This document shows positions 1 through 64,000 of a DNA stretch of 64,000 nt, piece after piece. The position numbers and the translations under genes were made by a program. Below the pieces are notes generated by a model that was not told the DNA's origin, did no database searches, and saw only the letters and a list, made by a program, of their open reading frames with translations. This stretch comes from Treponema sp. (GTDB lineage Bacteria; Spirochaetota; Spirochaetia; Treponematales; Treponemataceae), in contig JAILPY010000107.1 in NCBI GenBank assembly GCA_024699235.1, positions 1 through 64,000 of the forward strand. The letters run 5' to 3'. Positions within the stretch are counted from its first letter, which is position 1; each line of letters begins with the position of its first letter.

Positions 1-10
1 AAGTTTTTTA

Positions 11-39
11 TTGACAAATGAAAGAAACGCTCGTAACAT
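11..39 (+). promoter_or_regulatory. Sigma70-like promoter for the rbs-type operon (TTGACA - 17 nt - TAACAT)
   Basis: TTGACA at 11-16, TAACAT at 34-39, followed downstream by AGGAGGAA and the ATG at 105. Confidence 0.6.
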
Positions 40-83
40 TTAACTAATAACAGTGAAAAGTAAATAAACGAAAGTGCTGTTAA

Positions 84-1070
<987 letters not shown>

Positions 1071-1098
1071 TAGATAATAAAAAAGTAGTGGCAATTAA

Positions 1099-1137
1099 AA
1101 TGCCGGAATTTAACTGATTGTTTCTTCCGGCATTTTT
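1099..1137 (+). terminator. Intrinsic terminator or attenuator between rbsB and the rbsD/fucU-like gene
   Basis: TGCCGGAA (1101-1108) / TTCCGGCA (1125-1132) followed by TTTTT. Confidence 0.7.
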
Positions 1138-1151
1138 CTAAGGAGGATGCT

Positions 1152-1589
1152 TTGCTTATAAATATATCACCTGTAATTAGTCCGGATTTACTTTACGCAC
1201 TTGCCAGCATGGGGCATGGAGATGAAATTGTTCTGGCAGATGCTTTTTATCCAGGAAGTACGATGAGTTCAAGATGCATTAGGGCTGATGGAGTAAAGGT
1301 TCCTGATTTGCTGGATGGAATTTTACGTTTAATGAATCCTGATGATTTTGTGAAAGATCCTGTAACAATGATGTCTCCTGTTCCTGGTGATAGTGCAGAT
1401 CCGAATATTGAAAAGAAATACCGTGAAATTATAGATAAATATTGGCCTGATACGCCACCAATAAATTTTATTGATAGATTCGAATTTTATGAAAGGGCTA
1501 AAAAAGCTTATGCTGTTGTTGTTTCTGGGGAAACTGTAAAATATGGATGCGTGATAATAAAGAAGGGTGTTATCCCTGTTAATATATAA
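1152..1589 (+). CDS. RbsD/FucU family sugar mutarotase
   Basis: LLYALASMGHGDEIVLADAFYP motif of RbsD/FucU; TTG start after AGGAGG. Confidence 0.85.
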   Translation: MLINISPVISPDLLYALASMGHGDEIVLADAFYPGSTMSSRCIRADGVKVPDLLDGILRLMNPDDFVKDPVTMMSPVPGDSADPNIEKKYREIIDKYWPDTPPINFIDRFEFYERAKKAYAVVVSGETVKYGCVIIKKGVIPVNI

Positions 1590-1633
1590 AAATAAGGAGG
1601 CGTTCAGGCCTGAAAGGCTGTTCGGTAAAAGTT

Positions 1634-2299
1634 ATGAAATTAAAATTATTAATAGTGGAATTATGTCTAATCACATTATTTTTATCTTGTACTGTAGTTC
1701 GTCATTCTGATATTGGAGGAACTACAGCTGTTGCAAAGGATGGTGTTACATTTGGTGATAGTTCATTCGATGCAAAGCAGTATGTAGAAGATATTTGGGA
1801 ACCAAAAGTTCTTCCTTTGATTGAAGAAAAAGCAGTTGATTTAGGAGTTCTATTTAAAGAATTGGAAGAAAATCCTGATTCTGCATGTAAAAAATATGGC
1901 TATTGTGTGGGTAATGAAGGAAGTAATTATAATTTTTCAGGAGAGGGTAAGGTTAAAGTTATTTCTGTAAATACAGAGTCTAGAAATGGAATTCTTAATG
2001 TTGATGTAGAACCGTATGACGGTAATCCTGATTTTATCCTTCAGATTGGTCCTGTTTTCAAAGGAACGGCAATGCGTGATTATCTGAATTTTATTTCTAT
2101 AAATGATTTCCTGAATCAGGTTTCGTATGCGAAACTTGGTACAGAATTAAATATGAAGGTTCGCGATACTATTGTCAATGGAATTGATTTTTCTTCAAAA
2201 GAAGGAAATGAATTTTATGTCAGTGTAGTTTTTCCTTTGAATAAGGATTCTGAAGGAATAAAGGCAGTGCCTGTTAAAATAAAAAGTGTGGAGGAATAA
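1634..2299 (+). CDS. DUF2291-like putative lipoprotein in sugar ABC operon
   Basis: N-terminal lipobox-like LFLSC; GNPDFILQIGPVFKGTAMRDYL resembles DUF2291 proteins, which sit next to ribose-type ABC genes. Confidence 0.65.
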   Translation: MKLKLLIVELCLITLFLSCTVVRHSDIGGTTAVAKDGVTFGDSSFDAKQYVEDIWEPKVLPLIEEKAVDLGVLFKELEENPDSACKKYGYCVGNEGSNYNFSGEGKVKVISVNTESRNGILNVDVEPYDGNPDFILQIGPVFKGTAMRDYLNFISINDFLNQVSYAKLGTELNMKVRDTIVNGIDFSSKEGNEFYVSVVFPLNKDSEGIKAVPVKIKSVEE

Positions 2300-3820
2300 A
2301 TGACGGGAGAAGAAATTATTCTGGAAGCACGGAATATTACAAAAACATATCCTGGAACGATTGCTCTTGATGATGTAACGTTTAAAGTTAGGAAAGGAAA
2401 GGTTAATGTTCTTATTGGAGAAAACGGTGCTGGAAAATCAACATTAATGAAAATTGTTGCAGGTGTTGAGGTTCCTACAGAAGGAAAAATTTTTATTAAT
2501 GGTGAAGAGGTATTGTATACAACTCCCTCGGAGGCACTTGAACACGGAGTTGGAATGATTCATCAGGAATTAAATCTTTTTCCTAATATGAATATTGCAG
2601 AAAATATTTATATGACTCGGGAAATAAAAAAGAATCCTGTAAGCATAAATCATAAAAAACAGATAGAGGAAGCAAAAAAATATTTGGACAGACTTCAGTT
2701 ATTTATAGAACCTACGACTCTTGTAAAAGACTTGAGGGCCGGACAGCAGCAGATTGTAGAAATTTGTAAGGTTCTTTCTCAGAAGTCAAAGATTATCATT
2801 ATGGATGAACCTACGTCTTCTTTAAGTCAAGGTGAAGTTTCAATCCTGTTTAATATCATTAACGATCTTACAAAAAGTGGCGTGACAATTATTTATATTT
2901 CTCATCGTCTTGAAGAAATTATGACGATAGGAGATTATATTACCATTTTACGAGATGGTCATTTTATTGCAGAGGAGGAAGTAAAAAATATAGATATTCC
3001 TTGGATTATTGCAAAAATGACAAATAATAATAAGGTTCATAGAATTGAATCGAATCGTGTGCCGGGAGAAGAAATTTTAAGAGTTGAACATCTTTCTCTG
3101 CCAAAAAATGGAGGGGGATATATTCTTAAAGATGTTTCTTTTGTATTGCATAGGAATGAAATTCTTGGAATATACGGTTTGAGAGGTGCTGGCAGAACAG
3201 AACTTTTGGAATGCCTTATAGGTGCTCAACCTAATATGGAAGGTGAAATATACTTAGAAGGCAAGAAAGTTGTTTCAAAAACTATTGCTGGAAGAATAAA
3301 GGATGGTTTTTCTTTAATTCCAGAAGATAGAAAGAATCTTGGAATTCTTGCTAATTTATCTATCGAAAAGAATATGACTATTTCTAATCTGGAAAGATTT
3401 ACCAGAAAAACGATTGTTTCTAATAAAGAAGAAGATTTAGCGGTAAAAGAAATGGTTAGGAATCTTCAGATAAAGCTTGCTTCGACAAAAAATTTAATAA
3501 CATCTTTATCCGGAGGTAATCAGCAAAAGGTTATAATAGGAAAAAGCCTTCTTACGAATGTAAAAGTTTTGCTGATGGATGAACCTACCCGTGGTATTGA
3601 TGTTGGAGCTAAGCATGATGTGTTTACTATTTGTAATAAACTTGCCGGTGAAGGATTTGCTGTAATTTTTGTTTCATCAGAAATGCAGGAGATTCTGGCT
3701 GTTCCGGATCGAACTATTGTATTGAGTGGTGGAAAGTTGAATGGAGAATTCTCTTGTAAGGATGTTACTCAGGAAAAATTGGTAAAAGCTTCTGCATTAG
3801 ATTTGAATGCTAGTGAATAA
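2300..3820 (+). CDS. rbsA: Sugar ABC transporter ATP-binding protein (two ABC domains, RbsA/MglA type)
   Basis: Walker A GENGAGKST, LSGGNQQKVIIGK, MDEPTRGIDVGAK. Confidence 0.93.
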   Translation: MTGEEIILEARNITKTYPGTIALDDVTFKVRKGKVNVLIGENGAGKSTLMKIVAGVEVPTEGKIFINGEEVLYTTPSEALEHGVGMIHQELNLFPNMNIAENIYMTREIKKNPVSINHKKQIEEAKKYLDRLQLFIEPTTLVKDLRAGQQQIVEICKVLSQKSKIIIMDEPTSSLSQGEVSILFNIINDLTKSGVTIIYISHRLEEIMTIGDYITILRDGHFIAEEEVKNIDIPWIIAKMTNNNKVHRIESNRVPGEEILRVEHLSLPKNGGGYILKDVSFVLHRNEILGIYGLRGAGRTELLECLIGAQPNMEGEIYLEGKKVVSKTIAGRIKDGFSLIPEDRKNLGILANLSIEKNMTISNLERFTRKTIVSNKEEDLAVKEMVRNLQIKLASTKNLITSLSGGNQQKVIIGKSLLTNVKVLLMDEPTRGIDVGAKHDVFTICNKLAGEGFAVIFVSSEMQEILAVPDRTIVLSGGKLNGEFSCKDVTQEKLVKASALDLNASE

Positions 3821-3864
3821 ATAAAAATATTATGCCGTAAGGCAGGACATGTAAGGAGAAAAAA

Positions 3865-4872
3865 ATGAATAAAATAAATGCATTTACTGTAAAATCATAT
3901 CTAGATAAGGGAAAAACAATTATTGCTTTGATTTTGTTAGTAATAGTTTTTTCAATTCTTAGTCCTAATTTCTTAAGTGGCAGTAACTTAATAATTATGT
4001 CAAAGCATGTTGCTCAGACTGCAATTCTATCTGTTGGAATGACTTTTGTAGTTTTAACAGGAGGAATAGATCTTTCTGTCGGAGCAATTTGTGGTCTTTC
4101 AGGAATGATTGCAGGAGGACTTATTTATGAAGGTCTCGTATTTAACTTTTTGGGTATAACGGTGTATTTTTCAGTTCCTGTTATCATTTTAATTTCAATT
4201 CTTATGGGGATGATTGTTGGTCTTGTAAATGGAATTCTCGTAACGAAATTTAAAGTTCCTGCCTTTATTGCAACATTGGGTACGATGTTTATATGCCGCG
4301 GTTCTGCAATGTTACGTTCAAATGGTAAAACGTTTCCTAATTTAATTGGAAAAGAAGAACTTGGAAATACAGGATTTCCTATTCTTGGTGCCGGTACTAT
4401 TCTTGGAATACCTATTTCTATATGGATTATGATTCTTCTAGTAGGCATTGCTGTTTATGCATCGACAAAAACTCCATTCGGACGATATGTATATGCTGTT
4501 GGTGGAAATGAAAATGCAGCAAGACTTTCTGGAATAAAAGTTAATAAAGTTGTGACTATTGTATATATCATTTCTGGTGCTTGTGCCGCCATAGTCGGCT
4601 TGATTATAAGTTCTGAACTGGTGGCTTCTCATCCTGCGACTGGAGAAAGTTTTGAGATGAACGCCATCGCCGCTGCTGTTTTGGGGGGTACGTCTCTAGC
4701 AGGAGGAAAGGGATCTATTCTTGGAGCACTAGTGGGAGCTTTTGTAATAGGAGTTCTAAATGATGGTATGGTTATGGTTGGAGTTTCTTCATTTTGGCAG
4801 ACTGTAATTAAGGGAGTTGTAATTATTATCGCAGTTATACTTGAGCAAATGCAAGGAAAGAAATCTAAATAA
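3865..4872 (+). CDS. rbsC: Sugar ABC transporter permease (RbsC type)
   Basis: BPD_transp_2-like permease; VLTGGIDLSVGAICGLSGM and AVLGGTSLAGGKGSILGALVGA motifs. Confidence 0.92.
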   Translation: MNKINAFTVKSYLDKGKTIIALILLVIVFSILSPNFLSGSNLIIMSKHVAQTAILSVGMTFVVLTGGIDLSVGAICGLSGMIAGGLIYEGLVFNFLGITVYFSVPVIILISILMGMIVGLVNGILVTKFKVPAFIATLGTMFICRGSAMLRSNGKTFPNLIGKEELGNTGFPILGAGTILGIPISIWIMILLVGIAVYASTKTPFGRYVYAVGGNENAARLSGIKVNKVVTIVYIISGACAAIVGLIISSELVASHPATGESFEMNAIAAAVLGGTSLAGGKGSILGALVGAFVIGVLNDGMVMVGVSSFWQTVIKGVVIIIAVILEQMQGKKSK

Positions 4873-4904
4873 CTTTACAATATAAGAATCATAGGAGTCT
4901 GATA

Positions 4905-6359
4905 ATGGATATGACAAAGAAGAAAATTACATTTGGAGTGATTGTAAGTAACAGAGGTTTTTTTAATGCAAAACTAGCATTGGATAGTGGAAGAGAACTT
5001 ACAAACGTTTTGGATAAACTTGGGTATTCTTATATACTCCCTAAACCGGAAGGAAAATTTAAGGGAATAGTAAGTACGTTAGATGATGCTAAAGTTGTTG
5101 CAGATATTTTTAAATCTCATCAGGATGAAATAGACGGCATTATAGTAATACTTCCAAACTTTGGAGATGAACAGTCTGTTGTAGAATCTATAAATCGTAG
5201 CGGCTTGAAGGTTCCTGTATTGGTTCAAGCCTCTAATGATGAAATTGACAAGGTTGATATCGATTCCAGAAGAGATGCCTTTTGCGGTAAAATTTCTGTA
5301 TGTAATAATCTTTATCAGTATGGCATTCCATTTACAGATACGACTTCTCATACTAGTGATATTTCCGGAGAAGAATTTAAAAATGATCTTGCGAGATTTG
5401 CTGCTATTTGTCGTGTTGTAACTGGTATAAAACATGCTCGTGTAGGTCTGATTGGTGCAAGACCTACTGCTTTTCAGACAGTTAGATTCAGTGAAAAACT
5501 TTTACAAAAGAGTGGTATAACAGTTGTTCCTGTTGATTTAACTGATATTCATGGAATTGATGATAAGTTAACTGATAATGATCCGGCTGTAATTGAAAAA
5601 ATTTCTAAAATGAAAGCCTATGGAACGATAGAACCTTGCATAAAAGACGAGAAAATTCTTAAGCACGCAAAATTTTCGGTTGCTATAGATAAATGGTGCG
5701 AAGAAAATGATATTGATTTTTCTGCAATTCAATGTTGGAATTCCCTTGAAGATCATTACGGGTGTGCAGCTTGCGTTACTATGAGTATGCTCAGTGAGCA
5801 GAAAAAACCTTGTGCATGCGAAGCTGATGTTGCCGGTGCAGTTTCTATGTATGCTTTAACGCTTGCAAGTGATAGTCCTGCCGCATTACTTGACTGGAAT
5901 AATAACTATGCCTATGAAAAGAATGTTTGCGTGAATACACACTGTTCTAACTTTCCGAAAAGTTTTATGGGAACAAATGTTAATATAGGAAATTTGGATT
6001 TACTTGGAAAAACTTTTGGTCCTGAAAATTGCTTTGGTGCTGTAAAGGGGCATGTTCAGTCTGGTCCTATGTCTTATTTTAGGATAAGTACGGATGATGT
6101 AAATGGAAAAATAAAAGCTTATGTTGGTGACGGAGAGTTCATTGATAAACCGTTCCCTATGGATGGAGGCATTGCTGTTTGTCAGGTTCCTCAGATGAGG
6201 AAACTCCTTAAAGTTATATGTTCAAATGGTTTTGAACATCATGTTGCAATGGTAAGGGGGTCTGTTGCAGGTATAGTTTATGAAGCTGTTACGAAATATC
6301 TTGGTTGGAGTACATACTATCATTCTGCTCCAGAAGATGCTATTGATGTGATATTGTAA
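4905..6359 (+). CDS. L-fucose/L-arabinose isomerase family protein
   Basis: 484 aa; GARPTAFQTVRFSEKLLQ, AIQCWNSLEDHYGCAACVTMSML, CEADVAGAVSMYAL, VNTHCSNFPKSF consistent with the FucI/AraA-like fold. Confidence 0.75.
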   Translation: MDMTKKKITFGVIVSNRGFFNAKLALDSGRELTNVLDKLGYSYILPKPEGKFKGIVSTLDDAKVVADIFKSHQDEIDGIIVILPNFGDEQSVVESINRSGLKVPVLVQASNDEIDKVDIDSRRDAFCGKISVCNNLYQYGIPFTDTTSHTSDISGEEFKNDLARFAAICRVVTGIKHARVGLIGARPTAFQTVRFSEKLLQKSGITVVPVDLTDIHGIDDKLTDNDPAVIEKISKMKAYGTIEPCIKDEKILKHAKFSVAIDKWCEENDIDFSAIQCWNSLEDHYGCAACVTMSMLSEQKKPCACEADVAGAVSMYALTLASDSPAALLDWNNNYAYEKNVCVNTHCSNFPKSFMGTNVNIGNLDLLGKTFGPENCFGAVKGHVQSGPMSYFRISTDDVNGKIKAYVGDGEFIDKPFPMDGGIAVCQVPQMRKLLKVICSNGFEHHVAMVRGSVAGIVYEAVTKYLGWSTYYHSAPEDAIDVIL

Positions 6360-6379
6360 AGTAGTCTCCCTTTAGATTT

Positions 6380-6423
6380 GAATTGTCTGGATGAATGTAA
6401 TTTATTCAGGCAATTCTTTTTTT
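6380..6423 (+). terminator. Intrinsic terminator downstream of the isomerase gene
   Basis: GAATTGtCTGgATGAAT ... ATTCAGGCAATTC followed by T7. Confidence 0.65.
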
Positions 6424-6457
6424 TATAATATAACAATTGTTTATTCTTAGAGGTATA

Positions 6458-7342
6458 ATGAAATTCTTAAATTTTGGTTCCTTGAATTTGGATATTGTTT
6501 ACAAAGTTCCTCATATAGTTGCTCCTGGAGAAACTGTTTCTTCTTATGATATAACAGTAGCACCAGGGGGAAAAGGTCTTAATCAGTCTGTTGCATTGAG
6601 TCGTGCCGGTGGAAATGTATATCATGCAGGAATGATTGGAGAAGATGGAGGATTACTTATTGATGTCTGTAATGAAAACAATATTAATTCTAAATATATT
6701 ATTGTAAAAAAAGAAAAAACAGGAAATGCTTTGATTCAGGTTTCTGATGCAGGAGAAAACAGCATTGTCCTTTTTGGTGGTGCAAATAAGACAAATACGA
6801 AAAATTTTGTAGATTCTGTACTTTCTGATTTTGGAGAAAATGACGTAATCTTGCTTCAAAATGAAATAAACCTTGTGGACTATATAATTGAAAGGGCTTA
6901 TGAGAAGAAGATGAAAATAGTTTTGAATCCATCTCCCTTTAACAAAGAATTGTCTGCATGTGATTTTAATAAAGTTAGTTTATTTTTTATAAACGAGGTT
7001 GAAGGGGAGCAAATTACAGGAAAAAAATCTCCAGATGAAATATTAAAAGAAATGAATGTCCTTTATCCTGAATCAGCAAAAGTTTTAACTCTTGGAAAAC
7101 AAGGATGTATTTTCAGCAAAGGAGATAAGGTATTTAAATGTGGAATTTATCCTATTCCTGTTGTTGATACAACTGCAGCCGGTGATACGTTTACTGGGTA
7201 TTTCTGTTATTTGTACTTTGAAAAAAAATTACCTGTGCAGGAAGTTCTTGATACTGCAACCAAAGCTTCTGCTTTGGCAGTTTCCAGGAAAAGTGCGGTG
7301 CCTTCTATACCTGTGATGAAAGAAGTCCTGTTGCTAAAATAA
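6458..7342 (+). CDS. rbsK: PfkB family carbohydrate kinase (ribokinase-like); start taken at 6458, not 6437
   Basis: GGKGLNQSVALSRAGG and DTTAAGDTFTGYF motifs; SD AGAGG upstream of ATG 6458. Confidence 0.85.
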   Translation: MKFLNFGSLNLDIVYKVPHIVAPGETVSSYDITVAPGGKGLNQSVALSRAGGNVYHAGMIGEDGGLLIDVCNENNINSKYIIVKKEKTGNALIQVSDAGENSIVLFGGANKTNTKNFVDSVLSDFGENDVILLQNEINLVDYIIERAYEKKMKIVLNPSPFNKELSACDFNKVSLFFINEVEGEQITGKKSPDEILKEMNVLYPESAKVLTLGKQGCIFSKGDKVFKCGIYPIPVVDTTAAGDTFTGYFCYLYFEKKLPVQEVLDTATKASALAVSRKSAVPSIPVMKEVLLLK

Positions 7343-7346
7343 AAAA

Positions 7347-7446
7347 GAGCCCAGATAATCTCCGGCACCACAACAATCTAAATACCGTTGCTTTCTTCCG
7401 AATCTGGCGGGGTTTTCTAGCTGCTGTGTGCAGAGCATCTGGACTC
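7347..7446 (-). ncRNA. ffs: Signal recognition particle RNA, small bacterial (4.5S) type, about 100 nt
   Basis: Reverse complement has GCCAGAUUCGGAAGAAAGCAACGG (SRP helix 8 GGAA tetraloop/AAGCA core) closed by GAGUCCAGAU/AUCUGGGCUC, then UUUUUUAUUUU. Confidence 0.85.
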
Positions 7447-7450
7447 AAAA

Positions 7451-7537
7451 CGGAAAGAGGGGGATTCGAACCCCCGATAGACTTTCACCTATGCATCCCT
7501 TCCAAGGATGTACCTTAAACCACTCGGACATCTTTCC
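7451..7537 (-). tRNA. tRNA-Ser(GGA)
   Basis: Class II cloverleaf; anticodon arm CATCC-TTGGAAG-GGATG, long variable arm, GGTTCGAATCC T-arm; CCA not encoded. Confidence 0.93.
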
Positions 7538-7690
7538 TAAATGCGTTTGAAATTTAAAAGAGCAAAAAAAATACAGGACTTTTTGAATCACAGGAAAAGC
7601 ATACTTTAAAAGGAACATCTGAAGCTTTCCCTCTTTAATCCAGCAACAATGCCAAAGCTAGATAAAGAATTCAAAAACCTGTAATAATAA

Positions 7691-7764
7691 TGAGACTGGG
7701 CGGGTTCGAACCGCCAACCTTCGGCTCCGCAGGCCAACACTCTATCCAGTTGAGCCACAGTCTC
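7691..7764 (-). tRNA. tRNA-Arg(GCG)
   Basis: Acceptor GAGACTG/CAGTCTC, anticodon arm TTGGC-CTGCGGA-GCCGA, T-arm GGCGG-TTCGAAC-CCGCC; CCA not encoded. Confidence 0.9.
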
Positions 7765-7819
7765 AAAAATCCTAACAGTTTTACCTCTGCCAAGGCAAGT
7801 TGTAAACCTGTTTCGGTAG

Positions 7820-7905
7820 CGGAGGCGACAGGGGTCGAACCTGCCCGGCCCTTTTAGGAACCGACGGTTTAGCAAACCGTTGTATTACCGCTCTACCACA
7901 CCTCC
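7820..7905 (-). tRNA. tRNA-Ser(GCT)
   Basis: Class II cloverleaf; anticodon arm ACGGT-TTGCTAA-ACCGT; CCA not encoded. Confidence 0.92.
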
Positions 7906-7932
7906 AAAGTCCTAAAAAAGTCTTTTAGGATA

Positions 7933-8019
7933 CGGAGCGAGAGGGATTTGAACCCCCGATACCCGAAAAGGTATAACGGTTTTCAAGACCGCCGCGTTCG
8001 ACCACTCTGCCATCGCTCC
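7933..8019 (-). tRNA. tRNA-Ser(TGA)
   Basis: Class II cloverleaf; anticodon arm GCGGT-CTTGAAA-ACCGT; CCA not encoded. Confidence 0.93.
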
Positions 8020-8139
8020 AATCAATTGTATACAGAATATACACTAAATTTGATATTTGTGTCAAGTGAATTTAATAGAAAAAAGTATATAATAAAAGGA
8101 AAAACAATGATATACTGGCAAATACAGGAGGTTTATCCT

Positions 8140-8766
8140 ATGGGAAAAACAAATTTCTTATTTGGTTTAATGGCTGCTCTTGTAGGGCTTATCGTTCTTA
8201 TAGCTCCAGAGGCGAGTATAAAGGTTGTTGTAATACTTCTTGGTGCTGCTGCTGTTATGAATGGGCTGTATGATTTGCTTAAAGTTCGCAGTTTGTTGGA
8301 TAATTCGAACTATAAGCTTAATGTAATGGTACATAGTCTCTTGAGTATAGCAGTAGGATTGCTTGCAATTTTCCTCCCATTTGTAATGTTTAGTGCGGCA
8401 GAGTCGGTTTTCCGCTTTATGCTGTATATTTTGGCAGTATATCTTGTAGTGGCTGCTGTAATGCGTTTTTTTGTTTTTGTAACGCTTAAGGAAAGTAATG
8501 TTGAGGGAACTTTATTCTTGTTTGAGGCAGTGAGTGAACTTGCTGCTGCAATATTACTTTTTATAATGTCATCTCATCATATTGGTGTTGTTATTGTTCG
8601 CATTTTAGGTTTGGCAGTTATGTTGTTTGGTTCCTGTTATGCAATTTATGCATTGCGGAATCCTTCTATTATAATAGAGCCTGAAAGCGTAAGAGATGTC
8701 ACTTCTTCTGAAGATATGGATTCAGAGAATGTCGATTCTTCTGAATCATCAGGCTTTGAAGAATAA
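8140..8766 (+). CDS. HdeD/DUF308-like small multi-pass membrane protein; start taken at 8140 (called ORF runs into a tRNA)
   Basis: CAGGAGG SD before ATG 8140; repeated hydrophobic segments typical of DUF308. Confidence 0.65.
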   Translation: MGKTNFLFGLMAALVGLIVLIAPEASIKVVVILLGAAAVMNGLYDLLKVRSLLDNSNYKLNVMVHSLLSIAVGLLAIFLPFVMFSAAESVFRFMLYILAVYLVVAAVMRFFVFVTLKESNVEGTLFLFEAVSELAAAILLFIMSSHHIGVVIVRILGLAVMLFGSCYAIYALRNPSIIIEPESVRDVTSSEDMDSENVDSSESSGFEE

Positions 8767-8787
8767 ATAGACTGGAGGATTATTTTT

Positions 8788-9624
8788 ATGGCACACTGTA
8801 TTGTTCCTGAAGCTGAAGAAATTCTGGATAAGGAATTTACTGTTCTTGATAAGGGGTTTATCCGACTTGTGGATTATTATGGAAGCGATCAGCGTATTGT
8901 ACAGTCCGCTCGTGTTTCTTACGGAGCAGGCACAAAGACTGTCAGTCAAGATGCTGCTTTGATCGATTATCTTCTTAGGCATCAGCATACGTCTCCGTTT
9001 GAACAGGTTGTGTTTACATTTCATCTAAAAATGCCTATTTTTGTTGCAAGGCAGTGGGTTAGGCATAGAATGGGAAGGATGAATGAAGTTTCTGGAAGAT
9101 ACAGTATCATGAAGGATGAATTTTATGTGCCAGAAGATAGTTGCATTGCAAATCAATCTTCAGATAATAAGCAGGGGCGTTCAAGTGAACCTCTCGAAAA
9201 AGATCAGGCAGAAAAAGTTCGTCATGATTTTATTTCCGGACAGGAAAATGCTTATAAAACCTATTCTGATATGGTTGATAGTGGTCTTGCCAGAGAAATA
9301 GCTCGAATAAATCTTCCTTTAGCATTGTATACAGAATTTTACTGGCAGATGGATCTGCACAATCTTTTCCATTTTTTAAAATTAAGGTTGGACAGTCATG
9401 CTCAGTATGAAATTCGGGAATATGCAAAAGTTATTCTTGAGATGGTTAGAAAAGTATGTCCTCTTGCAACTTCTTCATTTGAAAATAATCTGAATTGTGG
9501 CGTAACATTTAACGGTGAAGAAATGGAAGCTCTTAGGGCTGTTCTTTCTGGAAAGGAAAATCCTTTGTCTGAAAAAAAATTAAAACGGTTTGAAGAAAAA
9601 ATTCGCACAGGAATTCAACTTTAA
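8788..9624 (+). CDS. thyX: FAD-dependent thymidylate synthase ThyX
   Basis: ARQWVRHRMGRMNEVSGRYS (ThyX motif) and FHFLKLRLDSHAQYEIREYA. Confidence 0.95.
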   Translation: MAHCIVPEAEEILDKEFTVLDKGFIRLVDYYGSDQRIVQSARVSYGAGTKTVSQDAALIDYLLRHQHTSPFEQVVFTFHLKMPIFVARQWVRHRMGRMNEVSGRYSIMKDEFYVPEDSCIANQSSDNKQGRSSEPLEKDQAEKVRHDFISGQENAYKTYSDMVDSGLAREIARINLPLALYTEFYWQMDLHNLFHFLKLRLDSHAQYEIREYAKVILEMVRKVCPLATSSFENNLNCGVTFNGEEMEALRAVLSGKENPLSEKKLKRFEEKIRTGIQL

Positions 9625-9655
9625 TTTAAATACTTCTGAGTATTTGTGAAAAAAA

Positions 9656-9700
9656 TGCACCTGCTAAAATTGAACTTTTTTGTCCAGTTTTAGAGGTGCA
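9656..9700. terminator. Long hairpin between convergent genes, probable terminator for the minus-strand side
   Basis: TGCACCTgCTAAAATT / AGTTTTAGAGGTGCA with one bulge; A-tract on the left gives a T-tract on the minus strand. Confidence 0.55.
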
Positions 9701-9724
9701 CTTCAGGTGTTTGTGTCCTATCTT

Positions 9725-11740
9725 TTAGGATTTTTTGCTGGCTATTGCTTTTTTTATTGAATTGGCAAACAGCTGGTTTTGGTCTGTTCTCTCTGGTGCT
9801 GAAAATTCTGGAGTTCCGTCTTGTTCAGAAACCCTGTAAATCTGCATAGGATCAGTTGTGTGTGCAGGACTTGAAGAATTATTAAGCCACCAGTCCAGTA
9901 CAGACATAATGAGTAATGTGTACTTTATTAAGTTTGCATTTGTTGCAGACGTTACATTATCCATTTTTTTTGCTCCCAAAAGCACATCAAGGCGTTTTGA
10001 TACAATATTAGGAATGTCGAAATTATAACGGTTCCATGGATTTATAACTCCTAAAACTGCCTTTCTTGAAGCAATGTTTTCATCAATTCTTCTGCTTAAA
10101 GTTGAGAAAACTGTCTTTATGTAGTCTGTTCTTGCATATATTGGCTTATATTTACTGTCGTTCAGAGGTTTTGTCAGGACGGGCGGATTAAATTTGAAAT
10201 TCGGGAAGAAATAGTACTTTGTTCTCCAAAGCATATTGTTTATAGATTCTTTTCCATATTGCGTATTAGGATAGTCTTTATTTGAATATGTTGAATTTAC
10301 AAACTGACGCAGATAATCTCCGTATTTTTTATCAAACAGATCTTCCCTATAATAACTCCAGTCAGACAGTATTAATGAAATGTCATCAGGAATTTCACTA
10401 AGTACTTCGTCAGCCTTTAAGTTAAATTCTATGTTTCTGCATCCTTGGAATAAGTCTTCAATAATCCTCATAAGGACAACTGCTACTTGAATTCCATTTT
10501 TAGGATTGAGAGCGTTAAATCCATCTGCGAATTTGTATAAAGGCTGAAAGTATGGATACATGTCAGGATGTGTTTCAAGAGTTGAAAATCCTGCTTCAGG
10601 GAATAGCTGTTCAAGAATTTTAAGTCCAGCATCGACTATGTCATCTTTCTGACCTGCAATGTGATGTACTTCATCGGATTTTTTTTCTTCAACTTTTTCT
10701 TCTTCCTTAGGAGTTTTTTTCTTTTCTGGTACAAGAAGGTCAAATTTTGTCAGTCCTACGAATTTCAATATAGGACCCACCTGAGATGTAAAGAATTGCG
10801 GATATTCTGCGTATTCTGTTCCGCACATCCTCATGAGCAAAGGATACATGCCTTTTATAACTTGATCACAGATATACAGCCATTCTGTAATGCCCTGCTT
10901 TGCAAGTTCCTGTATCTTATCTTTGTTTATTTTTGGATAGATTGTTAAATCTGTATAAATTTCTTTAATCAGCTGTGGAATTTTCTGCTCTCCAATATAA
11001 TAAATTGTAAGCAATTCTTTGTATACTTCTGAAACAAAAGAGACTGTCATCGAAGTTGTAAGGTTGTCTGCCCTCTGTTCCAGTTCCAATGCAGCGACCT
11101 TGATGCTTTGCATTGTCCACTTTCCGACTGTACGTAGAAATTTGAATTTTAGTTCTGTATCTGTAGCTATTTTTGCCTTATATGTATCTGGAGAAATCTG
11201 AATGAAAGTCTTTATTGTAGTAATGAAAGCCTGTAAATGATCAACATAATTCTTTACATAAAACTCTCCAAAGTCGCGGGATAGTTTTTTTCTGTTTTTG
11301 GAAGACATTCTGTACAGAAAATTTAAGAGTCCGTAATTAGGTTTCAGGTTGAATTCTGAATCCATCATTAAATTTTCTATTTGCTTTAAGTCTTTTGCAG
11401 CCATAGGCTGAAGGTCTTCATCGTTAGTCATTTTTACGGATGATGAAGAGTTGACAGTATGATTAGCTGAACTTGAGTAAGAGTTTGTTTGCATAGAATT
11501 TGCTGCTGCTGCGCTTTTTGCAGAAACGTCAGATGATGACATTCCTGATGATTTTACTACAGTCCTTCTAGGAGAACGGTGAGGCATATTTTGTGAATTT
11601 ACAGGTTCTGACCTCTCCTGGATTATTTCTCCTCCAAGTTTCTTTTGCATTTCCAGAGCTTCCTGCATGTCAATAGGTCCGATATTCTGTCTGGTATGGT
11701 CGAGAGTACCAGGTTCATAGGTTTGTTTTCTTTCTGCCAT
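9725..11740 (-). CDS. Conserved hypothetical protein, disordered Ser/Ala-rich N-terminus
   Basis: 671-aa ORF; no family recognised. Confidence 0.75.
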   Translation of the reverse strand: MAERKQTYEPGTLDHTRQNIGPIDMQEALEMQKKLGGEIIQERSEPVNSQNMPHRSPRRTVVKSSGMSSSDVSAKSAAAANSMQTNSYSSSANHTVNSSSSVKMTNDEDLQPMAAKDLKQIENLMMDSEFNLKPNYGLLNFLYRMSSKNRKKLSRDFGEFYVKNYVDHLQAFITTIKTFIQISPDTYKAKIATDTELKFKFLRTVGKWTMQSIKVAALELEQRADNLTTSMTVSFVSEVYKELLTIYYIGEQKIPQLIKEIYTDLTIYPKINKDKIQELAKQGITEWLYICDQVIKGMYPLLMRMCGTEYAEYPQFFTSQVGPILKFVGLTKFDLLVPEKKKTPKEEEKVEEKKSDEVHHIAGQKDDIVDAGLKILEQLFPEAGFSTLETHPDMYPYFQPLYKFADGFNALNPKNGIQVAVVLMRIIEDLFQGCRNIEFNLKADEVLSEIPDDISLILSDWSYYREDLFDKKYGDYLRQFVNSTYSNKDYPNTQYGKESINNMLWRTKYYFFPNFKFNPPVLTKPLNDSKYKPIYARTDYIKTVFSTLSRRIDENIASRKAVLGVINPWNRYNFDIPNIVSKRLDVLLGAKKMDNVTSATNANLIKYTLLIMSVLDWWLNNSSSPAHTTDPMQIYRVSEQDGTPEFSAPERTDQNQLFANSIKKAIASKKS

Positions 11741-11792
11741 ATATTAACCCCTTTGTAATAAAATTCTTTACCAGTTTTATAAATGTCCCGGA

Positions 11793-12941
11793 TTAAAGTC
11801 TTATGCGGTACTTTTTAGATATGCCCGGGAGTGAACGGAAAGAGAGCTTTTCTCCTTCTGCAGTGAGAAGGGTTCCCTCAAAATGTCCATATATTGTGTG
11901 ATATTCAGAACGTAATACGAATGCACTTATGACGTTCGGATTGTCAGAAATAGGTGTAAAGGTTAAGTCTACCATATTTTCAGTGTCCTGAATAATCCAT
12001 TTTTCCATTTTTCCGTATGGATGTGTAATTACTACAGGAGGAAGAGGCGTTACTGTTCCATTGTAGAACAGAACGTTTGCATTGTACGCATAATTCTCTA
12101 CAGCATCCTGAGATGTTACCTGAAGTCTGAAAGAAATCTGTTTTTCATTCAAAATCCCGATACCAGTTATCATTTCTCCTTTACTGCGGAATTTCATGTA
12201 GATTCTTGTCATTTCGAATAATGCAGAACCTTCAGAATCCGTCATGGTTTTTGGTTTTGCATGCTTTTTTTCCTGGGATATTGCTCCATGTACAGGAGTG
12301 GAAAGCATGTAATGCACGGAACTTCTTCGTGATGTTGGTGCAGGGGATGATGTTATAATCTCTCCTACCTGTCCTCCAGAAAATTTGGAGATGAGGGCTC
12401 CGTTAGAGCCGGGACGGATATTGTTTCCATGAAGATTAAATATAACTGATAATTTGTCGTTTTTTCTGTCCCAGCTTAGTCTTGTATACCGGCGCTTACT
12501 GTAATTGGCTGTAATTGCCTGAATAAGGCTGTGAGGAACGAAACGTCTTCTGGGGCCCATTACAGAACGGTAAACGAATCTTTGCCTTGTAGTCTTATTC
12601 CAGAAACAAACCTCTGAAAATCCAAACATCTTGGCATCAAAGAATTCTATGCATCCAATATAAGAACCGATATTAAAAAAATAAGAGATGCGACTTTTTA
12701 TACGAAGGTTGGAAACAAATGTCGGCAATGTTATATAGGGCTGTTTAATTCCCCTTATATCAAGTCTTTCTGAATGTCCTGAAAAGGTTCCGAATACAGG
12801 TTTTCCGTCTTTAACAAAACTTTTAGGACAGTTTTTTAGCTGCCGTGTGTACAAAAATGACCCCTTACTCAAGAATATTAATACATATTCTCTTAAATTA
12901 TCGAATATTATACTGGATTTCTTTATTTTATGAACCCCCAA
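11793..12941 (-). CDS. DUF2804-like protein (tentative)
   Basis: 382-aa ORF; C-terminal WIIQDTENMVDLTFTP ... YGHFEGTLLTAEGEKLSFRSLPGISKKYRIRL resembles DUF2804. Confidence 0.5.
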   Translation of the reverse strand: MGVHKIKKSSIIFDNLREYVLIFLSKGSFLYTRQLKNCPKSFVKDGKPVFGTFSGHSERLDIRGIKQPYITLPTFVSNLRIKSRISYFFNIGSYIGCIEFFDAKMFGFSEVCFWNKTTRQRFVYRSVMGPRRRFVPHSLIQAITANYSKRRYTRLSWDRKNDKLSVIFNLHGNNIRPGSNGALISKFSGGQVGEIITSSPAPTSRRSSVHYMLSTPVHGAISQEKKHAKPKTMTDSEGSALFEMTRIYMKFRSKGEMITGIGILNEKQISFRLQVTSQDAVENYAYNANVLFYNGTVTPLPPVVITHPYGKMEKWIIQDTENMVDLTFTPISDNPNVISAFVLRSEYHTIYGHFEGTLLTAEGEKLSFRSLPGISKKYRIRL

Positions 12942-13060
12942 AAATTAAAAAACTTGATTTAAATTATAATTAAGGCATTTGTTGTAAAAAATAATTGGAG
13001 AATTTAGGTTATATGCTTTATAATTAAAGATAGGAAGTACTTTTTTTTTGGAGGTAAGCT

Positions 13061-14620
13061 ATGAGTGTTACATGTTATTCATTAGGTGCGGCTCAGGAAG
13101 TAACTGGAAGTAAACATATATTTGAAGTTGACGGAAGAAGTTTTATGGTTGATTGTGGAGCTTTTCAAGGAAAGCGCAATGATTCTGATAAGAAAAACCG
13201 TGATTTTGATTTTGCTCCAGATAAAATAGAAAGCGTTATTTTAACTCATGCACATTATGACCATTGTGGTCTTTTGCCTATTCTTGCAAAAAACGGTTAT
13301 CGTGGGAATATATATGCAACTCCTGCAACTAGAGATCTTGCTAATATAGTAATGATGGATAGTGCCCGCATTCAGGCTCGTGATGCAGAATATCTTCGTA
13401 AACAGGCTTCAAAAAAAGGAGAAAGGTTCAATTGGAAGCCTCTTTTTACTGAGGATGATTGCGTTAAGGCTGCAAATCAGATAATTTCGTTAAGCTATAA
13501 CCGTCAGATGTATATAGCTCCTGATGTTCAGCTTGAGTTTTTTGATGCAGGACATATTTTAGGCAGTGCTTTTGCTTATATAACTATTACTGGACAGCGT
13601 AAAAATCCTATTTCAGGGCAAATTGCTGGAGGATTCGGTTTAGGAAGCCGTCGCTTATGGCATAGGCTTTTTAATCGTACTGATGCGGCTGTAAAGAAAG
13701 GTGGAAGTGTTGTCAATGGTGAAGAGGCTCTGCGTGGAGCTCCATCTGATGAAATTCGTATTTTATATACAGGGGATCTTGGCAGACCTGGAAAACCTAT
13801 TGTTAGAAATCCTTCTGTAAATATTCCTGCCCCCGACTATATTTTTGTTGAAAGTACCTACGGAAATCGTTTGCATGAAAAGCAGAGTGCAGCTATGGAT
13901 GATTTGGTTCATTTGGTTCGCAAGGCTGTTGATCGAAAGGGAAAGATAATAATTCCAACGTTTGCAATCGAACGGGCACAGGAAATGGTATATTATCTGC
14001 ATCTGTTGGTTGATCAGAAAAAAATTCCTCAGATTCCTATTTATGTTGACAGTCCTATGGCAGCAAATGCTACCGGTATTTTTCAGTTGCATCCCGAATG
14101 CTATGATGAAGAAACAAATGAAGCATTCCTTCGCCATCATAAAAATCCTTTTGGTTTTGCGTCTCTTTCTACGATAACTAGTGTTGAGGAATCAAAGGAA
14201 CTTAATAAAAAGAGTGGACCTATGATTATTCTTAGTGCAGATGGTATGTGTGAAGCTGGACGTATACTTCATCATCTTGCAAATAATATTTCCAATCCAA
14301 ATAATATTATACTGCTGGTTGGCTATATGGCTGAAAATACCCTGGGACGAAAAATTCGTGATGGAGCAAAGGAAGTCCGAATTCTTGGAGATTATTATAA
14401 AGTTCAGGCCGAGGTTGAAACGATAAATGCCTTTAGCGCTCATGCTGACTACGAAGAAACTCTTGAATGGCTTAATAATCTTGATACAAGTCGTCTTAAA
14501 AAGATATTCCTTGTACACGGAGAAAAAGATTCTCAGGAATATCTTAAGCAGCATTTGAATAAAAATGGCTATAAAGATGTTGAGATTGTAAAATATGGGG
14601 AAGTTTATAATCTTGAATAG
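13061..14620 (+). CDS. Metallo-beta-lactamase / beta-CASP family RNA-processing exonuclease-like protein
   Basis: LTHAHYDHCGLLP, DAGHILGSA, YTGDLGRP, SADGMCEAGRILHHL, INAFSAHADYEE, FLVHGEKDSQ motifs; GGAGG SD. Confidence 0.9.
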   Translation: MSVTCYSLGAAQEVTGSKHIFEVDGRSFMVDCGAFQGKRNDSDKKNRDFDFAPDKIESVILTHAHYDHCGLLPILAKNGYRGNIYATPATRDLANIVMMDSARIQARDAEYLRKQASKKGERFNWKPLFTEDDCVKAANQIISLSYNRQMYIAPDVQLEFFDAGHILGSAFAYITITGQRKNPISGQIAGGFGLGSRRLWHRLFNRTDAAVKKGGSVVNGEEALRGAPSDEIRILYTGDLGRPGKPIVRNPSVNIPAPDYIFVESTYGNRLHEKQSAAMDDLVHLVRKAVDRKGKIIIPTFAIERAQEMVYYLHLLVDQKKIPQIPIYVDSPMAANATGIFQLHPECYDEETNEAFLRHHKNPFGFASLSTITSVEESKELNKKSGPMIILSADGMCEAGRILHHLANNISNPNNIILLVGYMAENTLGRKIRDGAKEVRILGDYYKVQAEVETINAFSAHADYEETLEWLNNLDTSRLKKIFLVHGEKDSQEYLKQHLNKNGYKDVEIVKYGEVYNLE

Positions 14621-14631
14621 GATGGATATTA

Positions 14632-14844
14632 ATGGATACTAGCACCGAAGAAAGGTTCATTACTCTGGAAACAAAGCTTGCTTATCTGGAGGATTTCCTT
14701 TCTCAGATTCAAAATGTAACTGTTGAACATACAAAAGAGTTGGAACTGCTGCGCAAGGAAAGTAAAATTCTTGCTCAGAAAGTTAGTGATATGGCAGAAC
14801 AGCTTGAAGGAGATATTCCTAATCGCCGTCCTCCACATTATTAA
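14632..14844 (+). CDS. slyX: SlyX family protein
   Basis: 70-aa coiled-coil protein with ETKLAYLEDFL and C-terminal RRPPHY. Confidence 0.75.
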   Translation: MDTSTEERFITLETKLAYLEDFLSQIQNVTVEHTKELELLRKESKILAQKVSDMAEQLEGDIPNRRPPHY

Positions 14845-14881
14845 TTAATGCAGGCAGCTGATAATTTATCGGCTGCTTGTT

Positions 14882-15400
14882 TTATTTGCTTTCAGGAAGT
14901 ATGCGGCCCCAGTCTGCAAAATGTTCTGACCAATAAGAATCTTCAATATCTGTAATTATAACGCCTGTCTCTGGACCGTCGCTTGCTGCATGGATGAAAA
15001 TCCTTTTATTTTTGAATTTTCCTTCTCCCTGGTACAATCCCAGATATATGCCTACATGAGATATTGCTCCTGAACTAGTAGTTCTGAAGAACATTAAATC
15101 TCCGGGTTCCCTATCTTTTTCCTCAATTTTTTCAACAGCTTTGTACATCCCCTTAGAATTTGAAGGTATTCGCTTACCGGCTCCAAAATTTGCCACATAA
15201 GAGACATATCCAGAGCAGTCAAATCCTGTTTTAGGAGTTTTTCCTGCATATTTATATGGGGTTCCTTTCAGTGAGATAGCAAGGTCAATGAATTCCTGCC
15301 TTTCATCAGACACTTTTCTTACAGGTTCTGCAAGACATTTCTGTGTTATAAGAGAAACAAATAAAGCAACGAATAGCGAAAGTAATATATTTCTTTTCAT
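14882..15400 (-). CDS. NlpC/P60 family cell-wall hydrolase
   Basis: FDCSGYVSYV (Cys), ISHVGIYLG (His) catalytic motifs; signal peptide. Confidence 0.88.
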   Translation of the reverse strand: MKRNILLSLFVALFVSLITQKCLAEPVRKVSDERQEFIDLAISLKGTPYKYAGKTPKTGFDCSGYVSYVANFGAGKRIPSNSKGMYKAVEKIEEKDREPGDLMFFRTTSSGAISHVGIYLGLYQGEGKFKNKRIFIHAASDGPETGVIITDIEDSYWSEHFADWGRILPESK

Positions 15401-15563
15401 CGATTTAAAAATCGGCTGTTTTTATCATCATCAACACAAAGAACTTTTTTTATTTATAGATATGCACTCGTCGATTTTTCAGTTCATGGGAATCATTGTC
15501 GTAATGGACGAAGAAAGCTGTAAATTATTTAAGCAATGTTTTTTCGGTAATAAAAAAAATTTC

Positions 15564-15606
15564 TCTCTTAATTAAAATTTTTTTTCTCTTAATTAAATTT
15601 TTTTTT
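15564..15606. repeat. Two direct copies of TCTCTTAATTAAA + poly-T, period 21 bp
   Basis: TCTCTTAATTAAA at 15564 and 15585, each followed by a T-tract. Confidence 0.7.
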
Positions 15607-15800
15607 CTGGCGGAAAAATACTCTGTTTTTTTTGTAATGCTTAATCTACATTTTATCAATTTGCCTAGGCTGTAGTATAGTGTTTTTAATTACATGTTCA
15701 TTTAATAAATTTAAACTGGCCTTTAGTAGGAGATGAAGTGAATGATTAATTAGCATAAGAATTAATTGAAAACTTGTTGCTGTGTTCTAACTTTCATATA

Positions 15801-15829
15801 TTGACAAATTTTGTATATTTATTCATAAT
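15801..15829 (+). promoter_or_regulatory. Candidate argR promoter TTGACA - 17 nt - CATAAT
   Basis: TTGACA 15801-15806; CATAAT 15824-15829. Confidence 0.6.
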
Positions 15830-15913
15830 TCTGCATACAGCCACTTTCAAGTCTTTTATATTTGAAGGTGGCTCAATTATTATGATTAATTAAACATATA
15901 CAGAGGCATTATT

Positions 15914-16387
15914 TTGAAGGAACGGCTTACCCGTCTGAAGATGGTACGGAGACTTATTAAGAATTACAGGATAGAAAGTCAGGAAGAACTTTTAGGCTAT
16001 CTTCAAAAAGAAGGATATGAAGTAACGCAGGCAACTTTGTCTCGCGATTTAAAACTGTTAAAAGTTGGTAAAGTCAGTGACGGTCATTCGGGATATGTAT
16101 ATACACTGCCAGATGAAGATGATAGGCGTGAAAGCGAGCATATTTACATACAGGATTTCTTAAGAGGATATGTCAGCATAGAATTTAATGGCAATATTGT
16201 TGTAATTAAGACGTTCGGAGGTCATGCAGATGCTGTTTCTCAGGCTCTGGATGCCTTTAATATGGATGAAATTATAGGTACCATTGCCGGAGAAAATTGC
16301 ATATTCATCTGCTTAAGGGAAGGTATAACAGGAGAGCAGTTTTTAAAAGCACTTAAGTCTCGCATACCTGAATTAGAAGACGAATAG
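15914..16387 (+). CDS. argR: Arginine repressor ArgR (TTG start)
   Basis: ArgR winged helix (ESQEELLGYLQKEGYEVTQATLSRDLKLLKVGKV) and C-terminal GTIAGENCIFICLR. Confidence 0.9.
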   Translation: MKERLTRLKMVRRLIKNYRIESQEELLGYLQKEGYEVTQATLSRDLKLLKVGKVSDGHSGYVYTLPDEDDRRESEHIYIQDFLRGYVSIEFNGNIVVIKTFGGHADAVSQALDAFNMDEIIGTIAGENCIFICLREGITGEQFLKALKSRIPELEDE

Positions 16388-16415
16388 TAATTAAAGAGAC
16401 TGTTTTTAAGGCGTG

Positions 16416-18860
16416 TCACTGACCTTTAAAAAGCAGTCTTTTTGTAAATACTGCATTTTTTACATATAGTTTTGCAGTTGTTCCATCCCATTCGAACTGT
16501 CCTGTATAAGAATTAATGTCTTTCATAAACGTATTGTTGCGTTTTTGTCTTAGGGTAGAATCAGGAAGTGTTATAAGGCAGAATGATACGTCAAATATGT
16601 ATGGCTTTTTTGTATCAAGAATTGTACCTGCAAAATCTTTTAAGCGCACTAGAAGAACTGTTCCGTCAGTTTTTTTTAGGATAAACCAAGGAAACATCGA
16701 CCCAAGGTCAAACATGTCTAATGTTGCGGTATCATCATCTTGCTTGAGGTTCTCTGGAAGATTTAAATCTTCATAAAATCCTGTATAGGAATTGTGAAAA
16801 TGAGGCGGCAGCATTTTAGTTTCTTCCTTATCTGAAGACTGCAATTCTTTTAACAGTTTTGTGTAATATCTCATTCTCAATTCTGTTAGTTCTAAAATAG
16901 ATGGAAATGTCCAGTCTGTATAAGATGCAATATCTTTATATACAGCAGCACTTGTAGTCATTATGTCATTTCCAAAAGATGTCATCTGTTTTATTTTAGG
17001 GAAGTTTAATTTATTCAAAAAAGTAATTCTTGTTATGAGGTCCGCTAGATGGAATCCCCATCTAGAAAGGTTTGTTGTATTAAATGACTTTAGGTTTTCA
17101 TCTATGATATTTCGCAATTGTTTTGAATATTGCCTGTTTGCTTCTATTTTTGCGATTATTTCTTCACTGTCGTTGACATTGTATTCATGATTTTCCTTGA
17201 GCAGCAGGCTGTTAGAGAGAGGATCCGTAAGACCGAACTGTGCAAGCGCTGATTTTCTTTTGTGTAGGAAAGGATTTTCACAGTCTAGACCATTCTTTGT
17301 CATAAAGAAAGAATATGTATTTTCAGCACCTCCTCCAATCAGTAATCTTGTCTTAGAGCCTTCTGTTTCAATCTGATAATAACTCTCTGTTGCTTCTGCA
17401 GAAAATGCAAACAGCTTGTGGTGTTTGTTTTTGAAAATATCTGACAGAATTTCACTAAATTCTTTTGAGTATGACTTTAGCCTGTTTTCATCTAGTTCTG
17501 CTGTTATAAAGTAGTGGCGAGGAGTTCCATCCCGACCAGGATTGTATCTTTTTACATACGTCCATTTTTCAATAGGATATACCTTGCATTCAAATGTTTC
17601 GCTTCCGTTTGTGATTTCAAAGAAACATCTGTCTTCGCTGTCTAGGCCGACATTTCTTATCTTGCAGCTTAGGTTTTCGATAATGCTGTTGTTTTTAAAT
17701 ACGAGTCCCTTATAATCTTCTACATAGCTTTCGCCAAATTCTGGACGGGTAGGGTCAAGAAACATTTCTTCCTTCAAAACTAAAGGAACTTTTTCGAAAG
17801 CCCATTCTGTGTCAAGAAGCATTTTATGGTAATATCCTATATTACCGTCTTTATCTGTTCCTGCTACTCTAAGTTCTCGTGCAAAATTACCCCTTCCTGT
17901 TTGAGCAATGCTAAGCATCTTTGTAAGCCGAGCTTTTCCTTTTAGCCTGATTTTTGGCTGTTTTGCCCAGTCTTCCGAAGGCAATGCCCATGGCGTATAA
18001 TTTGAAATATAATCACTGCCTGTTGAGGATTTAGATAATTTTTCATAAGTGTATTGAAAAAACATTGGATCGCAACCCATTGTGTCAAAGTCAATGAGTC
18101 TTGTGTACATTGTTCCGTTACTGCCTATTAAAAAAACTGTATCTCCGGAAACATTTATGTTTTCTGCTATGAATGTCCCGTTTTCAGGATTCTGAATGGT
18201 TCGGCTGAAATCTACAGGAAGTCCGCTGTCTGTAAACCTTATGTGCTGACCGTCTTCTGTTAGGAAGTAATAGGTTTCAATTCCCATTGTTCCCCAATGG
18301 TGCTGTACTCCATATATGTCTTCATACCACAGGATATCCTTGCGGCGTGTTCCCTGACACCATCCTCTCATGGTCAGGACCAGTTCGTTAAGCTGCAGGT
18401 ACTTTGTTTTTGGAAAACCTATGAGTCTTTGCCAAAAGAAGGTTTTTACAGGAGCGCTGCTGTCAATAAAACAGTAGTAAAATATTCCCTGTTCATCAAC
18501 AGCATATATATTGTCGGCATCACATGAAATTTCACAGACTTCTTTTGGAGTAGGAAACCACGCAATGTCTTTTAGTGTTTTTGTAAAAGGAATTCCCGTT
18601 TTTAAAAAGAGACTCCATTCTTTTTCGCCAGGCCTCTTTGCATAGATTTTCCCGTCATGCAAGACAAATTCAAAATATTTGCAGTAAGACTGTGTTCTTG
18701 TTCGAATGTAAACTTTATCTGGGAATTTTCCGTTGACATCTTGCGAGTCTGTAATATCATAAAGAAGACGTTCCTGTTCTTCTGAATCTTTAGAAACTGC
18801 ACTTGTAGAAAGTGTAATAAGGGCAAGGCAGGACATCAATACGCATAAATACTTATTCAT
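16416..18860 (-). CDS. Hypothetical secreted protein, 814 aa
   Basis: Signal peptide; full-length ORF; no family recognised. Confidence 0.75.
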   Translation of the reverse strand: MNKYLCVLMSCLALITLSTSAVSKDSEEQERLLYDITDSQDVNGKFPDKVYIRTRTQSYCKYFEFVLHDGKIYAKRPGEKEWSLFLKTGIPFTKTLKDIAWFPTPKEVCEISCDADNIYAVDEQGIFYYCFIDSSAPVKTFFWQRLIGFPKTKYLQLNELVLTMRGWCQGTRRKDILWYEDIYGVQHHWGTMGIETYYFLTEDGQHIRFTDSGLPVDFSRTIQNPENGTFIAENINVSGDTVFLIGSNGTMYTRLIDFDTMGCDPMFFQYTYEKLSKSSTGSDYISNYTPWALPSEDWAKQPKIRLKGKARLTKMLSIAQTGRGNFARELRVAGTDKDGNIGYYHKMLLDTEWAFEKVPLVLKEEMFLDPTRPEFGESYVEDYKGLVFKNNSIIENLSCKIRNVGLDSEDRCFFEITNGSETFECKVYPIEKWTYVKRYNPGRDGTPRHYFITAELDENRLKSYSKEFSEILSDIFKNKHHKLFAFSAEATESYYQIETEGSKTRLLIGGGAENTYSFFMTKNGLDCENPFLHKRKSALAQFGLTDPLSNSLLLKENHEYNVNDSEEIIAKIEANRQYSKQLRNIIDENLKSFNTTNLSRWGFHLADLITRITFLNKLNFPKIKQMTSFGNDIMTTSAAVYKDIASYTDWTFPSILELTELRMRYYTKLLKELQSSDKEETKMLPPHFHNSYTGFYEDLNLPENLKQDDDTATLDMFDLGSMFPWFILKKTDGTVLLVRLKDFAGTILDTKKPYIFDVSFCLITLPDSTLRQKRNNTFMKDINSYTGQFEWDGTTAKLYVKNAVFTKRLLFKGQ

Positions 18861-19032
18861 TATGCAGCCATTATATACAGTAAAGAAATTTACTTCAATA
18901 AAGTAAAGTCCAACAGGTCTTTGTGCATGCTTCTGGTATAAAATGAATAAGACTGAAATTAGCTTCAGATTTTATTAATCTAGGATAGGAGACTTATGTT
19001 ATTTCCAAAGAAAACTGCAAGTCTTTTTGATT

Positions 19033-21600
19033 TTACCTAAGGCTTACGTATGTTTTGCCGGTTCCTCCGTCTTCAGGCTGTGCGAAATGAAATTCTTTTA
19101 TTCCAGGGTAGTGTGAAAGGTAGTCATGTACAGCTTGCTGCAGTATTCCAGAACCTTTTCCGTGAATGACTGAAAATTCCTTAAAATTATGGATTGCGCA
19201 TAAATCTACCTGATGTTCCAGTGCTTTCATTGCTTCTTCATAGCGCATTCCAAGCAGTCTTAGTTCGAATTTAGGGGATTCATCTTCTAATATAATGGAA
19301 GTATTATTTATGGATTCAATATTGATTTCTGCTGTTGGCATACGTTCTGGCGCAACAGGAACAAGCTGGTTCTGAGGAATGCTCATTTTTAATGAACCGA
19401 ACTGTACTGTCCAACTTCCGTTTCTGTTCTTTGAAACTAATGTTCCGCGCCTGCGTGCAGCGCCAGCAAGCACTTCTATTCCCGGTTCAAAAAGAAGTTC
19501 TACAGGAACTGTCTTTTTTATTTTCTGAACGGGTGTTTCGGCATATTCTGGAACTGATGCAGTAGTAAGGGCTTCTGCATTTGAAAGCCTCCTTTTTGTC
19601 TTTTTGTTTGAAAAAGATTTGCTTTCTTTGTATTTTGCAAGTCTCATTCCGTTTTCTGCATACAAAGCTTCTTCCTTACGGGCATCTTCTTTTTCTTCTT
19701 CAAGAATTTTCTGATGTTCTTCTATAATGGCAGTCTGCTGTTGGACTTGTTCTTCAAGCATTGAAATAAATTGTTTTACGCCTAGCGTTTTTTCACGCGT
19801 TATTTCACCTTCGCGAAGTTCTCTGACAAGGTTTTCAAGTTTTTTTCGTGTTTTTCTTAAAAATTCTGTACTGGAGGCGTGTTCCGCTTTTTGAAGTTCA
19901 ATTTCTCTTTCTTTTGCCTTTATTTCCCGTTCATGAAGTTTTAGGGCCTTTTGCTGAAGTTCTGCATTCTGAATTCTTTCTTGACGCTGCAGTTCGTCAA
20001 GTTCTTCATGCTTTGCTGTAAGTCCTTTTATGAGTGTAGAAACATCGGCCTGTTCACTTGAAATGTACTCTCTGGCCTTTTGTACGATGTCTTCAGGAAG
20101 TCCCGAACGTGCAGCAATGTCTAGAGCATGGCTTTCTCCTGGTATGCCCATAAGAAGTCTGTATGTTGGCTGCAAGGTAGTGTTGTCAAATTCAACGGAA
20201 GCATTTATGCATTTTGGATGCGTATAGCCATAATTTTTAAGTATTCCATGATGAGTAGTTACAATGACAAATGAATCTCGTTCTATTAACGAATCCAATG
20301 TTGCCATTGCAATGGCTCCTCCTTCCTGAGGGTCTGTACCGCTCCCCAGTTCATCAAGCAGAATTAGGCTGTCTTTGTCAGCATATTGTATCATTTGTGC
20401 CATCTTTTTCATGTGACTTGAAAATGTACTGAGGGATTCATCAATGGACTGTTCATCGCCTATATCTGCAAATACAGAACTGAATATAGGCAGTCTTGTT
20501 CCTTCTTCTGCCGGTACAGGAAATCCTGCCTGATTTAATAAGGCAAAAAGAGCTATGGTCTTTAACGTTACTGTTTTACCGCCTGTATTAGGACCTGTAA
20601 TTATTAGTATGCGTTTCCCATCTAAAAAGCATATGTCTACAGGTACAGCCTTGCTTCCCAAAAGGGGATGGCGGGCGCCTCGAATTGCCGGAGGTTCAAG
20701 TGCGAGGTCGCAATTTTCTGCAAACACACCGTTTGTTTCTGCTTGCCATCGTGCAGCAGCATATGCACTGTCCAGCATGACAAGTGTTTTTAGAGATGCA
20801 AGGAATTCATCCTTATAAATGCCAATTTTTGCTGTAAGTTCCCGAAATATTTTTTTTAATTCTGCCTGCAGGCGGTATTCTTCCTGTATTAATTCATTGT
20901 TTGCCCTTACAACCTCATCAGGCTCAATGTACATTGTCTGACCTGAAGCGCTTACTTCATGTACGATTCCTTTTATTGCATTTCTTCTGTCTGCTCTTAC
21001 TGCCAGAAGTTCCCTGTCGGCTTTGAATGCTGGTACATTAGACTGCAATGCAGTGCTTAGGCTTGGGTCTGATGTGTATTTTCTAATTGCACTTTCTATT
21101 TCTTTGTGAAGCGATGAAATTCTGTTTCGGATGGTCCTTAATGCCGGCAAGTCCTTTACCTGTCCGTCTGTATTTATGACAGAAAAAATTTCCCTTTGAG
21201 CTTGGGAAATGTCTGGCAGGGCATGAGTTTCCTCTGCTAGGTTTGGAATGGTAATGTTTTCCTGGGCAGAAGCAATGCTTTCCTTTAGCTGTTCCTGAGA
21301 AAGGCAAAATAGTCCGATTGCAAAAATCTGATCCTGTTCGAGCTGTGCTCCTTCTTTGCCAATCATTTTGAAATATGGTTCTACAGGAGGCCATGCATGC
21401 AATGCTTGCTGGCTGTTAGATTCTATGTATGTATTCCATTCCCGTCCAAGTGATTTAAAATATTCTATCTTAGTCTTGTCTGTTATCGGTTCCCGTTCGA
21501 GGAGAAGACGTTTTCCTTCTTCACTAACTGCAAATTCTGCAACAGTTTCTCTTATTCTGTAAAAATCAAGTTCTTTTGCAACTGCATACGATGTGTTCAT
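19033..21600 (-). CDS. mutS2: Endonuclease MutS2 (MutS-like ATPase with Smr domain)
   Basis: ITGPNTGGKTVTLKT, LLDELGSGTDPQEGGAIA, C-terminal Smr FSVIHGKGSGILQQAVHDYL. Confidence 0.95.
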   Translation of the reverse strand: MNTSYAVAKELDFYRIRETVAEFAVSEEGKRLLLEREPITDKTKIEYFKSLGREWNTYIESNSQQALHAWPPVEPYFKMIGKEGAQLEQDQIFAIGLFCLSQEQLKESIASAQENITIPNLAEETHALPDISQAQREIFSVINTDGQVKDLPALRTIRNRISSLHKEIESAIRKYTSDPSLSTALQSNVPAFKADRELLAVRADRRNAIKGIVHEVSASGQTMYIEPDEVVRANNELIQEEYRLQAELKKIFRELTAKIGIYKDEFLASLKTLVMLDSAYAAARWQAETNGVFAENCDLALEPPAIRGARHPLLGSKAVPVDICFLDGKRILIITGPNTGGKTVTLKTIALFALLNQAGFPVPAEEGTRLPIFSSVFADIGDEQSIDESLSTFSSHMKKMAQMIQYADKDSLILLDELGSGTDPQEGGAIAMATLDSLIERDSFVIVTTHHGILKNYGYTHPKCINASVEFDNTTLQPTYRLLMGIPGESHALDIAARSGLPEDIVQKAREYISSEQADVSTLIKGLTAKHEELDELQRQERIQNAELQQKALKLHEREIKAKEREIELQKAEHASSTEFLRKTRKKLENLVRELREGEITREKTLGVKQFISMLEEQVQQQTAIIEEHQKILEEEKEDARKEEALYAENGMRLAKYKESKSFSNKKTKRRLSNAEALTTASVPEYAETPVQKIKKTVPVELLFEPGIEVLAGAARRRGTLVSKNRNGSWTVQFGSLKMSIPQNQLVPVAPERMPTAEINIESINNTSIILEDESPKFELRLLGMRYEEAMKALEHQVDLCAIHNFKEFSVIHGKGSGILQQAVHDYLSHYPGIKEFHFAQPEDGGTGKTYVSLR

Positions 21601-21682
21601 AAATTCTCCTTGTGTATTATAGCGGAGATTTATTATTTTATGCTAGCAAAATATGAGAAATGGATTTATACTGTAATCCAGT

Positions 21683-22795
21683 ATGATAATCAGAAAAAAT
21701 ACATGGTTTGTTATTTTTAGCAAAGAGTTTCTCAAGCAAGAAAAGAAGCTCTTTGATTTAAATAAGAATGAAATTCGCCAGTCAAATATCGATACTTTCA
21801 GTTTTATTTCGTTTATCATGCTAGTGGTTGGATTGCTGCTTTTTACAGGTTCGCTTTTATTTTCCTATAAAATGGGGTATACAGTTTTTACTGCTGTTTT
21901 TTATTCTCTGGCGCTTGTCCTTGCAGTTTTGTTTAAATTTGCTAGAGGTAATGCTTATACGGTTTTACCTCTTGTTTATATAGAAACTGCAATCATAAAC
22001 TGTGCTACCATTTTTGCAAGCATTTTTTCTCATTCAGGAATGCATCTGGCGGTTTCTTTTACCTGTATGCAGATCATTCTTCCTATACTTCTTTTTGATA
22101 AGTCTTGGCGTTTAAATGCTTATTTTATATTAATATATGTAATTCATACTGTTTTGACATTTATTCTAAAACCTAAAGATGTTGCTCTTCTGGATTTTCT
22201 TGGAACAACAGTCTTTTCTCTTACAGGTTTGCTTTTAGGAACGTATTTTCGTTACACAAGATTATTGCTTATTGATAAAGAGCGTATCCTTACATTTCAA
22301 CGAGATACAGATGTTCTGTCTGGACTTTATAACCGCAGGTCCCTTTTTGTTGACATAGAGAAGCTGATGAAGTTTCCTGTTCTTAATGTCATCATGTTTG
22401 ATATTGACTATTTTAAGATTTTCAATGATACGTATGGACATTTGGCGGGAGATGATTGTCTTCGTGCTGTATGTGAATGTTTTAAAGAAATAGAAAAAAG
22501 TTATCATATAAAGTTTTATCGTTTTGGCGGTGAAGAATTTACAGCCCTTTCTTCTGAATATTCTTTGGCTGAATTGGCTGGAATTGCTGAAAAGACTAGA
22601 TTGCGTGTAGAAAGTATGAATAAGTTTTTCATTCATGGAATAAATGGTCATGTTACAATCAGTGCCGGGTATTCAGTTATAAATACAGAACCTGGTATGA
22701 CTGCTGAGGTGTGCATAAAGCAGGCTGATGATGCTCTTTATTCTGCTAAGGAAAATGGACGTAATAGAACCGAGGCATATTCAATAAAACCGTAA
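21683..22795 (+). CDS. GGDEF domain diguanylate cyclase with N-terminal membrane region
   Basis: YRFGGEEFTAL (GGEEF), DTDVLSGLYNRRSL, six or so hydrophobic segments. Confidence 0.9.
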   Translation: MIIRKNTWFVIFSKEFLKQEKKLFDLNKNEIRQSNIDTFSFISFIMLVVGLLLFTGSLLFSYKMGYTVFTAVFYSLALVLAVLFKFARGNAYTVLPLVYIETAIINCATIFASIFSHSGMHLAVSFTCMQIILPILLFDKSWRLNAYFILIYVIHTVLTFILKPKDVALLDFLGTTVFSLTGLLLGTYFRYTRLLLIDKERILTFQRDTDVLSGLYNRRSLFVDIEKLMKFPVLNVIMFDIDYFKIFNDTYGHLAGDDCLRAVCECFKEIEKSYHIKFYRFGGEEFTALSSEYSLAELAGIAEKTRLRVESMNKFFIHGINGHVTISAGYSVINTEPGMTAEVCIKQADDALYSAKENGRNRTEAYSIKP

Positions 22796-22825
22796 AATAT
22801 TCTATGAATATGATATAAAAATACA

Positions 22826-22854
22826 TTGACATTTTCTCTGCTTTACCGTATAAA
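22826..22854 (+). promoter_or_regulatory. Promoter TTGACA - 17 nt - TATAAA directly abutting the Fur-family ATG
   Basis: TTGACA 22826-22831; TATAAA 22849-22854; ATG at 22855. Confidence 0.6.
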
Positions 22855-23283
22855 ATGAAAACGGTTCTCAAATTGGAATATAAAACTAAACAGCAGAATT
22901 TACTTTTAGAATTCCTTAAAAATTCTGATCAGAAACATTTTACGGCTCTTGAATTGGCTGAACACTTTAAAAGTGTAGGTATAGGAAAGGCAACTGTATA
23001 CAGGCAGTTGGAAAAGCTTGTAGATGCGGGACTTGTAAATAAATTCTTTACTGGTGAAAATTCTGCAGCATGCTTTGAGTTTATGGGAAATTCACATAAT
23101 GAAAACGGTTGTTTTCACTGTCGCTGTGAAGTATGCGGAAAATTAATACATCTTCATTGTGATGAAATTTCTTTTGTAAAAGAGCATATTGAAAAGAGTC
23201 ATGGTTTTGAGATAAATCCTTTTAGGACAGTTTTCTATGGGATATGTTCGGACTGTAGGAAAAAGAAGCTTGAAGAAAAATAA
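22855..23283 (+). CDS. Fur family metalloregulator (probably Zur-like from context)
   Basis: Fur fold (GIGKATVYRQLEKLVDAGLV), CxxC pairs CRCEVC and CSDC; upstream of znu genes. Confidence 0.88.
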   Translation: MKTVLKLEYKTKQQNLLLEFLKNSDQKHFTALELAEHFKSVGIGKATVYRQLEKLVDAGLVNKFFTGENSAACFEFMGNSHNENGCFHCRCEVCGKLIHLHCDEISFVKEHIEKSHGFEINPFRTVFYGICSDCRKKKLEEK

Positions 23284-23301
23284 TTATTGTGAGGTTTTGT
23301 T

Positions 23302-24252
23302 ATGAAATTAAAGATTGTATGTTCAGTTTTTACGGCAGTTCTTTTTTCTGTTCCTTTATTTGCAAAGTCGCCATCTAAACTGTCTATAGTTGCAACTATG
23401 TTTCCTCAATATGATTTTGCACGTGCCGTTGCTGGAGATAAGGCCGAGATTACAATGCTGTTAAAGCCTGGTGCAGAAAGTCATACTTACGAACCTACGC
23501 CAAAAGACATGAAAAAAATTCAAAATGCAGACTTATTTATTTATACAGGTGGAGAAAATGATGTATGGGCAGATACAATGCTGGAAAGCCTTGGATCAAA
23601 AGTTCCTGATACGATTAAACTGATAAATATTGTAGATACTGTAGAAGAAGAAGTTGTAGAGGGGATGACATCTGAAGAAGTTCATAATCATGTTCATGTC
23701 CATATTCATGATCATGAAGATGGTGAAATTGATGAACATGTTTGGACTAGTCCTCTAAATGCTATAAAAATTACACAGTCTGTCTGTGATGAGTTGTGCC
23801 GCATTGATTCTGTAAATGAATCTGTTTATAAAAGGAATGCATCTTTTTATATCAGCCAGATAAAAAATGTTCATTTACAGTTTTCTTCCATTATAAAAAA
23901 TTCAAAACGAAAGATTGTTGTATTTGGAGATCGCTTTCCTTTGAGATATTTTGCAGATGCATATGGACTTTCTTATTATGCAGCATTTCCTGGTTGCGCT
24001 ACCGATGTTGAAGCTAGTGCTTCTACTATAAAATTCCTTATCAATAAAGTTAAGTCAGATAAAATACCTGTGGTTTTTACCATTGAATTTTCTAATGGTA
24101 AAATTGCTGATACTATCTGTGAATCAACGGGCGCTAAAAAACTTGAATTTCACAGCTGCCATAATATTAGTGTGAATGATTTAAAGAAAGGTGAAACCTA
24201 TGTATCCATAATGCATAGGAATCTCTCAGCCTTAAAGGCAGCATTGAACTGA
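23302..24252 (+). CDS. znuA: Zinc ABC transporter substrate-binding protein
   Basis: His-rich loop HNHVHVHIHDHEDGEIDEHVW, KPGAESHTYEPTPKDM; in operon with ABC ATPase and permease. Confidence 0.92.
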   Translation: MKLKIVCSVFTAVLFSVPLFAKSPSKLSIVATMFPQYDFARAVAGDKAEITMLLKPGAESHTYEPTPKDMKKIQNADLFIYTGGENDVWADTMLESLGSKVPDTIKLINIVDTVEEEVVEGMTSEEVHNHVHVHIHDHEDGEIDEHVWTSPLNAIKITQSVCDELCRIDSVNESVYKRNASFYISQIKNVHLQFSSIIKNSKRKIVVFGDRFPLRYFADAYGLSYYAAFPGCATDVEASASTIKFLINKVKSDKIPVVFTIEFSNGKIADTICESTGAKKLEFHSCHNISVNDLKKGETYVSIMHRNLSALKAALN

Positions 24253-24265
24253 TTTGGAGTTAATT

Positions 24266-24949
24266 ATGAAGAATTGTCTTATTCCGAAACTTATTTTTAT
24301 TATAGTTTCATCTGCTTTTTTTTACTCATGCTCATCAAAGCAGAAAGGATATTCTGTTTCTGCTCCGGTAACGCAAAGCTCTTCTTCTCAGAAAAATTCA
24401 AATTCATCTGTTCCTTCTCAGACTTCAGTTTCTCAAGATAATCCGCAAGATATAAATAATAGTGAAGATATTCTTACTCAAGATGAGGAATTTCTTGCAA
24501 TGGTTGAGAAGATGGAGTCTGGAGAAATTTCTCAGGAACCTCCTCGTAATCAAGAATATGTTGCTCCTCCTGAGGTGGAAATTCCGGAAGGCGATATTCT
24601 TGAAATAAAAGAAAGGTTGTTTTTGACTCAAATAAATGACATTTATTTTAATTATGACCGTTATAAAGATAAGACTATTGTCGTAGAAGGTATGTTTACA
24701 TATCTTGTATCATATCTTGATAATTCTCAGTTTCCCGCTGTATATAGGCGAGGACCTGGCTGTTGTGGAAATGATGGCTGGGGAGGATTTATGCTAGATT
24801 ATGAAGGTCCTTTCCCTGAACCGGAAGCATGGATAAAGGTTGTCGGTAAGCCTATAATGAAAGAATATAAGGGGTATCAGGATTTATATCTAAAAGTTTT
24901 GTCCTTTGAAGTCAAAACTGAACGCGGTTTGGAATTCGTTGTAAATTAG
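24266..24949 (+). CDS. Putative lipoprotein in zinc operon with C-terminal region resembling DUF1980/TIGR03943 (YcgQ-like)
   Basis: FFYSCSS lipobox; KDKTIVVEGMF ... VYRRGPGCCGNDGWGGFMLDYEGPFPEPEAWIKVVG. Confidence 0.6.
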   Translation: MKNCLIPKLIFIIVSSAFFYSCSSKQKGYSVSAPVTQSSSSQKNSNSSVPSQTSVSQDNPQDINNSEDILTQDEEFLAMVEKMESGEISQEPPRNQEYVAPPEVEIPEGDILEIKERLFLTQINDIYFNYDRYKDKTIVVEGMFTYLVSYLDNSQFPAVYRRGPGCCGNDGWGGFMLDYEGPFPEPEAWIKVVGKPIMKEYKGYQDLYLKVLSFEVKTERGLEFVVN

Positions 24950-24960
24950 GGAAAGGTAAA

Positions 24961-25665
24961 ATGAATTTGCTTTCTTGTAAACATTTATGTGTTTCTTATG
25001 AAGGAAAACCTGCCTTGCTGGATATTTCTTTTTCAATTGAAGAAGGAGACTATATTTGCGTGCTGGGTGAAAATGGAGCTGGTAAAAGTACTTTGATAAA
25101 AACCTTGCTCGGATTAAAAAAGGCAGAATCTGGAAATATAGAATTTTTAAATGGATTCCGACAAAAGTATGTCGGTTATCTTCCTCAGCAGCAGACTGTC
25201 AAAAAAGATTTTCCTGCAAGCGTTTGGGAAGTTGTAATTTCTGGCAATGAAAATTCACTCGGATTCAGGCCGTTTTTTAATGTTTCTCACAAAAGGCTTA
25301 CAGAAGAAAATCTGAAAAAACTTGGTATTTATACCTTAAAGGATAAGTGCTTTAGAGAATTGTCAGGCGGACAGCAGCAGAGGGTATTGCTGTGCAGGGC
25401 TTTATGTGCTACAAAGAAACTCCTTATCCTTGACGAACCTGCTAGCGGTCTTGATCCTGTTGCGACTGCAGAATTGTATTCCATTATAAAAAATCTAAAT
25501 GATGAAGATAAGATTTCAGTCATCATGATAAGTCATGATACTGAATGTGCAAAGAAATATGCTAAGAAAATACTTCATCTTGCAAAAAAACAGATTTTTT
25601 TCGGGACAAAAGAAGATTATATAAAGACCGAAATAGGGAAAAAATTCCTGGAGGAAATACAGTGA
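24961..25665 (+). CDS. znuC: Zinc ABC transporter ATP-binding protein
   Basis: GENGAGKSTLIKTLLG, LSGGQQQRVLLCRAL, LDEPASGLDP. Confidence 0.9.
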   Translation: MNLLSCKHLCVSYEGKPALLDISFSIEEGDYICVLGENGAGKSTLIKTLLGLKKAESGNIEFLNGFRQKYVGYLPQQQTVKKDFPASVWEVVISGNENSLGFRPFFNVSHKRLTEENLKKLGIYTLKDKCFRELSGGQQQRVLLCRALCATKKLLILDEPASGLDPVATAELYSIIKNLNDEDKISVIMISHDTECAKKYAKKILHLAKKQIFFGTKEDYIKTEIGKKFLEEIQ

Positions 25666-26483
25666 TTGATTTTTTTGTAGAAATGTTTTCTTTTCCTTTC
25701 ATGGTACGTGCGTTTGTCGTTGGAACTTTGATAGCTTTGTGTTCTTCCCTATTAGGCGTCAGTCTCGTGTTAAAGCGTTATTCAATGATTGGCGATGGAT
25801 TGAGTCATGTCGGATTTGGTGCAATTGCCGTGGCAAAAGTCTTAAATCTTGATCCTCTGACAGCGTGTATTCCTGTGGTTACAGCAAGTTCAATACTTCT
25901 TTTATGGTTGAAGTCTTCAAGTAAAATAAAGGGAGATGCCGCTACAGCTTTGATTTCTACGGCGGCTCTTGCCATGGGTGTTATGGTTATTTCTGTTACT
26001 ACAGGAATGAATACAGATGTTTTTAACTACCTTTTCGGCAGTATTTTAAGTATGAGTATAACTGATGTCTATTTAAGCCTTGGTATTTCAATATCAGTGA
26101 TAGTGATATTCATATTATTCTACAACAGAATCTTTGCAGTAACATTTGATGAAACCTTTGCGGCTGCTACTGGTACAAATATAAAAGTATTTAACCTTTT
26201 GATTGCAATTCTTACATCCCTTGTAATTGTTGTTGGAATGAGGATGATCGGAGCATTGCTGATATCCAGTCTGCTTGTTGTACCTTCTTTAGGTGCAATG
26301 AGAATATGTAAGAAATTTAAGAATGTTGTAATTTTAAGCGCTGTAATAAGCGTGCTTTGTCTTTGGTGTGGACTTATTGTTTCTTATCAGGCAGAATTCC
26401 CTACAGGCGCAAGCATTGTCTGCTGTGATTTGCTTGTATTTTCTGTTTTGACAATAATCAGTAAGCTTCGTTCTGCCCGTTAG
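25662..26483 (+). CDS. znuB: Zinc ABC transporter permease (ABC-3 family)
   Basis: SVVLKRYSMIGDGLSHVGFGAIAVA, GMRMIGALLISSLLVVPSLGAM. Confidence 0.9.
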   Translation: MIDFFVEMFSFPFMVRAFVVGTLIALCSSLLGVSLVLKRYSMIGDGLSHVGFGAIAVAKVLNLDPLTACIPVVTASSILLLWLKSSSKIKGDAATALISTAALAMGVMVISVTTGMNTDVFNYLFGSILSMSITDVYLSLGISISVIVIFILFYNRIFAVTFDETFAAATGTNIKVFNLLIAILTSLVIVVGMRMIGALLISSLLVVPSLGAMRICKKFKNVVILSAVISVLCLWCGLIVSYQAEFPTGASIVCCDLLVFSVLTIISKLRSAR

Positions 26484-26717
26484 TTTTTTAATATTTATCA
26501 TTTTTTCTCCGAAACTCACTAAAATTCCGTGCGTAGCACTCTTGTGCCGCATTTTGCCATCGTGTAAACTTCTATCATTAATAAGAGATCTTATTTAGTG
26601 TAAATTCTTTGGTGAGCAGATGCATACTGAAGTTTAGTATGTACTTACTCTTGTATTCCGGTATTTATCGTTTAATTATTGCATAAATATCTTATTATAA
26701 AGTGTTTTGAGGTTTTT

Positions 26718-27119
26718 ATGAATGTTTTCAAAAAAGCTTTTGCTGTGTTTTTTATGATTGTACTTACTGATTTCGCTTTTGCAAAGGATGGTTCTGTTAT
26801 TTCTGGAAGTGAAGATGATCCTTTTAGAAAAACTGTTTGGGAATATCAAAATTCTCAGGTTATAAGTTTTTTTGAAGATGGTACTCTTATATGTGATTCT
26901 GTAAAGACTTCTTATAAGGTGAAAAAAAATGGAAATTTTTATATGGCTACTTGCAGGCTTGGATTGACAAAATTTACATTTTTTATTGAAGACTTTTATG
27001 CAACTTCCGTTAACTGCAAATCTGTCGTTTGTAATTGTATGCTGACAAAAAAAGAAGTTAAGGAAAACTCTTTTATTGCAATGGACTGTACAAAACGGTA
27101 TACTAACCCCTATGAGTGA
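26718..27119 (+). CDS. Hypothetical exported protein; start taken at 26718
   Basis: [25 protein letters not shown] signal peptide. Confidence 0.55.
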
Positions 27120-27621
27120 ACAGAATAACGATTTATGTCCGTGCGGCAGCGGCAAAAAATATTCAGACTGCTGCGAACTTTATATCAAGGGAACTCAAAA
27201 AGCTCCTAATCCAGAGGCACTTATGCGTGCCCGCTATACAGCTTATGTAAAGCATGAAATTGATTTCATAATTAATACCTGCGAAAAAGGTGAAAAAATT
27301 GCAGAAATAGACCGTAAGGCTACAGAAGACTGGAGTAATTCCAGTACATGGCATGGTCTTAAGATCCTTAATGTTGAAAAGGGCGGTCCAGATGATACTG
27401 AGGGTATTGTCGAATTCGAGGCAACATATACGCAGAAAGGTATCCGTGATGTCCATCACGAAATTGGAGGGTTCCGAAAGATAGACGGTGAATGGCTTTA
27501 TACAGAAGGCTATATTAAGCCAATGACAGTTATACGTGAAGGCCGTAAGGTTGGACGCAATGAGCCTTGTCCATGTGGCAGCGGCAAAAAGTATAAAAAT
27601 TGCTGTGGAAAGAACGCATAA
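27112..27621 (+). CDS. YchJ/UPF0225 family SEC-C motif protein
   Basis: SEC-C motifs at both ends ([13 protein letters not shown] and [13 protein letters not shown]); start at 27112. Confidence 0.85.
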
Positions 27622-27628
27622 TATTTTA

Positions 27629-28432
27629 ATGGTTCAGAATATATATACAGGCTTTCATGCTGTAGAAGAAAAAGTGCGCCGTTATGCTGATGAAGCATTG
27701 CATGCAAAGAAAACTCATGACGGTACTCTGAAAATCTATTATTCAAAGCCTGGTCCTCGCATTAAGAAAATTATTTCTATGGCAAGAGAAGCAGGAATCA
27801 TTGTGGTGGAGACTGATGATGATGCTTTGGGGAAGATGGTGGTCTCGCTTCCTAAAGAAGTTCGTGATCATCGTGGAATAGTCCTTGTTGCCGAAGAGTT
27901 GCAGGAGAAGGCCAAGAATCTTGTTCAGCTTGACCAATGGCTTTCTTCATGCCCTGAAACTGCTACTGTAGTTATGCTTGACAGTGTGACTGATCCCCAT
28001 AATGTAGGTGCGATACTTCGCTCCTGTGACCAGTTTGGAGCATCTCTTCTTATTTTGCCGGAACGGAGAGGAGCTTCTGATGTTCAGGATAATGAGATTA
28101 TTGCCCGTACCAGTGCAGGCGCCAGTGCATATATTCCTACAGCAGTAGTTACTAATTTGGTAAGGGCGGCAGAAATGCTTAAGCAGTCCGGATTTTGGAT
28201 TTATGGTGCTGATGCAGACGGATCTCCATTGCAGAATACGGATTTTGACAAGAAAACTTGCATTGTTATGGGAAGTGAAGGCAGCGGTATTTCTAGGTTA
28301 CTTTCAAAAAATTGTGATACGGTTGTCTCAATTCCTACATGCGGTAAAATTGACAGCTTGAACGTTTCCGTGGCAGCAGGAGTGCTTTTGTATGAACGGT
28401 ACAGGCAGGTTCTTGCAAATACAACTCATTGA
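27629..28432 (+). CDS. rlmB: TrmH/SpoU family RNA 2'-O-methyltransferase (RlmB-like)
   Basis: GFHAVEE, DSVTDPHNVGAILRSCDQFG, VMGSEGSGISRL, IPTCGKIDSLNVSVAAGVLLYE. Confidence 0.88.
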   Translation: MVQNIYTGFHAVEEKVRRYADEALHAKKTHDGTLKIYYSKPGPRIKKIISMAREAGIIVVETDDDALGKMVVSLPKEVRDHRGIVLVAEELQEKAKNLVQLDQWLSSCPETATVVMLDSVTDPHNVGAILRSCDQFGASLLILPERRGASDVQDNEIIARTSAGASAYIPTAVVTNLVRAAEMLKQSGFWIYGADADGSPLQNTDFDKKTCIVMGSEGSGISRLLSKNCDTVVSIPTCGKIDSLNVSVAAGVLLYERYRQVLANTTH

Positions 28433-28463
28433 CTAGAATAAAATTAGACTGTACTATAATAGA

Positions 28464-30182
28464 ATGAACGTAGTACTGGGTTTGTCAGCCTCAAATGGAA
28501 TTGGTATAGGAAAAGCATTTGTTCTTCCTGAAATACAAGAAAAAATCATTCCTAAAGAAAAGATAACATCTGACCAGCTTGCAGAGGGCTGGGACAGATT
28601 CAATTCAGCCTGCAGTTCTGTACAATCTATAATTGACAAGCAGCTTCAAAACTTACCTAAAGATAACCTTCAGAAGATTATCTTTGAGACATATCAGCTT
28701 ATGCTGGCAGATCCTGTCTTTATACAGGAAGTGCATGATTCTTATACGGAAGAATTATATAATATTGAATATATACTAGACAAGAAAGTTGACCAATATG
28801 CAGAGCGGTTAAGAAACAGTGGCAATGATTATCTGGCTGAACGTTCTAAAGATATTGAAGACGTCTTTGGCAAAGTCATGGATATCCTTCTTGATTATCA
28901 TCCTTTCAATATAGAAGAGGTTCCTGACGGTGCTGTCATTGTTGCAAAAGCAATGCGGACTAGCGATACTGTTATCTTGAGTAAGAGAAAGATAGCCGGT
29001 TTTGCCTTAACTGAAGGCGGCGTTTCAAGTCATGTTGCAATCCTTGCAAAAAGTTACGGTATTCCAGCTGTAGTTGGGCTGGACGATATTCAGAATCAGG
29101 TCAAGACTGGTGAACCTATAATAGTAGATGGAAAACGGGGTGAAATAATATTAAATCCTGATGAAAGTTCTATTACTGAATACCGAATAAAAATTGAAGA
29201 CGACAGGAAATACCGAGAACAGTTGCTTCAATTTAGGACAAAGCCTGCACTGACAAAGGACGGAACAGAATTTAAGCTTTATGCAAATATAGGTACTATA
29301 GAAGAGGCTAAGATTGCCCTTGACGAAGGTGCTGACGGCATAGGATTGTTTAGGACAGAGTTTCTTTTTATGGATGCAATCCAGCACCAGTCTTCAGAAT
29401 CTGCTGGACCTTTTTCTAATTCTGTCAGTGAAGAAACTCAGTTTGAAGCTTATAAAGAAGTTTTGCAGATGATGGGGGATAAGCCTGTCACGATAAGGAC
29501 TTTGGATGTTGGTGGCGATAAGCTTTTGAATTTTAAAGAAATACCTGCCATTCAGGAAAAAAATCCTTTGATGGGCCTTAGAGCTATCAGGCTTTCAATG
29601 TTCTATCCTCAGATTTTCCGTACGCAGCTCCGTGCTTTGTATAGGGCAAGCGTATATGGTAACCTCCGTATTATGATTCCTCTTATTACAGATGTTTCTC
29701 AAGTTGAAACCGTGCGCGGTATTGCAGAAGGCGTAAGGATCAGCATGAAGGAAGAAAAAATTCCTTTTAAGGATGTTCCTATTGGCATAATGGTAGAAAC
29801 TGCAGCAGCTGCCATCTGTTCTGATTGCCTTGCAAAGAGAAGTGATTTCTTTTCGCTAGGAACAAATGACCTTACGCAATATACTTTGTGCGTAGACCGT
29901 GAAAATCCTGCAGTCGCTCCTCTGTATAATGAATTTAATCTTGCGGTTGTCCGTCTGATTCGGTCTACAGTAGAAAATGCGAGACTTAATAATATACCAG
30001 TTTCTGTTTGTGGGGAGATGGCAGGAAGAAAAGAAACTGCTATGATTCTTGCTGGTTTTGGTCTTCGTAATTTAAGCATGACTCCAAAGCAAATTCCCAT
30101 TATAAAAGAGACCCTTTCCAGGTTCACAATAAAAGAACTGGAAAATATTTCCATGGAAACAATTTCAATTACTACTATCTAG
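28464..30182 (+). CDS. ptsI: Phosphoenolpyruvate-protein phosphotransferase, PTS enzyme I
   Basis: GGVSSHVAILAKSYGIPAVVG, DGIGLFRTEFLFMD, GTNDLTQYTLCVDREN. Confidence 0.95.
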   Translation: MNVVLGLSASNGIGIGKAFVLPEIQEKIIPKEKITSDQLAEGWDRFNSACSSVQSIIDKQLQNLPKDNLQKIIFETYQLMLADPVFIQEVHDSYTEELYNIEYILDKKVDQYAERLRNSGNDYLAERSKDIEDVFGKVMDILLDYHPFNIEEVPDGAVIVAKAMRTSDTVILSKRKIAGFALTEGGVSSHVAILAKSYGIPAVVGLDDIQNQVKTGEPIIVDGKRGEIILNPDESSITEYRIKIEDDRKYREQLLQFRTKPALTKDGTEFKLYANIGTIEEAKIALDEGADGIGLFRTEFLFMDAIQHQSSESAGPFSNSVSEETQFEAYKEVLQMMGDKPVTIRTLDVGGDKLLNFKEIPAIQEKNPLMGLRAIRLSMFYPQIFRTQLRALYRASVYGNLRIMIPLITDVSQVETVRGIAEGVRISMKEEKIPFKDVPIGIMVETAAAAICSDCLAKRSDFFSLGTNDLTQYTLCVDRENPAVAPLYNEFNLAVVRLIRSTVENARLNNIPVSVCGEMAGRKETAMILAGFGLRNLSMTPKQIPIIKETLSRFTIKELENISMETISITTI

Positions 30183-30194
30183 GAGTAAAACATA

Positions 30195-31691
30195 ATGAAG
30201 AAAAAGAAACCGGATTTTTCTAAGCCAAAGCCTGTAAAGCCGGCGGAAGGTGAAGTTTCCGAAGAAAAAAAAGAAGAAGTAAAAGAAGGTTCTTCTCAGC
30301 AGTTTTATTCCGATAAAATATATTTTAATCTTCCTCTCATTGTTATTGCAGGGCGTCCTAATGTTGGCAAGTCCTCTTTATTTAATGCTCTTACACATAC
30401 AAAGAGAGCAATTACAGATCCTACGCCAGGAGTAACCAGAGATCCAGTTGAGGGAACTTGCTTTATAGCAGGAAAACCTGTGCATCTTGTTGATACTGGA
30501 GGCTATAAGCTGACACGTGACTATATGTCCCGTGAAAGTGAAATGGATGATTTGGTCGTTGAAAAAACTATAGAAATGGTCCGTAAGGCTGATAAAATTC
30601 TGCTTTTGCTTGATGCAACTGAAATTACTGCAGAAGATGAAGAATTGATTGTACAGATGCGTCCTTACTGGGATAAGATTATTGGGGCTGTAAACAAAAC
30701 TGAGGGCGGTAAAAATGAGGATCTTGCATTCAATTACATGAAGTATGGCTTTAAGGACCTTGTCTTTATTTCTGCGACACATGGAGATAATCTTCCTGCT
30801 CTTTCGCAGGCTTTAATAGAGGGCATTGATTTTTCAAGAGTTACTGAAGGCAGTGAAGAGGATATTCCCTTAAGAATTGCCATTCTCGGTAAGCCAAATA
30901 CTGGAAAATCTACATTGAGTAATGCCCTTACCCATACACAGGCTTCTATTGTCAGTGATTATGCCGGTACAACTCGTGATGTTGTAGAAGGCAGTTTCCG
31001 CTATAACGGAAAAGATATACAGATTCTGGATACAGCAGGTATTCGTAGGAAAAAGAAAGTCTCAGAAAACGTTGAATATTATTCCGTAAACAGAGCCATA
31101 AAAACTTTGGATGAATGTGACATCATGTTCCTGATGATGGATGCAAAGGATGGACTTACGGAGCAGGATAAAAAAATAACTTCGCTTGCATATGAGAGAG
31201 GCAGGGGCATTATTTTTATTCTGAATAAATGGGATACTGTTGAAGATGGCAGCCATAAAGCATTTAAGCAGGTTGAAGAATATATTCATAATATGTTTGG
31301 ACACATGAAATGGGCTCCTATTGTTGCAATAAGTGCCAAGAATGAAGACGGCATAAAAAATCTTATGGATACAGCTCTTCGTTTGTATGAGCAGTTAAAC
31401 AGAAAGATTGATACAGCTGCCATTAATCTTGCTTTAAAAGACTGGTTATTTAAGTATCCACCTCCTGCAACAAAAGCCATTCATTTTAAAGTCCGTTATA
31501 TAACTCAGGTAAGTTCTAATCCTGTAAAATTTCTTATATTTGCGACTAGGCCTGATAATGTTCCTGAAAGTTACGTTACCTATTTAAAGAATAGGGTAAG
31601 GGAAGACTTGGGGTTCGATCAGATTCCGATTCAAATAGAAATGAAAGCAAGCCGACAGAAGTGGCAGGACAGACCAGAGGTTAATGGCTAA
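30195..31691 (+). CDS. der: Ribosome biogenesis GTPase Der (EngA)
   Basis: Two G domains (GRPNVGKSSLFNAL, GKPNTGKSTLSNAL) and KH-like C-terminus. Confidence 0.95.
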   Translation: MKKKKPDFSKPKPVKPAEGEVSEEKKEEVKEGSSQQFYSDKIYFNLPLIVIAGRPNVGKSSLFNALTHTKRAITDPTPGVTRDPVEGTCFIAGKPVHLVDTGGYKLTRDYMSRESEMDDLVVEKTIEMVRKADKILLLLDATEITAEDEELIVQMRPYWDKIIGAVNKTEGGKNEDLAFNYMKYGFKDLVFISATHGDNLPALSQALIEGIDFSRVTEGSEEDIPLRIAILGKPNTGKSTLSNALTHTQASIVSDYAGTTRDVVEGSFRYNGKDIQILDTAGIRRKKKVSENVEYYSVNRAIKTLDECDIMFLMMDAKDGLTEQDKKITSLAYERGRGIIFILNKWDTVEDGSHKAFKQVEEYIHNMFGHMKWAPIVAISAKNEDGIKNLMDTALRLYEQLNRKIDTAAINLALKDWLFKYPPPATKAIHFKVRYITQVSSNPVKFLIFATRPDNVPESYVTYLKNRVREDLGFDQIPIQIEMKASRQKWQDRPEVNG

Positions 31692-32046
31692 ATATCTTAT
31701 TGGAGAAGTCGAAAAAATAACTGGAGTTAAGGCTCACGTACTTCGTCATTGGGAGTCCGTTATTCCTGGATTTTCTCCAAAAAAGGACTATCGCGGTAAA
31801 CGCATATACTCTCAGCGTGAACTTGAACTGATTATGAGATTTAAGCATTTGGTTCAAACACAGGGAATGAGTATTCATGATGCAAAAAAGCAGATAATTC
31901 TTGATGCCCAGGTGAGGGAGGCTGAATTAGTGGCACTGTCGGCCCTTCACGATATTCGTTCTGAGCTAACAACTCTTTATCAGATGCTAAAGAAGACTGG
32001 AGAAAACTATGCAAAATCAGAAGACGGACACAAAAATAGAACTTAA
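31684..32046 (+). CDS. MerR family transcriptional regulator
   Basis: YLIGEVEKITGVKAHVLRHWESVIPGFSPKKDYRGKRIYSQRELELI. Confidence 0.85.
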   Translation: MAKYLIGEVEKITGVKAHVLRHWESVIPGFSPKKDYRGKRIYSQRELELIMRFKHLVQTQGMSIHDAKKQIILDAQVREAELVALSALHDIRSELTTLYQMLKKTGENYAKSEDGHKNRT

Positions 32047-33388
32047 ATGGTATGAAAAAAAACAGGGAGTAAAATTTTCCCAGAAAAAAAAGAAGGTAGA
32101 AGGCAAGCAGATTCGGAAGGAAAAGCGTGCTATGGAATCAGAAATCAATAAAGATCCTGCATCCGAAAAAACTTTCAAATCTGGTGATTCAAAAAATGTA
32201 CGGCATGCAGTTGAAGCTGATGTCATTTCTTCTGTTTTTAATCCTTCTCTGCTTCCTAAGGATTGCCTTCCAATTATAACAAAATTTGGCTCTCTGGTAG
32301 ATTCTATCTTTCCTATAAATTCAAAGCAGAAAGTGATGCTGTCGGAACAAATAAGGGAACTTAGTCATAATCTTACTGATGAAAGGCAGGACAGACGCTT
32401 AGGGTATATGAATCAGGTAACTACAACTAGTGCATATAATCACTATTATTTGTGGTGGAATATCATACGCCTGACACGATTGTTTGCAAATCTCCAGACT
32501 TCCTTTTTTAGTACAGTTTCAGATAACAGTATATGCCTTGATATTGGATCAGGTCCTTTGACTGTTCCTATTGCTCTGTTCCTTGCTTGCCCTGAATTAC
32601 GTAAGAAAAAACTCGTATGGTACTGTATGGATATTTCATCCCAGATTCTTGCTTCTGGGGAAGACATATTCCTTTCTGTAGCTGCAAAACTTGAATGTGA
32701 GCCTTGGAAAATTATTCGTGTTAAAGGGGAATTTGGTACTGCAATTAAGGAAAAAGTCGATTTAGTTACTGCTGCAAATGTATTTAATGAAATAGTTCAG
32801 GATTCTGATATGCCTCCTGACTATCTTGCCAAAAAATACAGTACAGATTTGCTTTCATATGTCAATAAAAATAATGCTAATGCAAAGGTTCTTGTTATTG
32901 AGCCAGGCGTACCTTCGTGTGCCCGTTTTCTGAGTCTTTTGCGTGATGCCCTTATGCGTAATTATTTTATGCCTTGCAGTCCATGTCCTCATACGGCAGA
33001 ATGTCCTATGAGCGGTAAGAGAGGCGGAAAATGGTGTAATTATGCATTTTCTACTGAAGATGCTCCACGGGATTTAAAGAAGTTGTCTGAAAGTGCAAGT
33101 CTTGCAAAAGAACGGGCTGTCCTTTCATTTATAGCTGCTGAGAAAAATGAATCAGGCCAAGATGATAGCTTTAAGGAAAGCGGCGGAGTTCTGAAATTCA
33201 GGATTGCAAGCGATGAAATTCGCTTGCCTGGCAACAGGACTGGATATTATGCCTGCTCAGAAAAAGGGTTGCTGCTTGTTGTTGCTAAGAAGAAGTATTT
33301 TTCAGGTGAGTTACTTTCTATCCCTATGCCAAACAGTCTGACACGGATGGATAGAAAGTCAGGTGCAAGAGTTATTGAAATAATTTAG
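32009..33388 (+). CDS. Rsm22-like (small ribosomal subunit) methyltransferase
   Basis: LDIGSGPLTVPIALFLA SAM motif; PCPHTAECPMSGKRGGKWCNYAF metal-binding motif of the Rsm22 family; SD GGAG before 32009. Confidence 0.75.
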   Translation: MQNQKTDTKIELKWYEKKQGVKFSQKKKKVEGKQIRKEKRAMESEINKDPASEKTFKSGDSKNVRHAVEADVISSVFNPSLLPKDCLPIITKFGSLVDSIFPINSKQKVMLSEQIRELSHNLTDERQDRRLGYMNQVTTTSAYNHYYLWWNIIRLTRLFANLQTSFFSTVSDNSICLDIGSGPLTVPIALFLACPELRKKKLVWYCMDISSQILASGEDIFLSVAAKLECEPWKIIRVKGEFGTAIKEKVDLVTAANVFNEIVQDSDMPPDYLAKKYSTDLLSYVNKNNANAKVLVIEPGVPSCARFLSLLRDALMRNYFMPCSPCPHTAECPMSGKRGGKWCNYAFSTEDAPRDLKKLSESASLAKERAVLSFIAAEKNESGQDDSFKESGGVLKFRIASDEIRLPGNRTGYYACSEKGLLLVVAKKKYFSGELLSIPMPNSLTRMDRKSGARVIEII

Positions 33389-35309
33389 CTATCTTTGTTT
33401 TATACAGGTCATGCACTCTGTATCGCATAAGTTCCTGCTTGCCTGATAATTCAACGCCTACTTCAAAAGGTTTTGTAATTATTTCAAGTGTGTTAATCTT
33501 TTCAAAAGACTTAAAGCCTGTTTTTGCATTGACAAGCTGATCTACTTCCTGCTTAAGAAGTTTTCGGATAGGCTCGCTTTCTGCAAGCTGCTCATAGGTG
33601 TCAAATGAAATGCTGTTTTCTTTAGCGTAAGCTTCGATTTCTTCCTTGCTAGGCATTACAAGAACTCCAAGATACCTTTGGTCAATTCCTTTTTCATTTG
33701 TTCCGATTACTATACTGGCTGCAATATATGGAGAAGAATTGATTGCATTTTCTATTGGAAGAGGTTCAATGTTTTCTCCTCCCATAAGAACGATTGTATC
33801 CTTCTTTCTTCCTCTAAGCTGAATTTCATTATCTACTGTAAATACTGCAAGGTCTCCTGTGTCTAGCCACCCGTCAGAAGTCATTACCTTTTCTGTAAGG
33901 TCTGGCTTTTTATAGTAGCCTTTCATTACTGTTTCACCTTTTATCTGCAGGCTTCCCTTCTGGCCCACGCCTAGGATAATTCCGTCTTGGTCAACAATTC
34001 TTGCATTTACTCCACGCAGAGGGGTTCCTACTGTATGCATTACGGGGCAGGCTATTGGTCTTACTCCAATGATTGGAGAAGTTTCTGTTAAACCGTATCC
34101 CTCTACTATATTAACGCCTACTGCCCAAAAAAATTTATCTATATATGCAGGGTAAGCTCCGCCTCCAGCAATTCCTGCACGGAAATTCTTTCCGAGCATT
34201 GCCCGCAGCTTTCTAAATACAATTAAGTTCCCAAGCATTTTTATAGGATAAAGGAGTATCCATGGCAGAACAAGGACAGGCCACCAAAATCCAAGGTAGT
34301 CGTGACCGAAGCGAGCTGTTTTTCTTCTTAATTTTCTGTCTATCGCACACCAAAGTTCTGCTTCTGCAACAAAAAACCTGAATAGTGCATATACTGTACC
34401 GCCTGTTTTACGCATCTTTCTCCAGATTCCGTCGTATACTGCTTCCCATACTCTAGGAACTGCAGGTAAAAGTACTGGATTAAGGCTTTTTAAGTCTGCG
34501 AGGAGAACGCTTCCGATTGGTTTGCTGTAACATATAGTTCCTGCCTGACACATAATGACGTACTCTACTTCTCGCTGATATACATGCCATACGGGCAGAA
34601 CGCACAAAGCTCTTTCTCCTGGATTAATAAAGATTCTTTCTACAAGTTCATCAAGCTGTGTAATGAAATTTCCATGAGAAATCATGACACCTTTAGGAGT
34701 TCCTGTTGTTCCGCTTGTAAAAATGATTGTTGCAAGGTCATCCCAATCACCCTTCTCCATTTCATTTTCAACGGCATCAATGTTAAGCTTTCTCCATTCA
34801 TGGCCTTTTTTTAGCAGCTCGCTGAAAGAAAACAGGCTGACATTCATGGATTTAGCCCTATCCTGTTCTTCTTCTTCAATAGAGTCAAATGCTATGATTG
34901 CTTTTACTGTAGGAAGGCTGTCTTTTATATTAAGGATTTTTTTTACCTGTGTATTGTTTTCTGCAATGACTAATGTACACTCTGCAAATGAAAGTATGAA
35001 GGATAGGTCTTTTTCTGTTGCATCGCATCCTCTAGGTACGTCAACAGCTCCTATTGCCAAAAGTCCTACATCTGCCTGTTCCCATTCTTTTCTGTTATCT
35101 GCAATTAAACCAATTCTGTCACCGCGCTTTACGCCTAAATCTAATAAAGATGCCCCAAAATCTAATGCATACTGAAACATGTCGTGATAATTAACTTCCG
35201 TAATTTCACCTTTTTTTGTATGAGACAATTGGGCAATTGTTTCAGGGTGCTTCTGAGCTATGCTTCTTAACAGTTTTGGTATGGTCCGTTCAAAATTCAT
35301 TACATCCAC
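33372..35309 (-). CDS. AMP-dependent long-chain acyl-CoA synthetase
   Basis: TIIFTSGTTGTPKGVMISHGN, EGYGLTETSPIIGV, LDTGDLAVF. Confidence 0.9.
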   Translation of the reverse strand: MDVMNFERTIPKLLRSIAQKHPETIAQLSHTKKGEITEVNYHDMFQYALDFGASLLDLGVKRGDRIGLIADNRKEWEQADVGLLAIGAVDVPRGCDATEKDLSFILSFAECTLVIAENNTQVKKILNIKDSLPTVKAIIAFDSIEEEEQDRAKSMNVSLFSFSELLKKGHEWRKLNIDAVENEMEKGDWDDLATIIFTSGTTGTPKGVMISHGNFITQLDELVERIFINPGERALCVLPVWHVYQREVEYVIMCQAGTICYSKPIGSVLLADLKSLNPVLLPAVPRVWEAVYDGIWRKMRKTGGTVYALFRFFVAEAELWCAIDRKLRRKTARFGHDYLGFWWPVLVLPWILLYPIKMLGNLIVFRKLRAMLGKNFRAGIAGGGAYPAYIDKFFWAVGVNIVEGYGLTETSPIIGVRPIACPVMHTVGTPLRGVNARIVDQDGIILGVGQKGSLQIKGETVMKGYYKKPDLTEKVMTSDGWLDTGDLAVFTVDNEIQLRGRKKDTIVLMGGENIEPLPIENAINSSPYIAASIVIGTNEKGIDQRYLGVLVMPSKEEIEAYAKENSISFDTYEQLAESEPIRKLLKQEVDQLVNAKTGFKSFEKINTLEIITKPFEVGVELSGKQELMRYRVHDLYKTKIAKLFQ

Positions 35310-35416
35310 CTTGGGCTTAAAGAACCGTAAAATGACAAAAATATGATTTTTGTAAAGTTATTATATACGGAATAAGAAAAAAAATTCAACTATATTTTAT
35401 ATAATGCTTCTTCGTT

Positions 35417-36313
35417 TTATTTTATTACAGTTCTTATGCTGCCCATCTGAAGCCTTTTCTCTCTGGTGTCTTCAAGGATGTTTTTTAGTGTATTGGAATC
35501 TTCGTTTTCTATAGCAGTCTTGAAAAGTTCCATTTTTTTCTGGAAATTTTCTATATGCTGTACGAGTTTTTCCTTATTTGATATAAAGAGTTCTGTCCAT
35601 AAAGGTGCATTTATCATTGCAATTCTTGTTAAGTCTTCAAAGCTTCCGCCTCCGAATGCTGTTATTTCAGGGTCTTCAGCACTTTCAACAAGAGCAGATG
35701 CTATGACGTGACACAGTTGACTGGTGAATCCGATTTTATAATCGTGATTATCACAGGTTGTTTCGGTTATGCGAGTAAATCCCATTGCAGAAATAAGGCT
35801 TCTCATAAGGATTAGATTTTCTTTCTTGTTAAATGGCTGTTCGCATAATATATAGTTATGATTTATAAAGAATTCGGCCTTAGAATTTGCATACCCCTCT
35901 TTTTCTCCGCCAGCCATTGGATGTCCTATTATGAAATCCACGTCAGTACGTAGTAAAGATGGCAGTTCCTTTTCAAAAATTCCTTTTACGCCAGAAATAT
36001 CCGTTACAATGGCGCCGCTTTTAAAAGAATCTTTATGTATCTTTAAGAAATCCAGTGTTGCATGGGGGTAAAGGCAGATGAACAGCACGTCACAAAGAGG
36101 AATCATTTTCTGTACGTCTGAACTTTGAAAGGTTTCGTCTACAATACCCTCTTCTTTTGCTTGCGTAAGGCACGCTGTGCTTCTATTGCAAGCAAGTATT
36201 TTTCCTTTTGATTCGCCTTGGCTTAATATATTTAATCTTATGGCTTTTGCAATGGAGCCGCCCATTATTCCTAATCCAACTATTCCGTATGTTAAATCTT
36301 TTAAATTTGTCAT
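35417..36313 (-). CDS. tyrA: Prephenate dehydrogenase; start taken at 36313
   Basis: YGIVGLGIMGGSIAKAIR, ITDISGVKG, FIIGHPMAGGEKEGYANSKAEFF. Confidence 0.88.
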   Translation of the reverse strand: MTNLKDLTYGIVGLGIMGGSIAKAIRLNILSQGESKGKILACNRSTACLTQAKEEGIVDETFQSSDVQKMIPLCDVLFICLYPHATLDFLKIHKDSFKSGAIVTDISGVKGIFEKELPSLLRTDVDFIIGHPMAGGEKEGYANSKAEFFINHNYILCEQPFNKKENLILMRSLISAMGFTRITETTCDNHDYKIGFTSQLCHVIASALVESAEDPEITAFGGGSFEDLTRIAMINAPLWTELFISNKEKLVQHIENFQKKMELFKTAIENEDSNTLKNILEDTREKRLQMGSIRTVIK

Positions 36314-36449
36314 GATGCTATATTCTATCATAAAAGAGTTATGTATGTGGATAGGGAAAAAGTGGAATCTGCATATTGCATTTCTTTCTTTCTGCCTGTG
36401 AATGTTTTTATATGTAAACATATAATATAATTAATAATGAAAATAATGT

Positions 36450-36479
36450 TTGACATTTATCATGTTTAAGAGTTAAGAT
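36450..36479 (+). promoter_or_regulatory. Candidate mglB promoter TTGACA - 18 nt - TAAGAT
   Basis: TTGACA 36450-36455; TAAGAT 36474-36479. Confidence 0.5.
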
Positions 36480-36491
36480 AGGACTATGTAA

Positions 36492-37760
<1,269 letters not shown>

Positions 37761-37799
37761 TCTGTATCCCTTTTAGCATCTACTAAGGATTCATTAAAA

Positions 37800-37834
37800 G
37801 ACCTGTAGAAAAAATTTCCGCAGGTCTTTTTTTT
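37800..37834 (+). terminator. Intrinsic terminator between mglB and mglA
   Basis: GACCTG ... CAGGTC followed by T8. Confidence 0.75.
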
Positions 37835-37850
37835 CAAATAAAGGAATAAA

Positions 37851-39344
37851 ATGAGCGACAATGTACTGCAAATAAAGAACCTGTCTAAATCTTTTGCAAA
37901 AAATAAAGTTTTGGACGGCATTAACCTTACTGTCAAAAAAGGCAGTGTAATGGGGCTTATGGGTGAAAACGGTGCAGGTAAGTCAACCATGATGAAATGT
38001 CTTTTTGGCATTTATGCTAAAGATGAAGGACAGATTATTTTGGATGAGCATCCTGTTGACTTTAAGAATCCAAAGGAAGCCCTTGAAAGTGGTGTAGCTA
38101 TGGTTCATCAGGAATTGAATCAATGCCTTGATAGAACTGTTGTAGATAATCTTTTTCTTGGACGTTATCCTAAAAAATTTGGCGTTGTTGATGAGCAGCG
38201 CATGCTGTCTGAATCAAGCAAGCTTTTTGCATCACTTAATATGAATGTAAACCCTGGCACAGTTATGCGTACTATGTCTGTTTCACAGAGACAGATGGTT
38301 GAAATTGCAAAGGCTGTTTCTTATAATGCCAGAATTATTGTACTTGATGAACCTACTTCATCACTTACAGAACCAGAAGTAAAAAAACTCTTTTCCATAG
38401 TAAATAGCTTAAAGGAAAAGGGTGTGTCTTTTGTATATATTTCACATAAGATGGACGAGATTTTTGAAGTCTGCGATGAAGTTTCTGTACTTCGTGATGG
38501 AAATATGGTTTTTTCATCTCCTGTTAAAGACACTGATATGGACAAGCTCATTTCTGCAATGGTTGGACGTTCCCTGGATAAACGTTTCCCAGATGTAGAT
38601 AACACTCCTGGTGAAGATTACTTGGAAATAAAAGGTCTTTCCACTAAATATGAACCTCATTTGTATGATATTTCATTTACTGTAAAAAAAGGTGAAATTT
38701 TTGGATTATATGGTCTTGTCGGCGCAGGACGCAGTGAATTGCTGGAATCTATTTTCGGTATAAGAACTATTGCAACTGGTGATATTATTCTTGATGGACG
38801 AAAGCTTCGCTTTGATAATAGTAAAGATGCAATGTCATATAACTTTGCTCTGGTAACAGAAGAACGTAAGTTAAATGGTATGTTCGGTAAGGCTTCTATA
38901 GAATTCAATACGACGATTACTAATCTAGACAGTTATAAGACAATGGGCATTCTTTCTAATCGAAAGATGCTGGATGCTGCAAATCGCGAAATAAAAAGAA
39001 TGCATACAAAGTGTGTTTCTGCAGATGAATTGATTACATCTTTAAGTGGCGGTAACCAGCAGAAAGTCATAATTGGAAAATGGATGGAACGTGAACCTGA
39101 TGTTTTCCTTATGGATGAACCAACTCGAGGCATTGATGTTGGTGCAAGATACGAAATCTATCAGCTGATTATTCAGATGGCAAAAGAAGGTAAAACTATT
39201 ATTGTAGTATCGAGCGAAATGCCTGAAATTCTTGGCATTACAAACCGCATTGCCGTTATGTCTAATCATAGGCTTGCCGGCATTGTAAATACAAAGGAAA
39301 CCAATCAGGAAGAGTTGCTCAGGCTTTCGGATAAATATCTGTAA
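37851..39344 (+). CDS. mglA: Galactose/glucose ABC transporter ATP-binding protein
   Basis: GENGAGKSTMMKCLFG, LSGGNQQKVIIGKWM, MDEPTRGIDVGARYE. Confidence 0.93.
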   Translation: MSDNVLQIKNLSKSFAKNKVLDGINLTVKKGSVMGLMGENGAGKSTMMKCLFGIYAKDEGQIILDEHPVDFKNPKEALESGVAMVHQELNQCLDRTVVDNLFLGRYPKKFGVVDEQRMLSESSKLFASLNMNVNPGTVMRTMSVSQRQMVEIAKAVSYNARIIVLDEPTSSLTEPEVKKLFSIVNSLKEKGVSFVYISHKMDEIFEVCDEVSVLRDGNMVFSSPVKDTDMDKLISAMVGRSLDKRFPDVDNTPGEDYLEIKGLSTKYEPHLYDISFTVKKGEIFGLYGLVGAGRSELLESIFGIRTIATGDIILDGRKLRFDNSKDAMSYNFALVTEERKLNGMFGKASIEFNTTITNLDSYKTMGILSNRKMLDAANREIKRMHTKCVSADELITSLSGGNQQKVIIGKWMEREPDVFLMDEPTRGIDVGARYEIYQLIIQMAKEGKTIIVVSSEMPEILGITNRIAVMSNHRLAGIVNTKETNQEELLRLSDKYL

Positions 39345-39355
39345 TGGAGAATTTT

Positions 39356-41068
39356 ATGGCAAACAATAATTATGATGACTTAAATGCCCTTGCGGCAAAA
39401 AGAATTGCAGAATTGGGCAACTCTGATACAGTTGCACTAAAATCATTAAATGATGATGATATTTTAAATCAGTACCAGGCTGCATTGTATAAGTTACGCG
39501 AAAATGGCGTTAACAAAATTATGGAACTGAACCAGAATATTACAGCTGCAAAAAAGAATAAGATGCTCAGTAATGAAGAGCGTCAGAAACTTATAAGCGA
39601 CTGTAATGTTAAGATAAGCGAAGCTAAGAAAGTTGCTGCTGCTAACAAACAGGCAGATGCAGAATTGTCAAAACAAGCTGTAAACTATGCAAATGTGCTT
39701 GCAAAAAAATTTATTGCAACAGTAAATAGTGAACAGGATAGAAAAATTTCATCACTAAAAGATTCTTATGCAAAAAAGATAGAAGCAATAAAGGCAGAAG
39801 CTCAAAAAAGGATTTCTTCAGCTTCTAATTCTCATGATAAAGAAACCGCACAGTATGAATTGAAATCTGCAATTTTTGATGCAAAGAACAAGCGTCAGAC
39901 AGAACTTGATCGCTGTAATGATGCAAAGAACCAGGCATTTACAGAGCATGTTCAGATGAATCGTTCTTTGCGCAATGGAAAGACTAATGTATCAGAAGAC
40001 ATAGAACTTAATTGGAAGCATTATGTTTACAATTTTAAGGCTACAAAATTCTTCCTTGATAATGGTCTTTACATAGCAATTTTGCTGTTTTTCATTATTT
40101 GTGTAATTATTGCTCCTGTTTCAGGGGCAGGAAACTTGCTTACCCTTCCTAATATCTTTACAATTTTAGAGCAGTCTTCTACACGCATGTTCTATGCACT
40201 TGGAGTTGCCGGACTTATTTTGATTGCAGGTACGGATTTGAGTGTAGGACGCATGGTTGCAATGGGATCTGTTATTACAGGACTTATTCTTCATCCAGGA
40301 ACTAATATTGTTAAATTTTTCAATATGGGACCATGGGATTTTACATCTCTTCCAATGGGAGGACGCCTTGCAATGGCTTTAGTCCTTTCAATTGTATTCT
40401 GTGTATTGTTCTCCGTTTTTGCAGGATTCTTTACTGCAAAGCTGAAGATCCATCCATTTATTTCAACACTGGCTACACAGCTTATCATTTACGGTCTTCT
40501 GTTCTTTGGAACGACAGGAACTCCTGTAGGTTCTATTGATGGCAATGTAAAAGATATGATAGGCGGTCGCTGGATTCTTGGCGTAATAAATGGTGAGCTT
40601 GTAACATTCCCTAAACTTATTATTCCAGCAATAATAGCAATAATAGTTGCATGGTTTATATGGAATAAGACTATTTTTGGAAAGAATATGTACGCTGTTG
40701 GAGGAAACTCAGAAGCTGCTGCAGTAAGTGGTATCAGCGTATTCCGCGTAACAATGGGCATCTTTATAATGGCAGGAATTTTCTATGGATGCGGTGCATT
40801 CCTTGAAGCTTTCCGTGCAAATGCAAGTGCTGGTACAGGACAGGGATATGAAATGGATGCCATTGCTGCCTGTGTTGTAGGTGGCATTTCCTTTAACGGT
40901 GGTATCGGTAAGATTGGCGGTGCTGCAATTGGTGTTGTCATCTTTACAGGCCTTACATACTGCCTTACATTCCTTCACATTGATACAAACTTGCAGTTCG
41001 TATTTAAGGGATTTATCATAATTGCTGCTGTAGCACTTGATAGCATCAAGTACTTGAAGCGCAAGTAA
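39356..41068 (+). CDS. mglC: Galactose/glucose ABC transporter permease with long N-terminal helical extension
   Basis: C-terminal permease (GTDLSVGRMVAMGS, CVVGGISFNGGIGKIGGAAIG); about 225 charged residues precede the first TM. GGAG SD favours start at 39356. Confidence 0.88.
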   Translation: MANNNYDDLNALAAKRIAELGNSDTVALKSLNDDDILNQYQAALYKLRENGVNKIMELNQNITAAKKNKMLSNEERQKLISDCNVKISEAKKVAAANKQADAELSKQAVNYANVLAKKFIATVNSEQDRKISSLKDSYAKKIEAIKAEAQKRISSASNSHDKETAQYELKSAIFDAKNKRQTELDRCNDAKNQAFTEHVQMNRSLRNGKTNVSEDIELNWKHYVYNFKATKFFLDNGLYIAILLFFIICVIIAPVSGAGNLLTLPNIFTILEQSSTRMFYALGVAGLILIAGTDLSVGRMVAMGSVITGLILHPGTNIVKFFNMGPWDFTSLPMGGRLAMALVLSIVFCVLFSVFAGFFTAKLKIHPFISTLATQLIIYGLLFFGTTGTPVGSIDGNVKDMIGGRWILGVINGELVTFPKLIIPAIIAIIVAWFIWNKTIFGKNMYAVGGNSEAAAVSGISVFRVTMGIFIMAGIFYGCGAFLEAFRANASAGTGQGYEMDAIAACVVGGISFNGGIGKIGGAAIGVVIFTGLTYCLTFLHIDTNLQFVFKGFIIIAAVALDSIKYLKRK

Positions 41069-41099
41069 AATAATTTCTGTACGTTTCTGTACAGTATTT

Positions 41100-41134
41100 A
41101 GCTGCCTGATAATCATATATCAGGCAGTTTTTTT
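41100..41134 (+). terminator. Intrinsic terminator downstream of mglC
   Basis: CTGCCTGATA atcata TATCAGGCAG followed by T7. Confidence 0.85.
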
Positions 41135-41178
41135 ATCCTCATTCCTGAATAATCTTTGTTATGCAAACTTTTTATAAC

Positions 41179-41207
41179 TTGACCATGACTTTTGTTTTTC
41201 GTATGAT
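41179..41207 (+). promoter_or_regulatory. metN promoter TTGACC - 17 nt - TATGAT
   Basis: TTGACC 41179-41184; TATGAT 41202-41207; 8 nt before the ATG. Confidence 0.65.
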
Positions 41208-41215
41208 ACAAAATT

Positions 41216-42220
41216 ATGCATATTGTTTTAAAAAATCTGAAAAAAGCGTATAAATCTACTGATGGGTATATTGAAGCCGTAAGCGATACTTCGATTGATA
41301 TTCCTGAAAATACAATTTTTGGAATTATAGGCAAAAGCGGTGCAGGAAAGTCTTCTCTTGTCCGGTTGATAAGCCTTCTGGAGCAGCCCGATTCTGGAGA
41401 AGTTTATTATAATGACAGAAGGGTTGATAACCTTTCAAAGGCAGATCTGATTGCAGAACGAAGAAAACTTGGAATGATATTCCAGAATTTCAATCTTTTT
41501 TCTTCTAGGACAGCAGGTAAGAATGTTGCATATCCACTTGAATTGTGTAAGACTCCCAAGGCAGAAATAAATGCCCGTGTAAAAGAAATGCTTAGGCTTG
41601 TTGGCCTTGAAGATCGCGAAGATGCTCCGATAAGCACTCTTTCCGGTGGCCAAAAGCAGAGGGTAGCCATAGCCCGTGCTTTAGCTACAAAGCCTGACAT
41701 TCTGTTTTGTGATGAAGCTACAAGTGCCCTTGATCCTCAGACAACGCATTCAATACTTGACCTTATCAGGGAAATCCAGGCAAAGATGAATCTTACTGTT
41801 GTCATGATTACGCATCAGATGGAAGTCGTAAGGGATGCCTGTGAGCAGGTTGCAGTAATTGATAGCGGCCGCATTGTAGAGCAGAGGAGAGTTACTGACA
41901 TTTTCTCTAATCCTCAGTCTTCTGTTACAAAAGATTTTCTTTCTCACCTTAGTGCTGATTCAAAAGAAATTATAAGATGGTCAAAAGACGGAGGAAATTA
42001 TATCCTTCGCTTTATTGGAGATGCTACAGGAAAACCTATTCTGAGTGAACTGGCTCATAATTTTAATATTGAATTTAATATCAGGGCTGCAGGCGTCCAG
42101 CACTTGCAGGATAATGAAATAGGTACTATGATTGCTGATTTGACTGGTACAGATGAAGAACTTAAAAAGGCTATTCAGTATCTTACAGAACATGGTGTAA
42201 ATGTGGAGGAACAGAAATGA
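41216..42220 (+). CDS. metN: Methionine ABC transporter ATP-binding protein
   Basis: GKSGAGKSSLVRLI, LSGGQKQRVAIARAL, C-terminal NIL-like domain; followed by metI/metQ. Confidence 0.93.
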   Translation: MHIVLKNLKKAYKSTDGYIEAVSDTSIDIPENTIFGIIGKSGAGKSSLVRLISLLEQPDSGEVYYNDRRVDNLSKADLIAERRKLGMIFQNFNLFSSRTAGKNVAYPLELCKTPKAEINARVKEMLRLVGLEDREDAPISTLSGGQKQRVAIARALATKPDILFCDEATSALDPQTTHSILDLIREIQAKMNLTVVMITHQMEVVRDACEQVAVIDSGRIVEQRRVTDIFSNPQSSVTKDFLSHLSADSKEIIRWSKDGGNYILRFIGDATGKPILSELAHNFNIEFNIRAAGVQHLQDNEIGTMIADLTGTDEELKKAIQYLTEHGVNVEEQK

Positions 42221-42870
42221 TTGATAAGCTTTTTTTGGTAGGAACGTCTACAGTACAGACTCTTTTAATGGTATTTTTTTCTACAGTCTTTTCCCTAGTC
42301 TTAGGTTTTCCGATTGGCGTTCTGCTATGCGTAACAAATAAAAATGGTATAATGCCTAAGCCTGTTTTGAATCAGGTATTGAGCCGCATTGTAAATGTAC
42401 TCCGCTCATTTCCGTTCATCATCTTAATGATTGTGTTATTCCCTCTGTCTAGGATTATTGTAGGTACTAGCATTGGTACGGCAGCTACGATTGTCCCTCT
42501 TTCAATTGCTGCTGCTCCTTTTGTAGCACGAATCATAGAATCAGCCCTTAATGAAGTAAATCCTGAGTTAATTCAGGCTGCAAAAGCAATGGGATCTACT
42601 AATATGCAGATAATCGTAAAGGTTCTTATTCCAGAAGCATTGCCTGCTTTAATTGACGGCATTACTCTTACCATCATAAATCTTATAGGTTATTCTGCAA
42701 TGGCAGGTGCTGTCGGTGGCGGTGGTCTGGGAGATTTGGCTATCAGATACGGTTATCAAAGATTCCGCACAGAAATAATGATTGCAGCCGTAGTCGTCAT
42801 TCTTGTTCTTGTAGAAGTAATTCAGCATATTGGTACAAAGATTAGTACGAAGATTATGTCTTATAGATAA
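42217..42870 (+). CDS. metI: Methionine ABC transporter permease
   Basis: 217 aa; EVNPELIQAAKAMGSTNMQIIVKVLIPEALPALI, GGGGLGDLAIRYGYQRF. Confidence 0.93.
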   Translation: MIDKLFLVGTSTVQTLLMVFFSTVFSLVLGFPIGVLLCVTNKNGIMPKPVLNQVLSRIVNVLRSFPFIILMIVLFPLSRIIVGTSIGTAATIVPLSIAAAPFVARIIESALNEVNPELIQAAKAMGSTNMQIIVKVLIPEALPALIDGITLTIINLIGYSAMAGAVGGGGLGDLAIRYGYQRFRTEIMIAAVVVILVLVEVIQHIGTKISTKIMSYR

Positions 42871-42911
42871 AATCTATAAGAAGCCATATAAAAATAGTAT
42901 AAACAAAATGA

Positions 42912-42940
42912 TTGACCTAAAGTCTTTGTAAATGTATAAC
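42912..42940 (+). promoter_or_regulatory. metQ promoter TTGACC - 17 nt - TATAAC
   Basis: TTGACC 42912-42917; TATAAC 42935-42940. Confidence 0.6.
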
Positions 42941-42979
42941 TAGGCATATAAGACTTTAGAACTTAGAAGGAGAAATGAT

Positions 42980-43774
42980 ATGAAAAAAATTATAAGTACA
43001 GTTTTACTTTTTTCAGCTGTTGCAGCCCTTGCTTTTTCAGCTGGAAAGAAAAAGTCAACTCTTAAAGTTGGCGCAACTCCAGAACCTCATGCGGAGATTC
43101 TTAATTTAGTAAAGGCTGACCTTAAGAAGCAGGGAATCAATCTTAAGGTTGTTGAGTTTACAGATTATGTAACTCCTAACAAGGCTCTTGAAGACGGTCA
43201 GATTGATGCAAATTTCTTCCAGCATCTTCCTTACTTGAACTCTTTTAATGAAGAGCAGGGAACTCATCTTTCAAGTGCTGGCGGAATTCACATTGAGCCA
43301 ATTGCTTTGTATTCTAATAAGCATAAATCTATAGCTGACATTCCAGCAGGTTCAAACATTGGAATTCCAAATGACCCTACAAACGAAGGACGCGCACTTC
43401 TTTTGCTTCAGTCTGCCGGTTTGATTACGCTTAAGGCAAGTGCTGGAATTACAGCAACTCCTCTGGATATTGCTTCTAATCCAAAGAATCTTAAGTTTAC
43501 AGAGGTTGAAGCAGCTTCTCTTCCTCGCATTCTTGCTGACGTCGATGCTGCAGTTATCAATGGAAACTATGCAATTCCTGCAGGACTTAATGCTTCAAAA
43601 GACGGACTTTTTGTAGAAGGTTCTGATTCTCCTTATGTAAATGTAATTGCAGTTAAGACTGGCCGTGAAAATGATTCTGCAATACAGGCTCTTATAAAGG
43701 CCGTACAGAGTGCAAAAGTAAAAGAATGGATTCAGAAGAAATATCCAAACGGGGATGTTATTGCCGTATTCTAA
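42980..43774 (+). CDS. metQ: Methionine-binding (NlpA/MetQ) protein
   Basis: GATPEPHAEIL, ANFFQHLPYLNSFN, IGIPNDPTNEGRALLLLQ. Confidence 0.93.
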   Translation: MKKIISTVLLFSAVAALAFSAGKKKSTLKVGATPEPHAEILNLVKADLKKQGINLKVVEFTDYVTPNKALEDGQIDANFFQHLPYLNSFNEEQGTHLSSAGGIHIEPIALYSNKHKSIADIPAGSNIGIPNDPTNEGRALLLLQSAGLITLKASAGITATPLDIASNPKNLKFTEVEAASLPRILADVDAAVINGNYAIPAGLNASKDGLFVEGSDSPYVNVIAVKTGRENDSAIQALIKAVQSAKVKEWIQKKYPNGDVIAVF

Positions 43775-43815
43775 TAATCTAAATAATTAAGTAAAAATAA
43801 TTTAAAATATAAAAA

Positions 43816-43855
43816 AAGGGTGCCGTTCATAAATCTATGAAGTGCACCCTTTTCT
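43816..43855. terminator. Bidirectional intrinsic terminator between metQ and the GH3 gene
   Basis: AAAAAAAGGGTGC..TTCATA/TATGAA..GCACCCTTTT. Confidence 0.75.
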
Positions 43856-43859
43856 TATT

Positions 43860-46145
43860 TTATTGGATAGCTTTATTTAAATCCTTTAATAGATTTGTGT
43901 AATCATCTTCTTTAAGATTGAATCCCATCGTATGCAATGTCCGCAATGGAGTGCTGTCCAGCATTTCTTCACTCATTCTGTCAGTAATGGCTTCCTTTTC
44001 TGAACTGTCAATTTCCTTGCTGTTTTTCTGATTCTTGTCATTAAAAGCTTTTATTATGCTACAGGTTCTGTCATCATCCATCAGGTCACCGACTGTTGTA
44101 TTTTGAGTAATTTCTCGTAGCAGATAAACTTTTGTCTTAAAATTAATTCGTTTTGTAAGGCGAATGTCTCTGCTTGATGATCCTATGAGTATGTCGTATT
44201 CTCCACTTGCAGCATACCATTCATGGATATCTGTGTTGTACCAGGCTAGACTTCTTTTATTGATTGTAAATGATACTGTTTTAGTCTGTCCTGGTTCTAC
44301 CATTACTTTTTCAAAGCCTTTAAGTTCTTTTTCTGGGCGTATGGAAGAATCCGTATTGTCTTTTATATAAAGCTGTACGACTTCTTTTCCTGCAACCGAA
44401 CCTGTATTTTTTACTGATACTGTTACTGAGAGAGTTTCATCATCGCTGAAAGAATCTTTGCTTACAGAAATATTGCTGTATTCAAATGTTGTATAGCTTA
44501 ACCCATATCCAAATGGATAGGCAACATCCATTTTCCTAGAGTCATAATAACGGTAACCTACAAAAATGCCCTCTCCATAGTCAACATTATGTTTATCTTT
44601 TGAAAAATTAAGATAGGCAGGAGTATCTTCAAGGCGTAAAGGAAATGTTTCTGCAAGCTTTCCGCTAGGATTGACTTTACCTGTAAGAATATTTACTGCA
44701 GCTTCTCCAACTGCTTCTCCTCCAAGATATGCTTCTACTATGGCATTTACCTTTTCTGCCCAAGGCATTAATACAGGAGAACCGTTTTGAAGCACAACGA
44801 CTATATTGCTGTTAACTTTAGATATCTGGTCAATAAGCTTATTCTGAACTGGAGGTAAATTTAAATGAGTCCTGTCATATCCTTCACTTTCATAACTGTC
44901 TGGAAGTCCTGCAAAGAATACTATGATGCTGCTGTTTTGTGCAAGGTCTAAAGCTTCTTTTGAAAGTACAGCATCATCTTCTTCTGTCTTATCAATATAA
45001 TATCCTTGAACATAGTCAAAAGTTATTCCAGAATTTTTAAATGCATCTATAGGACTTACGACGGTGTCTGTATTTATGTGACTGGAACCGCCTCCCTGAA
45101 TGCGTGGCTTGCTTGCAAATTCTCCTATAACTGCAATTTTCTGTTCCTTTTTTAATGGAAGAATTCCATCATTTTTTAAGAGTACGATTGATTCTTCTTC
45201 AAGTTCCCTTGCAATGTCATGATGTTTTGCAAAATCAAATTCTCCATCTTCTCTGTTGTCTAAGAATGAAAATATCCATTTTAAAAGTCTCTCGCATGTT
45301 TCGTTGAGATTCTTTTCAAGTTCAGGATTCTTTTTAACGGCATCCAAGACTTTCTTATCATTTATTCCGCCTGAAGTAGGCATTTCAAGGTCTTCTCCTG
45401 CAATAAGACCTTTTACGCGGTCGTTTACTGCACCCCAGTCAGACATTACAATGCCTTTATAACCCCATTCCTTTCGAAGGACATCTGTTAAAAGCCATTT
45501 GCTTTCACCTGTATATTCATGATTTATCTTGTTATAGCTGTGCATTATTGTTGCTGGCTGAGACTGTCTTACTGCCTTTTCAAAAGCTGTAAGATATATT
45601 TCGCGCATAGTACGTTCATCGCAGTTTGAAGAAGATGTCAGCCTTCTGTATTCTTGGTTATTAAGGGCAAAGTGCTTTATTGATGTCCCTACATGATGGG
45701 ACTGTACGCTATTTATGTAACTGGCTGCAAGTTCTCCTGCAAGATACGGGTCTTCACTTATGTATTCAAAGTTTCTGCCGCATAAAGGAGATCTCTTTAT
45801 ATTTACAGCAGGACCAAGAATTGTTGAAACATCTTGCTGCTGGCATTCTTTTGCCAGTGTATCTCCTAACTTCTTTAATACGTCTCTGTCAAAGGAACTT
45901 GCAGTAGCACATGCTGCAGGAAAGCAGATTGCTTTAATGCTTTCGTTTGCACTGCTTTCTTCTTTTTCAAGGTTCTGCTTACGAAGGCCATGAGGACCGT
46001 CACTTACCATTATGTGGTCAATTCCAAGCCTGTTAACTGTTTTTGTATGCCAGTAATCTGCTCCGCTTAGCATGCCGCATTTTTCTTCAAGTGTCATTTT
46101 TTGTATTAATTCTTTAATTTCTTTGTCTGTATGAACAGCCATCAT
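43860..46145 (-). CDS. Glycoside hydrolase family 3 beta-glucosidase; start taken at 46145
   Basis: VMSDWGAVNDR nucleophile motif, KHFALNNQEYRR, C-terminal fibronectin III-like domain; GGAGG SD upstream of 46145. Confidence 0.9.
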   Translation of the reverse strand: MMAVHTDKEIKELIQKMTLEEKCGMLSGADYWHTKTVNRLGIDHIMVSDGPHGLRKQNLEKEESSANESIKAICFPAACATASSFDRDVLKKLGDTLAKECQQQDVSTILGPAVNIKRSPLCGRNFEYISEDPYLAGELAASYINSVQSHHVGTSIKHFALNNQEYRRLTSSSNCDERTMREIYLTAFEKAVRQSQPATIMHSYNKINHEYTGESKWLLTDVLRKEWGYKGIVMSDWGAVNDRVKGLIAGEDLEMPTSGGINDKKVLDAVKKNPELEKNLNETCERLLKWIFSFLDNREDGEFDFAKHHDIARELEEESIVLLKNDGILPLKKEQKIAVIGEFASKPRIQGGGSSHINTDTVVSPIDAFKNSGITFDYVQGYYIDKTEEDDAVLSKEALDLAQNSSIIVFFAGLPDSYESEGYDRTHLNLPPVQNKLIDQISKVNSNIVVVLQNGSPVLMPWAEKVNAIVEAYLGGEAVGEAAVNILTGKVNPSGKLAETFPLRLEDTPAYLNFSKDKHNVDYGEGIFVGYRYYDSRKMDVAYPFGYGLSYTTFEYSNISVSKDSFSDDETLSVTVSVKNTGSVAGKEVVQLYIKDNTDSSIRPEKELKGFEKVMVEPGQTKTVSFTINKRSLAWYNTDIHEWYAASGEYDILIGSSSRDIRLTKRINFKTKVYLLREITQNTTVGDLMDDDRTCSIIKAFNDKNQKNSKEIDSSEKEAITDRMSEEMLDSTPLRTLHTMGFNLKEDDYTNLLKDLNKAIQ

Positions 46146-46222
46146 AAACCTCCGGTTGCATATCATAAAGTAAAAAAAAGGCTGCCCGAAAGGACAACCC
46201 TATTTATGTAAAAATATTTTAA

Positions 46223-46717
46223 TTAGTCCATTTCCTCTCTGTTTTCGTAAGCATAGAAGAAATTTACATAAAATGTCGTACAGTCTGGAACGTGGACGGC
46301 CCATTCGACTGTTACAGTTTTTATGTTCATTCCATCCTGTACAGGATTAAGTTTATCTTTCATTCCTCGCATAATTTCTTTTGCTTCACTGTCTAGAGGC
46401 TCTCCTTTTGACCAGCTTGAATCGGCCATTGTTGAAAGGTATTGGAATACATAAGGAGCATTAAGAGGAGAAAAACGGTTGATTTCTGGTTTTCTCAGCT
46501 GAAATTGAATTTTCAAATCCCAGTCTTCTTTTAATCCTGCAAACTTTTCCATAGGATATGTATAGTGTATGTTTATATCAGAAAAATCTAATTCATTATT
46601 AAAGAAGTTAGCTAATTCCCGTCCATATTTATATGATACAGTAGGACTTTTCAGTTCTCCTGTTATAAAGTTTTCAGAATCTTGTAAGCATTTTTCATAT
46701 TTATCCTTTAATGTCAT
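46223..46717 (-). CDS. Hypothetical protein
   Basis: 164-aa ORF with SD and minus-strand promoter TTGACA-17-TAGACT. Confidence 0.65.
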   Translation of the reverse strand: MTLKDKYEKCLQDSENFITGELKSPTVSYKYGRELANFFNNELDFSDINIHYTYPMEKFAGLKEDWDLKIQFQLRKPEINRFSPLNAPYVFQYLSTMADSSWSKGEPLDSEAKEIMRGMKDKLNPVQDGMNIKTVTVEWAVHVPDCTTFYVNFFYAYENREEMD

Positions 46718-46772
46718 ATAAAAACTCCTTTTTTAAGTCTAACAGTAACATTCTCAATTGTCAATGAACAGA

Positions 46773-47396
46773 TTATAAACTGTCTCTGATTTTTATGTAT
46801 TGGACTCTGCATTCTATTATTCCAAAAAGAATTACGGCAAATGAAAGGTAAAAGTAAAGAGAATTTTGACCGAATCCAGCGAAGTAGTTGTATATTCCGT
46901 GAAGCATTACAGAAAAGAAGAACGGCGAAAAATTAAGTTTTTTTGTTTTTATTCCATATACAAAAAGGCCGTCAAGAGCGCCGCATGCAATATGGATTAT
47001 GACCGCTGTTATCATTCTGAGTCCAAGGCTGTCAAATCCGCTTATAAGATAAAATAATGTCTCGCAGCATCCAAGTGCCATTCCGCTTAGCATAGAATAT
47101 AAAAAAAACAGGCTTTCCCTTGTATTTTTGGAAGGTAATAAAAAAAGGAAAAGCATTTTAATAGATTCTTCTATTAAACCGTTTACTATAATGGCGCTTA
47201 TAAGGACTCCCAATAAGTTTTTTGCAGAAAGCAGGCCTCCTACAAACATCTGCATTATTGCTATGGGAATTACTGCTGCCAGACCTAAAAGGCATGCAAC
47301 CAGTCCTTTCCAAACCTTAAACCCTTTTGCCAAAAGAGCAATGCATATAAACATTGCAATTAGAGGAATAAAACATAATGCAATATATACCCACAT
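46773..47396 (-). CDS. PrsW family intramembrane protease-like protein
   Basis: GLIEESIKMLFLFLLP (EExxK), GCCETLFYL, multiple TM segments. Confidence 0.7.
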   Translation of the reverse strand: MWVYIALCFIPLIAMFICIALLAKGFKVWKGLVACLLGLAAVIPIAIMQMFVGGLLSAKNLLGVLISAIIVNGLIEESIKMLFLFLLPSKNTRESLFFLYSMLSGMALGCCETLFYLISGFDSLGLRMITAVIIHIACGALDGLFVYGIKTKKLNFSPFFFSVMLHGIYNYFAGFGQNSLYFYLSFAVILFGIIECRVQYIKIRDSL

Positions 47397-47403
47397 TTGT
47401 ATG

Positions 47404-48012
47404 CTACTCCATGTTTTTTTCTTTACAGATAAGATTTATTGTAAAGCCTGCAATTTTTTTCATTTCATCTAAATTCGTTTGTCCTAATACGACTATATGA
47501 AATACAGCATTCTCCAGTATCATGTATAACATGTCATCAACTTTTTTTATAGGAAGAACCTTAAATTCTCCTGTTTTTTGTCCTTTGATGATGATTCCGG
47601 TAATTAAGTGATGAAGGCGTAAAAATCTGCGGCGTACACGGTCATTAACAGAAACTTGAGTCTTTTGCAGCTGAAGAAGGTACGAAAGCAGCACTTGAAA
47701 TAACTTTGCCCTGTTTTCACAAAAAGTAAGCATTACGTCAAATAACTTTCGCAGGCATTCCTCTGTATTCAAGGATTTGTCTTGCACAACGATAAGCAAT
47801 TCTTTTTCCATGTCATTTGTAAGCTGCTTTATGCTCCATGAAAATATTTCACGCTTATTTTTAAAGTAAATATATAGAGTTGTTCTGGTTATTCCGCATC
47901 TGTCTGCAATCTTCTGGAAAGTAACATCTTCATAACCTTCCTCTATGAAAAGAGACAGTGCTTTGTCGAGAATCTCGTGCTTTCTCTTATCGTGTTCTAC
48001 AGGAACTGCCAT
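47404..48012 (-). CDS. TetR family transcriptional regulator
   Basis: ILDKALSLFIEEGYEDVTFQKIADRCGITRTTLYIYFKNKREIF. Confidence 0.9.
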   Translation of the reverse strand: MAVPVEHDKRKHEILDKALSLFIEEGYEDVTFQKIADRCGITRTTLYIYFKNKREIFSWSIKQLTNDMEKELLIVVQDKSLNTEECLRKLFDVMLTFCENRAKLFQVLLSYLLQLQKTQVSVNDRVRRRFLRLHHLITGIIIKGQKTGEFKVLPIKKVDDMLYMILENAVFHIVVLGQTNLDEMKKIAGFTINLICKEKNME

Positions 48013-49172
48013 TATTTTTTTTCGTAAATATAAAGGGTTGTATCTAATTTACCGGCCTTAATGGATTTTAATGCATTTGCGTATTTGCCTATGCACTTTT
48101 GAAAAGACTTTTGGCTGGTTATAAATCCCATTTTCCAATTTGGAAAATCTGTGAATAGGCTTCCCATAGACTTATAAAGTTCTTCTGCCTGCTGGGTGTC
48201 TCCAAGTCTCTCTCCATAAGGAGGATTGCATAAAAGCAGCCCTTCGTCATACGGTGCCTTTAAGTCTGAAAAATTACTTTCCATAAAGTCTGGACGCTCT
48301 ATCTTGGCATCGCTGCCAATCATCTGAAGTGCCCTTCCTGCCATAACGCAAGCATGTTCCGCATTGAGCCTTGCCTTTTCTACTGCAGTTTTATCAATGT
48401 CACTGCCTGTGATTCGACAAAGTACGTCTGTACGTATTTTTGCAGCTTCTGCTTTTTTTATTTCCAAAGCCTTATTCTGATTGTAAATGGCAAGGTTTTC
48501 GTATGCAAAATGGCGTCCGAGGCCAGGTGCAACATTATGGGCATATAAAACTGCTTCTGTTACGATTGTTCCGCTTCCGCAGAAAGGATCGTGCAATGGA
48601 ATCTTGCGCTTCCATAACATTTCCTGCAAAAGAATTGCAGCCGTTGTTTCTCTTAGGGGTGCAAGAACTCCTGCTGTGCGGTAACCCCTTATATGAAGGG
48701 CTTCTCCGCTTGTATCAAGCAATATGTATGCAGTATTTTCTTCCAGATATACTCTGACAGTACATTCTTCACCTTTTTCTGGAAGCGTTGTTATATTCCA
48801 CTTGTCTCCAAGCTTTTTGTAAATTGATTTTTGAATGATTCCCTGAATGGAATGTTCGCTTGAAAGCTTGCTTTTGTGGCAGCGAACCTTGTCTACAACG
48901 ACGCGGACGTTCTTTTTGAAATAATCCTGCCAGTCAATATCGTAGCATCCATCAAACAGCTCGTCGAAATCAGATGCCTTATATTTAGCCATCTGAAGGT
49001 ATACGCGATCACTTGTCCTTAGGCAATAATTTGCCCTATACAATGCATCATCGTCTCCAGTAAAAGAAACTCTTCCAGGAGCGTTTCCGTCAAGCTTATA
49101 GCCAAGAAGCTTTATTTCGTTGCCGAGAATTTTTTCAGCACCAACGGCACATAATGCTACATAAGTATTCAT
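48012..49172 (-). CDS. THUMP-domain class I rRNA methyltransferase (RlmL N-terminal/YpsC-like)
   Basis: HDPFCGSGTIVTEAVL, LLCNPPYGERLGD. Confidence 0.88.
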   Translation of the reverse strand: MNTYVALCAVGAEKILGNEIKLLGYKLDGNAPGRVSFTGDDDALYRANYCLRTSDRVYLQMAKYKASDFDELFDGCYDIDWQDYFKKNVRVVVDKVRCHKSKLSSEHSIQGIIQKSIYKKLGDKWNITTLPEKGEECTVRVYLEENTAYILLDTSGEALHIRGYRTAGVLAPLRETTAAILLQEMLWKRKIPLHDPFCGSGTIVTEAVLYAHNVAPGLGRHFAYENLAIYNQNKALEIKKAEAAKIRTDVLCRITGSDIDKTAVEKARLNAEHACVMAGRALQMIGSDAKIERPDFMESNFSDLKAPYDEGLLLCNPPYGERLGDTQQAEELYKSMGSLFTDFPNWKMGFITSQKSFQKCIGKYANALKSIKAGKLDTTLYIYEKK

Positions 49173-49246
49173 AATGACATTTTAACAGTTTTTGACATAT
49201 TGTTCAATTGTAATAGTCTGAAAGTCCCTCTCAGATTATTTAAAAA

Positions 49247-49942
49247 CTATTCTCGTTTTAAAAGATTGATTTCATCGTTTGGCTTTAAGATAATATAATC
49301 AGTCCGTTTTTCATCGATTTCTTTTGCAAATTGCTCTGCTACTTGAGGTGAAAATAATGCGCCTGGTTTTGTATGTATGGGGATTGAATGCGCTGCTCCA
49401 ATGATATTTGCACATCTGGCAGCTTCTTTTGCATCCATATTATAAACTCCGTCACAAGGAAGCAAGGCATAATCTATATTCATGAATTGAAGTTCTTCTT
49501 CCATGAATGTTGTATAAGAAGTGTCTCCTGAGCAGTAAATTTTTATTTCGTTTTCTAATGTTATGACAAAACCTACGCATTCATTTTGTGCATGATTTTC
49601 ATTGTAGGCCGGTACTGCCCTTATGCGTATTCCGTTAAAACGGGCTTCTCCGTATTTTCCGCCTGACATAAAGTTTTTTGCATGAAATATAAGGCAATTG
49701 TCATTCTTTTTTACAAGATCTACTTTGTTATGGTCTGGATGCTCATGCGTTACAAGCACAAAATCAGCAGGAATTTGATATCCTTCTCCCGCATACGGAT
49801 CTATGTATATTACAAGTCCTTTGGCAGAAATAATCCTATAGCTGCCATGTCCCTGGTAAAAAAGCCTTGCCATTGAAATACCTTCTGAAAATGCAATTTC
49901 TGTAACAAATAAGCACATTAGTACTAAAAGAAACCTTTTCAT
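49247..49942 (-). CDS. Metallo-beta-lactamase fold hydrolase (UlaG-like), exported
   Basis: YQGHGSYRI, VTHEHPDHNKVD, YCSGDTSYT, signal peptide. Confidence 0.82.
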   Translation of the reverse strand: MKRFLLVLMCLFVTEIAFSEGISMARLFYQGHGSYRIISAKGLVIYIDPYAGEGYQIPADFVLVTHEHPDHNKVDLVKKNDNCLIFHAKNFMSGGKYGEARFNGIRIRAVPAYNENHAQNECVGFVITLENEIKIYCSGDTSYTTFMEEELQFMNIDYALLPCDGVYNMDAKEAARCANIIGAAHSIPIHTKPGALFSPQVAEQFAKEIDEKRTDYIILKPNDEINLLKRE

Positions 49943-49982
49943 ATTAAAAAAACAACCTTACCTATATGTTTGTAACAAATGT

Positions 49983-51791
49983 TTATTTTTTTTGCGCTAT
50001 GCCGCACATCTGTGAGATTGTCTTAAAGCCTTTTCTTTTCATAAAGTTCTTAAGACCTTCAACTACTTCTTTGGCTACATTAGGATTTACAAATGTTGCG
50101 GTTCCAATTTGTACTGCACAGGCTCCTGCCATTATGAATTCAACAGCGTCTTGCCATGTACTTATTCCTCCGATTCCTATGACAGGAATCCTCTGTTCTT
50201 CTGGAAGCTTATTCATTTCCTCAACAACATCATAGACCATGCGTAACGCCAAAGGTTTTATGGCAGGCCCGCATAATCCTGCACGTATATTATTAAACCA
50301 TGGAGTCTCATTTTCTATGTCTATGGATACGGCCTGGAATGTATTAACAAGGCTGAGGGCATCTGCACCAGCTTTTACGCAGGCCATTGCAACACCGCGC
50401 AAATCTGGGGCATTTGGAGATAATTTTACCATAAGGGCCTTTTTTGTAGCCTTTCGTACGGCACTTACACATTCAAATGCCAGTTCACTTTTTATTCCCC
50501 ATGCCTGACCTCCTGCTTTTACATTTGGACAGCTGATATTTAGCTCTATCATAGGGGCATCAGTAGTATCTGCCAGTTTGGTGGCTTCTACATAAGATTC
50601 CAAATCACTTCCTGCCAGATTGATGATAGTCTTCGGCTTTAATTTCATCATATCAGGTATAAGTTCATTTACGGCATACTGCATTCCTGGATTCTGCAAT
50701 CCTATGGAATTTATATCTCCTGAAGGAACTTCAATGCATCTTTCTCCTGCATTTCCTTCTCTTGGATTTAGAGTTGTACCCTTAGAGCATATGGCACCCC
50801 AGTCATTTACATCTGAGAATCCCCTGAAATTCTGACCGTATCCAAATGTTCCTGCAGCAGCAAAGACAGGATTTTCAAAATGAACGCCTGCAATGTCTAC
50901 GCTTACATCAGGTTCGTCACCTTCTGCAAGAGGAGTCCTCCTTACAGGAGGTCTTCCAAAATCAAGAATTTCGGAATCAAAGACAGGTCCTTCCTTGCAT
51001 ACGCGTAGAGTTCCCTTTTTAGTTACAATTGTGCATCCAAGGCATGCTCCTGCACCGCAAAGCATGTGATGCTCTACGCTAAGGTATGCCTTAACATTGC
51101 ATTCTGCAGCAATTTTCTGTATGTAGGCAAGCATTGGAGTAGGACCGCATGCATATATTACTTTATAGCCGCTTTTCTTTATGCGTTCAGCAGTCAATGC
51201 TTCCGGCAGCATTCCCTTTATGCCTTTAGAACCATCGTCTGTTGTTATAATCAGCTCGTTGCCCTTTACATATTCTAGCCCGTACGAACCAGTTTTAAAG
51301 CTTGCAAAAAAGTCATAGGATTTATCAGGCAGTGAAGATGCAAAGTTTGCAACTGGTGCAATTCCGATGCCGCCTCCGACAATACATATTTCTGTTTTAG
51401 AATTATCTACGTTATCGGGAATTATAAATGAATTTCCGACAGGTCCAGAAAGCAAAAATGTCTCACCTGCTTTTAATGCACATAATTCACGTGTTCCAAC
51501 GCCTTTTTCAAGAATTAAAAATTGAATTTTAAGCTTTCGCTTTCCGTCTTTATATTCCTCAGCATGATAAACGCTTATGGGACGCTTGAAATATCCCGAA
51601 CTTACTTTAGTACGTAACATATAGAATTGACCGGGTTCTGGTACTACTTGAGTCGGCCGCTCTAATTCAATTACGGTTTCAAGAAGGAATACATTTTTTT
51701 GTCCTTCTACAGGCTTACAGCATTCTACTAGTCCTTCTCCGTTAAACAGAATGCCATTTCCGTCTTTATCTATCTGAGGTTTATCAAACAT
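49983..51791 (-). CDS. pyrD: Fused dihydroorotate dehydrogenase electron-transfer subunit (PyrK) and catalytic subunit (PyrD)
   Basis: N-terminal FNR-like domain with [2Fe-2S] MLCGAGACLGC...RVCKEGP; C-terminal PyrD (PGNINSIGLQNPG-like, ELNISCPNVKAGG, PVIGIGGISTWQDAVEFIMAGA). Confidence 0.9.
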   Translation of the reverse strand: MFDKPQIDKDGNGILFNGEGLVECCKPVEGQKNVFLLETVIELERPTQVVPEPGQFYMLRTKVSSGYFKRPISVYHAEEYKDGKRKLKIQFLILEKGVGTRELCALKAGETFLLSGPVGNSFIIPDNVDNSKTEICIVGGGIGIAPVANFASSLPDKSYDFFASFKTGSYGLEYVKGNELIITTDDGSKGIKGMLPEALTAERIKKSGYKVIYACGPTPMLAYIQKIAAECNVKAYLSVEHHMLCGAGACLGCTIVTKKGTLRVCKEGPVFDSEILDFGRPPVRRTPLAEGDEPDVSVDIAGVHFENPVFAAAGTFGYGQNFRGFSDVNDWGAICSKGTTLNPREGNAGERCIEVPSGDINSIGLQNPGMQYAVNELIPDMMKLKPKTIINLAGSDLESYVEATKLADTTDAPMIELNISCPNVKAGGQAWGIKSELAFECVSAVRKATKKALMVKLSPNAPDLRGVAMACVKAGADALSLVNTFQAVSIDIENETPWFNNIRAGLCGPAIKPLALRMVYDVVEEMNKLPEEQRIPVIGIGGISTWQDAVEFIMAGACAVQIGTATFVNPNVAKEVVEGLKNFMKRKGFKTISQMCGIAQKK

Positions 51792-51818
51792 ATATTAAGC
51801 TCCAGCTGTAATCTTGTT

Positions 51819-52736
51819 TTAAGCTAATTCTTTTTTTGCATTCATTAAATCAATCTTTGAAGCAATTGCAGCCTGTCCTGCAGCATCTCCCAGATCATCC
51901 ATTGAAATGGTTCCTTCTTTATCTTTTTGAATGCAGGTTTCTGACTTTTTCCATGCACAGAGAATTCCTCTGGAACTGTTTACTGTTCCTCCCGCTTTTA
52001 GCAGAAGCGTTGCTGCAATGCGGGCCGCTCCGCCTTGTGCTCCATATCCAGGAATAAGGAAGAAAATGTCAGGATATGCTTCCCTTAGAATCTTTGCGTC
52101 GCTTTCCTCCGTGCATCCGACTACAGCTCCTACGGGACTGCAAGTTTGGTCAGCATAAATTCCTGCAAATTCTTTTGAAATGCGTTCAAGTTCAGAACCT
52201 ACTTTATCTAATACTCGTCCTCCGGATTGTAATGGCTGCTGTTCAATGTCAACCATTCCAGGATTACTTGTCCTTAACAGAAGAAAAATTCCTTTCCCTT
52301 TTTCGCAGTATTCCGTAAAAGGTTTTAGAGTGTCAAAACCCATGTAGGGATTTACTGTTATTATGTCGCTTTCAAAGTCACCTGAAAAATGAGCCCTTGC
52401 ATACGCACTTGCACTTGCTGCAATGTCTCCTCGCTTTATGTCGGAAATGCATATTAATCCTGCATCTTTTACGGCTTTGACCGTTTGGGCATATATTTTC
52501 ATGCCCTCTATTCCCATTGCTTCATAATAAGCAATCTGAACCTTGCAGCAGCATGCACTTCCTGCACTTTGTATGCGACTTATGATTTCTTTATTATATG
52601 CCAGGACTGCTTCTGCCGGAGAACCATATTTATGCAATAAAGATTGAGGCAAGTATGAAGGGTCTGTATCCAGTCCTACGCAAAGAGGACCGTTTTTTGC
52701 TGCAAGTTCCTGCAGCATCTGCATATTATGTTTCAT
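51819..52736 (-). CDS. pyrF: Orotidine 5'-phosphate decarboxylase (long type)
   Basis: LCVGLDTDPSYLP, ICISDIKRGDIAASA, VGAVVGCTEE, LIPGYGAQGG. Confidence 0.92.
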   Translation of the reverse strand: MKHNMQMLQELAAKNGPLCVGLDTDPSYLPQSLLHKYGSPAEAVLAYNKEIISRIQSAGSACCCKVQIAYYEAMGIEGMKIYAQTVKAVKDAGLICISDIKRGDIAASASAYARAHFSGDFESDIITVNPYMGFDTLKPFTEYCEKGKGIFLLLRTSNPGMVDIEQQPLQSGGRVLDKVGSELERISKEFAGIYADQTCSPVGAVVGCTEESDAKILREAYPDIFFLIPGYGAQGGAARIAATLLLKAGGTVNSSRGILCAWKKSETCIQKDKEGTISMDDLGDAAGQAAIASKIDLMNAKKELA

Positions 52737-52747
52737 ATAAAGTCTTC

Positions 52748-54499
52748 CTATTTTTTATAATTGCGCTTTACTTTAAGAGTTGTTGTCATTTCAAGAGGTT
52801 CATCAAGGATTGTAATCTTTGTAATCCTCTGATATGGCAATAGTTTTCTGTTAATCTTATCAACTATAGAATCTATTGCTTCTTTTATAGCTTCTTTTGA
52901 AGCTTTGTCTTCCCTCTTAAGGCTTCTTGATTCAAAGGCGCAGTCTGAAGGATAAATTAGAGCTTCCAATTCTTCAGACTGCCTGTCTTTGTCAGCAATA
53001 TATCCCTGAACTGTAATCTGCTGTATGTCACTTTCCAGCTGGAACATATCCTCGATTTCTTCAGGATATACATTTTTGCCGCCTTCAGTTACAATCATGT
53101 TTTTTGCCCTGCCTGACAGCATCAAGTAGTTTTCACTGTCCAGCCAGCCAAGGTCGCCAGTCTTAAACCATCCGTCTTCAGTAAATACTTTTGCAGTTTC
53201 TTCTGGAAGGTTATAGTATCCCTGCATGACCATAGGTCCTTTGACACAAATTTCTCCTATTCCATCTTCATTTGGATCTAAGATCTTCATCTGCATGTGT
53301 CCTGCAAAATAACTTCCTACGCTTTCAATCTTGAAATGTTCAACAGGATTCAATGCAATAATAGGAGATGTTTCTGTAAGCCCATAGCCTTGGACAAAGT
53401 CAATGCCCATTTCGTTAAAGAACCTGAATACACTCTTAGATAAAGGTCCACCGCCGCTTATGGCAATTCTTATTGTATATAAATTTGCCTGCTTTAATAC
53501 GCTTTTAAATAGGGCTTTTCCTATATTTACGCCAAACACTTTTTTTACGATGTAAGAAATCTGACGCAGGATGTTTATAACAGTATATACAGCCATGCCT
53601 TTTTTCTTTATTGCTTTTTCGATGCCGTCTGCAAGCTTATTGAATAGCATAGGCACACCAAGCATCATCGTAATGTTACCTTGCTTTAAGTCTGTCATCA
53701 TTTTTGATACGGAAAGGCTTTTTCCGAATACGATTTCTGCACCAATGCATATTGACTCTATGAATACAGCCTGCATTGTATAGGCATGATGAATTGGCAG
53801 CAATGCATAAAAAACGTCATGATAGTCAATGATCATGTTTGTCTGGGCTATGAATGCATCGCTTATCAAATTACGGTGACTGAGCATAACTCCTTTCGGA
53901 ATGCTTGTTGTTCCGCTTGTGAATAGGATAGCGGCTGTATCATCTTCTTTTGGAGCACTGAACTTTATGTCGTTTTTTTCCTGTTCTGAAACAGCAAGGT
54001 TATATATGTAAGTTTCATTATGCTTTCTGTTAAGAGAATAAATTTCATAGTCATGCTGCTTTGACTGATACCAGTCGTATTTTTCATCATCTACGAATAA
54101 GAATTTTGGTTTTGCTGTTGCAAGGAGATTTTCCTGTTCTTCACATTTCAATGCATAATCTATAGGGCATATTATTGCACCTGCATATAATGCTGCTAGA
54201 AAGACTGTTGTCCATTCAGGAGAATTTTTACCTGTTACGGCTATCTTGTCTCCATTATGTATTCCGTGTGCAGAAAACCAATAGGCAAGCCTCAAGATAT
54301 TTTCTTGTGCCTGTTTGTATGTAAGGGTATTTCTGAGTCCTTTGTCATCGAATTCTGTAAAACAGTTTCTGTCTCCGCAACGCTTGACTGTTATGCTAAA
54401 CATTTCCGGGATTGTTGGCCATGCCCCGGTAAAGTCTTTTCCCTTGAATGGCTCCAAAATAGCCATTGGATTGTAATTCTTTAATTTGTTCTTTCTCAT
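52748..54499 (-). CDS. AMP-dependent long-chain acyl-CoA synthetase (second copy)
   Basis: AAILFTSGTTSIPKGVMLSHRN, QGYGLTETSPIIAL, FKTGDLGWLD. Confidence 0.9.
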   Translation of the reverse strand: MRKNKLKNYNPMAILEPFKGKDFTGAWPTIPEMFSITVKRCGDRNCFTEFDDKGLRNTLTYKQAQENILRLAYWFSAHGIHNGDKIAVTGKNSPEWTTVFLAALYAGAIICPIDYALKCEEQENLLATAKPKFLFVDDEKYDWYQSKQHDYEIYSLNRKHNETYIYNLAVSEQEKNDIKFSAPKEDDTAAILFTSGTTSIPKGVMLSHRNLISDAFIAQTNMIIDYHDVFYALLPIHHAYTMQAVFIESICIGAEIVFGKSLSVSKMMTDLKQGNITMMLGVPMLFNKLADGIEKAIKKKGMAVYTVINILRQISYIVKKVFGVNIGKALFKSVLKQANLYTIRIAISGGGPLSKSVFRFFNEMGIDFVQGYGLTETSPIIALNPVEHFKIESVGSYFAGHMQMKILDPNEDGIGEICVKGPMVMQGYYNLPEETAKVFTEDGWFKTGDLGWLDSENYLMLSGRAKNMIVTEGGKNVYPEEIEDMFQLESDIQQITVQGYIADKDRQSEELEALIYPSDCAFESRSLKREDKASKEAIKEAIDSIVDKINRKLLPYQRITKITILDEPLEMTTTLKVKRNYKK

Positions 54500-54504
54500 A
54501 GCTT

Positions 54505-54538
54505 AAAAAAAAGCCTCCTTTACATATAGTAAGGAGGC
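54505..54538 (-). terminator. Intrinsic terminator of the M48 peptidase gene, placed immediately before the acyl-CoA synthetase start
   Basis: Minus strand GCCTCCTT actatatgta AAGGAGGC TTTTTTTT. Confidence 0.8.
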
Positions 54539-54554
54539 CATCCTGTTAATATAT

Positions 54555-55382
54555 TTATGCTTTATCAGCTGACTGATATAATGGATAAACTTTTTCAGCA
54601 ACAGACTGTAAGTCTTTGATGCGCGATTCATTTGAAGGATGCGTACTCAAAATTTCTGGTACGCTTGATCCGCTTATGGCGGCCATCTTTTTCCAGATGT
54701 TTACTGCTTCATAAGGATCATAGCCTGCACGTGCCATTAGTTCAGTTCCCATGCGGTCTGCTTCTGTTTCATGAGACCGTGAGAATGGAAGCGCTATTGT
54801 ATACTGTGAAGCAAGTGCTAATACTGTTGTCCCTAAGTCTCCCAGTCCTATAATCTGTGCAATTGCAAAAATGCCTACGTTTGTAAGGGCATCCTGGCTT
54901 GCCTGCTCTCGGCTGTGTTCCTTAAGTGCGTGAGAAATCTCATGCCCCATGACAGCTGCTAGTTCCCCGTCTGTAAGGCTCAGAGTATTTATGATTCCCG
55001 TATATACGACAATCTTTCCTCCTGGCATGCACCATGCGTTTACAGTATCATCTGTAATGACATTTATCTGCCAGTCCCATGAAAGGGCATCATTCCTAAA
55101 TACGCCGACCTGCCTAATAAGGCGGGTTGCAATATTACGGACCCTGTTTGTAGTTGCAGAGTTTGTATTTAGCGTTTTTGCAGCTTTAGCCTCAGCAAGT
55201 ACCTGAGCATAAGATTCCTTTGCACTCTGTTCCATTGTTTCTTCAGAAACAAGCATCAGCTGCTGACGGTCTGCACCGACTGCCCCTGATGATGTCGTGC
55301 TGGAAAGACAGCTTACTAATGCAAAACTAAAAATACTTACAATGACAGATGTAAAAAAATGTCGTTTATTATTTGTAATCAT
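54555..55382 (-). CDS. M48 family metalloprotease lipoprotein
   Basis: VMGHEISHALKEHSREQ (HExxH), SRSHETEADRMGTELMARAGYDP; lipobox ALVSC. Confidence 0.92.
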   Translation of the reverse strand: MITNNKRHFFTSVIVSIFSFALVSCLSSTTSSGAVGADRQQLMLVSEETMEQSAKESYAQVLAEAKAAKTLNTNSATTNRVRNIATRLIRQVGVFRNDALSWDWQINVITDDTVNAWCMPGGKIVVYTGIINTLSLTDGELAAVMGHEISHALKEHSREQASQDALTNVGIFAIAQIIGLGDLGTTVLALASQYTIALPFSRSHETEADRMGTELMARAGYDPYEAVNIWKKMAAISGSSVPEILSTHPSNESRIKDLQSVAEKVYPLYQSADKA

Positions 55383-55430
55383 AGTAAATTCATTATAAAC
55401 GTTTTAATGTTTTATTGCAATTAAAAAAAC

Positions 55431-55459
55431 AGCCGTACCCTCATGGAAAAAGGTACGGC
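55431..55459 (-). terminator. Intrinsic terminator downstream of sugar permease operon
   Basis: GCCGTACC ... GGTACGGC; minus strand followed by TG(T)8. Confidence 0.8.
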
Positions 55460-55487
55460 CGAAAAATAGATATGTCTTTAGGAGGAA

Positions 55488-56336
55488 TTATTCCTTGACA
55501 CCACCAGCAGTAGCACCGCTGATAATACTCTTTGAAAGGAAGAGGTATACAATAATCAGAGGTACAATAGCGAGACAGATCATCATGTAAACCTGTCCCA
55601 TATCAAATTTCTGATAGTCAGCGCTTCTTAGCTGGGCAATCAGAATTGGAATAGTCTTCTTTTCCTTGCTGCTTATGACAAGAGCAGGCGTAAAGTAGTT
55701 GTTCCATGAACTTACAAATGAGAATATTGCCTGAACTGCAATGGAAGGCTTCATCATTGCAAGTACGATTGTATTGAAAGTCTTGAATTCGTTGCATCCG
55801 TCTACGCGGGCTGCTTCAACTATTGAATAAGGCAATGTTGATTCCATTGCCTGGTACAGGTAAAAGAATACAACAGGAGCTGCAATAGATGGAATGTATA
55901 AGGCTGCAAGAGTATCAATAAGGCCAATGTTTGTAATGAGCTTTATAAAACCTAATGTTGAAACCTGTGCAGGAACCATCATTACGGCAAGAATGAATTT
56001 GAATGCAAATTTTCTGCACTTAAAGCGGTACATGTATAAGCCGTAAGCAGTCATTGATGAAAAATATGTAGTAAGTAAGGCTGCCATGAAAGAAACGAAT
56101 ATGCTGTTAGCTAAAGCCCGTAATACTGGAACATTTTCATTAGACATCATCTTTGAAAAATTCTTTAGGAATGCAGTTCCTGGAATGATGGAAAAGCCAT
56201 TCTGAATCTGAGAGTGCAGGCGCGTTGAATTTATAATCAAAATAATGAATGGAAACAAAGATAAGAAAGCCAGTAAAGCTAATACAATATAGGCAATGCT
56301 TCTTCTTATCGTTAAAGATGCTTTCAGACTTTTCAT
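55488..56336 (-). CDS. Carbohydrate ABC transporter permease (MalG type)
   Basis: EAARVDGCNEFKTFNTIVLAMMKPSIAVQAIFSFVSSWNNY (EAA loop). Confidence 0.92.
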   Translation of the reverse strand: MKSLKASLTIRRSIAYIVLALLAFLSLFPFIILIINSTRLHSQIQNGFSIIPGTAFLKNFSKMMSNENVPVLRALANSIFVSFMAALLTTYFSSMTAYGLYMYRFKCRKFAFKFILAVMMVPAQVSTLGFIKLITNIGLIDTLAALYIPSIAAPVVFFYLYQAMESTLPYSIVEAARVDGCNEFKTFNTIVLAMMKPSIAVQAIFSFVSSWNNYFTPALVISSKEKKTIPILIAQLRSADYQKFDMGQVYMMICLAIVPLIIVYLFLSKSIISGATAGGVKE

Positions 56337-57260
56337 TTATCTTCTCCCGTTAGAATTTGTATAGTTCTTCATTGTTGAAGTATAGACAATGCTGCTGAGG
56401 ATTGCAGTTACAATAAATGTCAGTACTGATACAGCACCTGCCATGCCATAGTTTTTGCTTCCAAGGTGCTTGTTTAAGTACATGATCAGTGTCATTGTCG
56501 TACGGTTAGGATTTCCTTCTCCGTTTGTAAGGATCTGTGGAACGTCAAACATCTGTATGCCGCCTATAAGGCTAGTTATAAGGACGTATACAAAGATAGG
56601 AAGAAGAAGCGGCAGGGTAATTTTAAAGAAAACCTCGAGAGGAGTGGCTCCGTCTATGCGTGCTGCCTCGAAAAGGCTTTCATCTATTCCCATTATTCCT
56701 GCCATAAGGAGGATTGTTGTATTTCCGTACCACATAAGGAAGTTCATTGCAGCAACAAGCACTCGAGTCCAGCTTGTGTAGGTAAGGAATCGTATGTTTT
56801 CCTTTGCCCAGCCTAAATCAGTGATTATGCTGTTTACAGGACCGTTGTCAGAAAATAATGTGAAGAAAAGCATTGCAAATGCAGATGCCATTATAAGGTT
56901 AGGCATGTATATGACTGTTTTGAAGAACTGCTGGCTCTTCAATCGCAATTCTGTATTTGTGAACCAAACGGAAAGAATGAGCGATATGAGAATTTGAGGA
57001 ACAAATCCGATGATCCACATGATTACAGTGTTCCATGAATATTTCAGGATGTCACTTTCAAAAACTGATTTGTAATTATCAAGGCCATTAAATGTTGGCC
57101 CTACTGTCATAAGTCCAACACGGTAATTTTCAAAGAAACTGTTTACAAAGGTGCTTATAAGCGGAATAAGAGAAAAAATTATATATATTAAAAAAAACGG
57201 AGCAATGAAGAAATATCCCCATCGGTCATATTGGACGGTATGCTTTTTGTTTTTTGCCAT
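56337..57260 (-). CDS. Carbohydrate ABC transporter permease (MalF type)
   Basis: FEAARIDGATPLEVFFKITLPLLLP (EAA loop), six TM helices. Confidence 0.92.
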   Translation of the reverse strand: MAKNKKHTVQYDRWGYFFIAPFFLIYIIFSLIPLISTFVNSFFENYRVGLMTVGPTFNGLDNYKSVFESDILKYSWNTVIMWIIGFVPQILISLILSVWFTNTELRLKSQQFFKTVIYMPNLIMASAFAMLFFTLFSDNGPVNSIITDLGWAKENIRFLTYTSWTRVLVAAMNFLMWYGNTTILLMAGIMGIDESLFEAARIDGATPLEVFFKITLPLLLPIFVYVLITSLIGGIQMFDVPQILTNGEGNPNRTTMTLIMYLNKHLGSKNYGMAGAVSVLTFIVTAILSSIVYTSTMKNYTNSNGRR

Positions 57261-57270
57261 AAACGTTTCC

Positions 57271-57348
57271 TTATTTTAAATTGCAAGCTTTTATGTAATT
57301 GCATGCCGTTAGTGCAACAGCATCGTCCAGCCACATCAACATTTTCAT
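57271..57348 (-). CDS. Putative 25-aa small ORF MKMLMWLDDAVALTACNYIKACNLK upstream of the sugar permeases
   Basis: AGGAGG (57355-57360) 6 nt upstream of ATG 57348; TAA at 57271-57273. Not in the ORF track. Confidence 0.45.
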   Translation of the reverse strand: MKMLMWLDDAVALTACNYIKACNLK

Positions 57349-57380
57349 AAATTTCCTCCTGAAATATGAAAAACAATTTG

Positions 57381-57404
57381 AAATACTACAACGTTGTAGT
57401 ATTT
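57381..57404. promoter_or_regulatory. 24-bp perfect palindrome, candidate repressor operator
   Basis: AAATACTACAAC|GTTGTAGTATTT. Confidence 0.75.
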
Positions 57405-57535
57405 GCACTTACCTTGCCTGTAAATTTAGATTTTTCTCTGATACTCTATGTTATCATAAAATTCTTGATAGTCAAGATGTTTTTGGAAATTATTTTACTG
57501 TGGACTTATTTGAGTTTCTTCTATATACTACCACT

Positions 57536-59299
57536 ATGGCAAAGACAGTAGATGACAAGAAAATTATTTACACGATGGATAGGGTGTCCCGTGCGTACGG
57601 AACAAAAGTTGTTCTAAAGGATATAAGCATATCCTATTATTATGGTGCAAAAATTGGAGTAATCGGTGAAAACGGTGCCGGTAAGTCCTCTCTCTTTAAA
57701 ATCCTTGCCGGGGTGGATAAAGACTTTACAGGAGATACAGTCCTTTCTCCTGGATATTCAATGGGATATCTTGAACAGGAACCCGTCCTTGAAAGCGGAA
57801 AGACTGTAAAAGAGATTGTTATGGAGGGTGTAAAGCCTATAACAGACCTTCTTGCAGAATTTGATAAAGTTAACGAAGCGTTTGGTGATCCTGACGCAGA
57901 TTTTGATAAGCTGTGTGCACGTCAGGCTGAACTTCAGGAAAAGCTTGATGCATCTGATGCATGGAACTTGGATGCAAATCTTGAGCTTGCAATGGACGCT
58001 CTAAGGTGTCCTCCTGCAGATCAGGTTGTTGATGTTCTTTCCGGTGGAGAGCGTCGCCGCGTTGCATTATGCCGCCTGTTATTGCAGCAGCCGGATATTC
58101 TTCTTCTTGACGAACCTACAAACCATCTTGATGCGGAGACAGTAGCATGGCTTGAACGCCATCTCCGCGATTATAAAGGTACAATCATTGCAATTACTCA
58201 TGACCGTTACTTCCTTGACAACGTTGCTGGATGGATTCTGGAAATGGACAGGGGCGAAGGCTATCCGTTTAAGGGAAACTATTCTGCATGGCTTGAAGCA
58301 AAGCAGAAGCGCCTTGAGCTTGAAGAAAAGCAGGCTTCTGTACGCCAGCGCGAAATGAAAGAAGAGCTTGAATGGATCCATGCAGGAGCAAAGGGACGTC
58401 AGGCAAAGCATAAGGAGCATATTACAAAGTATGAGCAGCTTCTTGCAGAAGAAAGCAGCCGAGTAAAGCTAAAGGATTCCCAGATTTCAATTCCTGCAGG
58501 CCCAAGGCTTGGTAATGTTGTTATTGATGCAGAAGGCCTTGCAAAATCTTTTGATGACAGGGTTCTTTTTGAGAAACTTGACTTTCACATTCCTGCAGGT
58601 GCTGTCGTAGGCATTGTTGGGCCTAACGGTGCAGGTAAAACTACATTGTTTAAGATGATTGCAACTGCTGCCGGCCAGAAAGTTGCCATGCCTGACGGTT
58701 CTGACGGTGAAGAAAAGCCGGACAGCGGTAATCTTAAGATTGGAGAAACTGTAAAGCTCGTATACGTTGATCAGATGAGAAGCAAGCTTGATCCGAATAA
58801 AACTGTATGGGAAATGCTTTCTGGCGGCGCTGACCTTATAAAGCTTGGTGCTGTTGATGAAAAGGGCAGGCCTGTAAACGGTGCAGTCCGTGAGGTAAAC
58901 AGCCGTGCATACTGTTCATGGTTTAATTTTAACGGCCCTGAGCAGAATAAAAAGATAAGCGTTCTTTCTGGCGGTGAAAAAAACCGCTTGAACATGGGCA
59001 TGATGTTTAAGGAAGGCGGAAACGTACTCCTTCTTGACGAGCCTACAAACGACCTTGACATTACTACAACGCGTTCTTTGGAAGAAGCAATTAATGCCTT
59101 TGCGGGCGTTGTTCTTGTCATAAGCCATGACCGTTACTTCCTTGACCGAATATGTACGCATATTCTTGCCTTTGAAAACAACAGTGAAGTCAAGTGGTTT
59201 GAAGGCAACTGGAGTGAGTATGCAGAATGGCGCAAGCAGATGCTTGGTGATGATGCAGACCGTCCTCATAAGACTATGTACCGTAAGCTGACTAGGTAA
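57536..59299 (+). CDS. ettA: Energy-dependent translational throttle protein EttA (ABC-F); start taken at 57536
   Basis: MAKTVDDKKIIYTMDRVSR; two ABC domains; LDEPTNHLDAETVAWLERHL; arm motif; LDEPTNDLDITTTRSLEEA. Confidence 0.93.
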   Translation: MAKTVDDKKIIYTMDRVSRAYGTKVVLKDISISYYYGAKIGVIGENGAGKSSLFKILAGVDKDFTGDTVLSPGYSMGYLEQEPVLESGKTVKEIVMEGVKPITDLLAEFDKVNEAFGDPDADFDKLCARQAELQEKLDASDAWNLDANLELAMDALRCPPADQVVDVLSGGERRRVALCRLLLQQPDILLLDEPTNHLDAETVAWLERHLRDYKGTIIAITHDRYFLDNVAGWILEMDRGEGYPFKGNYSAWLEAKQKRLELEEKQASVRQREMKEELEWIHAGAKGRQAKHKEHITKYEQLLAEESSRVKLKDSQISIPAGPRLGNVVIDAEGLAKSFDDRVLFEKLDFHIPAGAVVGIVGPNGAGKTTLFKMIATAAGQKVAMPDGSDGEEKPDSGNLKIGETVKLVYVDQMRSKLDPNKTVWEMLSGGADLIKLGAVDEKGRPVNGAVREVNSRAYCSWFNFNGPEQNKKISVLSGGEKNRLNMGMMFKEGGNVLLLDEPTNDLDITTTRSLEEAINAFAGVVLVISHDRYFLDRICTHILAFENNSEVKWFEGNWSEYAEWRKQMLGDDADRPHKTMYRKLTR

Positions 59300-59307
59300 G
59301 GAACGCA

Positions 59308-60144
59308 ATGAAATTACCTGATGGCCATTTGCCTGTTAAGTTAATAGCCCTTGATCTAGATGACACTCTTCTGGACAGAAATGCTCAGATAAGTGATGAA
59401 AATGTAAATGCATTGCGAAGGGCCGCGTCTTTAGGAATACATGTTGTTCTGTGCTCTGGCCGTGCGGAAGATGCAATACTTCCCTTTGTCCGCCGCATGG
59501 ATATTGCAGGGCTTGAAGCCGGCCGGTATCTTATTGCTATAAACGGCTGCAGTATATTTGACCTCCATTCAAGGACTCAGATATATTGCAGGAATGTCGA
59601 TCCTGACATTCTATGCAGTGCCGAAGAAGAAGTCGAAAAGGTTGGGCTTAAAAGTGAAGTGTATTCGCCTGATACTATTTATTACCGAGAGGCTACAAAG
59701 TGGACTAAGCTTGATGTAGACCTGTGCGGGCTAAAGGGTGTGGCCGTAGAAGATTACGATTCATTCTTAAAGAAAGGCAAGTTTCCGAAAATGCTGATTC
59801 CAGGGGAACCTGAGCAGTTGCTGGGCCTTCAGGAAAAATTGAAGGCAAAATTTGGGAGCAAGGCCGTTATCTTTACAAGTAAGCCTTATTTTCTTGAAAT
59901 CTTGCCTCCGAATTGCGGCAAGGGAGAAGCTATAAACTGGCTTGCAGGTCACATAGGCATTTCAAAAGATCAGACAATGGGATTTGGAGACAGCATGAAT
60001 GACGAAAGTATGATCAGGCTGTGCGGTTATGGAGTTGCCATGAAAAATGGCCTTGATTATATAAAGGACATAGCATCTTTTGTTACTGAAAAGGACAATA
60101 ACGAAAGTGGCGTAGCAGACTTTATTGAAAAGTATGTGCTTTAA
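59308..60144 (+). CDS. Cof-type HAD superfamily hydrolase
   Basis: LIALDLDDTLLDRNAQIS, GFGDSMNDESMIRLCGYGVAMKNG. Confidence 0.9.
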   Translation: MKLPDGHLPVKLIALDLDDTLLDRNAQISDENVNALRRAASLGIHVVLCSGRAEDAILPFVRRMDIAGLEAGRYLIAINGCSIFDLHSRTQIYCRNVDPDILCSAEEEVEKVGLKSEVYSPDTIYYREATKWTKLDVDLCGLKGVAVEDYDSFLKKGKFPKMLIPGEPEQLLGLQEKLKAKFGSKAVIFTSKPYFLEILPPNCGKGEAINWLAGHIGISKDQTMGFGDSMNDESMIRLCGYGVAMKNGLDYIKDIASFVTEKDNNESGVADFIEKYVL

Positions 60145-60151
60145 GTTCCTT

Positions 60152-61204
60152 CTATAAAGACTGTTCCGGTCTTACCAGCAAATCGTTGAGTTTTTGACTT
60201 ACGTTTAGTGCCGAAAGAATGGCTGCTGTACGTTTTTGTGCGTTTACGGCAGCCTTTTTATTTTCTGTTGCCCTTCTTACAGCACGTATCAGGAGATTTT
60301 TTGGAGTATGAGTCATGTCAATGAATTCCAAAATTTGGACGGAATATCCGCTTTGCTCCAATATGTCTGCCCGTATGGCATCTGTAACAAGGGCTGAAAA
60401 ACGTTCTTTTATGATCCCGTAACGCATTAAAGATGCAAAAGGATTTTCTTCATTAAACTGTTCTTTTACAGCATCAAGTGACAGGTTTATTTCATGCTGA
60501 CAGCATGGGACTGAAAGGATTGCGGCTGCTTTTCTTGAAACTGCATACTGAAGTGCATAGTCAGTAGCTGTATCGCAGGCATGAAGGGTTATTATTACAT
60601 CTGGATTCGTTTTGTGGCTGAATTTTGCAATGTCTCCGACATAGAAGTGCAGTCCTGTGCACTTTAGTTCTTGAGCGAGCGACTGGCATTCTGCAATGAC
60701 ATCTTCCTTTAAGTCTAGGCCTGTTATTTCTACAGGTATGTTCTTTATGTCATGTAAAAAATAATATACTGCAAAAGTCAGGTAGGATTTTCCGCAGCCA
60801 AAATCAGCAATGTATAGGGGCCTTTCTTTTGTAAACCCCGCATCCCCTGTGCAGATTCTCTGAACGTCTTCTATGATGTCTGAAATGTATTCAAGGAAAC
60901 GGTTTATCTGGCGGAATTTGTCATATTTCTGTGCTATGACTTTTCCTTCCTTTGTCATTACGCCAAGCTTTACAAGGAACGGTACGGGACTGCCTTCCTG
61001 TATTATGTAATTCTTTGTCTTTTTGCTTGAAGAAGAGAATGTATTTTGCATTCCTGCACTTGCAGCCGGCTTTTTAAGTGTCTTTACCTGTCCGTGCCTG
61101 TTTGCCAGAATTGTTATTTCTTCTGTATCCGTTCGTTCTGTTACGTTTTTGAATGTTGTTCCTGCATGATTTTTTAGAAAAGATTCTACCTGTTCAAGCG
61201 TCAT
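60152..61204 (-). CDS. Class I SAM-dependent methyltransferase (C-terminal part of a possibly frameshifted gene)
   Basis: LYIADFGCGKSYLTFAVYYFL, VDVIITLHACDTATDYAL, SVPCCQHEI. Confidence 0.8.
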   Translation of the reverse strand: MTLEQVESFLKNHAGTTFKNVTERTDTEEITILANRHGQVKTLKKPAASAGMQNTFSSSSKKTKNYIIQEGSPVPFLVKLGVMTKEGKVIAQKYDKFRQINRFLEYISDIIEDVQRICTGDAGFTKERPLYIADFGCGKSYLTFAVYYFLHDIKNIPVEITGLDLKEDVIAECQSLAQELKCTGLHFYVGDIAKFSHKTNPDVIITLHACDTATDYALQYAVSRKAAAILSVPCCQHEINLSLDAVKEQFNEENPFASLMRYGIIKERFSALVTDAIRADILEQSGYSVQILEFIDMTHTPKNLLIRAVRRATENKKAAVNAQKRTAAILSALNVSQKLNDLLVRPEQSL

Positions 61205-61383
61205 TTTTTTTGGAATGCCTGCTTTTGCGTAAAGAATTCAGCTTCATAGCATTCTGCCGTCGGTAAAGAAAGCTGCGGCTTGGACAAGTCAATTGACCTG
61301 CGTATGCGTACTTTTATGTAGGGTTTCCCCAAAATGCTTTCACAGTCTTTTGACGGTTTTGAAAAGGTAATGGATAAAATCAT
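61201..61383 (-). CDS. N-terminal fragment of the adjacent methyltransferase (60 aa, -1 frame relation)
   Basis: Ends ...FFTQKQAFQKK* in an A8 run with ATGA overlap to the downstream ORF. Confidence 0.6.
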   Translation of the reverse strand: MILSITFSKPSKDCESILGKPYIKVRIRRSIDLSKPQLSLPTAECYEAEFFTQKQAFQKK

Positions 61384-61435
61384 ACTGCTAAGGTATCACG
61401 ATTTCTTTATTAGTACAACGCATGTAATGAAACTG

Positions 61436-61525
61436 TACTTTGCATCTTGTGTAGTGTACTCTTTGCGACTTGTGTAGTGTACTCTTTGCATCTTGTGTAG
61501 TGTACTCTTTGCATCTTGTGTAGTG
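61436..61525. repeat. 23-bp tandem repeat array, four near-identical copies plus a degenerate fifth
   Basis: TACTCTTTGCATCTTGTGTAGTG: copies 61436-61456 (21 bp), 61457-61479, 61480-61502, 61503-61525; degenerate TACTATGCATGACTTGAAAAGT follows. Confidence 0.9.
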
Positions 61526-61661
61526 TACTATGCATGACTTGAAAAGTTAACTCTCCTTTGAATCGACAGATTGTATGAAAGCAGTGGAAATTCCGGCATT
61601 AAGAAATGACATTTTTGAAACTACTGTACTTCTATAAGAAAAAATGATACACTAGAGTATT

Positions 61662-62417
61662 ATGGGAAAGGTTATTGTTTTTGTAAACCAGAAAGGAGGC
61701 GTCGGAAAGACGACATCTGCCATTAATATAGGTGCATATATAGCACTGACAGGCAGAAAAGTGCTTCTAGTTGATTTTGACAGTCAGGGAAATATGTCGA
61801 GCGGTGTCGGCGTAAGTAAGGAAAAGCCAACTGTATATGAACTGATTGCGGAACTTGCAACTCCTGAGCAGGCAATAAAGCACTCTGCCATTCCTAATCT
61901 GGATGTTATCGCGGCCTCCATCGACCTTTCCGGTGCTGCAATAGAACTTGTGGATCAGAAAAACAGGGAATTTTTCTTAAAGAAAGCCCTGGAACCTGTC
62001 CGTGACATATATGACTATATCCTTATAGATTGTCCTCCATCATTAGGTATCCTTACTCTGAATGGCCTTGCTGCCGCAGATTCAATTCTTGTCCCAATGC
62101 AGTGTGAGTATTTTGCATTGGAAGGAATTACTCTTTTGCTTCAGACTGTTACAGATGTTCAGAAAGGAATAAACAAGAACCTTACCATCTGCGGAATTTT
62201 TTTTACAATGTACGACAGCCGTACGCGCCTTGCGCAGGATGTTGTCATGCAGGTAAAGAGTTTCTTTAAGGATGCTGTATTCAATACGATTATACCAAGA
62301 AATGTCCGTCTCTCAGAGGCTCCTTCTCATGGACAGCCTATTTGCATTTACGATCCAAATTGTATTGGAGCAAGAAGTTATAAGCAGCTTGCAGAAGAGG
62401 TAATTAAACGTGGCTAA
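61662..62417 (+). CDS. parA: Chromosome partitioning ATPase ParA (Soj)
   Basis: VFVNQKGGVGKTTSAINIGAYIA, VDFDSQGNMSSG, IDCPPSLGILTLNGL. Confidence 0.95.
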   Translation: MGKVIVFVNQKGGVGKTTSAINIGAYIALTGRKVLLVDFDSQGNMSSGVGVSKEKPTVYELIAELATPEQAIKHSAIPNLDVIAASIDLSGAAIELVDQKNREFFLKKALEPVRDIYDYILIDCPPSLGILTLNGLAAADSILVPMQCEYFALEGITLLLQTVTDVQKGINKNLTICGIFFTMYDSRTRLAQDVVMQVKSFFKDAVFNTIIPRNVRLSEAPSHGQPICIYDPNCIGARSYKQLAEEVIKRG

Positions 62418-63396
62418 GCATGGATTAGGAAGAGGCCTTGATGCCTTGATTGGTGGAAATCAAGAAGATGAGCTGCGTAATGCCATTCAGCAACAGGCTG
62501 ATGTAAATCAAGGCGTCACTGTAAAGCAGGCGTCAGGTTCCCAGCCAGAGCTTTCTCCGGTAAATAATTTGCCTGAAGGCATTTCTGTAGATGGAGACGG
62601 AACTCTCTGGGTTAATCCGTCACTTTTGAAGCCTAACCCTCACCAGCCTCGCATTTTTTTTGATGAAGATAAGCTTTCAGAACTTACCGAATCAGTAAAG
62701 CAGGAAGGAATCCTTTCTCCCATTATTATAGAAGATGCCGGTGACGGCACTTTTTATATTATAGCCGGTGAACGGCGTACCCGAGCTGCACGTGCAGCAG
62801 GCCTTGAAAAAGTGCCTGTTCAGCTGAGGAAATATTCTGATTCAAGAAAGCTGGAAGTTGCATTAATAGAAAACATTCAGAGAACTGATTTAAATCCTGT
62901 AGAAGAGGCTCAGGCATACTACCAGATTATGGAACTGGAAAACATTACTCAGGACGAAGTTGCCCGCCGTGTTGGAAAGAACAGGTCAACGGTCGCAAAC
63001 TCTATACGCCTTTTAAAGCTTCCTGAGGACATGCAGCATGCACTTGCTTCTGGATCTATGTCTTCTGGCCATGCCAGGGCTTTGCTTAGTATTATTAACC
63101 CTGCAGATCAGCGGGTGCTGTTTGGCAAGATAGTAGGGCAGGGAATGTCTGTCCGTCAGGCAGAGCAGCAGGCCATAGAAATGAATGGCGGTTCCCGAGC
63201 AGCGAAAAAGGCCGGAAAGTCTCCAGCACCAGAAAGCCGCGACCCGGATTATGTTAATATTGAGCAGAAATTTATTGATGCGCTTGGTACAAAAGTCCAG
63301 CTTAAGGGTGATTTTGCAAAGGGTTCGATAACGATACAGTATTTTACAAAAGATGACTTGGACAGAATTTATAACAGGATAGTTGATAGGCAGTAA
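62410..63396 (+). CDS. parB: Chromosome partitioning protein ParB (Spo0J), GTG start
   Basis: KHGLGRGLDALIG, IIAGERRTRAARAAG, LIENIQRTDLNPVEEAQAY, HTH. Confidence 0.95.
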   Translation: MAKHGLGRGLDALIGGNQEDELRNAIQQQADVNQGVTVKQASGSQPELSPVNNLPEGISVDGDGTLWVNPSLLKPNPHQPRIFFDEDKLSELTESVKQEGILSPIIIEDAGDGTFYIIAGERRTRAARAAGLEKVPVQLRKYSDSRKLEVALIENIQRTDLNPVEEAQAYYQIMELENITQDEVARRVGKNRSTVANSIRLLKLPEDMQHALASGSMSSGHARALLSIINPADQRVLFGKIVGQGMSVRQAEQQAIEMNGGSRAAKKAGKSPAPESRDPDYVNIEQKFIDALGTKVQLKGDFAKGSITIQYFTKDDLDRIYNRIVDRQ

Positions 63397-63399
63397 CGT

Positions 63400-63798
63400 A
63401 TGGAAAATGATGAAGAGTATATGAAGGAAGATCCTTGGAATGTAAATAAAGTTGCTTCTGCTAATGGAGAGGCTTCTTCGGACGGCGGTAATGGTAATGC
63501 TGCTGCTCCTTATTTTTCTGCAGAAGATCTTGGAAAGATATCTATGGCCTTTGGAATAATATCCTTTTTCTTTTATCATATACTTTTTGCCATCCTAGGC
63601 CTTGTATTTGGATTTATGTCACGGTCAAAGTCAAAGAATAGCAGTGCGACAGTCGGTATAGTCTGCTCCTGCATTACTCTTGCAGCAATGTTTTTCTTCT
63701 TTATTGGAATTGCAGTCATTGTCCTTGCCTGCATTCCTGCCATAACAGAGTGGTTTGATAGAATTAAAGATTCCCTGCCTTCCATATATGGTTTTTAG
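63400..63798 (+). CDS. Hypothetical membrane protein (DUF4190-like)
   Basis: Two TM segments, ILFAILGLVFGFMSRSKSK. Confidence 0.6.
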   Translation: MENDEEYMKEDPWNVNKVASANGEASSDGGNGNAAAPYFSAEDLGKISMAFGIISFFFYHILFAILGLVFGFMSRSKSKNSSATVGIVCSCITLAAMFFFFIGIAVIVLACIPAITEWFDRIKDSLPSIYGF

Positions 63799-64000
63799 AT
63801 GGGGATTGTTATTGCGGCTTCAGTCATAGCCTTTTTAACAACAGAGATAGACAACCTTGCCGTTATGGTTGTCCTGTTTTGTGCAAGTGACACTTGGAAA
63901 AAAAAAGTTGCAGTTGGACTGGGGCGTTATATAGGACTTTCTTTGCTTATAATGCTAGCGCTCTTCTTTGCTGAAGAACTGTCAAATAAGCATATAGAGG
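63799..64000 (+). CDS. CadD-like cadmium/cation resistance membrane protein, truncated by window end
   Basis: Own translation from ATG 63799: MGIVIAASVIAFLTTEIDNLAVMVVLFCASDTWKKKVAVGLGRYIGLSLLIM..., resembles CadD family N-terminus. Confidence 0.55.
   Translation, partial: MGIVIAASVIAFLTTEIDNLAVMVVLFCASDTWKKKVAVGLGRYIGLSLLIMLALFFAEELSNKHIE

Follow-up and report, generated by a model that had tools for sequence, protein, structure and literature searches.

A run of eight adenines splits a Treponema methyltransferase gene: a probable private frame break, and a better slippage candidate elsewhere in the genome

Does a run of eight adenines inside a Treponema methyltransferase gene mark a place where the reading frame is changed by design, or simply a place where the gene is broken? 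The question is raised by two overlapping open reading frames (ORFs) on the minus strand of the window, by which we mean the whole stretch of 64,000 nucleotides under analysis: an ORF of 60 amino acids at 61201..61383, and an ORF of 350 amino acids at 60152..61204. On that strand, the junction reads ...GCA TTC CAA AAA AAA TGA CGC..., and its -1 frame reads ATG ACG CTT. The frame breaks at the A8 run (61204..61211, minus strand), where the zero frame spells A_AAA_AAA and then TGA; the stop codon of the first ORF and the start codon of the second overlap in the four bases ATGA (61201..61204, minus strand). Re-reading the sequence confirms this layout as the first-pass annotation had described it, from the end of the 60-aa ORF to the overlapping ATG, and also the heptamer, which lies in the zero frame of the 60-aa ORF and has the X_XXY_YYZ form of a -1 frameshift site. 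The source assembly, a draft, comprises 2.81 Mb in 210 contigs; named relatives retrieved by sequence are for the most part Treponema MAGs, and on this basis the organism is assigned to Treponema. A 23-bp unit, AGTACACTACACAAGATGCAAAG, is repeated four times in tandem at 61438-61529 of the window, in the interval that separates the methyltransferase from parA, and further tandem arrays of it occur close to contig ends on C12 and C28.

Alignments show that the two ORFs are the two halves of one ancestral gene, which is found in 141 of the 146 genomes of the genus. The 60-aa ORF corresponds to the first half (strands 1-4) of an N-terminal alpha/beta domain, and is 65% identical over 60 amino acids to the homologue in one of the closest species, G065. 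The 350-aa ORF holds the remainder of that domain and a complete Methyltransf_32 domain (PF13679, residues 95-240, E 9e-39), whose profile score of 133.1 bits, against a gathering cut-off of 27, places it in the family. The first-pass annotation had looked to homologues devoid of the N-terminal segment as evidence against a joined protein: in 28 of the 29 Treponema homologues that were fetched, the whole 60-aa segment is present and shares one frame with the methyltransferase, the exception being G036. The segment is conserved as far as the Bacillota isolates Fusibacter paucivorans and Petrocella sp., and in an alignment with 26 homologues that reaches these isolates, the two window ORFs abut exactly, with zero columns lost. 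The resemblance of the joined ORFs to single-ORF homologues, which the first-pass annotation had proposed, is thus borne out, the motif FTxKQxFHxN included.

A structural model places the break more precisely. When an intact homologue, L031, is modelled with AlphaFold2 (mean pLDDT 88.5), the junction falls between residues 51 and 52, within a strand (47-53) that belongs to a single compact N-terminal domain, residues 1-97; consequently, the break runs through a domain rather than between two modules. The gene is an ordinary, conserved, single-ORF SAM-dependent methyltransferase of the Methyltransf_32 family, about 405 amino acids long, with its own N-terminal alpha/beta domain. A fold search returned generic class I methyltransferases and nothing more specific; a search of PDB sequences with the 350-aa ORF gave zero matches, and a search of NCBIfam assigned no family to the methyltransferase.

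What do the relatives carry at the junction itself? The two closest species, at 76-77% identity, read CAA AAG AAA ATG ACA (G065) and CAA AAG CAT ATG ACA (G036). In all 29 fetched Treponema homologues the junction is read in one frame, and the A8 run, which the first-pass annotation had proposed to look for in related strains, is missing from every one of them. An in-frame ATG ACN codon pair is present in seven relatives (L002, L003, L004, L007, L010, L018 and L028). Since these relatives are intact, the ATGA overlap has not been selected as a stop and start, nor for coupling: on this comparison, it is a conserved Met-Thr codon pair, here ATG ACG, viewed out of frame. The A8 run and the frame break are, as far as the compared sequences go, private to this genome, and the pattern is that of a pseudogene or private frameshift: orthologues are intact as single ORFs, and the lesion is in one lineage only. 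An indel beside a Met-Thr codon pair can thus produce, by chance, a textbook slippery heptamer complete with a neat ATGA overlap, and it is the comparison of homologues that tells chance heptamers from real recoding.

The explanation that we favour, and consider very probable, is that an ordinary methyltransferase gene had its frame broken by a difference of one nucleotide in the length of the A run, private to this genome. Its cause would more probably be a recent mutation by replication slippage in the run; an error of assembly or base-calling at the run is the other candidate, with a smaller but substantial likelihood. The intact state of neighbouring genes that contain A8 or T8 runs tips the balance somewhat towards a real indel. 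In that case, the main product would be a dead peptide of 60 amino acids, and a full-length product would arise only through rare slippage. Some expression of the 350-aa protein would then be likely, given that an ATG stands at the break and that the gene is open from there: reinitiation at ATGA may yield it, and such a protein would have its catalytic fold intact, but only half of the N-terminal domain. Among the alternatives that the first-pass annotation had listed, a recent indel or an error in the A run fit best, and ATGA reinitiation keeps a place as a possible by-product.

The state of the remaining sequence agrees with a young lesion or none. The window copy retains 78 of the 80 highly conserved columns of the family, and shows no acceleration of rate in comparison with G065, from which it follows that the break is recent or not in the organism. 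Continued expression of the gene would also account for the retained residues. The ratio dN/dS against G065 adds little: synonymous sites are near saturation, so it shows only purifying selection on the ancestor. The gene is also lesion-prone: at least three relatives carry private lesions of their own. The copy of G019 (L064, G019:C7) has an independent frameshift in the linker, at about 1385-1389; the copy of G145 has an in-frame TAA within the catalytic part; and in G036 (L059, G036:C130, last 225 bases), at or near a contig end, the start of the gene is replaced by sequence that matches a DDE transposase at its C-terminal end, with a score below the Pfam gathering cut-off. The best reading is that the gene is dispensable.

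How slippery is a run of eight adenines in this genome? Coding A/T runs were compared with synonymous shuffles, following the reasoning of Baranov et al. 2005 (PMC1088944). In the 53 intact genes of the window there are 17 A8/T8 runs, where 13.5 +/- 3.1 would be expected, and 0 runs of length at least 9, where the expectation is about 7; this set leaves out the partial ORF at the end of the window, which runs from 63799, is still open at the last position and holds one A9 (63898-63906). The larger sample consists of 196 ORFs in 277 kb of sampled contigs of the same genome (G000), window included. There, runs of A6-A8 are over-represented with respect to synonymous shuffles (for A8, 47 against 34.3 +/- 5.1 expected), A9 and longer are avoided (6 against 14.6 +/- 3.2, with 0 of 200 shuffles as low), and the threshold at 9 is sharp. 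Selection against coding A runs shows from length 9, not 8, in this genome. A systematic homopolymer error in the assembly is rejected, the other checked genes of the window being intact with their 17 A8/T8 runs, though a single error may have occurred.

These counts bear on the best surviving rival, in which the gene is not dead but leaky: through low-level recoding, by RNA polymerase slipping on A8 or by ribosomes slipping by -1 on A_AAA_AAA, a certain amount of the 410-aa protein would be made. We regard it as unlikely. A_AAA_AAA is a known frameshift motif (PMC3711429; PMC4066793), and in Citrobacter rodentium an interrupted tssM gene is rescued by poly-A slippage at an A11 run (PMC4256274). 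However, A_AAA_AAA is far less shift-prone than A_AAA_AAG in E. coli (PMC5009743); shift-prone heptamers without stimulators reach just 2.1-10 times a background of 0.055% (PMC4066793); and RNA polymerase slippage in E. coli requires at least 7 T, and still more A, with little slippage on short A runs (PMC6260861). Treponema may differ from E. coli in these values. Moreover, the run is not conserved, and runs of its length are not avoided in the genes of this genome. Among the other occurrences of CAAAAAAAATGA in the genome, none joins long ORFs.

A further point in favour of low-level recoding is that the genus appears to exploit runs of A9 and A10 at another locus. A control survey, in which the sampled contigs were scanned for ORF pairs joined at A/T runs, led to a CbiK-NEAT locus elsewhere in the genome (G000:C4, locus L083:8973-10881; relatives L100-L112 and L130-L133). 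There, a CbiK-like lipoprotein ORF (PF06180, E 3e-72) enters an A10 run at 10187-10196 and meets a stop codon 6 nt later. A first NEAT-like domain, with a weak Pfam match (E 0.059), follows the run in a different frame with no start codon ahead of it; an A9 run (10558-10566) comes after it, and beyond this run a second NEAT-like domain lies in the third frame (E 0.0018, below gathering score).

A run of A8-A11 closes the CbiK part at 17 loci in 16 Treponema species, at 61-100% identity. Of these loci, 12 have the downstream part in the -1 frame, 3 in the other shifted frame, and 2 in frame, namely G046, with an A11 run, and G152, where an A8 run lies within an 856-aa CbiK-NEAT-binding-protein fusion; at L111 and L112, similarity to the domains of the window species did not identify the downstream part as NEAT. 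At most junctions, the run is directly followed by a leucine codon, CTA or TTA, that creates a stop in the CbiK frame, and these two codons make up 12.6% of leucine codons in the genes of the locus. In more distant relatives, the downstream gene is separate, apparently with its own signal peptide. Because both out-of-frame directions occur, with varied run lengths, RNA polymerase slippage fits better than -1 ribosomal frameshifting. Random phase variation would leave one third of the loci in frame, and the observed 2 of 17 is weakly below this (P about 0.04 by our own calculation, in which the species are not independent). The junction is a candidate for a conserved transcriptional slippage site, or for phase variation; it looks like recoding, and is a much better slippage candidate than the A8 run of the methyltransferase. 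Within the library searched, no paper combines "transcriptional slippage" and "Treponema", which does not prove novelty. This conserved poly-A junction deserves a study of its own.

By analogy with the CbiK locus, the lineage may use poly-A slippage more widely, with the A8 run as a young site of low efficiency that would give both a full-length enzyme and a reinitiated 350-aa form; this we hold to be quite improbable. It is more doubtful still that the A run mediates reversible phase variation through slipped-strand mispairing. The A8 run does lie early, at codon 60 of about 410, and poly-A runs near the 5' ends of genes can switch them, as in inlA (PMC2831843); however, none of the compared homologues has kept a run of at least eight A at the site, and the product is a methyltransferase of cytoplasmic type, not a surface protein.

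The least probable readings are those in which the arrangement serves a purpose. In one of them, a -1 ribosomal frameshift or a slip in transcription, the lead proposal of the first-pass annotation, is programmed and yields two functional products; a TGA directly after a zero-frame A_AAA_AAA speaks for this reading, and the comparison with relatives largely refutes it. Neither the run nor the break is found in any compared relative, the two closest species included, and the A8 site shows none of the marks of conservation that the CbiK locus shows in the genus. The 55-100 nt downstream, folded without pseudoknots, show no stimulatory structure (z-scores -0.2 to -1.1), and the upstream spacing contains none of the listed Shine-Dalgarno-like elements (GAGG, GGAG, AGGA, GGNGG, AGGKG; PMC4066793). 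Programmed transcriptional slippage would require a conserved run of sufficient length, but this one is private and shorter than the length at which avoidance begins; either mechanism would split a compact domain mid-way. Deliberate translational coupling of two separate genes has the ATGA overlap for it and is just as improbable: the 60-aa product is merely the first half of one domain, ATG ACN is in frame in intact relatives, and the sequence ahead of the ATG of the 350-aa ORF contains no good Shine-Dalgarno sequence.

The preferred reading, a private break in an ordinary gene, can be set beside four known systems. With -1 frameshifting of the dnaX type, which combines A_AAA_AAG, a Shine-Dalgarno element and a stem-loop, the methyltransferase site shares an A-rich heptamer in the correct phase and a stop directly after it; it differs in its last base, A rather than G, in its lack of stimulators and in its lack of conservation. 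With genes rescued by poly-A slippage, such as tssM of C. rodentium and its A11 run, or those of Buchnera and Blochmannia, it shares an interruption at an A run from which a full-length product by slippage is conceivable, but the run is below the avoided length and unconserved, and the product is a predicted one only. Genes with poly-A tracts disrupted by indels, such as Listeria inlA with its 5' poly-A or the Salmonella AT 8+mers, are alike in that a change of one base early in the gene truncates the product, though at the methyltransferase nothing points to repeated or selected switching. Finally, the protein resembles the SAM-dependent methyltransferases of Methyltransf_32 (PF13679), with the full domain in the 350-aa ORF and, in the modelled intact homologue, a class I fold, and it departs from them in one respect: its N-terminal domain is severed in this genome.
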